The translations under genes were made by a program, and so were the position numbers. Under the pieces are notes generated by a model. The model saw nothing but the letters and a program-made list of their open reading frames with translations, was not told where the DNA came from and searched no databases. From contig CALZKF010000019.1 in the NCBI GenBank assembly GCA_945787955.1, positions 1 to 36,813 of the forward strand: a DNA stretch of 36,813 nt. Direction: 5' to 3'. Below, in pieces: positions 1 through 36,813 of this stretch (the first letter of the stretch is position 1; each line of letters begins with the position of its first letter). The stretch comes from an uncultured Acidobacteriota bacterium (GTDB lineage: Bacteria; Acidobacteriota; Polarisedimenticolia; Polarisedimenticolales; Polarisedimenticolaceae).

Positions 1-1049
1 ATCGGCGCCAGGAACAAGGTGTCGCCGTAACGGTAATCCACTTGATCCGGAACGTTTTTGAGCACTGCGGCCACCGAGGTGATGATCCCCATGCGCCTGA
101 AAAAAGCGCTGATTGAATTATCAAGGTAACCGGATTCGGTCCAGCCCGAGGCGGTATTCAGCGATGCATCGATCCGTCGGGCGGTTCCCAGCCGATCGTC
201 CTGGTTGCGGTAGGTATTGTAGACTGGGAAGATCACGAATATGGCAACCAGCAGGATGACCAGGATCGATTTCCACGGCAGATTCCTGCGGGCGTACCAA
301 AAGGCCACTGTCGGCAGGGCGATCATGATGATCGCATGCTCCTTGCCTCCAATGTGCAGGTACATGACGAGCAGCGACAGCGGGATGAAAATGGAAAGCA
401 CGAGGTTGCGCCGGCTCCTGCCCAGGGCGCCGGCCCATACCATGTACCAGATCACGAACCAGATGAAATAATAGATCAGGGCGACCTGTTGGCCGACACT
501 CAGGATCCCCACGAACCTGCCCGAACTCAGGCGGTTGCGTACAAAGGCGGAGTCCGCCAACTGCCCCACGAACCCGACTCCTCCCACAAGCAGGTAGAAT
601 GCAAGGCCGGTCGGCACCAGGCTCCCCAACCGGCTCGGCTTCGCCCGGCGGCCAAGGGTGAGGTACCCGGCGGTCTGGGCCAGGTAACCCACCAGCGCCA
701 TGGCCAGGGCAGGCGTCAGCCAGTAAACCAGTGAGCGGTACTGCAGATCCTCGACGCGCACCTTGAGGTACAGGGCGGAGAACCCGAAGTACAGGAAATA
801 AAGCAGCCCTGCCGGATACATGATTTCGAAGTAGTCGAACCGGCCGGCCTTCTTGCGGATGACGCCGTAGCTCAAAGGGATTGCCAGCAGAACCAGAGCC
901 ATGGTCAGGTCCACCACCTGGGTCGTGAAAAGCAGTGTCGTTACCATGCAGGCGAGCAGCAGGAACCCGATCGCCAGCACCAGGGAGCTGCGCTGTCCGT
1001 GGGGGGCGGCGACCGCCGCCGGTCCCGGTTGTTGCGGTAATCCGTTCAA
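1..1049 (-). CDS. Wzy-like polytopic membrane protein, partial (3' end beyond window)
   Basis: The visible 349 codons encode a strongly hydrophobic protein with about eight or more membrane segments and short loops. A hydrophilic, proline-rich start precedes the first helix. Later motifs include GGKEHAIIMIALP and a cytoplasmic or periplasmic stretch ending RYGDTLFLAPI. Long polytopic proteins with this late Arg/Tyr-Gly-Asp stretch are typical of oligosaccharide repeat-unit polymerases (Wzy-like). The position at the end of a nucleotide-sugar and O-antigen ligase operon supports that reading. I chose the TTG start at 1049 because AGAGG lies just upstream and no ATG exists between it and the preceding in-frame stop. 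The gene follows the TPR gene by 72 bp and is in the same frame. The family assignment is inferred from topology and context, so another polysaccharide membrane protein remains possible. Confidence 0.6.
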   Translation of the reverse strand, partial: MNGLPQQPGPAAVAAPHGQRSSLVLAIGFLLLACMVTTLLFTTQVVDLTMALVLLAIPLSYGVIRKKAGRFDYFEIMYPAGLLYFLYFGFSALYLKVRVEDLQYRSLVYWLTPALAMALVGYLAQTAGYLTLGRRAKPSRLGSLVPTGLAFYLLVGGVGFVGQLADSAFVRNRLSSGRFVGILSVGQQVALIYYFIWFVIWYMVWAGALGRSRRNLVLSIFIPLSLLVMYLHIGGKEHAIIMIALPTVAFWYARRNLPWKSILVILLVAIFVIFPVYNTYRNQDDRLGTARRIDASLNTASGWTESGYLDNSISAFFRRMGIITSVAAVLKNVPDQVDYRYGDTLFLAP

Positions 1050-1121
1050 TTCATTCCTCTTGGTCCACAAACGACTGGACCGCACCAAGGGATACTCCCA
1101 CAGCAGGCGAGGGTCAAGCGG

Positions 1122-2414
1122 CTATCGTGCCGTTTCCCAGGAAGTCGCCCGGGCCGCCAGTTTCCCGGCCAGACGCAGCAGCTCGGGGTGTTCCGGCCCC
1201 AGTTCTTCACCGGCTTCAAGAAGGGTGGAGCGCACCGCGGTCAGGTCGCCGGTCTCCAGGTAGAAATCCACGAGATCGGACCAGACCGCACTGTTTTTCG
1301 GATCGAGGAGGGCCGCCCATTTAAGGGATTGCTCCGCGGTGTCGAACCGTTCCAGTTGCACCGCCACCCGGGCGAAGGCCAAGGCGTACCGGGTGCTTTG
1401 GGGAGCCATTTGACGGCAGCGGTTAAGGTAGTCGAATGCCAGGACAAGATCGCCCCGTTTGCGCGCTATTTCAGCCCGGTTGGTGTAAACGGCCAACTTG
1501 AACGCCTCATTGAGTGCCGCCTCATCCATGTAGACCAGGGCCTCGTCATAACGTTCCTGGCCTTTCAGGACCAGGGCCAGGTGGAATGCAGTTTCCGCCT
1601 GGTGGAGTGCCTTGGCCGGCTCGGAACGGGCCGATCGGAAGAGGGACTCGGCCCGGGGCAGGTCCCCCAAGCGGTGATACAGCTTGCCCAGGGAAAACAG
1701 ATGGCGTTCACGGCTGATCAACGGCGCTTCGTCCAACACCGCCTCGGAGGATCGGGCGAACGCAAGGCGCAGTGCCGGATCGTCCAGCGCTACCAGGTCG
1801 TCGTACCTCCAGAAGTCGGGCTGATGGATGGCGGCCTCCTCAACGGCGGCCGTTGCTTCTTCCTCCAGACCGAATTCCACCGACCGGATCACCAACCTTT
1901 CCCGGAACGTGTAGATGCCCGGCTCCTTCTTGATAGCCCACCTCAGGAACCCGAATCCGGTCCGCCCCTCCGGCCCGACACGTTCCCATGCCGGCCTGGT
2001 CAACAGAGACAGGTCCGGCGTCTCCCCGGCCCGCCGGCTCTCCTCCAGCCGGAAATAGACTTCCGATATCCCCTGCCAGGACCATCCCGAGACCGGACAG
2101 CTATCGGCAGCGGCGCGGTAGCCGTCCAGAGCCCGGCTGAGGTGCATGCTCCGCTCTTCTCCGGAATCGGGCACCTGCAGCAGCATGTCGTACAGGCCGG
2201 TCCGGACTTCCGCCTCCAGCCAGAGCGCCTCGTAGCGGTTGATCCCCACAGCGGCTCGCTCCAGGTAGGGCAGCGCCGCGTCGTAGTATCCAAGTGCTGC
2301 GGCGGCGCTCCCCCGGGCGAAAGCAACCCCCCCGACCATACCGGTCACCGCCCGGACACCGAACAACACCGTAAGCGCAAAACCGATCCAGAACGGCAGA
2401 CTGCGCATATTCAT
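1122..2414 (-). CDS. Membrane-anchored tetratricopeptide (TPR) protein of polysaccharide operon
   Basis: The 430-residue protein starts with a single hydrophobic segment (about residues 6-28) that would act as signal anchor. TPR-like helical pairs follow. One is visible right after the anchor (AAAALGYYDAALPYLERA) and a run of them fills about residues 230-425, for example LGKLYHRLGDLPRAESLF and FAYARVAVQLERFDTAEQSL-like units. Such proteins are often encoded beside O-antigen ligase-type genes, where they are thought to be scaffolds for chain-length control or assembly on the periplasmic side. Its ATG overlaps the stop of the O-antigen ligase gene by four bases, so the two are probably coupled. 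It has no enzyme motif. The TPR fold is well supported, but the exact role is inferred only from context. Confidence 0.8.
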   Translation of the reverse strand: MNMRSLPFWIGFALTVLFGVRAVTGMVGGVAFARGSAAAALGYYDAALPYLERAAVGINRYEALWLEAEVRTGLYDMLLQVPDSGEERSMHLSRALDGYRAAADSCPVSGWSWQGISEVYFRLEESRRAGETPDLSLLTRPAWERVGPEGRTGFGFLRWAIKKEPGIYTFRERLVIRSVEFGLEEEATAAVEEAAIHQPDFWRYDDLVALDDPALRLAFARSSEAVLDEAPLISRERHLFSLGKLYHRLGDLPRAESLFRSARSEPAKALHQAETAFHLALVLKGQERYDEALVYMDEAALNEAFKLAVYTNRAEIARKRGDLVLAFDYLNRCRQMAPQSTRYALAFARVAVQLERFDTAEQSLKWAALLDPKNSAVWSDLVDFYLETGDLTAVRSTLLEAGEELGPEHPELLRLAGKLAARATSWETAR

Positions 2415-3862
2415 GAGCCGGTCTCCGAGTGCCGGTGCAGGGCTACTGCCGCAACAACCACGAACATTAGGGCGTTACCGGGGATCTGGTGGTTGAAATC
2501 GACCAGGGCGTGGAGGGAGAGGGAGACCAACCCGATCACCATCCCCAAACGGGCGAGTGTCGCGGTACGGTCCAGGGGGCGCCGGAACTGGATCCGAACC
2601 ATCCGGGAGCCGTAGGCCCAGATCAGGGCCAGCAACAGGAGCCCGGCGACCAGTCCCCCTTCAACCAGGACCTCCAGGTAGTCGTTGTGCAGTTGGATCC
2701 AACGCCCCGGCTCCCCCGGAGGTACGTATGCCGTGAACACATGCCCAAACGCGCCGACCCCGACACCGGTCAGGGGATAATCGGCCACCATGGGAAGAGC
2801 CGCTTTCCATGCCACCACACGTTCGTATTGCCCCAGATCACCGGCGGAAGCAGCGGCAAAATCATCGAGACGTTGCGCCAGTTCGGTCCCGCCGAAACCT
2901 AGCAGGACCGCCGCCGCCAACACGGCAACGACCGTGAGGGCCAGCACCCGGCTGCGGACCGTTCGAAAGCCGAACAGGGCCAGTACCAAAATGCCCGCTC
3001 CGATCAACACCGCAGCCATCTTGCTTGCGGCCAGAATACCGGCCACCAGACATACCAGGCCGGCGCCCAGGGCAACCGGGGCCTGAGGCTCCTTGAACGC
3101 CTGGATACCTCCCTTGCGGAACCGCCACCAGGAATAGCCCAGCAACCACGGCACAGCCAGCTCCATCATGCCGGCGAAATGGTTAGGGTTGACGTAAGGT
3201 CCTATCGACCTCAGCTCCTGGGTCGATTCCCGTATCCACAGCAGTTTGCCGTTGTCGTAGAACAGCTGCATGATTCCGATCAGCGCCAGGAGGGCCAGGT
3301 TGGCCAGCAGCACGACCTTGTACAGCGTACAGCGCTGCTGCACCGCCGTCCTCCGGCCGGCCAGCAGGAAGGCCAGGAAAAGAGCCGAAAACCAGAGGCT
3401 CCGCTCCAAGGTGCCTGAAGGATAGAGCGACAGACTCCTCCAGCCCGGATCATTTTCGTTATCGCCCACCGCTTCCGAGGTTTCCGGACCAGCGGGGGCA
3501 TCACCGGAAACATACGCCAGGGCGCGATCATCAAGGGGCGGCGCCGCGTCCCGATGGATCGCCGCCGCACTGGGGCTGAGCAGGTTGACCGCCGCCGGCG
3601 GCAGGGGAACGCATTGGAACAGGCCCCAGAGTCCCAGGAGAACGGGGATCACTAGCCACCGCCGGTCCCTGGCAGGAACGATGCCGGACCAGCCGGACCG
3701 CGCCATCGCAATGAAAACCGCCACGGCGATCAGAAACGCAGCGAGCCGATAAGCCCATATCTCGACACCGCCGAACGCCCACGGCAGCAAACAGACCGCC
3801 GTCAGCAACGGCCAGTCTTCCGCCTCCATGTACGAGGCGGGGCCGTCGTCCAGCCAGGTCAC
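2411..3862 (-). CDS. O-antigen ligase / Wzy_C family membrane protein
   Basis: The 483-residue protein has around ten to twelve hydrophobic segments. It carries the hallmarks of the O-antigen ligase/polymerase family: the GPYVNPNHFAG segment (residues 221-231), the large periplasmic loop with WKAALPMVADYPLTGVGVG (352-370), and LHNDYLEVLVEGG (391-403), whose histidine is the conserved family residue. Members either polymerise undecaprenyl-linked repeats or transfer glycan to lipid A or protein. Sequence alone does not separate ligase from polymerase. An acidic, low-hydrophobicity insertion of about 60 residues (roughly 95-150) lies in an early loop. The start overlaps the manC stop by four bases (ATGA), and the next gene (TPR) overlaps its end in the same way. 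Confidence 0.85.
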   Translation of the reverse strand: MTWLDDGPASYMEAEDWPLLTAVCLLPWAFGGVEIWAYRLAAFLIAVAVFIAMARSGWSGIVPARDRRWLVIPVLLGLWGLFQCVPLPPAAVNLLSPSAAAIHRDAAPPLDDRALAYVSGDAPAGPETSEAVGDNENDPGWRSLSLYPSGTLERSLWFSALFLAFLLAGRRTAVQQRCTLYKVVLLANLALLALIGIMQLFYDNGKLLWIRESTQELRSIGPYVNPNHFAGMMELAVPWLLGYSWWRFRKGGIQAFKEPQAPVALGAGLVCLVAGILAASKMAAVLIGAGILVLALFGFRTVRSRVLALTVVAVLAAAVLLGFGGTELAQRLDDFAAASAGDLGQYERVVAWKAALPMVADYPLTGVGVGAFGHVFTAYVPPGEPGRWIQLHNDYLEVLVEGGLVAGLLLLALIWAYGSRMVRIQFRRPLDRTATLARLGMVIGLVSLSLHALVDFNHQIPGNALMFVVVAAVALHRHSETGS

Positions 3863-4887
3863 AGCAGGTCCTTCCGGCGGCGTTTCTTCAGGGTTTCCAC
3901 CACCAGTTTGACCTGTTCGGTTCTGGCGCGCGACACCACAAGCAACGCGTCGCCGCTGTCCACAACCGCCACCCCCGGCACCCCGACCACAGCGACCATC
4001 TTCTCTCCGGCGAACACCACCGAGCCCTCGCTATCCAGCAGGATGCGGCTGCGGGCGTGAGGGTCCTTCGACCGCAGGCGACCGGCGGCATCCCACGAGC
4101 CCAGATCATCCCAGCCGGCATCCAGAGGCACAACCTGTACATCGGTGGCCTGTTCCATGACGGCGTAATCCACCGACAGCCGGGTGGCGCGTTCCCAGGC
4201 GCCGCGTTCGCCTGCCAGGTGAGCCGCCACGGCCCGGCGGATCCGGGGCGCTGTGCGGTCCATTTCCTCAAGGAAGCGGGCCGCTCTCCAGACGAACATG
4301 CCGCCATTCCAGAGGTATCGACCGGACTTCACGAACCGGCGTGCCCGAGCCGGGTCCGGCTTCTCCACGAACTTCGCCACAACAGTGGCCCCGCCCCCTT
4401 GCGGCACCGTCGCGCACTTGAGATATCCAAAGCCGGTGGCGGCTCGGTCCGGACGGATTCCGAGGCAGACCAGGGAGCCCTGTTGGGCGACGTCCACCGC
4501 CCGGTGAACTGCCGCAGTGAACTTCGGAACATCCCCGATGACATGATCGGTGGGAAAGACACCAACCACGGCGGTGGCGTCCCGGGCCTGCACCGTGGCA
4601 CAGGCCAGTGCAATGGCCGGCGCCGTATCCCGTCCGGAAGGCTCCACGATCAGGTTGCCGCGCTTCAACCCAGGCAGCAGCTTCCGGATCCTGGCCTTAT
4701 GCGAATCGGGCGCAACGACCCAGATCCTGGTTTCGGGAGCCAGGCGGCGCACCCGTTTCCAGGTCGAAACCAGGAGAGGATCCTTGCCTCCCAGTGCCAG
4801 GAACTGCTTCGGGTTGTCATGACGGCTGTGGGGCCAGAACCTGGTTCCGCTTCCTCCCGCCAGCAGCACAACATGAAAACGGTCCAT
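3859..4887 (-). CDS. manC: Mannose-1-phosphate guanylyltransferase (GDP-mannose pyrophosphorylase)
   Basis: This enzyme makes GDP-mannose from mannose-1-phosphate and GTP in the cytoplasm. The nucleotidyltransferase signature AGGSGTRFWPHSRHDNPKQF lies at residues 10-29. FPTDHVI, FVEKPD and WNGGMFVWRA follow in the order usual for the family. The length (342 aa) covers only the guanylyltransferase part. The C-terminal phosphomannose isomerase cupin found in bifunctional ManC/AlgA proteins (about 470 aa) is absent, so mannose-6-phosphate must come from a separate enzyme not seen here. The gene lies 12 bp after the WbpP-like epimerase and overlaps the ligase gene by four bases. GDP-mannose is presumably a donor or precursor for the polysaccharide built by this operon. 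Confidence 0.9.
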   Translation of the reverse strand: MDRFHVVLLAGGSGTRFWPHSRHDNPKQFLALGGKDPLLVSTWKRVRRLAPETRIWVVAPDSHKARIRKLLPGLKRGNLIVEPSGRDTAPAIALACATVQARDATAVVGVFPTDHVIGDVPKFTAAVHRAVDVAQQGSLVCLGIRPDRAATGFGYLKCATVPQGGGATVVAKFVEKPDPARARRFVKSGRYLWNGGMFVWRAARFLEEMDRTAPRIRRAVAAHLAGERGAWERATRLSVDYAVMEQATDVQVVPLDAGWDDLGSWDAAGRLRSKDPHARSRILLDSEGSVVFAGEKMVAVVGVPGVAVVDSGDALLVVSRARTEQVKLVVETLKKRRRKDLL

Positions 4888-4899
4888 GGTCTCTCCGGT

Positions 4900-5847
4900 T
4901 CAGTAGGCCTTGCAGGTTGCCTGCAACCCTTCTTCCAGGCCGACTTCCGGCCGGTATCCGATGAGCTTCCCCGCCAGGGTGATATCGGCGAGGGAGTGAC
5001 GGATGTCCCCTTCCCGGGGCTCCTGATATACCGCCTCAGTCTTTTTGCCGGCGATGGTTGCGATTCCGGCCAGCAGATCGTTCAGACTGATCCTCTGCCC
5101 ACAGGCGATGTTGACGGCCCGGCCGAACGCCGCCTCCCCGGCGCTGCAGGCCAGCAGGTTGGCCTGCACCACGTTCCGGATGTATGTGAAATCCCGTGTC
5201 TGGCCGCCGTCTCCGAAGATCACAGGTTGGCCGCCGCCCTTGATTGAGGTAACGAAGGCCGGGATGACCGCCGAATACTCACTGGTTGGGTCCTGCCTGG
5301 GGCCGAATACATTGAAGTACCGCAGGGCGACGGTCGGCAGGCTGTACAGGTCCCAGAACTGCCGGCAGTAGATTTCCGCCGTGAGTTTCTGGAGACCGTA
5401 AGGCGAGATCGGCGCCGGAGCCATGGTCTCCACCTTGGGCAGCGCTTCGCTCTCACCGTAAAGCGAAGAGGATGATGCGTAGACGAACCTGGACACACCG
5501 GCGTCCCTCGCCGCGATCAGGAGATTGAGAGATCCCGTTACGTTGACGGCGTTGGAGCTTTCAGGGTCCAGGACCGAGCGCTTGACCGAGGGCATGGCGG
5601 CCTGGTGCAGCACGAAATCCATACCGCGCACCGCACGGTTGCATACGTCGCTGTCCCGGATATCTCCGAGGCTGAACTCGTAGGAGCCTCCTCCCGCCCC
5701 GGCCCATTCCCCGGCATCGCCGAGGTTGGTCTCGCGGCCGGTGGAAAGGTCGTCCAGTACCCGGACGTTATGCCCCGACCTCAGGATCTCTTCAACCAGA
5801 TTCGACCCGATGAATCCGGCTCCGCCGGTAACAAGATAGGAACTCAA
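4900..5847 (-). CDS. NAD-dependent UDP-hexose/UDP-HexNAc 4-epimerase, WbpP-like
   Basis: An extended short-chain dehydrogenase/reductase of 315 aa. It has the NAD-binding TGGAGFIG motif right at the N-terminus (residues 7-14), the serine run YASSSSLYGE, and the catalytic tyrosine-lysine pair in SPYGLQK (Tyr150, Lys154). RYFNVFGPRQDP and the GDGGQTRDFTYI segment are typical of WbpP/GalE-type epimerases, which interconvert UDP-GlcNAc and UDP-GalNAc or UDP-Glc and UDP-Gal. I chose TTG at 5847 rather than the in-frame GTG at 5865. A perfect GGAGG lies seven bases before this TTG, and the stop codon of ugd ends one base before it, which is the classical arrangement for translational coupling. The exact substrate cannot be settled from sequence. 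Confidence 0.85.
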   Translation of the reverse strand: MSSYLVTGGAGFIGSNLVEEILRSGHNVRVLDDLSTGRETNLGDAGEWAGAGGGSYEFSLGDIRDSDVCNRAVRGMDFVLHQAAMPSVKRSVLDPESSNAVNVTGSLNLLIAARDAGVSRFVYASSSSLYGESEALPKVETMAPAPISPYGLQKLTAEIYCRQFWDLYSLPTVALRYFNVFGPRQDPTSEYSAVIPAFVTSIKGGGQPVIFGDGGQTRDFTYIRNVVQANLLACSAGEAAFGRAVNIACGQRISLNDLLAGIATIAGKKTEAVYQEPREGDIRHSLADITLAGKLIGYRPEVGLEEGLQATCKAY

Positions 5848-5848
5848 A

Positions 5849-7156
5849 TCATTTCCTCCCGACACCGGTGTATCGGAATCCCAGCTTCCGCATCTTTACC
5901 GGCTCAAAGACGTTTCGAAGGTCCACAACCAACGGCTCGCGAAGTCGTTCCGAGATACGGGCCAGGTCCAGGCCCCTGAACTGGTTCCATTCGGTGGCGA
6001 TTACGAGCAGGTCTGCAGAGTCGCACGCATCGTATTCGTCGGTGCAGTAAACCACGTCCTTTCGCCTGGTTCGTGCCGCCCCTTCCATTCCGATCGGATC
6101 GTAGACCCGCATCCGGGCCCCAAGCCCGCTTAACCGGTTCAGGATTTCGATGGCCGGCGACTCGCGCAGATCGTCCGTGTTCGGCTTGAACGTCAACCCC
6201 AGGAGGGCGATGACCTTCCCCGATACATCGCCCCCGGTCGCCGCGAGGATCTTTTCCACCATCTTTCCCGGCCGCTCCTCGTTGACGCGGATAACCGCGG
6301 AGACGATCTGCAGGTCGGTGCCGCAGTCCCTGGCCAGTTCCAGAATCGCCCGGGTATCCTTGGGAAAACAGGAGCCGCCGTAGCCCGGGCCGGGGTGGAG
6401 AAATTTCGGGCCGATGCGCTTGTCCAGCCCCATGCCTTTGGCCACGGCGTGGATGTCGGCGTCGACCTGCTCGCACAGATCGGCCATCTCGTTGATGAAT
6501 GATATCTTGGTTGCCAAAAAGGCGTTGGACGCGTACTTGATTACTTCGGCGGTCACAACGTCGGTAACCACAATCGGCGTTTCGATGAGGTAGAGCGGGC
6601 GGTAGAGATCCTGAAGAATCGCCGTGGCCTGCTCGTCTTCCGTCCCGAGCACGACCCGGTTGGGGCGCATGAAGTCCTCGATGGCGGAGCCCTCCCGCAG
6701 GAATTCCGGATTGGACGCAACGCTGAACGGATGCTCTTCCGCTTTGTGCTCCTCGATAATCTCTCGAACCATGCTGCCCGTGCCGGCCGGTACGGTGCTC
6801 TTGGTCACCACCACCTTGAACGAGTTCAGATTCTCGGCCACGGACCGTGCGACCTCACGGACGAAGGACAGATCCGCACGGCCGTCTTCTCCCTGGGGTG
6901 TGCCTACGGCGATGAAAACCACCAGGGCTTCACGGATCGATCGGTCCAGTTCGGTGGTGAAGGAGAGGCGTCCGGCTGCGACGTTCCTGTGCACCACCTG
7001 CTCAAGGCCTGGTTCGTAAATCGGCAATTTCCCTTGCAACAGCAGTTCGATCTTGGACTCGTCCTTGTCCACACAAGTGACGTGGTTGCCGAACTCGGCG
7101 AAGCACGCCCCGGTCACCAGTCCGACGTACCCGGTTCCCACTACGGTGATATTCAT
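5849..7156 (-). CDS. ugd: UDP-glucose 6-dehydrogenase
   Basis: This cytoplasmic enzyme oxidises UDP-glucose to UDP-glucuronate with two NAD+. The 435-residue protein begins MNITVVGTGYVGLVTG, a Rossmann motif characteristic of bacterial UGDH (TuaD/RkpK type). It contains TKSTVPAGTG, the SNPEFLREG segment, and the catalytic cysteine in GPGYGGSCFPKDT (Cys263). LGLTFKPNTDDLRESPA marks the C-terminal UDP-binding domain. Length is normal for the family. The reading frame is open far upstream, but the ATG at 7156 sits on the four-base ATGA overlap with the epimerase stop and gives the family's usual N-terminus, so it is the real start. Its product feeds the adjacent UDP-glucuronate 4-epimerase. Confidence 0.95.
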   Translation of the reverse strand: MNITVVGTGYVGLVTGACFAEFGNHVTCVDKDESKIELLLQGKLPIYEPGLEQVVHRNVAAGRLSFTTELDRSIREALVVFIAVGTPQGEDGRADLSFVREVARSVAENLNSFKVVVTKSTVPAGTGSMVREIIEEHKAEEHPFSVASNPEFLREGSAIEDFMRPNRVVLGTEDEQATAILQDLYRPLYLIETPIVVTDVVTAEVIKYASNAFLATKISFINEMADLCEQVDADIHAVAKGMGLDKRIGPKFLHPGPGYGGSCFPKDTRAILELARDCGTDLQIVSAVIRVNEERPGKMVEKILAATGGDVSGKVIALLGLTFKPNTDDLRESPAIEILNRLSGLGARMRVYDPIGMEGAARTRRKDVVYCTDEYDACDSADLLVIATEWNQFRGLDLARISERLREPLVVDLRNVFEPVKMRKLGFRYTGVGRK

Positions 7157-8136
7157 GATCGGCTCTTTGGCCCCCTGTTGTGCGAGCGGAACCATGCGAC
7201 GAATCTGTCGAGCCCTTCCTCGATGCCGATCCGTGGCTCCCAAGACAGTTCTTCCCTGGACCGGGTGGTATCGGCCCAGGTCCGGTCCACATCGCCCGGT
7301 TGCATCGGCTTGATGTCGATGTCGGCATCGCGGTTCAGTCGCGTTGATATCATTTCGATCAGCCCGGCCAGGGTGACGGTCCGGGAACCTCCCAGGTTCC
7401 AGATGTGATACCCGGAAAGATGGTCCATTGCCGCGATGATGCCCTCGACGATATCGTCGATATAGGTGTAATCCCGGGCCGAACTGCCGTCCCCGAACTG
7501 GGAGATCGACAACCCGCCGGCAATGGAACGCGTGAAGTGGTGGATCGCCATCTCCGGGCGCTGGCGCGGACCGTACACCGTGAAAAACCGCAGGCAAGCG
7601 ACCTTGAGCCCGAAGAGGTGATGATGGGCGTGACACAGCACCTCGCCGGCTTTTTTGGTTGCCGCATAGGGCGAGATCGGGTGGTCCACAGGGTCGTCCT
7701 CCGCAAACGGCACCTTGGCGTTGTTGCCGTACACCGATGATGACGACCCGAACAGGAAGCGGTCGATGCGGTGGAGTCTGCAGGCCTCGAGCAGGCAGGT
7801 CGTCCCGACCAGATTGACCGATGTGTACAGTTGCGGATCGGCGATGGAAGGCCTTACCCCGGCGCGTGCGGCGAGATGGACCACCGTGCCGAACGATGTG
7901 CCCGAAAACAGCCGGTCCAAAGTCTCCCGGTCACGGATGTCACCTTCCACCATTCGGTAATTCGGGTCGGCGAGAGCAACCGCCAGATTCCCGCGTTTGA
8001 CCTCGGGATCGTAGAAGGAATCAAAATTGTCCAGCCCGACGACCGTATGGCCGGCGGCGAGAAGCCGTTCCGCCAGGGAGGAGCCGATAAATCCGGCTGC
8101 GCCGGTTACCAGAATTGTGTCTGCGCCGGTTTTCAA
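7153..8136 (-). CDS. UDP-glucuronate 4-epimerase-like NAD-dependent epimerase
   Basis: The 327-residue extended SDR has TGAAGFIG (residues 11-18), the serine run FGSSSSVYG, and the catalytic pair in SPYAATKKAG (Tyr157, Lys161). The stretch FFTVYGPRQRPEMA is the hallmark of UDP-glucuronate epimerases (LpsL/Cap1J type), which convert UDP-GlcA to UDP-GalA. The downstream overlapping ugd gene makes exactly the UDP-GlcA this enzyme would need. The start is a TTG at 8136 that overlaps the stop of the preceding dehydrogenase as TTGA, with AAGAAGG about ten bases upstream. The family is clear. The substrate is inferred from the diagnostic motif plus neighbours, and UDP-glucose or other UDP-sugars are less likely. 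Confidence 0.88.
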   Translation of the reverse strand: MKTGADTILVTGAAGFIGSSLAERLLAAGHTVVGLDNFDSFYDPEVKRGNLAVALADPNYRMVEGDIRDRETLDRLFSGTSFGTVVHLAARAGVRPSIADPQLYTSVNLVGTTCLLEACRLHRIDRFLFGSSSSVYGNNAKVPFAEDDPVDHPISPYAATKKAGEVLCHAHHHLFGLKVACLRFFTVYGPRQRPEMAIHHFTRSIAGGLSISQFGDGSSARDYTYIDDIVEGIIAAMDHLSGYHIWNLGGSRTVTLAGLIEMISTRLNRDADIDIKPMQPGDVDRTWADTTRSREELSWEPRIGIEEGLDRFVAWFRSHNRGPKSRS

Positions 8137-9449
8137 ATCGAGTGCACCTTCTTCCGCCCCGCCTTGACCGACCGGGTCGCGTTGCGGGTGTCCAGAACCA
8201 CCCTGGAATGCCGCACGACTTCATCATAGTCGAAGCAGGAGTGGTCGGTAATGATGATCACCAGGTCGGCCTCCTTGAAGGTGGCGGGGGTGAACGGCTT
8301 GCCGCGCTTCACCGTGCCGTCTTCCATGCGCAGGCTTTTGTTATAGGGATCGTGAAACTGAATCCTTGCTCCCCGCTCATGCAGTATTTGAAGCACATCC
8401 AGGGCGGGAGATTCCCGCAGATCCCCGGTATCTTTTTTATAGGCCGCACCCAGGATCAGGATCCTGGAGCCCTTGACGCTTTTGCGGCAGTCGTTCAACA
8501 GTTCGGTGGCGCGCCGCACAACCAGTTCGGGCATGGCGCCGTTGATCTCGGACGCCAGTTCGATGAAACGGGCCGAGTAGTTCAGGGTCTTGAGTTTCCA
8601 GGACAGGTAATGGGGGTCCAGCGGAATGCAATGCCCGCCGATGCCCGGTCCGGGGTAGAACCTCATGAACCCGAACGGCTTGGTCGCTGCGCCGTCGATC
8701 ACTTCCCAAACGTCCAGCTTCAGCTTCTCGCACATCATGGCTATTTCGTTCACCAACCCGATGTTGACGGCCCGGAACGTATTCTCCAGGAGCTTGATCA
8801 TTTCGGCGGTCTGGGTTGAACTCACGGTGTGGACCGATGAGATCGCCGTCTCGTAGAACATCCGGGCCGCCCGGGTACATCGCGGCGTCGTGCCACCCAC
8901 GACTTTCGGTGTGTTCTTCGTTTCGTAGAGCTTGTTACCGGGATCGACCCGTTCCGGCGAGAACGCCAGGAAGAAATCCTGCCCCGCTTTCAGTCCCTTG
9001 GCTTCCAGGCGTGGACGCATGATCTCCTCGGTGGTTCCCGGGTAGGTGGTGGATTCCAGGACGATCAACTGCCCGGGACGCAATTCCCGGGCGATCTGGT
9101 CCACCGCCGAGACGATATAGGAGATATCCGGGTCCCGGGTCTTCCGGAGCGGTGTCGGGACGGCAATGAAAATCGCATCCATCTTCCCGCAACCCTTGTA
9201 GTCGGCCCGGGCGGTAAACTTCCCGGACTGCACCAGTTGCTTGACCGTGGACGACGGCACATCTTCCACGTGGGAACGGCCCTTGTTCAAACCGTCGACC
9301 TTCCTGAGGTCCACATCCACACCAACGACCTTGAACCCGGCATGGGCGAACTCTACCGCCAGGGGCAAACCGACATAGCCGAGCCCGATGATTCCAACCT
9401 GGGCCTTGCCGGTGGCGATCTTTTTTTTAAGTATTTCAAGGTGGGCCAT
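8133..9449 (-). CDS. wbpA: Nucleotide-sugar dehydrogenase, UDP-GlcNAc 6-dehydrogenase type (WbpA-like)
   Basis: The 438-residue enzyme belongs to the UDP-glucose/GDP-mannose dehydrogenase superfamily. It has the Rossmann motif VGIIGLGYVGLPL (residues 18-30), VLESTTYPGTT, and FSPERVDPGN. Its catalytic cysteine is in GPGIGGHCIPLDPHY (Cys274). GGHCIPxDP, LLENTFRAVNI and PFGFMRFYPGP resemble WbpA, which makes UDP-GlcNAcA, rather than Ugd, whose motif is GGSCFPKD. UDP-ManNAc or UDP-GalNAc as substrate is possible. The ATG at 9449 is preceded by AAGGAAG at good distance. It is the first gene of the polysaccharide operon, about 70 bp downstream of a recognisable promoter. Codons 7-10 contain a run of eight adenines. 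Confidence 0.88.
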   Translation of the reverse strand: MAHLEILKKKIATGKAQVGIIGLGYVGLPLAVEFAHAGFKVVGVDVDLRKVDGLNKGRSHVEDVPSSTVKQLVQSGKFTARADYKGCGKMDAIFIAVPTPLRKTRDPDISYIVSAVDQIARELRPGQLIVLESTTYPGTTEEIMRPRLEAKGLKAGQDFFLAFSPERVDPGNKLYETKNTPKVVGGTTPRCTRAARMFYETAISSVHTVSSTQTAEMIKLLENTFRAVNIGLVNEIAMMCEKLKLDVWEVIDGAATKPFGFMRFYPGPGIGGHCIPLDPHYLSWKLKTLNYSARFIELASEINGAMPELVVRRATELLNDCRKSVKGSRILILGAAYKKDTGDLRESPALDVLQILHERGARIQFHDPYNKSLRMEDGTVKRGKPFTPATFKEADLVIIITDHSCFDYDEVVRHSRVVLDTRNATRSVKAGRKKVHSI

Positions 9450-9516
9450 ATTTCTTCCTTCTACACGCCGGTCGGAGGTCATGGACCGCTTGCTTCTGAT
9501 TCCCTCGGGATGAAGC

Positions 9517-9546
9517 AATATAGTGCGGCTACCCCGGCTTTTCCAA
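9517..9546 (-). promoter_or_regulatory. Putative sigma70-type promoter of the polysaccharide operon
   Basis: On the minus strand TTGGAA (9546-9541) is followed after 18 bases by TATATT (9522-9517). The pair sits just after the mlaD stop codon and about 70 bases before the wbpA-like start. It matches the -35 consensus at four of six and the -10 at five of six positions. It would allow the polysaccharide genes to be expressed separately from the mla operon. No terminator hairpin is visible between the two operons, so read-through is also possible. Confidence 0.5.
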
Positions 9547-9550
9547 CGGC

Positions 9551-10681
9551 CTACTCTTGCGACAGCTTTTCCATCTGTTCGGTGGTCAGCTTGATGCCCT
9601 TTTTCTGATAATGGCGCAACAGCCATCGGGCGAACTTGCTGTCGTTGGTGCCGGCGGCGATATCTTCCAGACCGTCGTGGAGCGTGCGTTCATTGATCAT
9701 GGCGCCCAGCGTGCCCTGGCCCTCATCGATCTTGCGGGTGATCTCCGCCAGGTTGCGCAGCGTCGCTCCCAGATCGTCGGCCACGGCGTTGGAGTAATCG
9801 GGGTCATTGATCAGCCGGCCGACCAGGCCGTCCGGTTCCTCAAGACGGCCCGCGATGGCTGCCAGCGAGGCTGAGGCCGCCTGCAGGGATTCAATCGCCT
9901 GTTCCGCGGCGCCGTTTTCCTGCAGCAGAGGTCCCAGAGCGCCTTCACCCCGCTCCAGCTTCTCAACGAACCCGGCCAGAGCCCCCAGAGTCCTGGAAAG
10001 ATCGTCTACATTGCCTGCGAACTCCTGGTCCGACAGCAACCGGCCGAGGAATCCGCGACCAGCTCTCAATTCGCCTGTGATCGCCTCCAGGTTCAGCAGG
10101 GTGCCGTGGAGCCTGGCCAGGCCTTCCTTGCCGAATTCCGGGTTCTGGATCATCTCGCCCAGCATGCCCTCCCCTTTCTCCAGGGGTTCGAGGATCCTGC
10201 TCAGCGCTACCGTGATGTCGCCCAGGTTTTCTGCGATGTACGCGCTCTGCTCGAAGAATTCCGTCTCCTGCAGAACGGGGATCTCGTCCCCCGGTTCCAA
10301 GATCGGAAGCTCGGGATCCCCCGCTGTCAGGTCCACGAACTTCTCCCCCGACAACAACTGCAGGTATCGCAGGGCGGCGACGGTTTCCTGCCGCACCCGG
10401 CCGGTGTACTCCTTACGGATACCGATGGCGACATCGACACCCCGGGACTCAGGGTCCGTGGGGACCCGGATTCTCGTGACGGAGCCGACCTGCACCCCGT
10501 CCAGCTTGACCGGGGACCCGACAATCAGCCCTTCGGCGTTGGGAAACCTGACCAGGTATCCCACCGTCTTGACCAGCAGGGACGATTGTTCGCCTACGGT
10601 CATCACCGCCACGGCCAGTATCAGGAGCGCCAGGGCTCCGATGGTACCGACCATCAGGTCACCGCCAGGTCGCTTAGCCAT
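9551..10681 (-). CDS. mlaD: MCE (MlaD-type) substrate-binding protein with C-terminal 38-residue repeats
   Basis: The 376-residue protein has one N-terminal membrane helix (about residues 9-29) and a single MCE domain (about 38-120, including FPNAEGLIVGSPVKLDGVQVG). A long helical tail makes up more than half of the protein. MCE proteins form hexameric channels in the periplasm that pass phospholipids between membranes, working with the MlaF ATPase and the MlaE permease, both encoded immediately upstream. The tail holds five copies of a G-x-[LMV]-G-x-[LM]-[LI] turn at residues 168, 206, 243, 281 and 319, a very regular spacing. The start overlaps the mlaF stop by eight bases. The family assignment is firm. 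The tail probably forms an alpha-helical needle or tunnel, which is inference. Confidence 0.92.
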   Translation of the reverse strand: MAKRPGGDLMVGTIGALALLILAVAVMTVGEQSSLLVKTVGYLVRFPNAEGLIVGSPVKLDGVQVGSVTRIRVPTDPESRGVDVAIGIRKEYTGRVRQETVAALRYLQLLSGEKFVDLTAGDPELPILEPGDEIPVLQETEFFEQSAYIAENLGDITVALSRILEPLEKGEGMLGEMIQNPEFGKEGLARLHGTLLNLEAITGELRAGRGFLGRLLSDQEFAGNVDDLSRTLGALAGFVEKLERGEGALGPLLQENGAAEQAIESLQAASASLAAIAGRLEEPDGLVGRLINDPDYSNAVADDLGATLRNLAEITRKIDEGQGTLGAMINERTLHDGLEDIAAGTNDSKFARWLLRHYQKKGIKLTTEQMEKLSQE

Positions 10682-11417
10682 ACCCTCCCCCTTCGAGAAA
10701 ACCTTTCAGGATCGGTTCATCCGAGGTTCGGGCCTCATCCATGCTGCCCTCGAACATGATGACCCCTTTATACAGAAACGCGATGCGGTCGCCCACATTA
10801 AAAGCGGACTGGATGTCGTGGGTGACAACGATGGATGTGATCCCCAATCTGTCCTGCAGGCTCCGGATCAGTTTATTGATGGTATTGGCGGTAATCGGGT
10901 CCAGGCCGGTGGTCGGCTCATCGTACAGGATCGCCTGAGGCGCCAGGGCGATGGCCCGGGCCAGCGCCACACGCTTCCGCATGCCGCCGGAGAGATCCGA
11001 CGGCATCAATTCTTCCACCTGCTCCAGTTCCACATATCCGAGAACCTCGGTCACCCGCTGGCGGACGCGATCGCTTTCCCAGTCCGTGTGCTCGAACAGC
11101 GCATAGGAAACGTTTTCGAACACCGTCATGGAATCGAACAGCGCACCGGCCTGGAACAGCATGCCGACCTTCTTCCTCGTCGCCAGCAACTGTTTTTCGT
11201 TGAATTCGCTGATGTCCACGCCATCCACCAGCACCCGTCCGCTGTCTGGAGAATGCAGGCCTATGGTGTGGCGCAGCAGGACCGACTTTCCCGATCCGGA
11301 TCCTCCCAGCACAACCACCGTCGCGCCTCGAGGGATACCGAGACTCACCCCGCAGAGCACCTGTTTGTCGTTGAAGCTCTTATGGAGATCCACGTACTGA
11401 ATGAACGGGTCGGCCAT
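10674..11417 (-). CDS. mlaF: MlaF-type ABC transporter ATPase
   Basis: This is the cytoplasmic ATPase of an MCE-type lipid transporter, 247 aa, full length. It has Walker A GGSGSGKS (residues 38-45), Q-loop FQAGALF, signature LSGGMRKRV (142-150), Walker B AILYDEPTTGLDP (162-174) and the switch histidine in VVTHD (197-201). The FQAGALFDSMTVFENV stretch is characteristic of MlaF rather than other ABC ATPases. The gene begins three bases after the mlaE stop and overlaps mlaD by eight bases, so the order mlaE-mlaF-mlaD is one translational unit. No mlaB (STAS) or mlaC gene is seen nearby. Confidence 0.94.
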   Translation of the reverse strand: MADPFIQYVDLHKSFNDKQVLCGVSLGIPRGATVVVLGGSGSGKSVLLRHTIGLHSPDSGRVLVDGVDISEFNEKQLLATRKKVGMLFQAGALFDSMTVFENVSYALFEHTDWESDRVRQRVTEVLGYVELEQVEELMPSDLSGGMRKRVALARAIALAPQAILYDEPTTGLDPITANTINKLIRSLQDRLGITSIVVTHDIQSAFNVGDRIAFLYKGVIMFEGSMDEARTSDEPILKGFLEGGGYG

Positions 11418-11420
11418 CGC

Positions 11421-12209
11421 TTACACCATCAGGAACAGCTTGGTTAGGAAGAAATCGGAGATGATCACCGCCAGGGAGGAGGTCACCACCGTGTTGGTGG
11501 TCGCGCGGCCGACGCCGTCGGCGCCGCCGGTCGCTTTCAGCCCGTTGTAACAGGCAATGATCCCGATGAAAATCGCGAAGAAAACGGTCTTGCCCACTCC
11601 GGAGGCGATATCCTGGATGGTCAGGGTGGCGATGACATGGTTCAGGTAGTACACCCGGCTTTGCCCGATCTCGAAAATCGCCATCAACATGCCGCCGAAC
11701 AGTCCGATGGTATCGGCCAGGATGGTCAAAAGCGGCAACATGATGACCAGGGCTCCCACCCTGGGCACCACCAGTTTCTTCACCGGGTTGGCGGCCAGCG
11801 CACGAAGCGCGTCTACCTGCTCCGTCACCGCCATGGAACCGATCTCGGCGGTCACCCCGGCCCCGACACGGCCGGCCACCATCAGTGCGGTCAGAACCGG
11901 CCCCAGTTCCCTTACGATGGATAGGGCCAGGATATCCCCGACGAACGGCTTTCCGCCGTACGCCGCCAGCGAATACGCAGTCTGAATCGCCAGTACCATT
12001 CCGGTAAACAGCAGGGTGACGTTGGTGATGGTCAGGGAGCGGACGCCGAGCTGATACATCTGAGCAAGCCAGAGATCGATCTCCAGCGGCCGCCGCAGGC
12101 CGCACCGGAGCGTCTCCCCTCCAAGCCGGAACATCCCTCCCAGCTCGCTGAGGTATGCGATGAGCGCTTCCCGCACCGCTTCCACCACCTGGCCGGTCCT
12201 GCTCCACAT
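11421..12209 (-). CDS. mlaE: MlaE-type ABC transporter permease
   Basis: This is an integral inner-membrane permease of 262 aa with about five to six hydrophobic segments. The family's most conserved core is present at residues 99-125: VRELGPVLTALMVAGRVGAG followed by VTAEIGSM and the coupling-helix region VTEQVDALRALA. It partners MlaF and MlaD in retrograde or anterograde phospholipid movement between the membranes. The ATG at 12209 has only a weak CGGG upstream, but a promoter lies about 30 bases ahead, giving a short leader. The N-terminal 45 residues form an amphipathic interfacial helix, as in E. coli MlaE. Confidence 0.92.
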   Translation of the reverse strand: MWSRTGQVVEAVREALIAYLSELGGMFRLGGETLRCGLRRPLEIDLWLAQMYQLGVRSLTITNVTLLFTGMVLAIQTAYSLAAYGGKPFVGDILALSIVRELGPVLTALMVAGRVGAGVTAEIGSMAVTEQVDALRALAANPVKKLVVPRVGALVIMLPLLTILADTIGLFGGMLMAIFEIGQSRVYYLNHVIATLTIQDIASGVGKTVFFAIFIGIIACYNGLKATGGADGVGRATTNTVVTSSLAVIISDFFLTKLFLMV

Positions 12210-12241
12210 CCCGAACGGACAGGGCGGCCAACCGGATGGAA

Positions 12242-12270
12242 AGAATAGGTGCAGGGAACAGGCAGGTCAA
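12242..12270 (-). promoter_or_regulatory. Putative sigma70-type promoter of the mlaEFD operon
   Basis: On the minus strand TTGACC (12270-12265) is separated by 17 bases from TATTCT (12247-12242). It matches the -35 consensus at five of six and the -10 at four of six positions. The predicted transcription start is near 12235, about 25 bases ahead of the mlaE ATG. The -35 box overlaps the stop codon of the upstream small membrane-protein gene. Confidence 0.5.
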
Positions 12271-12683
12271 GCGCCTTTATTTTGTTCAGGTTGCGCAGAG
12301 GAACGGCCTGCTCGCCACAGCAGCGCGGCATGAACAATCCCGAACATCAGATCTCCGACTCCCAGGACCAGGAATGCCGTTGCAGCACCGGCCGTCCAGG
12401 TCGCCGCAAAAAACAGGAAGCCCAGGACCCTGCCGGCGACCGCCACCGCCACCACCCCGGAATATCGCTTCGGTGCAGCCGCCGGGAGGGAATACAGTCC
12501 GGCGAGCAACAGCAGGAAGATTCCGTTCAGCCTGAGGTACACCGGATCGGCCGGCAAGGCCAGACCCAGCAGGGCGGCGGCGGGAGCGGTAAACCACAGG
12601 ATTGCCACGGCAAAACACAGGTCGTAGGCCGCACCGCAGGCCATGGAAATCCCGACCGCCTTCCAGGCTCCTTGTGTCGACAT
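12267..12683 (-). CDS. Small four-helix membrane protein of unknown function
   Basis: The 138-residue protein has four predicted membrane segments, around residues 16-42, 50-68, 75-96 and 102-122, separated by short loops with few charges. A basic, polar C-terminal tail follows. It resembles a widespread group of uncharacterised small bacterial membrane proteins, and I recognise no catalytic motif. The gene is read in the same direction as mlaE, with 57 bp between them. The ATG has no ribosome-binding site, and a TATAAT box ends only seven bases before it, so the message may be leaderless. Divergent from plsC. Confidence 0.65.
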   Translation of the reverse strand: MSTQGAWKAVGISMACGAAYDLCFAVAILWFTAPAAALLGLALPADPVYLRLNGIFLLLLAGLYSLPAAAPKRYSGVVAVAVAGRVLGFLFFAATWTAGAATAFLVLGVGDLMFGIVHAALLWRAGRSSAQPEQNKGA

Positions 12684-12690
12684 CGGCTGG

Positions 12691-12721
12691 ATTATACTTT
12701 ACCGGACTCCTGGTTGATCAA
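12691..12721 (-). promoter_or_regulatory. Putative promoter for a leaderless transcript (small membrane protein)
   Basis: On the minus strand a perfect TATAAT (12696-12691) is preceded after 19 bases by TTGATC (12721-12716). Transcription would begin about seven bases downstream, at or next to the A of the ATG at 12683. The -10 region overlaps a weaker plus-strand box, TATACT (12693-12698), which could serve plsC together with TTGTGT (12672-12677). The two divergent promoters would then compete. Confidence 0.4.
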
Positions 12722-12738
12722 TTCGATGAAAGATCATT

Positions 12739-13479
12739 ATGGTTCGTAGTATCTGGACAATCCTCGTCGCAGTAGCGGCTACCGTCTTTTTCGGCCTGTC
12801 GTCCACCGTCGCCTGCCTGATCGTCCGGAACGGCAATATCGCCATCGTACTGGGCGGCATGTGGTCCAGGGTCATCCTTCGAGCGGCCGGCATCCGCGTA
12901 CGCTATCTGGGTCTGGAGAACCGTGACCGGCAGCTCCCCTGCGTCTTCATCGCCAACCACCAGTCCATGGTGGACATCTGGGCGCTGTTGCCGGTGCTGC
13001 CCCGGGGAACCCGTTTCGTCGCCAAGGAGTCCCTGTTCCACATCCCGGTCCTGGGCTGGGCGATCGGAGCCGCCGGCTTTATCCCTATCGACCGATCCAA
13101 CATCAACAAGGCGATGAAAAGCCTGGAGAAGGCGGTATCCAGGATACGGGCCGGCAATTCGGTTATCCTGTTTCCCGAGGGCACCCGAAGCAAGGACGGC
13201 CTTCTGCGATCGTTCAAGAAAGGAGCCTTCCACCTGGCATTGAAGGCCCGTGTGCCTATCGTCCCCGTTACCATTCAGGGGAGCTTCCAGCGCCTGAAGC
13301 CCGATTCTCTCCGGATCACGCCCGGGGTGGTGGTAATGCAGTTCGGTGAGCCGCTGGACACCGTAAGTTACACTGAGAATTCCGTTAACGAACTGAAGGA
13401 TGAATTGCATCGGCGGATCGAATCCACTCTGGAGGAACTTGAGAACCGGTCTTCACAGGGTGAGGGTGCGACAGGTTGA
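12739..13479 (+). CDS. plsC: 1-acyl-sn-glycerol-3-phosphate acyltransferase (PlsC family)
   Basis: This enzyme acylates lysophosphatidic acid to phosphatidic acid at the inner membrane. The 246-residue protein has an N-terminal hydrophobic segment (about 5-30), the catalytic NHQSMVD box (residues 73-79, HX4D), GFIPIDRSN, the substrate-binding FPEGTRSKDG (145-154), and VPIVPVTIQG. These are the four ordered acyltransferase blocks of the family, and the length is typical. The gene is divergent from the small membrane protein gene and is followed by a glycosyltransferase whose TTG overlaps the plsC stop by four bases. Its neighbourhood of lipid transport genes fits a membrane-lipid role. Confidence 0.9.
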   Translation: MVRSIWTILVAVAATVFFGLSSTVACLIVRNGNIAIVLGGMWSRVILRAAGIRVRYLGLENRDRQLPCVFIANHQSMVDIWALLPVLPRGTRFVAKESLFHIPVLGWAIGAAGFIPIDRSNINKAMKSLEKAVSRIRAGNSVILFPEGTRSKDGLLRSFKKGAFHLALKARVPIVPVTIQGSFQRLKPDSLRITPGVVVMQFGEPLDTVSYTENSVNELKDELHRRIESTLEELENRSSQGEGATG

Positions 13480-14480
13480 AGGTCACGTATTTTCAAAGGC
13501 GACCGTATCCCCGGCAGATCAGCATCGAAGAGCTGTTCGCCACGGTACGGGAACACCTGCCTGACGATATCGAACCGGTGGTCCATGTAGCTCCTGAACC
13601 GAGCAAGGGAATCCTGCCTCGGTTGAGGATCGCCCTCGACGCCCGTCGCCGCCAGGGAGACATCAACCACATCACAGGCGACATCCACTTCATTGCCATG
13701 ATGCTGGACCCGCGGCGAACGATCCTGACCGTCCACGACTGCGTCCCTCTCACACGGAGCAGCGGCATGCGGCGAATATTGCTGAGGTATTTCTGGTTCA
13801 GGATGCCGGCACGGCGATCGGCCTGCGTCACTGTCATATCCGAAAAGACCCGTCGGGAATTATTGGGACACGTCTCCATCGATCCTTCCAGAGTCGTCGT
13901 CATTCCGAATTGCGTCGCCCCGGAATTCGTGCCGGGGCCGGATCGCAGGCCCGATCCCGCCGGAATACGCATCCTCCAGATCGGCACGACCGAGAACAAG
14001 AATCTCGCTAGTGTCTGCGCCGCCGTCACCGGCATGCCGTGCACACACGAAATCATCGGGCAGATCACCGACAGGCAACAGGCCCTCCTTGCGGAGCACC
14101 GGATTCGTTATGAGAACCTGAGCGACCTTTCCCGGGACGATCTCGTCCGGCGCTATCAAGCTGCGGATATCGTAACTTTCGTCTCTACCTACGAAGGTTT
14201 CGGCATGCCCGTCATTGAAGCCCAGGCGACTGCAACCCCCGTGATCACCAGCGACCTCTCCCCCATGAAGGAGATCGCAGGGTCCGGGGCTTGCCTGGTG
14301 GATCCGATGGATACCGCCGCCATCCGGGAGACTATCCTCAGACTGGTTCAGGATGACGGATACCGCACCGGAGTCATCCGCGACGGATTGAAGAACATCG
14401 AACTGTTCAGGCCTGATGCGGTTGCGGGAAAGTACGCCGACCTCTATCGAGCGCTGTATTCCGGATCGTTCAAGGACTGA
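13476..14480 (+). CDS. Glycosyltransferase, family 4/1 type (GT-B)
   Basis: The 334-residue protein has the C-terminal domain of retaining GT-B glycosyltransferases. The donor-binding STYEGFGMPVIEAQ segment with the E-x7-E pattern, followed by TPVITSDLSPMKEIAG and LVDPMD, is diagnostic. The N-terminal half holds ILTVHDCVPL and VTVISEKTRREL, as in GT4 family enzymes. Acceptor and sugar cannot be named. The start is TTG at 13476, overlapping the plsC stop (TTGA). The next GTG or ATG would remove the first beta strand. Its last 11 bases overlap the convergent family 2 glycosyltransferase gene. It could act on the polysaccharide of the neighbouring operon, which has no glycosyltransferases of its own in view. 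Confidence 0.85.
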   Translation: MKVTYFQRRPYPRQISIEELFATVREHLPDDIEPVVHVAPEPSKGILPRLRIALDARRRQGDINHITGDIHFIAMMLDPRRTILTVHDCVPLTRSSGMRRILLRYFWFRMPARRSACVTVISEKTRRELLGHVSIDPSRVVVIPNCVAPEFVPGPDRRPDPAGIRILQIGTTENKNLASVCAAVTGMPCTHEIIGQITDRQQALLAEHRIRYENLSDLSRDDLVRRYQAADIVTFVSTYEGFGMPVIEAQATATPVITSDLSPMKEIAGSGACLVDPMDTAAIRETILRLVQDDGYRTGVIRDGLKNIELFRPDAVAGKYADLYRALYSGSFKD

Positions 14481-15246
14481 GACGGTCCAGCGGACCACCC
14501 GGCCGCATCACGTACTGGCCGATTTTCCTGATCGGTTTCAGGTACAGGGTCCACGGGTACGGCTTCAAGCCGTTTTTCTTCCAGGCCTGACGGTCGAAGC
14601 GGTTGGCCAGAAGCCGGTTCGCCATGGAGGCGTTGCTTACGCCCCGGGTGCGCATCCGGACCAGGATCCTGGGGATGTAGCGGACGTCGAGGCGGTGCCG
14701 CAGGAGAAAACGCAACATCAGTTCGTAGTCCGCCGCCGAACCGAGGTCGAGATCGAAACCGCCCAGCCTGTCGTAACAGGCCCGTCGCACAAAAAACGTC
14801 GGATGGGGCGGCATCCAGCCGTTATAGAACTTTGCCGTGTCGAATTCGCCGGACTTCCAGTAGCGCCTGATTTTCCGGAGGTCGTGGGGATCGACGTAAA
14901 CCAGGTCGCCGTAACAGCAGTCCACTGCGGCGTTCTCGAATACTGCGGCGACATCCTTGAGGACGGAGGCGTAGGAGTAGACGTCGTCCGAATTCAGAAT
15001 ACCGACGATGTTTCCTCGTGCCGTTGCGAGACCCTTATTCATGCCGTCGTAGATACCCTGGTCCGGCTCGCTGACCAGCGAGACATGGTCGCCGGCCACT
15101 GAGCGTACGATTTCCACCGTGTCGTCGGTCGACCCCCCGTCGATGACAATGTGCTGCAGATCGGCTCCCTGGTCTCGTACGCTGTCGAGACAGGCGGCAA
15201 TGGTCGCCCCGGAATTCAAGGTCGCCGTGATAATGGAAAAGTTCAT
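14470..15246 (-). CDS. Glycosyltransferase, family 2 (GT-A)
   Basis: The 258-residue protein starts FSIITATLNSGATI and contains IDGGSTDDTVEI (35-46), SEPDQGIYDGMNKG (59-72) and the metal-binding ILNSDD (83-88). This is the standard order for WcaA-like family 2 glycosyltransferases of exopolysaccharide synthesis. The substrate is unknown. The ATG at 15246 has no strong ribosome-binding site of its own. The codon just before it belongs to a 30-codon reading frame that has a good site, so re-initiation is plausible. The 3' end overlaps the convergent GT4 gene by 11 bases. It lies downstream of the large outer-membrane fusion gene on the same strand. Confidence 0.88.
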   Translation of the reverse strand: MNFSIITATLNSGATIAACLDSVRDQGADLQHIVIDGGSTDDTVEIVRSVAGDHVSLVSEPDQGIYDGMNKGLATARGNIVGILNSDDVYSYASVLKDVAAVFENAAVDCCYGDLVYVDPHDLRKIRRYWKSGEFDTAKFYNGWMPPHPTFFVRRACYDRLGGFDLDLGSAADYELMLRFLLRHRLDVRYIPRILVRMRTRGVSNASMANRLLANRFDRQAWKKNGLKPYPWTLYLKPIRKIGQYVMRPGGPLDRLSP

Positions 15247-15247
15247 A

Positions 15248-15340
15248 CTAATAGGGGCCTGATCCGCTCACTCGAAACGCGGGAGGGTGTGACCGGCATC
15301 GTTCAAGTTCCGTCCCCGCCTGGCCGGCTCCATAAGGCAT
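15248..15340 (-). CDS. Possible 30-residue leader peptide upstream of the GT2 gene
   Basis: A short reading frame starts at ATG 15340, with GGAGG four bases upstream. It ends in TAG at 15250-15248, one base before the ATG of the family 2 glycosyltransferase. It begins 17 bases after the stop of the large fusion gene. The peptide (starting MPYGAGQAG) has no recognisable domain, signal or membrane segment. Its value may lie in delivering ribosomes to the GT2 start. It could equally be a chance frame, so I keep the confidence low. Confidence 0.3.
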   Translation of the reverse strand: MPYGAGQAGTELERCRSHPPAFRVSGSGPY

Positions 15341-15357
15341 TTTTCCTCCACGGCCGC

Positions 15358-18300
15358 TCAGAACAGCTTCAGAACCGTGAGCATGAACTCCTGCTGGTCT
15401 CCCAGTTCAGGGATGTCCGCCGAGATCGCCCGGCCGTAATTGAAAATGAAGTAGGTCTTCCACGGCCCCGGCGTATTCACGGAAAATCCGGCGCCGGTGA
15501 AGCTGCGGGTTGCTTCGTCCAGGAGGCTGTTCACCACCGCCGCGGTCTGAACGGTGGCGTCCAGTTGCAGGATATCGAAAACGTTGAACGAGTATCCGAC
15601 CCGCAGGATTTTGCCCTGGTCGAACCTGACCCCGGATCCGGAAAACCCGCTCAGGCGGGTCTGGCCGAAGAACGATATCTCGTACTGGCTGAAGCGGTCC
15701 AGGTCGTCACCATCCAGGTAGGTCACTTCCGCCCGGACCTTCTGGAACTTCGGCAGGAACCATTCTTTGTTGAGAGAGGCTTCCCAGCGAGCGTATCGCT
15801 CCGGGTCACCGGCGGCGACCGGATTCACGAATTCCCCCGCTCCCGGGTCGAACAGCCCCCAGTCTCCCCATTCCGATCGCCGGAAACGGCTGTGCTCCGC
15901 CGAGAAGGTGTAGCCCCTGCGGTTGTAGAACAGCTCCACGGCACCTGATGAAACGGTGTGGTCCGGCGGGAGCACGAACTCCAGAGGAGTCGGCAGGCCG
16001 GCGCGGTGCGCCTCCGCCTCGTCCTCCTGGTCATATTCGACGAATCCCAGCCGTCCGATCAGATTCAACTTGGCGAACTTGCCCAGTGGGAAACCGGCCT
16101 GCAGGCTGACGCCCTGTCGCCTGCTGCGGATCCGCTCCGCCAGGAGTTCCCGGTCCCCGTCGAACACCTTGTCATCGAATTTCAGGGCAATGCCCTGAAC
16201 ATTAAGGGTCAGGTCGATCTTGCGGCCGAACAGATCCGGCTCGGTGGCGGTGGCGTTGAGGAATACCCCGGCGAAAAACACGTTGGCCTGGATACCTTTT
16301 CCGAACAGATCGTAGTTGAAGTAATCCGCGCCGCCCAGGGGGACGATGTTGTCCAGGCCGTTATCCTTGAACAGGCCGGCGGCGGCGAACAACTGGCTGG
16401 TGTCCATCTCGCTCTTGACTGTCCGTGTGCCATCGTCCCGCCGCTCCAGGTAGCGGAAGCCCTGATCGGTGTCCCGCAGCATCTGGTTGTCGGACCGGTA
16501 GGCCGCCTCCCGGGCCTCCTGAAACGTTTCGGGATCCGGATTGATGCGATAGGTTTCGAAGGTCACTTCGCGCTGGACCATGAAGTTCCGGCCGCCTGCG
16601 GTCCAGACCTGCTGGCCGTTGATGGCGGAGATCATCCAAAGCTCCCTGCCGTCCGGTCCGGCTACCGCTGCATAGGTGTCCCGTTCTTCGTTGGCCAGCA
16701 CCGGGGCTTCCAGGTTGTTCTGTACCAGCGAAACCTTCAACCGAACGAAATTTTCGCGATCTATCCAGACTCGGCCCCGGTACAACGGCCGCGCCGGGTC
16801 CGGGTTCTCCGGCTCGAAGGCCAGGATCCATGCCTCCCGCCCCGCGACCTGGCCCCGACCTGCCAGACGGTAGCGGTAGGTCCGGTCCAAAGTGAGGTCC
16901 ATCGGCAGGGTGATGACCTTTTCCGGCTGAATCAGAGGAATTTCGGGAAACTTTTTCCAGGGAACCCGGGTGCCGTTTATCGAGTATTCGGTCTGCTCCC
17001 ACTCCAGATCTTCCCCTCGGGCCCAGAAATAGTTGCTCTTGATCGACACGTCGATGTTGGAGCCGCCCTGGGCGAACTTGAAGTGGTAATCGACCCGGGC
17101 GGCGGCGATCCAGCGTTCGATGTAATCGTCCTGGACCTGCTGCACCGCCTGGTGCTGCGCAATGATCTCCTGGGCGGACAGTTCCCGCTCACGATCCACC
17201 CTCAGTTTTTCCGTGTCCAGTTCGAAACCGGGGGTGACCACGCCTGCCTGGTATTCCAACAGCAGCGGATAGTCTGCTGGGCTGACTTTGACGTCCCGGC
17301 CGGGACTGCCGTCCGGGACCTCCACCGTCGTTGTTCTCAGGCGGCTGCCGGAAACGGGGTCGACTATGTACGGGTTGCGGACGAAGTTCGACGGCAGTCG
17401 CAGCCATGCCTTCCGACCCTCGCCGTCGCCGGCGGCCAGCTCGTAGACAACCAGCGCCTGGAACGTCCGGTCGCTGAAAAATTTTCCGACCACTCCACCT
17501 GCCGGCTCACCATCCCCCTCGATGTTCCTGAGAGAGCTTGCCTCCATCGGCGCAGGTGCATATCCGGCCATGAGGCTGGTGGCGGTGCCGGCCATCCACA
17601 GGATTCCGGTATCCCTCCCGGGGCCGTCACCCGGTAATTCGGTGATTGCGGCAGCGGCGCCGTTGTGGAGGGCGGCCAGCGCAACAGCCAGCCGGCGCGA
17701 CAGCGCCTCGTCCCCCGAGGCGGATTCGAACCGCGCCCATAGAGCCGGCGCCGGCGGAAAGCCCAGGGACTCGGGGATCAGTTTCCGGATAATCTCTCCC
17801 GCTTCAGCCGCATCTTCCAGGCCGAATCTCAGCGGCAGAATATCAACGTAGGGCGAGGTTTCGTTTCCCCACAATTCCCGCTGCCAGTCGATCCTTCGGG
17901 AGTCCACGGCCCCCTGGGATATAGCCGGAACCGGAAGCCCGGCTCTCTGCGCTTCAGCCCTGATCGCCAGCGCGGACTGTTTCAGGACATAGGCGTAAAC
18001 GTCTGCGGAAACTCCTTTTCGGGTTGAATCGCCGGAAGGAAGGTCCATTACCTCGTACACCGCCACACGGTCCCCCAGGTGCCGGACAGAGCTGCGGGTG
18101 TATCTCAGCCAAGCCTCCACCGCTCCGGGCACCAACGGAGTGGGACCGCCGCCGCCGGGAACATATGCCGGATGGGAGCCGTCCAGGCACAGGGAAACCA
18201 CGGCACCTGTCCGCCTCAGATCGTCGACGCGCTCGCTGAGTGCGGACCAGTCGAACCGGCCCGGTTCGACCTCGACCTGAGCCCAGTCCGCCGTCAGGCG

Positions 18301-18477
18301 GACAATCAGGGGGGCGGCGCGGTTACCTGAAAGCAGCTCTTCTGGAAGCGGCGGCCCGGCAATTTCGCCGATCCAACCCAGCGAAGGAAACGCCGTCGAT
18401 TCCGTCTCGGCCGCTGCGACCGGGGCCAGAACGATGATCGTAACAAAAACGAGAACATATACCGGTCGCATTGCCAT
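15358..18477 (-). CDS. Outer-membrane fusion: glycosidase-like TIM barrel + LolA/LolB-like domain + C-terminal beta-barrel
   Basis: The 1039-residue protein has a signal peptide (cleavage after about residue 23, APVAAA). Next comes a region to about 330 that reads like a clan A glycoside hydrolase barrel (WAQVEVEPGRFDWSAL, then an AVYEVMDLPSG strand), then a beta-sandwich-like stretch (about 330-425). A segment at about 430-690 resembles outer-membrane lipoprotein-sorting folds (LAGRGQVAGREAWIL, GRVWIDRENFVRLKV). The last about 340 residues are alternating, aromatic-rich strands ending in LKLF, the terminal phenylalanine expected of a barrel inserted by BamA. I chose ATG 18477 because it gives a proper signal peptide and lies downstream of a TTGACA promoter. 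GTG 18552 would add 25 polar residues. Domain names are my reading of motifs, and the function is unknown. Confidence 0.7.
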   Translation of the reverse strand: MAMRPVYVLVFVTIIVLAPVAAAETESTAFPSLGWIGEIAGPPLPEELLSGNRAAPLIVRLTADWAQVEVEPGRFDWSALSERVDDLRRTGAVVSLCLDGSHPAYVPGGGGPTPLVPGAVEAWLRYTRSSVRHLGDRVAVYEVMDLPSGDSTRKGVSADVYAYVLKQSALAIRAEAQRAGLPVPAISQGAVDSRRIDWQRELWGNETSPYVDILPLRFGLEDAAEAGEIIRKLIPESLGFPPAPALWARFESASGDEALSRRLAVALAALHNGAAAAITELPGDGPGRDTGILWMAGTATSLMAGYAPAPMEASSLRNIEGDGEPAGGVVGKFFSDRTFQALVVYELAAGDGEGRKAWLRLPSNFVRNPYIVDPVSGSRLRTTTVEVPDGSPGRDVKVSPADYPLLLEYQAGVVTPGFELDTEKLRVDRERELSAQEIIAQHQAVQQVQDDYIERWIAAARVDYHFKFAQGGSNIDVSIKSNYFWARGEDLEWEQTEYSINGTRVPWKKFPEIPLIQPEKVITLPMDLTLDRTYRYRLAGRGQVAGREAWILAFEPENPDPARPLYRGRVWIDRENFVRLKVSLVQNNLEAPVLANEERDTYAAVAGPDGRELWMISAINGQQVWTAGGRNFMVQREVTFETYRINPDPETFQEAREAAYRSDNQMLRDTDQGFRYLERRDDGTRTVKSEMDTSQLFAAAGLFKDNGLDNIVPLGGADYFNYDLFGKGIQANVFFAGVFLNATATEPDLFGRKIDLTLNVQGIALKFDDKVFDGDRELLAERIRSRRQGVSLQAGFPLGKFAKLNLIGRLGFVEYDQEDEAEAHRAGLPTPLEFVLPPDHTVSSGAVELFYNRRGYTFSAEHSRFRRSEWGDWGLFDPGAGEFVNPVAAGDPERYARWEASLNKEWFLPKFQKVRAEVTYLDGDDLDRFSQYEISFFGQTRLSGFSGSGVRFDQGKILRVGYSFNVFDILQLDATVQTAAVVNSLLDEATRSFTGAGFSVNTPGPWKTYFIFNYGRAISADIPELGDQQEFMLTVLKLF

Positions 18478-18540
18478 CCACACCGCCTTGCACCCCAACG
18501 GACGAGGGTGATTTTCCGCCGGTTTCCGGCGGGATCCCTC

Positions 18541-18569
18541 ATTTTTCGCCACACCCCCCGAACTGTCAA
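18541..18569 (-). promoter_or_regulatory. Putative promoter of the outer-membrane fusion gene
   Basis: On the minus strand a perfect TTGACA (18569-18564) is followed after 17 bases by AAAAAT (18546-18541), a four-of-six match to the -10 box. The predicted transcript starts near 18534, after the GTG at 18552 and before the ATG at 18477, which supports the shorter protein. The rest of the 228 bp divergent spacer up to 18705 is AT-rich near 18640-18690 and holds a GCCTAGGC palindrome at 18662-18669. I cannot place a convincing plus-strand promoter there. Confidence 0.4.
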
Positions 18570-18705
18570 CACGATGGAGGCGTGTATCGGCCGCTTCTGG
18601 TCCGATTTCCGGTGCCGGCCTCGGTTGCCCTCAAACAACCAATAATTCCTTAAAGTACCTTGCCTAGGCTACTTATATGACTAGATTTCAACCTTGAGGC
18701 TACAT

Positions 18706-20028
18706 ATGGCTATACACGGTGATCTATATTCGATGCCGCTTCCCGAGCTGCTGCAGTGGCTGGGGGGGAACCGTCGGACCGGAACGCTTGAGATCGAGCG
18801 GGACAAGGTCTGCAAGAAAATCGTCTTCGAGGATGGCCGGATCATCTCCTGCTCCTCCAATGACCCCAGTGAACTGCTGGGCCACTACCTGGTCGCCCGG
18901 GGCCAGGTCACCGAAGACCTGCTTCGCATTGCGCTGGACCAGCAGTCCGCAACCGGCAAACAGCTGGGCATGACCCTTGTCGAGATGGGCGTTCTCACCA
19001 GTGAAGAGTTGACGAGGAACCTCCACGCCAAGATCGAGGAAACCATTTTCAGCCTGTTCGAATGGGAGCAGGGTGTGTTCCGGTATGACGACCGAGCCAT
19101 CACCGGCAAGAACCAATTTCCGACCGATATCCGGGTGGAAGATGTTCTGCTCCGGGGAATGCAGCGCATAGACGAAATCCGACGTATCCGCGAGGTCATC
19201 GTCTCCGACCGCTTGATCCCGAAGCGAACCGCCAAGCTACCCCCCCCGGAAGTATTCCGGAACAAGATCGCCCGTCGGATTTACGAAGCGCTGGACGGGG
19301 AACGCACCATAGCCGACATCCTCCTCCACGCCCATGGTTCGGTCTTTGTCGTCTCCAAGCTGCTGTTCGAGCTGCACCGCACCAACCTGATTGAGCTTGC
19401 GGGGGACCTGCAGCCCTCGCCGGACAACGACGCGGCAGCACCTGCGCCCGAACCGGTCGATGCTCAGTTGTTTCCGGAATTCAGCCGTGAACATGAAACG
19501 GGCTCGGAGCGGGCGGCGGTGCCGGCAGAAGGGCCGGACGCCTTCGTCATCCCGGAGCCGGTCCGCGACGAACCTGTGCCGCCCGATTCGCCCGATCCCG
19601 GGACTGTCCCTCCCGGCAGCGGCCCGAGCCTCTCGCCTGAGGAGGTGGATACCGCCCTGCAATTGGCACGGGAGTTCATGTCCAAGGGAGAGTACGACGC
19701 CGCTCTGGAAATCCTGGACAAGATCTACCGCAATAATCCCAACAACGAATCGCTGCGCCGCCTGAACAAGGAGGCGGAGGTCGCCTTTTTGGAGAAAGCC
19801 CGCAAGCATTACATGCCTGACGAAAAAATTCCGGTCCTGACCCGGCCGTTGGATGAACTGGAAACAGAAGACCTTTCGCCCGAGGAGTTTTTCCTTTTGA
19901 GCCGGATCGATGGAACCTGGGATGTGCGCTCCATTATCCAGATCGCACCGATCCGGATCGTGGTCGCTTTGAGAACCCTCAAGAAAATGAGGGAAAAAGG
20001 GGTAATCGAACTTCGCGACCCGGCCTAG
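18706..20028 (+). CDS. DUF4388 (PATAN-type) protein with central TPR-like segment
   Basis: The 440-residue protein begins with a DUF4388 domain (about residues 3-130: GDLYSMPLPELLQWLG, GTLEIERD, IVFEDGRIISCSSNDP, LLGHYLVARGQVTEDLL). This domain is found in gliding, signalling and response-regulator proteins of myxobacteria and relatives. A proline- and acid-rich linker spans about 225-310, and a TPR-like helix pair follows at about 312-350 (ALQLAREFMSKGEYDAALEI). The C-terminal 60 residues look like a small helical or winged-helix element. The ATG at 18706 has GAGG seven bases upstream, whereas the in-frame TTG at 18694 lacks a site. It has no signal peptide, so it is cytoplasmic. A role as a signalling or localisation adaptor is inference. 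Confidence 0.8.
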   Translation: MAIHGDLYSMPLPELLQWLGGNRRTGTLEIERDKVCKKIVFEDGRIISCSSNDPSELLGHYLVARGQVTEDLLRIALDQQSATGKQLGMTLVEMGVLTSEELTRNLHAKIEETIFSLFEWEQGVFRYDDRAITGKNQFPTDIRVEDVLLRGMQRIDEIRRIREVIVSDRLIPKRTAKLPPPEVFRNKIARRIYEALDGERTIADILLHAHGSVFVVSKLLFELHRTNLIELAGDLQPSPDNDAAAPAPEPVDAQLFPEFSREHETGSERAAVPAEGPDAFVIPEPVRDEPVPPDSPDPGTVPPGSGPSLSPEEVDTALQLAREFMSKGEYDAALEILDKIYRNNPNNESLRRLNKEAEVAFLEKARKHYMPDEKIPVLTRPLDELETEDLSPEEFFLLSRIDGTWDVRSIIQIAPIRIVVALRTLKKMREKGVIELRDPA

Positions 20029-20030
20029 TA

Positions 20031-20411
20031 TCAGCGGTCCAGGATCACCATGGCGGCCACCAGGTCGCCCTGTGTGGAGATGGAAACCCTGGAGTTCACG
20101 ACTCCCAGTGTTTCAGCCCTCTGCCGCGCCTTCCCGATGAGTTCCAGGGTTCCGGCGTCACGCACCACAACCTGGCGGAAAGCCAATCCATCAGCCCAGC
20201 CGGTCCCCAGGGCCTTGAGACAGGCCTCCTTGGCTGCGAAACGCCCCGCCAGCCACAGCTCGAGTGCAACATTTTTAGGGCGCTCCCTCAACTCCCCCTC
20301 TGACAGGATTCTGGCGGCGAACCGATCTCCCCGGCGTTCCATGGCCAGCCGCACCCGGGAAACCTGCACCAGGTCAACGCCGATTCCGATTACCCCATTA
20401 TGGATCTCCAC
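20031..20411 (-). CDS. acpS: Holo-[acyl-carrier-protein] synthase
   Basis: AcpS transfers 4'-phosphopantetheine from CoA to acyl carrier protein. The 126-residue product has the N-terminal IGIGVDLVQVSRV motif, with the metal-binding Asp, and WLAGRFAAKEACLKALGTG, with the conserved F-x-x-K-E-A box. It ends SISTQGDLVAAMVILDR. The length matches the family. The start is uncertain. GTG 20411 gives a family-like N-terminus, but AAGGAG sits only one base before it. The only ATG at good distance from a GGAG (20398) opens a two-codon frame. The gene converges on the DUF4388 gene with a two-base gap and is divergent from the NYN gene. Confidence 0.9.
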   Translation of the reverse strand: MEIHNGVIGIGVDLVQVSRVRLAMERRGDRFAARILSEGELRERPKNVALELWLAGRFAAKEACLKALGTGWADGLAFRQVVVRDAGTLELIGKARQRAETLGVVNSRVSISTQGDLVAAMVILDR

Positions 20412-20415
20412 TCTC

Positions 20416-20443
20416 CTTGGAATTCTGCAGTCGATGGTATAAT
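20416..20443 (+). promoter_or_regulatory. Putative sigma70-type promoter of the NYN-domain gene
   Basis: A perfect TATAAT (20438-20443) is preceded by TTGGAA (20417-20422) at 15 bases, or CTTGGA at 16. Transcription would start near 20450, leaving a leader of about 75 bases before the ATG at 20525. The box lies just upstream of the likely acpS start, so the two genes probably have back-to-back promoters in this region. Confidence 0.5.
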
Positions 20444-20524
20444 ACTGCCGTCCCGACGGTCGCGTGTTCGCGGACAAGCCTATAGTGTTCAATCAGTTGT
20501 AGCCGTCGGCGGACCGGGGACAAC

Positions 20525-22045
20525 ATGCAGCGCCAGGCAGCGGAAATTCTGGATCGTCTTGGCTCGGGCGGTTTGATCCGGGTGCTGTCCGATACGCTGG
20601 ACACCACCAGGCTTACGCGGCTGGCCGGGTCGTGCGGCCTGACCTACCCGGGAAGAAGAACCGCTACCCAGAAGAAGGAACGGATCCTTGAGGATCTCGT
20701 ATCACGGGCCACAAGCGACAGCACCGCACTGCGCTCGGTAATACGGGTACTCCGCAAGGAAACCTCCTCGATCCATAAAAAATTCGCCCGGCTGTCCGCC
20801 GCCGATCGGCAGCAACGGCTGGAGGATCCTGAATTTCTGGACAGCAACGGCAATCTGGGGCGGCACCTCTTCCTTCTGGCGTCGGGGACCGACGACCTGG
20901 ATCCTGCAAACGTCCGGGAGAAACTCCGGGGCAGGATTAAAACCGAGGGCAGCGGCAAGGCCGCATCCGGGAAAAAGAAGAAAAAGAAGAAGGTGGCAGC
21001 CGGGAAAACCACCACTGAGGAATCCCCGGAGAAAGAACTGGCCCGACTCCGGAAACGCTGCCAGGACTACGAAAAGAAGGTTCGCTACCTGGAAGGCCAG
21101 ATGACCAAGAGCCGGGAGGCGGCCAAGGCCCTCAAGCGGGACCTGCTTGAGCGCCGCGGCGAACTGGCTGAATCCAGGATGCTGGTGGAACGGCTGCGAA
21201 GGGATGTGGCGGAGCAGACACGCTCCAAGCCAGGAGGAAACGGGGCCGGCGTCGCCGCTCCCGCCGAACAGATGCAGGAACTGGCGAAGACGGTCCGATC
21301 CCTCACACGGGTCGCCCGTAACAAGGCAGGCGATGAAAAGCTGCTCCACACCAAGCTTGCCGACTTGTCGGAAACCCGGACGCTGCTGTCGGACCTGCAG
21401 CGTGAAACCGCCGGCGTCCGCCGGGACCGGCGGAAGGACCACAAAATCCAGAATCAGAAACTGGACGAGGTTTTGACCGAATTTCGTGCCTTACGGAAGC
21501 TGGTGCAAGCGACGGTGCCGTCCCGCGGCAGGGCCCGCAAGAAGGGCCAGGTGCCCCGGGTCGGCATTTTCGTTGACGTCCAGAACATGTACTACGCGGC
21601 ACGCCAGTTGAAAGGGCGGCTGGATTTCGACGCCCTGATCCAGACCGCCGTCGCCGAACGCCGGATGATCCTGGCCCAGGCCTTTGTCGTGGAGTCCAAG
21701 GAGATCGACCAGTCCGGCTTCATCGCCCGACTGGAGAAGCGTGGCATCAAAGTCCACCGCAAAACCCTTACTGTCCGCACCGACGGCTCCAAGAAGGGTG
21801 ACTGGGACATGGAGATGGCACTGGCGATCCTGGACGCGGCGCCGATGCTGGACGTGGTGGTGCTGGTATCGGGCGACGGAGACTTCACTTCCCTCGTGAA
21901 CCGGGTCAAGGCGATGGGCCCCAAAGTGGAAGTGATCGGGTTCCCAAGGAATACCGCCAAATCCCTCATTGAGGCGGCGGACCGTTTCAGCCCTCTTGAC
22001 CGCAATTTCATGATTCGCAGCGAAAAAGTTCCTGAACGTACCTGA
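20525..22045 (+). CDS. Coiled-coil protein with C-terminal NYN (PIN-like, LabA/DUF88) nuclease domain
   Basis: The 506-residue protein ends in a NYN domain (about 345-497): RVGIFVDVQNMYYAAR with Asp351, KKGDWDMEMAL with Asp426, and VLVSGDGDFTSLVNR with Asp451 and Asp453. The acidic residues form the metal centre of PIN-like RNases, so an active nuclease acting on RNA is likely. Before it lie a helical N-terminal region (1-135), a run of seven or eight lysines (150-157), and two coiled-coil stretches (about 165-235 and 270-330). The lysine run and coils suggest RNA binding and oligomerisation. GGGGA precedes the ATG at suitable distance. It stands alone between its own promoter and the convergent lpxH-like gene, with a six-base gap. 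The biological target is unknown. Confidence 0.85.
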   Translation: MQRQAAEILDRLGSGGLIRVLSDTLDTTRLTRLAGSCGLTYPGRRTATQKKERILEDLVSRATSDSTALRSVIRVLRKETSSIHKKFARLSAADRQQRLEDPEFLDSNGNLGRHLFLLASGTDDLDPANVREKLRGRIKTEGSGKAASGKKKKKKKVAAGKTTTEESPEKELARLRKRCQDYEKKVRYLEGQMTKSREAAKALKRDLLERRGELAESRMLVERLRRDVAEQTRSKPGGNGAGVAAPAEQMQELAKTVRSLTRVARNKAGDEKLLHTKLADLSETRTLLSDLQRETAGVRRDRRKDHKIQNQKLDEVLTEFRALRKLVQATVPSRGRARKKGQVPRVGIFVDVQNMYYAARQLKGRLDFDALIQTAVAERRMILAQAFVVESKEIDQSGFIARLEKRGIKVHRKTLTVRTDGSKKGDWDMEMALAILDAAPMLDVVVLVSGDGDFTSLVNRVKAMGPKVEVIGFPRNTAKSLIEAADRFSPLDRNFMIRSEKVPERT

Positions 22046-22051
22046 TAGTCA

Positions 22052-24834
<2,783 letters not shown>

Positions 24835-24838
<4 letters not shown>

Positions 24839-25713
24839 GATCCAACCAGACCCCGGAGGAGGGCGAGGTTGCGCCGGTCCTCCGCCAGGTCGTCTCCCTT
24901 GGGAGTCTCCAGCACCATCGGAACATCCCGGAACCGGCCGTCGTTCATGAACGGCCGAAAGCTCTCGAGGCCGATGAACCCGTCTCCGATATGGTCGTGA
25001 CGATCTTTTCGGCTGCCCAGATCCGTTTTGGAATCGTTGAGATGGACCCCACCGATCCGTTGCAGGCCGATGAGTTCATCGAATCGACGCATCATCTTGC
25101 GGAACGAGCGGGCATCCCGGAACTCGTACCCGGCGGCAAGAAGATGGCAGGTATCGATGCAGACTCCCAGGCGATCACTGCAGGCGGCCAGGTCCAGGAT
25201 GGCCGCCAGATGTTCGAAGCTCGACCCCAGATTGGTTCCCTGGCCCGCGGTGGTTTCCAGCAGGATCATGCCGTCATCGCCACGGGCACGCTTCCCTGCG
25301 CCCATGACCGCATCCAGTGAGGACGCCACTGCTGCCAGGCCGGCCTCTTCACCCGCGCCCACGTGGGAGCCGGGGTGCAACACCAGGTACGGCACCCCAA
25401 GTTCGGCGCAACGATCCAGTTCCGCACCAAGTGCAGCCCGTGACCTCTCCAGCAGATCCGGCTTGGGGGAGGCCAGGTTTATCAGGTAAGAGGTATGGGC
25501 CATGGTGTAGCGGTCCAGCCCGGCCTCCCGGCTGGCGGCGCGGAAGCGGTCGACCTCGCCGGTGGCGAACGGCCTGGCCGCCCATTGGTTGGAGGACTTC
25601 ACGAAAATCTGGAGCGCCGTCGCCTCGACACGGCAGGCCCGCTCCACCGCCAGGTCCATGCCGCCTGCGATGGACATGTGGGCACCCAGACGCAGACTTT
25701 TCACCGCTGCCAC
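24835..25713 (-). CDS. nfo: Endonuclease IV (AP endonuclease)
   Basis: Nfo cleaves DNA 5' of abasic sites in base-excision repair using three zinc ions. The 292-residue protein has LGAHMSIAGGMD, VLHPGSHVGAG, LLETTAGQGTNLGSSFEHL, CIDTCHLLAAGYEF and GGVHLNDSKTDLGSRKDRH followed by HIGDGFIG. All the metal-ligand motifs of the family are present. The GTG at 25713 has GGAG upstream. An in-frame GTG at 25704, three codons further on, has AGGG eight bases ahead and is equally possible. It is the first gene of the nfo-queA-tgt-lpxH-like operon. Confidence 0.95.
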
Positions 25714-25748
25714 CCTGCTCCCTCTCGCTGCCGGATCAAACCGGTGGC

Positions 25749-25761
25749 GGGCATTATGCCC
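25749..25761 (-). promoter_or_regulatory. 13-bp inverted repeat containing a CATAAT box upstream of nfo
   Basis: GGGCAT and ATGCCC flank a single central base, so the site reads almost identically on both strands. On the minus strand it contains CATAAT, a five-of-six match to the -10 box, about 36 bases before the nfo start. The best upstream -35 candidate, TTGCAG, is 20 bases away, which is too far for a standard promoter. A repressor site over a weak promoter is one reading. Confidence 0.3.
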
Positions 25762-25803
25762 TATCGGGAATTCTGGGGCTGCAAACGTGCGAACGGCGCC
25801 GGA

Positions 25804-26955
25804 CTATTGGGACAGCATCAGCCCTACGAAGATGATGATCGCCGCCAGGGCCGCGATCACGGCCGCCAGCCGGAACAGGTTGCCGGAACCGGCATTCTCC
25901 GCCGGCAGGTCGTCACCCTCGCTATCGTGGTCCTGAGTCAGGTCCGCCGGCACCAGGTCGGCGGCCAGGATGTGTTGACCTGCAGCGCGGCGGAAGACCT
26001 CCCTGTTGGTCTTGGGTGCCGAATCCCGTCGCGACCTTCCGAACAGGGCCCGGTCGAGCCTCCTGGATCTATCATCGGCAGGCGGGTGCGCGGCGGCCAG
26101 TTCATCGACCCCGGAGGTTCCGGCCCTGACACATTCCTGGATCCTGGCCAGGTATCTGCCGACGGAAACAGCGTCGTAGCCGATTGCCAGGATCGCGTTG
26201 AGGGCTACGGCGTCGGCGTTCCGCTCCCGCTCCCGGCCGTAGCCGAGGCGGACCAGGTCGAGGACCGTCTCGGTCCAGACGTCGTCTACGGCACCGTTCC
26301 GCTCCGAGGCCGCCGCGTGGTAGCCCAGGCGAACCAGTCTCACGGCGGCGTCGCCGGACGCGGCATGGGCGATTTCATGGGCCAGTACGAATGCCAACTC
26401 CGCTTCGTCCTGAAGAAACGCCAAAGTTCCCAGGCTGATCAGGATCAAACCTGACGGCAGAGCCAGGGTTCTCATGGACCAGTCATCCACCAGTACCACC
26501 CGGCAGCCGGCCGGCGCCCCGGGTATTCGGGACTCCAACTGGTTGACGAGACGTTGCATGTAAACGGTTAGCGAGGGTGAGGTCACAAACGACCAGCGCA
26601 ACGACAGCGCCGCCCGGACCTCCTCTTCCATGGCACCGGTCAGGGCCTCTTCGGGGACCTCAGGCGGTGCCTTACCGGCCTGACAATCGCCGCAGCGCTG
26701 CCCCGATTGCGGCAGGATCTCATCGGCCAGAAAAGGCAAGCCGCATTTTCCGCAGGTGAAGACGAACCGTTGCCGATCCTCTTCCCGCACGACACGGGTC
26801 CCGCAGCGATGGCAGCGGTGTAGCGGCACTCCGCCCAGTGACTGGGCGTGGACCGGTTCCAGGCCGGAATCCTGCTCGTCACACCTTGGACAGGCCGGCA
26901 CGGTCGGATCGACCGGGCACGGTTCCGTCTGATCTAACCCTCGCGATATTTCCAT
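25804..26955 (-). CDS. M48-type zinc metallopeptidase with N-terminal zinc ribbons and C-terminal membrane anchor
   Basis: The 383-residue protein has several CxxC pairs in its first 95 residues (CPRC, CHRC, CGKC, CGDC), so it should carry two zinc-ribbon folds. The peptidase core follows with LAHEIAHAASGD (HExxH, about 193-197) and the third-ligand motif ERNADAVAL about 50 residues later. A single hydrophobic C-terminal helix (LFRLAAVIAALAAIIIFVG) would tether it to the membrane with the body in the cytoplasm. M48 relatives degrade or process membrane proteins. The zinc-ribbon front end is unusual for HtpX or Oma1. ATG 26955 and GTG 26964 are both possible starts. The 5' end overlaps the preceding zinc-ribbon gene by about 22 bases. 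Confidence 0.82.
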   Translation of the reverse strand: MEISRGLDQTEPCPVDPTVPACPRCDEQDSGLEPVHAQSLGGVPLHRCHRCGTRVVREEDRQRFVFTCGKCGLPFLADEILPQSGQRCGDCQAGKAPPEVPEEALTGAMEEEVRAALSLRWSFVTSPSLTVYMQRLVNQLESRIPGAPAGCRVVLVDDWSMRTLALPSGLILISLGTLAFLQDEAELAFVLAHEIAHAASGDAAVRLVRLGYHAAASERNGAVDDVWTETVLDLVRLGYGRERERNADAVALNAILAIGYDAVSVGRYLARIQECVRAGTSGVDELAAAHPPADDRSRRLDRALFGRSRRDSAPKTNREVFRRAAGQHILAADLVPADLTQDHDSEGDDLPAENAGSGNLFRLAAVIAALAAIIIFVGLMLSQ

Positions 26956-27569
26956 CTCACCCACAACCAGGAAAAAAGAAGACCCAGCACGCCGGCCGGG
27001 GTCATCCAGATCATCGGATCTTCACCGAAAGTCGTCGAGAGCTGCCACGCGCCTGCCGCCATGGCGGTCGGTAAGGACGTGACCACCATGAATGCGCCGA
27101 ACCCCGGACGTGTGTCCTTGAGCTGGAGGTCGCTCTCCGGGACCGTCTCGGCAGCTTGCACCGGTTCGCCGTCAACCTCCTCCACAGGGTCATCCTCGGC
27201 GAAAGCACTGTAGGTCAGAGGGGCGGCGATAACATGCGGCTCCGGCGAGCCGTCCCGGATCTTCGGCGCCAGGGTAGGGTCATCCATTCCGACAGGCAGG
27301 CCGGCCAACCCGACCGGCTCACCGGGGACCGGGCCGTCAACGGACAGCATCAGGGGATGTACCGCCGCAGGCGCCTCCGGCTCCAGGCGTGCGCTTATCG
27401 CCAGCACCATGTTGTCGGCCGCCGCCGATCGGGTGATGGAATCGGTCGTCGTCCGGCTATCGGAAGGAAAGACCGCTTCGCAGCGAGAGCAGGAGCATTT
27501 GACGGGTGAATCCCCAGCCGACGGCGGCTGGCGGTAGCGGGTTGCGCACGTGGGGCATGTGATGATCAC
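26934..27569 (-). CDS. Zinc-ribbon (MJ0042-type) membrane protein
   Basis: The 211-residue protein opens with ITCPTCATRYRQPP and CSCSRCEAVFPSD. This is the CxxC-x(18-20)-CxxC zinc ribbon at the very N-terminus that marks the MJ0042/zinc_ribbon_4 group. A long, polar, acidic linker (about 40-145) leads to two C-terminal membrane helices (AFMVVTSLPTAMAAGAWQL and MIWMTPAGVLGLLFSWLWV). The start is GTG 27569, with GAGGG upstream. The frame is open further 5' but reads nonsense before the ribbon. It has no known enzyme motif. It is cotranscribed with the M48 peptidase, suggesting a shared membrane-quality-control or regulatory role, which is inference. Confidence 0.72.
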   Translation of the reverse strand: MIITCPTCATRYRQPPSAGDSPVKCSCSRCEAVFPSDSRTTTDSITRSAAADNMVLAISARLEPEAPAAVHPLMLSVDGPVPGEPVGLAGLPVGMDDPTLAPKIRDGSPEPHVIAAPLTYSAFAEDDPVEEVDGEPVQAAETVPESDLQLKDTRPGFGAFMVVTSLPTAMAAGAWQLSTTFGEDPMIWMTPAGVLGLLFSWLWVRWKYREG

Positions 27570-27763
27570 TTCGGCCCTCGCTCTCCAATCCTCCGGGAAA
27601 CACCGTTTCCCCGGCGTAATAGTGTTCAAATCAAGCCCTTTTTCAGATCGGGCTATTGAAAACGTAATTCCCAGGTTATCTGGCGTCAAGAACGACTTTA
27701 TCGCTCTGGAATTCACCGACACCGTATGTAAGGATGCCCTTCCGGTTTGCCTGGAGGTGCACC

Positions 27764-29467
27764 ATGGAAGTGAAGAACAAAACCGTCCTGGTCCTTGGTG
27801 GCGCCGGTCTGGTCGGCACGGCGGTTTGCCGGGAACTTCTCCCGCTGAACCCCGGGAAACTGATCATCAGTTCGCTGGCAGCTCACGAGGTCACCGAGAC
27901 CATGATCTTGCTCAAGCGCAACTTCCCCGACACCGCCACCGAAATTGCCGGCATCCACGGGAATCTGTTCGTCCGTTCCGAACTCAAGGACGCCGGCCGG
28001 CAGGAGCTCCTCAACGATGCCGAGCACCGGCGGGCGATCATCGACGATACGCTGCTCCCGCTCACCGGGGAGATCCTGGGCCGCTCTTTCCTTTATCAGG
28101 TCCTCACCGAACAGAAACCGGACCTTGTTGTGGACTGTGTCAACACCGCCACGGCATTGGCTTACCAGGATATCTTCCGCTCTGCTTCCGAGGTGCTGGA
28201 GCACCTGGACAAAGGCCACGGCATCGAGACGTTCCGGGAAACCCTGGAGCGCCATCTCTGCACGCTGTATACACCGCAGCTGATCCGCCACATCCAGATC
28301 CTCTACGAGGGCCTGGTCAAGGTCGGCGTCGGCGCCTATGTCAAGATCGGAACCTCCGGCACCGGAGGGATGGGCCTGAACATCCCCTACACTCACAGCG
28401 AGGAGAAGCCGTCTCGAATCCTGCTGAGCAAGTCGGCCATGGCCGGCGCCCACACCCTTCTCCTGTTCCTCATGGCCCGAACCCCGAACGGGCCGGTAGT
28501 CAAGGAGATCAAGCCTGCGGCGGCCATCGCATGGAAAGGGATCAAGTACGGCGAAGTCATCAAACGCGGCAAGCCGATCCGCCTGCACGACTGCCCGTTC
28601 GACCAGGCGGTAGACCTCGCTTCCGATCCGGATATGGGTGCATCCAGGTCGTATCCGGAAGTCGACGCCGGCGCCGAAGGGAACCTGAAATCGGTCTATA
28701 TCGACACCGGAGAAAACGGCATATTCAGCCGGGCCGAGTTCGAGGTAGTGACCACATTGGGCCAGATGGAATTTGTCACACCAGAGGAAATTGCCCGAAA
28801 CGTCCGGTTCGAAGTCGCCGGGATCAACTCCGGCCACGATGTAATCAACGCCCTGGACACCGCCAGCATGGACCCGACCTACCGGGCCGGCGTGTTGAGA
28901 GCCACGGCATTGCGCCGGCTGGAAGCGCTGGAGCAGGAGCACCAGGTCGCCTCCGTCGCATTTGAAATGCTTGGCCCTCCGCGACTGTCCAAACTGCTGT
29001 TCGAGTCCGACCTGCTCCGCCGCATCCGGGTCACGATCGGTGCTGTTGCGGAGGATGACGCTGACAAGCTCGCCCTGGACGCCGCGAACTACCTGCGGGA
29101 TCACAAGGATTTCAGGTCTCAAATGCTTTCCATCGGGATCCCGGTGTTGTTGCCCGACGGCACCAGCCTGCTGCGCGGGCCCCGCATGGTCATCCCCACT
29201 GTCTGGGAGGACAAGGCCGTCACTCCCGACTCCATCGACCGCTGGAGCCATGAAGGCTGGATCGATCTCCGGTCCTCCAATATGAAAAAGTGGCAGGAAC
29301 GGTTCCAGGGCGTCCTGGCGGAGGCCGGCGCCATAGACACGGACGATAGTTCATCCCGGCACGACCTTCCTGAGGAGTTCCGGTCTCCTGACAACGAGAT
29401 ACCGATCGGGAAGATGGTGGGATGGCTGTTCATCCGGGAGGAGCATGGGCTCCGGATGAAAGCATAG
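27764..29467 (+). CDS. Rossmann-fold (SDR-like) NAD(P)-binding protein of unknown function
   Basis: The 567-residue protein starts KTVLVLGGAGLVGTAVCREL, a clear dinucleotide-binding GxxGxxG. PDLVVDCVNTATALAYQDIF follows where an SDR would have its fourth strand. The middle contains YVKIGTSGTGGMGLNIPYT followed shortly by HSEEKPSRILLSKSAMAGAH, with Ser, Tyr and Lys that could form a catalytic set, though not in the usual YxxxK spacing. The C-terminal 200 residues are not recognised. It is longer than ordinary epimerases or reductases. ATG 27764 has an ideal GGAGGTG site, and an upstream ATG at 27734 has none. Followed after 86 bp by the EF-G2 gene. It may be a nucleotide-sugar or lipid oxidoreductase, but I do not assign one. 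Confidence 0.75.
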   Translation: MEVKNKTVLVLGGAGLVGTAVCRELLPLNPGKLIISSLAAHEVTETMILLKRNFPDTATEIAGIHGNLFVRSELKDAGRQELLNDAEHRRAIIDDTLLPLTGEILGRSFLYQVLTEQKPDLVVDCVNTATALAYQDIFRSASEVLEHLDKGHGIETFRETLERHLCTLYTPQLIRHIQILYEGLVKVGVGAYVKIGTSGTGGMGLNIPYTHSEEKPSRILLSKSAMAGAHTLLLFLMARTPNGPVVKEIKPAAAIAWKGIKYGEVIKRGKPIRLHDCPFDQAVDLASDPDMGASRSYPEVDAGAEGNLKSVYIDTGENGIFSRAEFEVVTTLGQMEFVTPEEIARNVRFEVAGINSGHDVINALDTASMDPTYRAGVLRATALRRLEALEQEHQVASVAFEMLGPPRLSKLLFESDLLRRIRVTIGAVAEDDADKLALDAANYLRDHKDFRSQMLSIGIPVLLPDGTSLLRGPRMVIPTVWEDKAVTPDSIDRWSHEGWIDLRSSNMKKWQERFQGVLAEAGAIDTDDSSSRHDLPEEFRSPDNEIPIGKMVGWLFIREEHGLRMKA

Positions 29468-29490
29468 TCCCTCATAGCCATCTTTTTTCG

Positions 29491-29499
29491 TGGTATATT
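29491..29499 (+). promoter_or_regulatory. Possible extended -10 promoter ahead of the EF-G2 operon
   Basis: TGG followed directly by TATATT (29494-29499) lies about 55 bases before the EF-G2 ATG, after a T-rich stretch (29482-29487). No -35 box is visible at the right distance, so this would have to work as an extended -10 promoter. The six-T run is not preceded by a stable hairpin, so I do not call a terminator for the upstream gene. Confidence 0.3.
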
Positions 29500-29553
29500 T
29501 CCTCTTTGTGTTTAGCGCGTTGGACACCTTGAAAGAGCGGAAGGAGCTCACAG

Positions 29554-31677
29554 ATGAAGGTTTACGATACCCCCGATTTGCGGAACGTCATCCTGCTCGG
29601 CCATGGCGATTGCGGGAAGACGTCACTGATCTCCGGTTTTCTGTTCGCCACCGGGGTGACCAATCGGTTCGGGAGTGTCGATGACGGCACCGCCACCACC
29701 GACTTCGACGAGGAGGAGATCGCCAGAAAAATCTCCCTGCAGACAGCGATAGCCTATACCGAGTGGGATGGCCGAAAACTGAATTTCATCGACGCGCCCG
29801 GGTACGCCGCATTCGTAGCAGACGCAAAAACGGGCATATACGTTTCCGACTCCGCCCTCCTGATGGTCGAAGCGGTCTCAGGCATCCAGGTCATCACCGA
29901 CCGCACCTTCAAGTACACCGCCGATTTCGACCTGCCGGTATTCTTCGTGCTGAACAAGATGGATCGTGAAAACGCCGATTTCGGTACCGTGGTCGCAGCA
30001 CTTCAGGAACGCTACGGTCGAGGCTGCCTCCCGATACAGCTCCCCATCGGCAAGGAACACGATTTCAGCGGCGTGGTCGATCTGATCGCCCGCAAGGCGT
30101 ACACCTTCGCAAAAGATGCCGGCGGCAAGATGACCACTGTCGACGTGCCCGGAGACATGTCCGACGACGTGGAAAACGCCCGCAACGAGCTCATCGAGAT
30201 GGTGGCGGAAAACGACGACGTCCTAATGGAGAAGTTCCTCGAAGCGGGAGAATTGTCCGACAGCGAGTTTGTTTCCGGGCTCCGGACCGCTATCCGGGAT
30301 CGCAAGGTTTTCCCGATTGCATGTGCTTCGGCCAGCCACATGATCGGCCTGCAGCCCTTGATGAGCATGGTGGCGGCGCTGGCGCCGGCGCCCGGCGAAC
30401 GCGGCGATCTGACCGGGTACGCCCTGGCCGACCTGGACAAGATCCCGGATGCCGAGCCGGTCGCCCGAGCTACCGAAAGCGGCGCGCCCCTCTCACTGTT
30501 TGTATTCAAAACCATGGCCGACGCGTTCGCAGGCAAGCTGTCCCTGTTCAAGGTCATGTCCGGTACCCTCAAGAGCGACAGCAACGTAAACAACATGAAT
30601 CGCGACTGTCACGAGCGCCTGGGAGGCATCTCGCTGATGCAGGGCAGGCAGAGCGTCAGCATCGGAGAACTGCGCGCAGGTGATATGGGGGTCATTTCCA
30701 AGCTCAAGGAAACCCAGACCTCCGATACCCTGGCCGATCCGGCGAACCCGATCGTCTACCCGCCGATCACCTTCCGTGAGCCGGCGATTTCTTACGCCGT
30801 GGAGCCCAGGTCCAAGGGCGATGAGGACAAGATCGCTCAGGCCCTGAACCGGCTCATGGAGGAGGATCCCACGCTCAAGACCAGCAGGCATCCCCAGACC
30901 CATGAAATGCTGGTGTCCGGAACGGGGCAGGTTCATGTGGAAGTGGCGCTGGCCAAAATGAAGCGCAAATTCGGCGTGGAAGCGATCCTGCACCCACCCA
31001 AGGTCCCCTACCTCGAGACAATCACCGCCAAAGTAACCAACGTGGAAGGTAAACACAAGAAACAGAGTGGCGGCCGTGGTCAGTTCGGCGTTTGCGTCGT
31101 GGACATGGAGCCCCTTCCCCAAGGCAGCGGGTTCGTGTTCGAAGACAAAATCTTCGGCGGATCGATCCCACAGAATTACCGGCCTGCGGTGCGCAAGGGC
31201 ATCGAAGAGGTTGCCGAGCGGGGATGGCAGGCGGGCTGCCCGGTAGTCGATTTCAAAATCACTCTGCTGGACGGCAAATACCACAACGTGGATTCCTCCG
31301 AAATGGCGTTCAAGATCGCCGGCGCCCTGGCGTTCAAACACGCCATGGAGAAGGCCAGGCCGACCATCCTGGAGCCGATCATGCAGGTCGAGATCATCGC
31401 CCCCGAGGAATACATGGGCGACATCATGGGCGATCTGTCTTCCCGGCGCGGCAAGCCCCAGGGCATGGAGGCCCAGGGCCATGACCAGGTCATCAAGGCC
31501 CAGGTTCCGTTGCGGGAAATGCTGGACTACTCGTCCACGCTCAAGTCGATCACGTCCGACCGCGGGTCGTTCCACATGGAGTTCGACCATTACGAAGAAG
31601 CACCGGCCGCCATCCGCAAAGAGATCGTGGAGGATTCGGAGAAGGCCAAGGCCGAAAAGGCGGGTGAGCACGGGTGA
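29554..31677 (+). CDS. Elongation factor G-like protein (EF-G2 subfamily)
   Basis: A translational GTPase of 707 aa with all five EF-G domains. The P-loop is GHGDCGKTS (residues 16-24) instead of the GHVDHGKTT of canonical EF-G. The G3 box is DAPGY (80-84) instead of DTPGH, and G4 is NKMD (134-137). These changes, with SGGRGQFGVCVVDMEP in domain IV and DGKYHNVDSSEMAFKIA, match the second EF-G paralogue (fusA2 type) found in many diderms. Its exact role (translocation, ribosome recycling, or GTP-independent binding) is not settled for this subfamily. AAGGAG sits seven bases before the ATG. It heads a tightly packed operon whose next gene, asnS, starts inside its stop codon. Confidence 0.88.
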   Translation: MKVYDTPDLRNVILLGHGDCGKTSLISGFLFATGVTNRFGSVDDGTATTDFDEEEIARKISLQTAIAYTEWDGRKLNFIDAPGYAAFVADAKTGIYVSDSALLMVEAVSGIQVITDRTFKYTADFDLPVFFVLNKMDRENADFGTVVAALQERYGRGCLPIQLPIGKEHDFSGVVDLIARKAYTFAKDAGGKMTTVDVPGDMSDDVENARNELIEMVAENDDVLMEKFLEAGELSDSEFVSGLRTAIRDRKVFPIACASASHMIGLQPLMSMVAALAPAPGERGDLTGYALADLDKIPDAEPVARATESGAPLSLFVFKTMADAFAGKLSLFKVMSGTLKSDSNVNNMNRDCHERLGGISLMQGRQSVSIGELRAGDMGVISKLKETQTSDTLADPANPIVYPPITFREPAISYAVEPRSKGDEDKIAQALNRLMEEDPTLKTSRHPQTHEMLVSGTGQVHVEVALAKMKRKFGVEAILHPPKVPYLETITAKVTNVEGKHKKQSGGRGQFGVCVVDMEPLPQGSGFVFEDKIFGGSIPQNYRPAVRKGIEEVAERGWQAGCPVVDFKITLLDGKYHNVDSSEMAFKIAGALAFKHAMEKARPTILEPIMQVEIIAPEEYMGDIMGDLSSRRGKPQGMEAQGHDQVIKAQVPLREMLDYSSTLKSITSDRGSFHMEFDHYEEAPAAIRKEIVEDSEKAKAEKAGEHG

Positions 31678-33002
31678 GCCGGAGCTTCGTCTACATCGAG
31701 GAACTCTCACGGCACGTCGGAGAATCGGTCACCCTCAAAGGCTGGTTGTTTCAGAAGCGGTCGTCGGGAAAAATCAAGTTCCTGGTGTTGCGTGACGGCA
31801 CCGGCTACCTGCAGTGCGTCGCGTTCGTGAAGAACGTCTCCGCCGAACTGTTCGAGGCCTGCGACCGCGTCGCACTGGAATCGTCCATTAAGATCCGGGG
31901 CACGGTCAAGGCGGACGAACGGGCTCCCGGCGGATATGAGCTGTCTCTCGAACAGCTTGAGGTCATCCACGAAGCCGGCGACTACCCGATCCAGCCCAAG
32001 GAACACGGCATCGATTTCCTGTTCGACAACCGCCACCTGTACATGCGTTCCCGGACTCCCCAGGCGGTGCTTCGGGTCCGTAACGAAGTGGTCAAGGCCT
32101 GCCGCGACTTCTTCTACGACCGCGGATATGTCCTGGTGGACTCCCCGATCCTGACTCCGGCGGCGTGCGAAGGCACTTCAACACTGTTTCAAACCGATTA
32201 CTTCGGGAAACCGGCTTACCTGACCCAGTCCGGACAGTTGTACCTGGAGCCGGCATGCATGGCGTTCGGCAAGGTGTTCTGCCTCGGACCGACGTTCCGG
32301 GCCGAGAAGTCCAAGACCCGGCGTCACCTGACCGAATTCTGGATGATCGAGCCGGAGGTCGCCTTCATGGAGCTTCCGGAACTGTTGGAACTTGCAGAGA
32401 CGTTCATCGCGTACATAGTCGGCCGGGCGGTGGAGCGATGCGCCGAGCAGTTGAAGATCCTGGAGCGGGACACCGGAAAACTCGAGGATATCCAGGCTCC
32501 GTTCCCCCGCCTGACCTACGATCAGGCTGCGGACATCCTTATGGAACCGGACAGCCAGGCCCGCATGAAGGACTCCGGCGCGCCGCAGTTCCGGCGGGGC
32601 AACGATTTCGGCGGAATGGACGAGACCCTGCTCACCGAGCGATTCGACCGGCCGGTGATGGTGACGCACTGGCCGGCCGGGATCAAGGCGTTCTACATGC
32701 AGCCTGATGGGGACGATCCGTCCAAGGCGGCCTGCGTCGATGTGCTGGCGCCGGAGGGTTACGGGGAGATCATCGGAGGATCCCAGCGCATCCACGACCA
32801 CGACCTGCTGCTGTCCAGAATCCGGGAACACGACCTGCCGGTGGAGGCGTTTCAGTGGTACCTGGACATCCGCAAGTACGGCACCGTTCCCCACTCCGGG
32901 TTCGGCATGGGGATCGAACGCTGCGTGGCCTGGATTTGCGGTATCCCCCACGTGCGGGAGTCCATCCCCTACCCGCGGCAGATCCACCGGATCTACCCCT
33001 GA
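31674..33002 (+). CDS. asnS: Asparaginyl-tRNA synthetase
   Basis: The 442-residue class IIb synthetase has an N-terminal OB-fold anticodon-binding domain (about 1-110, VTLKGWLFQKRSSGKIKFLV). The catalytic core follows: motif 1 around YVLVDSPILTPAACEG, motif 2 GPTFRAEKSKTRRHLTEF with the next residues WMIEPE, and motif 3 GFGMGIERCVAWICG. The lack of the aspartyl-specific insertion and the EGTSTLFQ and KAFYM segments favour AsnRS over AspRS. A nondiscriminating AspRS is a lesser alternative. The GTG start overlaps the EF-G2 stop (GTGA). A direct asnS means Asn-tRNA need not depend on GatCAB here. Confidence 0.9.
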   Translation: MSRSFVYIEELSRHVGESVTLKGWLFQKRSSGKIKFLVLRDGTGYLQCVAFVKNVSAELFEACDRVALESSIKIRGTVKADERAPGGYELSLEQLEVIHEAGDYPIQPKEHGIDFLFDNRHLYMRSRTPQAVLRVRNEVVKACRDFFYDRGYVLVDSPILTPAACEGTSTLFQTDYFGKPAYLTQSGQLYLEPACMAFGKVFCLGPTFRAEKSKTRRHLTEFWMIEPEVAFMELPELLELAETFIAYIVGRAVERCAEQLKILERDTGKLEDIQAPFPRLTYDQAADILMEPDSQARMKDSGAPQFRRGNDFGGMDETLLTERFDRPVMVTHWPAGIKAFYMQPDGDDPSKAACVDVLAPEGYGEIIGGSQRIHDHDLLLSRIREHDLPVEAFQWYLDIRKYGTVPHSGFGMGIERCVAWICGIPHVRESIPYPRQIHRIYP

Positions 33003-33015
33003 ACTCCGTGCCGTC

Positions 33016-34386
33016 ATGAAGGAAGCGGTTCGCGTCGGCATTATCAGTCTCGGTTGCGCCAAGAACCTGGTGGACACCGAGATCATGCTGGGCCATCTGG
33101 ACCGCCACGGCTGCGAATATGTTCTTGAGCCGGGAGAGGCCGATGTCATCGTGATCAACACGTGCGGCTTCATCGGTCCGGCTCGGGAAGAGTCGATAGA
33201 AACCATCCTCGAGACCGCCGAGTTGAAGAAGACAGGGCGCCTCAGGCGCCTGGTGGTTGCCGGGTGCATGGTGCAGCGCTACCGGGAGCAGCTCCAGGCC
33301 AACCTGCCTGAAGTGGACGCGTTCATCGGCCTGGACGAGCTGCCGAAGGTTATCGAATCCACCGGGCTCGGATCGCCCACCGAATCGGAAACTCCGATCC
33401 CGACCGGCCCGTCACGGTCGTTGTACGACCATCTCGCCCCCCGGCATCTGGCCACCCCGTCCTGGACGGCCTACCTGAAAATCGCAGAAGGTTGCGACCA
33501 CACCTGCTCCTTCTGCGCCATCCCGTCTTTCCGGGGCGCCTTCCGCTCCCGTACGGAGGACGACCTGGTGGCGGAAGCGGAACGACTGGCCCAGGCCGGC
33601 GTCCGGGAACTGAACCTGATCGCCCAGGACACCAGCCACTATGGAAGGGACCGGGGCGAGACCGACGGTCTCCCTCGGCTGCTGCGGGCACTCAACGACG
33701 TGGAACAACTGCACTGGATCCGGGTGCACTACCTCTACCCGAATACGGTAACCGGCGGGCTGATTGATGCCATGGCCGAGTTGCCCAAGGTCGTGGACTA
33801 TGTCGACATGCCGCTGCAGCACGCCGATGCGGCGGTATTGTCGCGGATGCTGCGCGGTGGATCCGCCGAGTCCCACCTCAAACTGCTGCAGCGGTTCCGC
33901 AATCGCATGGCTGATCCCGCCATGCGAACGACCTTGATCGTCGGCTTCCCCGGAGAAACCGATGCCGAGTTCGACCACCTTATGGATTTCGTACGTGAAG
34001 TCCGGTTCGATCATGTCGGCGTGTTCACTTATTCTCACGAGGAGGACACCTCCGCCCACCGGCTGAAGGACGACGTCCCGCAGGACCTGATGGACGAGCG
34101 GCGCGCCGCCGTCATGGAACTGCAAGCCGGCATCGTGAACGACAGGAACCGGGACCGGGTCGGGCGCACCGTGGAGGTCCTGGTGGAAGGAGAACACCCG
34201 GAAACCGAGTTCCTGCTCACCGGCCGGACCGCCGGACAATCTCAGGATGTGGACGGCCAGGTCCTGATCAATGACGGAATGGGGGAACCGGGATCGTTCG
34301 TCCAGGTGGAACTGACCGACGCGGCAGGGTACGATCTGGTTGGTAGAATCGTATCCGGCACCGATCGATCACCGGAGACGCCATGA
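33016..34386 (+). CDS. rimO: Ribosomal protein S12 methylthiotransferase
   Basis: RimO adds a methylthio group to an aspartate of ribosomal protein S12 using two iron-sulphur clusters and SAM. The 456-residue protein has the N-terminal cluster cysteines in SLGCAKN (Cys14), INTCGF (Cys50) and VAGCMVQRY (Cys84). It has the radical-SAM CDHTCSFCAIPSFRG (Cys160, 164, 167) and a C-terminal TRAM-like domain (about 385-456). The IPSFRGxFRSR sequence is characteristic of RimO rather than MiaB. The ATG at 33016 has no strong ribosome-binding site and lies 14 bases after the asnS stop. The stop overlaps the ribF ATG by four bases. Confidence 0.94.
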   Translation: MKEAVRVGIISLGCAKNLVDTEIMLGHLDRHGCEYVLEPGEADVIVINTCGFIGPAREESIETILETAELKKTGRLRRLVVAGCMVQRYREQLQANLPEVDAFIGLDELPKVIESTGLGSPTESETPIPTGPSRSLYDHLAPRHLATPSWTAYLKIAEGCDHTCSFCAIPSFRGAFRSRTEDDLVAEAERLAQAGVRELNLIAQDTSHYGRDRGETDGLPRLLRALNDVEQLHWIRVHYLYPNTVTGGLIDAMAELPKVVDYVDMPLQHADAAVLSRMLRGGSAESHLKLLQRFRNRMADPAMRTTLIVGFPGETDAEFDHLMDFVREVRFDHVGVFTYSHEEDTSAHRLKDDVPQDLMDERRAAVMELQAGIVNDRNRDRVGRTVEVLVEGEHPETEFLLTGRTAGQSQDVDGQVLINDGMGEPGSFVQVELTDAAGYDLVGRIVSGTDRSPETP

Positions 34387-35324
34387 AAATCTGGAACGGA
34401 ATAGAGCGCTTTCCGGAAGATGCCGGCCGGGTCGTAGCCACCATAGGGAACTATGACGGAGTGCACCGGGGGCACCGGGTTATCCTGTCCGACGTAGTCG
34501 CCGCCGCCAAGGCCCGTAACCTGAGCTCCCTGCTCATCACTTTCGACCCCCATCCACTGGAAGTGGTCGCGCCGGAACACCGGCCCCGGTTGCTGCAGAC
34601 CCGCGGGCAGAAGCTGGAGTGCCTGGAAACCACCGGCCTGGACGCCGTCCTGATACTGACCTTCAACCGTGAACTGGCGGCGATGACCGGCGAACAGTTT
34701 TTCGAGGCGTTGCTGGAATCCAGGATCAATCTTGCCGAGGTCAGGATCGGTGAAAATTTCCGATTCGGTCATGATCGGGCCGGCGGGGTGGAACTGCTGA
34801 CTACCATCGGCGCCCGACGCGGGTTCGGGGTTGCCTCGATCTCCGCAGTGCAGATCGAAGGCAAAATCGTGTCCTCATCCGGAATCAGGCAATTGATCCG
34901 GGACGGCCGGGTGGAAGCGGCCGCCGCAATGCTGGGGCGGCCCTATACGATCCGGGGCGAAGTGACTCACGGGGACGGCCGGGGTCGGAAGCTGCGTTAC
35001 CCGACTGCAAACCTCACTACCCGGAACGAACTGCTTCCCCGCAACGGCGTCTACATCACCGAGGCGGTAACCGGTGCGGCCCGGCAGGCGGCACTCACCA
35101 ACATCGGTTCACGTCCGACCTTCCGTTCCGGCGAGACGGTGGTGGAGACCCATCTGATAGAATTTGACGGCAACCTCTACGGCGAGCGGATGGAGGTACG
35201 GTTCCTGGCCCGGATACGGGATGAGCAGCGCTTCGCGGACGGTGCGGAGCTCTCGAACCAGATCGCCAGGGATCTGGCCGCTGCCGATGGGTTCTTCGAG
35301 AACGGCCGACTGGCCCCACGGTGA
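34383..35324 (+). CDS. ribF: Bifunctional riboflavin kinase / FAD synthetase
   Basis: RibF makes FMN and FAD from riboflavin and ATP in the cytoplasm. The 313-residue protein has the N-terminal adenylyltransferase domain with IGNYDGVHRGHR (residues 21-32), FDPHPLEVV, and the SSSGIRQLIRDGRVEAA region. The C-terminal kinase domain carries HGDGRGRKLRYPTANL (about 197-212), NGVYITEA, NIGSRPTF and VETHLIEFDGNLYG. Both domains look complete. It is translationally coupled to rimO upstream (ATGA) and tmk downstream (GTGA). Confidence 0.95.
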   Translation: MKIWNGIERFPEDAGRVVATIGNYDGVHRGHRVILSDVVAAAKARNLSSLLITFDPHPLEVVAPEHRPRLLQTRGQKLECLETTGLDAVLILTFNRELAAMTGEQFFEALLESRINLAEVRIGENFRFGHDRAGGVELLTTIGARRGFGVASISAVQIEGKIVSSSGIRQLIRDGRVEAAAAMLGRPYTIRGEVTHGDGRGRKLRYPTANLTTRNELLPRNGVYITEAVTGAARQAALTNIGSRPTFRSGETVVETHLIEFDGNLYGERMEVRFLARIRDEQRFADGAELSNQIARDLAAADGFFENGRLAPR

Positions 35325-36079
35325 TTCGGGAGCCGACCGTGCAGAAAAAGCACTTATCAGGGTCGGGCTGGGAAACTCAGGACCAGATCCTGCCGTCGCC
35401 GTTCGGCCTGCGGCCCGGAAGCGCCCCACTTCCGGGGAGCTTCATCTCCTTCGAGGGCATCGAGGGTTCGGGCAAATCGACCCAGATCCTCCACCTGGCT
35501 GACCGGCTCAGACAGGCCGGCAAAGAGGTCGTGCTCACCCGGGAGCCTGGTGGGACCGCCCTGGGCCGAAACCTGCGCTCCCTGCTGTTGCAGGCCAGCG
35601 ACCCTCCACCATGCCCTATGACCGAACTGCTGCTGTACGCCGCCGATCGGGCCCAGCACCTGGAAGAATTGATCGAGCCGGCGCTGGGCCGGGGGGCGGT
35701 GGTACTGACGGACCGCTACCTGGACGCCACCCTGGCCTACCAGGGCTACGGCCGGGAACTCGGGTGCGATCTGATCCTGAAAATCCACAGCCATCCGCCT
35801 CTGGATCGCAGGCCGGTCCGGACGGTGCTCCTGGACATGGAGGCCGAGGTCGGCCTCAACCGGGCCCGGGTGCGGAACACCTTTGAGGGCACAACCGTTT
35901 CGGAAGGCAGGTTCGAGGAAGAGCAGCTCGGTTTCCATGCCCGCGTGCGAGACGGCTATCTTTTGCTTGCGTCCCAGGATCCGGAGCGCTACCGCGTCGT
36001 GGACGCCGAAGGCGGGATTGAGCAGGTTGCCGAAAAGGTCTGGGACACCGTCCGGGATATCATCATGGACGTCTCCTGA
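35321..36079 (+). CDS. tmk: Thymidylate kinase with N-terminal extension
   Basis: Tmk phosphorylates dTMP to dTDP. The P-loop FEGIEGSGKST lies at residues 44-54. LTREPGGT, LLLYAADRAQH and VVLTDRYLDATLAYQG with its DRY motif follow in family order. Usual Tmk proteins reach the P-loop by residue 6-10, whereas here about 40 extra residues precede it. No ATG, GTG or TTG exists between GTG 35339 (residue 7) and the P-loop, so an extension of at least 34 residues must be real unless an unusual start codon is used. GTG 35321 overlaps the ribF stop by four bases. The extra segment is polar, proline- and glycine-rich, with no motif I know. Confidence 0.9.
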   Translation: MIREPTVQKKHLSGSGWETQDQILPSPFGLRPGSAPLPGSFISFEGIEGSGKSTQILHLADRLRQAGKEVVLTREPGGTALGRNLRSLLLQASDPPPCPMTELLLYAADRAQHLEELIEPALGRGAVVLTDRYLDATLAYQGYGRELGCDLILKIHSHPPLDRRPVRTVLLDMEAEVGLNRARVRNTFEGTTVSEGRFEEEQLGFHARVRDGYLLLASQDPERYRVVDAEGGIEQVAEKVWDTVRDIIMDVS

Positions 36080-36080
36080 G

Positions 36081-36813
36081 ATGTGCGCCGCAACCGGTAC
36101 AGTCGCCACCCTGGACGGTGTCATCGGTCAGGAAACGGCCGTCAGCCTCCTCAGGAAAATTCTGGCGGGGGGCCGGATTCCCCACGCCTACCTGTTCCAC
36201 GGCCCTGCAGGGGTCGGGAAGTGGCCGGCAGTACTTGCATTCGCCAGAACCCTGCTCTGCACCGAGGCAGGCGCGGCGAAACGGGGCGATGCCTGTGGAC
36301 GCTGCCGTTCCTGCAAGCAGATCGCCGCCGCCTCCCACCCCGACTTCTACCGCATCGGTCTTTACCCGAAAAAGGAGTTTCCCAGGAGCCCGAAGCCGAA
36401 GGAGGCGATCCCGCCGCTGCCGCTTGACTTCGACCCGGGTGACCGGGAAATGCTGACTCAACTCCGGATCCAGCAGATCCGCTGGCTTAACACCCAGGCC
36501 TCCCATCCGCCGGCTGAAGGGTCCCGAAGGATCTTCGTAATCGACCCTGCCGACCGGTTGAATCCCCAGGCTCAGAATGCGATCCTCAAAACCCTGGAGG
36601 AGCCGGAGAGCAGAGCGGTCATCGTACTGGTCACCACCCGGCCCCATGTCCTGCTGGCTACCATCCGGTCCAGGTGCATCAGCGTCGGGCTGCGTGCAGT
36701 GGACCCGCTCCATCTGGCCGCAGAACTGGAAGCGAAAGGATATACTAGCCTGGAGGCGGAAATCCGTTCCGCTCTGTCCGGCGGACGGCCGGTGGATGCG
36801 GAGAGCCTGGACC
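36081..36813 (+). CDS. holB: DNA polymerase III delta' subunit, partial (3' end beyond window)
   Basis: The visible 244 residues match the clamp-loader delta' subunit: VIGQETAVSLLRKIL, HAYLFHGPAGVGKWPAVLAF, a zinc module (CTEAGAAKRGDACGRCRSC), FVIDPADRLNPQAQNAILK followed by TLEEP, and the SRC arginine-finger motif in TIRSRCISV. The P-loop ends GKW instead of GKT/S, as expected for delta', which does not hydrolyse ATP. That separates it from DnaX. The ATG lies one base after the tmk stop, and tmk-holB is a common pair. An insertion of about 30 residues (YPKKEFPRSPKPKEAIPPLP) sits between the zinc module and sensor region. The C-terminus is outside the window. Confidence 0.92.
   Translation, partial: MCAATGTVATLDGVIGQETAVSLLRKILAGGRIPHAYLFHGPAGVGKWPAVLAFARTLLCTEAGAAKRGDACGRCRSCKQIAAASHPDFYRIGLYPKKEFPRSPKPKEAIPPLPLDFDPGDREMLTQLRIQQIRWLNTQASHPPAEGSRRIFVIDPADRLNPQAQNAILKTLEEPESRAVIVLVTTRPHVLLATIRSRCISVGLRAVDPLHLAAELEAKGYTSLEAEIRSALSGGRPVDAESLD

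Follow-up and report, generated by a model that had tools for sequence, protein, structure and literature searches.

A LolA/RseB-like domain in place of POTRA on an Omp85-type barrel: an uncharacterised protein family conserved in Acidobacteriota

The window, by which we mean the whole stretch of 36,813 nucleotides analysed here, carries on its minus strand an open frame of 1039 stop-free codons (15358..18477), which starts with ATG at 18477 and ends in ...LTVLKLF*. Its product is referred to as P0001, and all the feature coordinates given below are for the minus strand. The host genome, a 346-contig assembly, was found to contain one copy of this gene. A full-length homologue from the same genus has 78% identity to P0001 and, together with about 100 homologues across the phylum, it indicates that the reading frame is real; the antisense frames overlapping the gene were considered as genes and read as shadows. 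A sigma-70-like promoter (TTGACA-17-AAAAAT, 18541..18569) precedes the ATG by 64 bp. It is a weak candidate, one site being present against 0.8 expected in shuffles, and its position gives weak evidence for preferring the ATG at 18477 over a GTG at 18552. On one side of the gene the window contains MlaD-MlaF-MlaE, an acyltransferase, two glycosyltransferases and polysaccharide genes, and on the opposite side DUF4388, NYN, LpxH-like and tgt/queA genes. The polysaccharide, Mla and glycosyltransferase neighbours named in an earlier note on this DNA, which gave no strand for the gene, are thus present.

The chain of P0001 consists of a signal peptide (residues 1-23), a TIM barrel (28-308), a beta-sandwich (315-411), a linker (412-434), a LolA/RseB-like domain (about 430-690) and an outer-membrane barrel (694-1038). 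The full AlphaFold2 model, built with 56 family sequences, has a mean pLDDT of 86.0 and a pTM of 0.76, and the core 427-1039 modelled alone has a pLDDT of 88.6 and a pTM of 0.84; the linker 412-434 was poorly modelled. The signal peptide (MAMRPVYVLVFVTIIVLAPVAAA, 18409..18477) was read from the sequence, and in the model a helix at residues 4-22 is followed by a low-confidence linker. The single P0001 sequence gave no match in the search of PDB sequences, and the whole-family profile gave weak lipoprotein-sorting matches only. NCBIfam greB and the other odd Pfam matches had scores far under the cut-offs and were set aside as chance. The three parts in 1039 residues that the earlier note had described, namely the TIM barrel, the LolA/RseB-like domain and the Phe-ending barrel in one frame, are borne out by AlphaFold2 and Pfam. 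That note recognised the TIM barrel and did not split off the separate beta-sandwich at 315-411. It had also named structure prediction as a test of its reading, and its reading withstood this test, as the model has a 16-strand barrel in the last 340 residues and a middle domain of LolA-like type; the domain order and the outer-membrane anchoring are supported.

P0001 represents an uncharacterised family conserved in Acidobacteriota. In an even sample of the phylum the full protein matched 106 of 297 genomes, four of the matches being weak, which leaves about 102 true members. In its own class the gene is present in 32 of 34 genomes (31 matching class-mates and the host genome), and the two genomes without it are 75% and 84% complete. 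The scan of 84,980 species genomes, which used one degenerate 10-residue family motif that distant relatives would escape, gave 77 loci, nearly all of them labelled Acidobacteriota or its classes (Thermoanaerobaculia, Holophagales, Aminicenantes and Sulfidibacter among the labels). The two loci labelled otherwise, one Rokubacteriota and one Deltaproteobacteria MAG, may carry wrong labels. No relatives were found in the plasmids and viral contigs searched. The extra genomes from the core-profile search were not accepted as members, since the listed matches cover the LolA motif only, and the inspected ones are separate proteins, either VWA-LolA-like or LolA-like and stand-alone. The median pairwise identity is 0.35 for the LolA-like domain, 0.32 for the barrel, 0.20 for the TIM barrel and 0.18 for the sandwich. 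In the f32 family, whose proteins are about 830-850 aa long, the LolA-barrel core is kept with only about 210 residues ahead of it, which is too short for a full TIM barrel and sandwich. Judged from these comparisons of sequences, the LolA-like domain and the barrel form the conserved core and the TIM barrel a variable part, mostly eroded in the f32 family; with the core better conserved than the N-terminus, the core function must be carried by the LolA-like domain and the Omp85 barrel together.

The TIM barrel (residues 28-308, 17554..18396) has eight strands between residues 32 and 308, the strands of this region in the AlphaFold2 model being E32, E58, E93, E140, E185, E213, E245, E276 and E306. 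It is followed by the beta-sandwich (residues 315-411, 17245..17535), which resembles the C-terminal part of PslG in the model and in Foldseek. PslG, the GH39-like Psl hydrolase of Pseudomonas, is the best Foldseek match of the N-terminal module (E 1.8e-11, spanning about 440 columns), and a profile of 16 N-termini also finds it by sequence (E 3.6e-10). The key residues of PslG are E165 and E276 (PMC9075953). In the HMMER alignment the Asn-Glu165 of PslG, which holds the acid/base, stands opposite Asp-Ser in the family consensus and Asp-Leu in P0001 (residues 145-146, 18040..18045). The acid/base Glu was found in none of 50 relatives, the sole 'NE' string belonging to a relative with a shortened domain. 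Glu251 (17725..17727), at the end of the seventh strand, lies in the place of the GH-A nucleophile, which was located from the strand order and not by residue alignment to PslG E276, and a Glu is kept there in 6 of the 50 relatives. The TIM barrel and beta-sandwich of the GH39/PslG fold are therefore present, whereas the full pair of catalytic glutamates is not, and unlike PslG the module is not a free enzyme. The loss of the acid/base residue across the family suggests that the N-terminal module is probably a pseudo-enzyme and no hydrolase, and an active glycosidase was rejected on this ground. Hence, the glycosidase-like barrel of the earlier note stands as a PslG fold, for which enzymatic action on a glycan is unlikely.

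The middle LolA/RseB-like half-barrel (residues 430-690, 16408..17190) is recognised by the Pfam family MucB_RseB, which matches residues 519-587 with 27.3 bits (cut-off 22.3), and weakly by LolA_like. In 20 relatives at E <= 0.5, LolA_like was found in 18 and MucB_RseB in 12; the best LolA_like E among the members, 2.5e-6, is under its cut-off. The model shows a helix at 435-452, ten strands and a closing helix at 649-661, an order which fits the LolA/RseB fold. The top Foldseek matches for the core are barrels only, with no LolA structure among them, and the LolA-like fold is predicted from Pfam and the modelled secondary structure. The most conserved stretch of the family, judged by invariant columns (residues 501-526, 16900..16977, NGxR...P-E-[LI]-P-L-I-Q-P-E-K...LP), lies in this domain. 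Residues 510-530 have a pLDDT of about 60, and the stretch may possibly be a mobile lid over the predicted LolA-like cavity. P0001 shares with LolA, LolB, RseB and PF17131 LolA_like the predicted half-barrel, the terminal helices and the Pfam match, whereas it is fused to an Omp85 barrel, conserves the Pro-rich motif NGxR..PELPLIQPEK and is no lipoprotein.

The defining feature of Omp85 proteins, the builders of the outer membrane, is the presence of POTRA domains before the barrel. In P0001 the C-terminal part (residues 694-1039, 15361..16398) is a 16-strand outer-membrane barrel of Omp85 type, as found with AlphaFold2, Foldseek and hhalign, and it ends in LKLF with a C-terminal Phe. In the Foldseek search against the PDB, the full model retrieved BamA (1.6e-10) and the core model retrieved BamA (1.3e-10), CdiB (1.7e-8) and TamA (1.8e-7), with FhaC and SAM likewise among the matches of the barrel. 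The TM-scores were moderate, 0.4-0.6 by target, as would be expected of a divergent Omp85 member. The hhalign comparison of the family barrel with BamA/TamA-type barrels of the same class gave 95.2% in local and 97.5% in global mode over about 297 columns, against 1.3% for the reversed-sequence control, and it placed the invariant DRFS...R-x-x-G-F segment on the xRF-GG..xRGF loop of Omp85. From the model and the alignment, this loop (residues 925-953, 15619..15705, LDRFS....FFG..RLSGFSGSGVRFD) lies between strands 11 and 12, at the Omp85 L6 position, and it is the longest conserved loop of the barrel; D927, R928, F929 and G944 are invariant in the 20-sequence alignment. The L6 motif of Omp85, (V/I)RG(F/Y), reads RLSGF in P0001 and RVRGF in several relatives. 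With the Pfam Omp85 model (PF01103), P0001 did not reach the cut-off and the Sulfidibacter relative gave a weak match under it (E 0.0023). POTRA, the classical mark of Omp85 although noNterm and other subfamilies are without it, gave no Pfam match in P0001 or the 20 relatives. With its 16-strand C-terminal barrel, its long L6 loop and its homology to known members in sequence and structure, the barrel of P0001 belongs to the Omp85/BamA superfamily. The earlier note was right about an outer-membrane barrel and missed its Omp85/BamA type, which makes insertion or translocation a likelier function than passive display.

In comparison to the Omp85 superfamily (BamA, TamA, FhaC/CdiB, PlpD, noNterm, metallo- and WD40-Omp85), P0001 shares the 16 strands, the xRGF-like L6 motif, the collinear profile match and the C-terminal Phe. 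On the other hand, it has no detected POTRA, carries a LolA/RseB-like domain there and a PslG-like N-terminus, and lies under the Pfam Omp85 cut-off. In the chain the predicted LolA-like domain occupies the place of the BamA POTRA domains. This architecture is in none of the ten Omp85 subfamilies as described by Heinz and Lithgow (PMC4104836). We conclude with high confidence that the family is a new Omp85 subfamily, found for the most part in Acidobacteriota. Its members have a LolA/RseB-like domain instead of POTRA and, ahead of this domain, a PslG-like TIM barrel and sandwich that are catalytically degenerate. One relative matched DUF5686 of Bacteroidota (PF18939) over residues 526-650 against 116-239 of 669 (E 4.6e-4, 19.2 bits, under the cut-off of 39.2), whereas P0001 gave no match and the host genome has none. 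The match covers the LolA-like stretch and slightly beyond it, and the DUF5686 model is long enough to hold a barrel; an architecture common to both families may be taken as a lead only.

PlpD, of the patatin-Omp85 proteins, resembles P0001 in having a signal peptide, an enzyme-fold domain, a small linker domain and an Omp85 barrel in one chain, whereas it carries a patatin and one POTRA domain where P0001 has the degenerate GH39-like TIM barrel and the LolA-like domain. The soluble enzyme domain of PlpD stays periplasmic and affects membrane lipids (PMC11116518). In Borrelia, the Omp85 gene BBJ25 lies in a cluster that also contains the LolA-like BBJ28 and an ABC exporter resembling LolE (PMC13078400), and this was the sole close case found in the open-access literature on LolA with Omp85. 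The BBJ23-29 cluster is similar in that a LolA-like carrier and an Omp85 barrel form one proposed system; it consists of separate genes with an ABC exporter, whereas P0001 is one fused chain with no linked exporter, the comparison being by description.

With these two precedents in view, transfer from the LolA-like domain to the barrel is favoured over the rival explanations. The frame, the fold, the homology, the pattern of conservation and the loss of the acid/base are results of the analysis; as to the location of each module, the ligand and the direction of transfer, we infer the following course. Sec would export the chain, and BAM would insert the barrel by its C-terminal ...LKLF signal, with the N-terminal modules remaining in the periplasm; if PlpD (PMC11116518) is taken as a guide, the soluble modules probably lie there and not on the surface. 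The LolA-like cradle beneath the barrel would take the acyl chains of a lipidated client, be it a lipoprotein of the outer membrane or a glycan linked to lipid. The client would then reach the seam at the side of the Omp85 barrel, and the barrel would insert it into the outer membrane or move it across. The catalytically dead TIM barrel may serve as a client-recognition or spacer module, perhaps glycan-binding, and would be free to diverge or vanish. That the LolA-like domain delivers a lipidated client to the barrel, which then inserts it or moves it across the membrane, is proposed tentatively, and the identity and this mechanism taken together are evenly balanced between holding and failing. 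A more specific version, namely a single-chain lipoprotein or glycolipid insertase, is considered unlikely: here the client would be a lipid anchor and no protein strand, passed from the LolA-like cradle to the barrel and inserted or flipped to the surface, as the terminal LolB-like step of a mostly LolB-less phylum.

P0001 may alternatively be an outer-membrane protein insertase or assembly factor of TamA/BamA type, with the LolA-like domain docking unfolded barrel clients and lipid uninvolved. This would agree with the Omp85 type of the barrel, with the near-universal presence of the gene in the class (32 of 34) and with the view of Heinz and Lithgow (PMC4104836) that an Omp85 subfamily not yet characterised is by default to be taken as serving protein assembly. 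However, further Omp85 genes, one of them BamA-sized, are already in the host genome, the class carries a TamB-TamA-like chain, and POTRA is not detected. Moreover, the ligands of the known LolA/RseB folds are, to our knowledge, lipid or lipidated rather than beta-strands, and such a role for P0001 is not considered likely.

The gene context bears upon the further alternatives. Of 15 loci from the same class, 6-9 have genes for Mla, PlsC and UDP-sugar dehydrogenase nearby, whereas essentially none of these is found among 56 loci from other classes. There RecA and Smr are common neighbours, and diacylglycerol kinase, thiolase and asparaginyl-tRNA synthetase are further conserved ones; gene calling at these outside loci is rough, with shadow frames in GC-rich DNA. 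Conserved neighbours were rejected as a functional clue, the housekeeping genes outside the class being read as chromosomal order rather than partnership, and no partner gene is conserved phylum-wide, so the client goes unnamed by context. The search in other genomes that the earlier note had suggested yielded about 100 homologues in 297 genomes and a polysaccharide/Mla context that is not shared beyond the class. A lipid homeostasis or sensing protein resembling PlpD and RseB, in which the LolA/RseB-like domain senses periplasmic lipid or lipopolysaccharide and the barrel or TIM barrel relays it, finds some agreement in Mla genes near about half of the same-class loci, in MucB_RseB as the best Pfam match above cut-off and in the altered phospholipid levels caused by PlpD, also an Omp85 protein with a soluble N-terminal domain (PMC11116518). 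As the Mla linkage is, however, restricted to the class and no RseA-type or sigma-E partner is conserved nearby, sensing is regarded as quite unlikely.

Surface glycolipid or polysaccharide export or display, the idea of the earlier note, would have the PslG-like module handle an exported glycan and the barrel export or anchor it. The PslG-like fold speaks for it, as do the polysaccharide genes that surround the P0001 gene in the window and the UDP-sugar dehydrogenases present at 6-7 of the 15 loci from the class. Against it are the family-wide loss of the catalytic acid/base, the poor conservation of the TIM barrel, with the gene persisting in the f32 family where this barrel is mostly lost, and the absence of glycan genes outside the class. 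A context restricted to the class reflects the order of genes within that class and is no proof of a role with glycans; the idea keeps a small chance, with no specific support. A type Vd-like autotransporter, with the barrel carrying the TIM and LolA modules to the cell surface, is improbable. In its favour, the order of domains matches PlpD, and PL-Omp85 proteins were first classed as type Vd secretion; against it, the PlpD domain has since been shown to be periplasmic (PMC11116518), and a compact TIM barrel with sandwich is an unlikely passenger.

The significance of this widespread subfamily is that, with a LolA/RseB-like domain at the POTRA position, it joins the lipoprotein/lipid trafficking and barrel-assembly machineries in a single chain. 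The reception of lipoproteins at the outer membrane of LolB-less phyla, and their passage across it, is an open question for which the fusion provides a concrete gene, and the envelope of Acidobacteriota has received little study. The PslG-like module, kept and yet catalytically dead, is a second oddity.

The host genome also encodes separate LolA proteins. It has no LolB by Pfam, as is the case for most of the phylum; this absence is general in Acidobacteriota with or without the P0001 gene, hence it was set aside as uninformative. In the same genome, a PF17131 LolA_like gene is paired with a MacB-type permease, and DUF1329 is paired with DUF1302 and an MMPL transporter. These pairings indicate that LolA-like carriers are repeatedly linked to envelope export.

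The LolA-barrel core of P0001, that is its LolA/RseB-like domain together with the C-terminal barrel, is also carried by a second paralogue group of about 1030-1120 aa. One member lies at 8045-11137 of L063 (a stretch of sampled genome DNA, with local coordinates as for all L stretches) and has matches in G015:C87 and G152:C38; its N-terminus resembles the STN domain at an E value of 0.2 only. Since a relative of P0001 (L022:177-3281) matches DUF5686 (PF18939) with an E value of 4.6e-4, its sequence suggests that the Bacteroidota DUF5686 family may share the LolA-plus-barrel plan.

In other Acidobacteriota, the LolA motif of the P0001 family was also found in stand-alone secreted proteins and in proteins of roughly 820-850 aa, which look like VWA-type domains combined with a LolA-like domain. 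Such proteins were located at L191:714-3179, L192:2299-4848 and in L194. On contig C208 of the window's own genome (G000), the gene for a PF17131 LolA_like protein has that of a MacB/FtsX-type permease immediately after it (L190:3338-5434). Contig C56 of this genome presents another lipid-export-like set, in which an MMPL transporter, a BNR-like protein, a LolA_like-related DUF1329 protein and a DUF1302 barrel stand in a row (L189:251-7131).

Pfam matches to TamB, four POTRA domains and Omp85 all fall in one 2068-aa chain (L187:1414-7620; G059:C1, about 723413-729619), which by these matches is TamB and a TamA-like protein fused into a single polypeptide. A BamA-TamB operon in Acidobacteria has been described in a study of TAM evolution (PMC4494059), an account from which the word "fusion" is absent. 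Many sampled genomes of the window's own class have similar open frames of about 2000-2400 codons containing Omp85.

Follow-up and report, generated by a model that had tools for sequence, protein, structure and literature searches.

A glycosidase-like domain without its catalytic glutamates in a predicted lipid-carrier and Omp85-type barrel protein of Acidobacteriota

In the window, that is, the whole stretch of 36,813 nucleotides analysed here from a contig of an uncultured Acidobacteriota bacterium (CALZKF010000019.1, assembly GCA_945787955.1), one long open reading frame very probably encodes a three-part protein, which joins a dead glycosidase, a lipid-carrier fold and a POTRA-less Omp85-type barrel in one chain. 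The continuity of this chain is read from the sequence, and each of its three folds is a predicted model. Taken as a whole, the observations are best explained, with moderate confidence, by an N-terminal pseudoglycosidase derived from a PslG-like retaining enzyme of family GH39; they suggest that a former enzyme has been turned into a structural part of an outer-membrane-building machine. The protein offers a clear example of an enzyme fold that has been retained in a non-catalytic role, and active-looking and dead relatives in one phylum are available for comparison. The initial annotation of the glycosidase-like domain was silent on the LolA-like and Omp85-like parts of the chain.

Domain layout and affinity of the glycosidase fold

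The reading frame is listed from a GTG; its true start is probably the ATG of M26 (position 18477), because the match in a sister genome from residue 2 contains four in-frame stops and the reading frame of that genome begins near residue 25. The closest named relative is Candidatus Polarisedimenticola svalbardensis (L031), with 76% identity in the best segment. The features are as follows:

15358..18552, minus strand: whole open reading frame, 1064 aa as listed from GTG
18409..18477, minus strand: probable signal peptide, residues 26-48, with an AAA end followed by E49 (sequence read by eye)
17563..18393, minus strand: (β/α)8 domain, residues 54-330, putative GH39/PslG-like pseudoglycosidase (profile and predicted model)
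18040..18042, minus strand: Leu171, at the acid/base Glu position (profile alignment, 67-member census)
17728..17730, minus strand: Phe275, at the nucleophile Glu position (profile alignment, 67-member census)
17725..17727, minus strand: Glu276, an acid adjoining the nucleophile position, not family-conserved (column count)
17233..17562, minus strand: β-sandwich, residues 331-440, aligning with the C-terminal part of GH39 enzymes (model)
16408..17220, minus strand: predicted LolA/LolB/RseB-type lipid-carrier fold, residues 445-715 (Pfam, model, fold matches)
15361..16407, minus strand: predicted Omp85-type barrel, residues 716-1064, 16 long strands, C-terminal Phe (model, fold matches)
15643..15657, minus strand: RLSGF, residues 966-970, in the long loop of barrel strands 11/12 (model and alignment)

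The full-length model, built from 43 homologues, has a mean pLDDT of 87.2 and a pTM of 0.82. Its N-terminal domain contains strands at residues 57-61, 83-89, 118-124, 165-168, 210-213, 238-244, 270-276 and 301-304 with helices between them, followed by a β-sandwich that reaches residue ~436; both the (β/α)8 barrel and the β-sandwich of GH39 enzymes are thus present in the prediction.

When the single window protein was compared with Pfam and PDB, no glycosidase match was obtained; an NCBIfam scan of five proteins gave no match above the cut-off, and among the curated glycoside hydrolase models GH42 was reached by the window domain with 11.2 bits, under the cut-off of 21. The same GH42 model was matched at E ≤ 1 by 11 of 44 family members (best 6.3e-5). 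A profile of these 44 N-terminal domains (alignment A1) identified PslG in PDB at E 5.3e-10, followed by GH35/GH42 enzymes at E 9e-4 and weaker; the glycosidase relation is therefore visible only with the 44-member profile, because single-sequence searches are blind to this domain. By fold, PslG occupied ranks 1-3 in a Foldseek search with the model and was matched with Z 25.5-25.8 over 341-343 residues (rmsd 4.5-4.6; model residues 54-435 against PslG 41-442), next to the GH39 structure 5jvk (Z 26.9, rmsd 4.4) and GH30 xylanases (Z up to 25.2), so that GH39 and GH30 are inseparable by fold alone, the xylanases tying with PslG in Z. The clan A glycosidase fold without a catalytic pair that had been claimed for this domain is thus upheld and, by the profile match together with Z values of 25-27, narrowed to GH39 and PslG.

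Lipid-carrier domain, barrel and genomic setting

Residues ~445-715 are predicted to adopt a lipid-carrier fold of the LolA/LolB/RseB type, with RseB, LolA and LolB being indistinguishable here. The Pfam family MucB_RseB (PF03888) is matched with 27.2 bits against a cut-off of 22.3 (residues 544-612, part 95-150 of the 178 model positions), and PF17131 reaches 16.5, below its cut-off of 30. Residues 445-725 modelled alone gave a pLDDT of 85.6 and a pTM of 0.83; a fold search with this model returned 15 chains at E ≤ 0.001, namely LolA, LolB, RseB and MucB structures together with 3bk5 and 4z48 (DUF1329 protein), all with low TM-scores of 0.20-0.44. In terms of Z, 3bk5 and 4z48 (11.0), LolA3 9tp6 (10.9), LolB 9tpm (9.5) and LolB 8cm1 (9.3) are interspersed with large lipid-transfer proteins such as ApoB (9.8) and lipovitellin (8.9). 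Joined N-terminally to a membrane barrel, the lipid domain would be tethered to the outer membrane. A LolA model was found in all 41 genomes searched (the source genome and 40 relatives), this model being broad enough to be found in 6 of 14 controls, including two archaea; the LolB model was found in none of the 41, an absence that means little, because it detects only E. coli among the 14 control genomes.

In the model, residues 716-1064 form 16 long strands, as counted by eye, and the barrel is matched by BamA 9ccg (Z 22.9), CdiB 6wim (22.3) and TamA 4c00 (20.9). The loop between barrel strands 11/12, which is taken to be the place of the Omp85 L6 motif (presumably VRGF in Omp85 proteins), carries a glycine (G969) conserved in 45 of 45 aligned barrels and followed by Phe or Tyr in 41; the pattern [VIL]RG[FY] occurs in 21 of the 45, and the window reads RLSGF, without the Arg of VRGF. 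The C-terminal residue is Phe or Trp in 44 of the 45 barrels. The window protein has no match to PF01103, the barrel profile has none among PDB sequences, and in single-barrel searches one of the 45 matched ShlB (E 0.12); the Omp85 assignment is therefore drawn from the fold, the strand number and the loop position. No POTRA family was found at E ≤ 10 in the Pfam scan of the window protein, and residues 445-715 are LolA-like instead. PF01103 is matched at three other places in the source genome (frames of 912, 750 and 632 aa), so the window protein is not the only Omp85-type protein of this genome and probably not its BamA. In several relatives (G001:C82, G003:C15, G004:C1:728720, G006:C81, G009:C51 and others), PF01103 lies in frames of ~2,060-2,440 aa, which are possibly another unusual architecture.

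The full-length protein was matched in 50 of 100 genomes, the source genome included. Across 396 genomes of the phylum, the N-domain profile was matched in 145 and the lipid-domain profile in 257, the weaker matches being partly standalone enzymes in the former case and probably other LolA-like proteins in the latter. A scan of genome contigs gave one relative, and a plasmid search found none. More divergent family members (L043-L047) also occur, a second copy standing beside a closer homologue in G016, G020, G028 and G036. The f32 lineage, with frames mostly of ~830-870 aa, keeps the lipid and barrel parts; in its members L049 (995-3505, minus strand) and L050 (1325-3799, plus strand) ~230-240 residues precede the lipid part, and these two are not recognised by the N-domain profile. 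Fragments of L049 and L050 such as LLLAAAQALKAQAP and FPGRPWTLWLPSDPG resemble what would be left of the dead domain's helix 4 and strand 7. The short N-terminus of f32 may represent further erosion of the same domain, which is not required everywhere, because this lineage has a much shorter N-terminus.

On the lower-coordinate side, genes for a GT2 glycosyltransferase, MlaE, an ABC ATPase, MlaD and two nucleotide-sugar dehydrogenases lie on the same strand, and a GT4 glycosyltransferase and an acyltransferase lie nearby on the opposite strand. The two dehydrogenase genes of the UDP-glucose/GDP-mannose family are neighbours (5852-7636 and 8136-9626), the first having ~160 residues before its first domain. 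A divergently transcribed neighbour (18694-20028) combines DUF4388 with a weak TPR match, and at 22795-25713 TGT and QueA-type queuosine genes are adjacent, beside a gene for an AP_endonuc_2-type TIM barrel. In 19 neighbourhoods (the window and 18 others), for which genes were called mechanically and of which several end at contig ends, the DUF4388 gene occurred in 6, the most of any neighbour, and homologues of both MlaE and MlaD in 3. An operon reading was rejected, since no neighbour is widely shared and the Mla genes are near in 3 of the 19; the gene of the dead-glycosidase/barrel protein looks like a stand-alone envelope gene.

Catalytic loss, conserved faces and alternative readings

The loss of the catalytic pair was assessed against standalone GH39-like relatives from the same phylum, which comprise 18 frames of 328-487 aa; all six that were scanned matched Glyco_hydro_39 at E ≤ 0.001, four of them above the cut-off. 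In the 17 aligned standalone proteins (alignment A3, which omits L085 as a near copy of L084), R105, E189, P190, H258 and E301 are invariant in the numbering of L082. A profile-profile alignment of the 44 family N-domains with these 17 proteins (probability 99.4, E 5.9e-21) pairs YEVMDLP with WSLWNEP and ALWARFE with PFWLTEV, and thus L171 with E189, F275 with E301, R85 with R105 and R242 with H258: the invariant Arg of strand 2 is retained in the window, and the invariant His of strand 6 is replaced by Arg. Both segments quoted in the initial annotation are present and fall inside its range of 17710-18065, VYEVMDLPSG at residues 165-174 (18031-18060), running off strand 4 (165-168), and LWARFESASG at residues 271-280 (17713-17742), overlapping strand 7 (270-276). 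The replacement of the acid/base Glu by Leu that it proposed holds, L171 being aligned with the Glu of WNEP, and so does the loss at the strand that should resemble WxTEfG, where F275 is aligned with the nucleophile Glu of WLTE. The register of strand 7 is given by the profile alignment, as the structure comparison returned ranges and not residue pairs. The number shared by E276 of the window and E276 of PslG is a coincidence. According to passages of a study on PslG, hydrolysis by this enzyme requires E165 and E276, and little Psl is made when both are changed (PMC6813494).

Conservation among homologues, the check proposed with the original claim, points the same way. The family census covers 67 N-domains, i.e., the 44 of A1 and 23 new frames, two of which are short (L124, 376 aa, cut by a contig end; L136, 588 aa), and represents part of the listed family matches; the family fragments L100 and L101 are in neither set. 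L002 was dropped from the first alignment because it comes from the genome of L031, and L020, L030, L051 and the two pieces of L013 because they are short or broken; A1 also omits L049 and L050, A2 (43 sequences) also omits L026, A4 has 46 sequences and A5 has 45, with L048 left out. The acid/base Glu is present in 3 of the 67 members, the nucleophile Glu in 1 and both in 0, so the loss is not confined to one mutated copy. Among the three with the acid/base Glu, only L024 (180-3281, minus strand; IMDEPSG) has it in a WNEP-like setting, and the sole member with the nucleophile Glu is L010 (1246-4461, plus strand; LMEEW). In the active-looking standalone proteins the corresponding counts are 18 of 18 (L085 included) and 17 of 17; the nucleophile control relies on the 17-protein alignment and the profile-profile alignment, because in the HMM alignment the strand-7 column is a gap in 17 of the 18. 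To judge from these residues, the N-terminal domain is very probably a dead enzyme and should not work by the retaining mechanism, since both catalytic carboxylates are lost.

Replacement acids were sought in columns with an acid in half or more of the 67 N-domains or in at least 8 of the 9 members of the window's order. This threshold was passed by E94, D101, E167, E200, D222, E231 and D237 and by the column of Pro266, where other members have an acid; D101, E231, D237 and the Pro266 column pass it by the 67-member count. None of these eight columns is at the end of strand 6, 7 or 8, and across the 67 N-domains the ends of strands 4, 6, 7 and 8 show no family-wide replacement acid. E94 and D101 belong to the loop that follows strand 2 and are on the side of the cleft; E94, which 8 of the 9 order members retain and whose column is acidic in 36% of the 67, matches E114, an almost invariant residue of the active set. 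The initial annotation had held that other glutamates at the ends of these two strands, 4 and 7, would speak against its claim, and acids of this kind are found in part: strand 7 ends with E276, and E167 and D170 are located within strand 4 or shortly after it, but none of them is family-conserved. It is on these residues that continued enzymatic activity, with E276 at strand 7 and D170 or E167 at strand 4 as displaced catalysts, would depend. Each of E276 and D170 is one residue from a lost position, E276 right after that of the nucleophile and D170 right before that of the acid/base. D170 is Asp or Glu in 25 of 67 members and 7 of 9 in the order, E167, which lies inside strand 4, is kept in 26 of 67 and 8 of 9, and E276 is acidic in 13 of 67 and 6 of 9. 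Both D170 and E276 are acidic in 5 of the 9, so that a displaced pair is conceivable for the window's own branch, and in 5 of the 9, the window included, E276 is accompanied by acids at both D170 and E167. However, position 276 holds Glu in 8 of 67 members and in 5 of 9 within the order, being non-Glu in the other 4; E167 matches a position that varies in active enzymes (WEIWNEP, WSLWNEP); and adjacent residues on a β-strand point opposite ways. An enzyme acting through displaced residues is accordingly regarded as very improbable.

The description of the domain as conserved but dead is in keeping with purifying selection, as dN/dS against the sister species (simple counting) is 0.216 for residues 54-330, compared with 0.140 (331-440), 0.111 (445-715) and 0.115 (716-1064). 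Together with mean column identities of 26% in A1, 48% in A4 and 39% in A5, these values indicate that the N-domain is maintained, though it evolves faster than the remaining parts of the chain. Conservation in the active set is higher on the cleft face (strand ends and following loops), at 0.567, than at the opposite end, at 0.459 (permutation p 5e-5); the dead family shows the reverse, with 0.309 for the cleft and 0.417 for the opposite end (0/20,000 permutations). The nine members of the window's order show 0.479 for the cleft vs 0.490 for the opposite face (p 0.65), and the window with seven class members that have WNEP-like remnants shows a trend in face contrast (p 0.086). The seven most conserved residues of the N-domain (Y235, K191, D237, P429, Y188, F358 and P267) sit at the foot of the barrel fold, in helix 4 and in the sandwich; W90, ranked 9th in conservation, and W272, ranked 16th, are found on the side of the cleft or close to it. 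The old cleft as a conserved glycan site was rejected family-wide by these permutations. Of the two roles suggested earlier, glycan binding or scaffolding, scaffolding or docking is favoured family-wide, because, of the faces compared, the old cleft shows the lowest conservation, opposite to what is seen in the active relatives; glycan binding keeps some room, because the cleft contrast vanishes within the order (n = 9). For the dead domain, docking is thus preferred to glycan binding, though with no great certainty.

The corresponding alternative, in which the dead domain is a lectin-like receptor whose old cleft holds the saccharide part of an exopolysaccharide or glycolipid during its export by the lipid domain and barrel, would fit the equal conservation of the two faces within the order, where R85 is kept in 8 of 9 members, W90 in 9 and W272 in 7, as well as the two glycosyltransferases, two nucleotide-sugar dehydrogenases, epimerase, acyltransferase, MlaE, MlaD and ABC ATPase near the gene. 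The family-wide deficit of conservation in the cleft argues against it, R85 is kept in only 24 of the 67, and the neighbourhood is not widely kept; such a receptor is consequently deemed unlikely. A secretion device, whose barrel moves the N-domain as a passenger to the surface as proposed for the patatin-type PlpD, would show the same order of parts, passenger then barrel, and translocases are among the Omp85 proteins covered by the 2014 survey (PMC4104836). It is nevertheless improbable, since the LolA-like carrier that replaces POTRA has no role in a passenger scheme and the seven top-ranking residues are placed as would be expected for a partner interface. Although the source genome is a 3.8-Mb draft of 346 contigs that is 87% complete, a decaying gene or an assembly artefact is hardly credible in view of one open frame, 67 homologous N-domains and dN/dS values of 0.11-0.22.

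Proposed function and comparison with known systems

The preferred reading, which is considered reasonably probable, is that the GH39 domain has lost catalysis and now serves, on the periplasmic side, as a module of an outer-membrane machine built as one chain, in which a signal peptide, the dead GH39 domain, a LolA/LolB/RseB-like lipid pocket and a POTRA-less Omp85-type barrel would be combined. The barrel would be placed in the outer membrane, its N-terminal side directed towards the periplasm; as the N-terminal parts of the Omp85 proteins BamA and TamA are periplasmic, the same location is expected for the dead glycosidase and the lipid pocket. The dead glycosidase may dock a partner or position the lipid domain via a non-catalytic face, and a tethered LolB-like receptor would be coupled to an Omp85-type gate, a receptor that is proposed because LolA is matched in every one of the 41 genomes and LolB, weak as that absence is, in none. 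An insertase would be more likely than general outer-membrane protein assembly, given the three other PF01103 places in the genome and the same LolA and LolB counts; a lipid-client insertase at the outer membrane is put forward tentatively, and we infer the topology, client, direction and docking role of the machine. In its most specific and rather doubtful form, the LolB-like receptor on the Omp85 barrel would take an acylated client (a lipoprotein or glycolipid), feed it to the lateral gate of the barrel and replace LolB, possibly flipping the client to the surface, with the former exopolysaccharide glycosidase serving as a dead periplasmic docking module.

PslG of Pseudomonas aeruginosa (PDB 4zn2, 5bx9, 9g17), which the family profile matches best among PDB sequences, resembles the window protein across the whole domain, with a (β/α)8 barrel and a C-terminal β-sandwich, and the Arg of strand 2 is retained. 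Unlike PslG, the window protein has L171 and F275 in place of the catalytic Glu pair, and its chain continues into the predicted lipid carrier and membrane barrel. With the LolA/LolB/RseB-MucB superfamily it shares the predicted lipid-carrier fold and the Pfam MucB_RseB match above the cut-off; however, LolA, LolB and RseB are soluble or lipid-anchored, whereas the domain of the window protein precedes a membrane barrel in the chain. The 16 long strands and the fold matches with Z values of 20.9-22.9 are features in common with the Omp85 superfamily (BamA, TamA, CdiB/FhaC, PlpD); the strands 11/12 loop has a conserved Gly-aromatic motif, which takes the full form [VIL]RG[FY] in 21 of the 45 barrels but not in the window. 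In contrast to the POTRA-bearing subfamilies (BamA, TamA, FhaC, PlpD), the window protein has no POTRA match and carries LolA-like and dead GH39 domains.

A typical Omp85 protein, as described in part of a PlpD study, consists of a 16-strand barrel and at least one POTRA domain (PMC11116518). The 2014 survey of Omp85 proteins distinguishes ten subfamilies (POTRA types, WD40, patatin, metallo, lipo and no N-terminus); the dead-GH39/LolA-like/barrel architecture is absent from these ten as given in its section 10, and its main text contains no word starting with "glyco" or "Lol" (PMC4104836). A literature search, thin in subscription journals and without bioRxiv preprints, returned no report of this architecture and no paper containing both PslG and Omp85. 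The nearest parallel found is the BBJ23-29 cluster of Borrelia, in which, according to the parts of the report drawn on here, the POTRA-less Omp85 protein BBJ25 is clustered with a LolA-like protein, the two being separate proteins accompanied by an ABC transporter (PMC13078400). The window protein differs in being one chain with no conserved transporter neighbour, and those parts of the report mention no glycosidase domain for Borrelia (PMC13078400). A single chain with both a LolA/LolB-type pocket and a barrel of the Omp85 type would connect the Lol world with the Omp85 world, in a step that would be testable on one protein.
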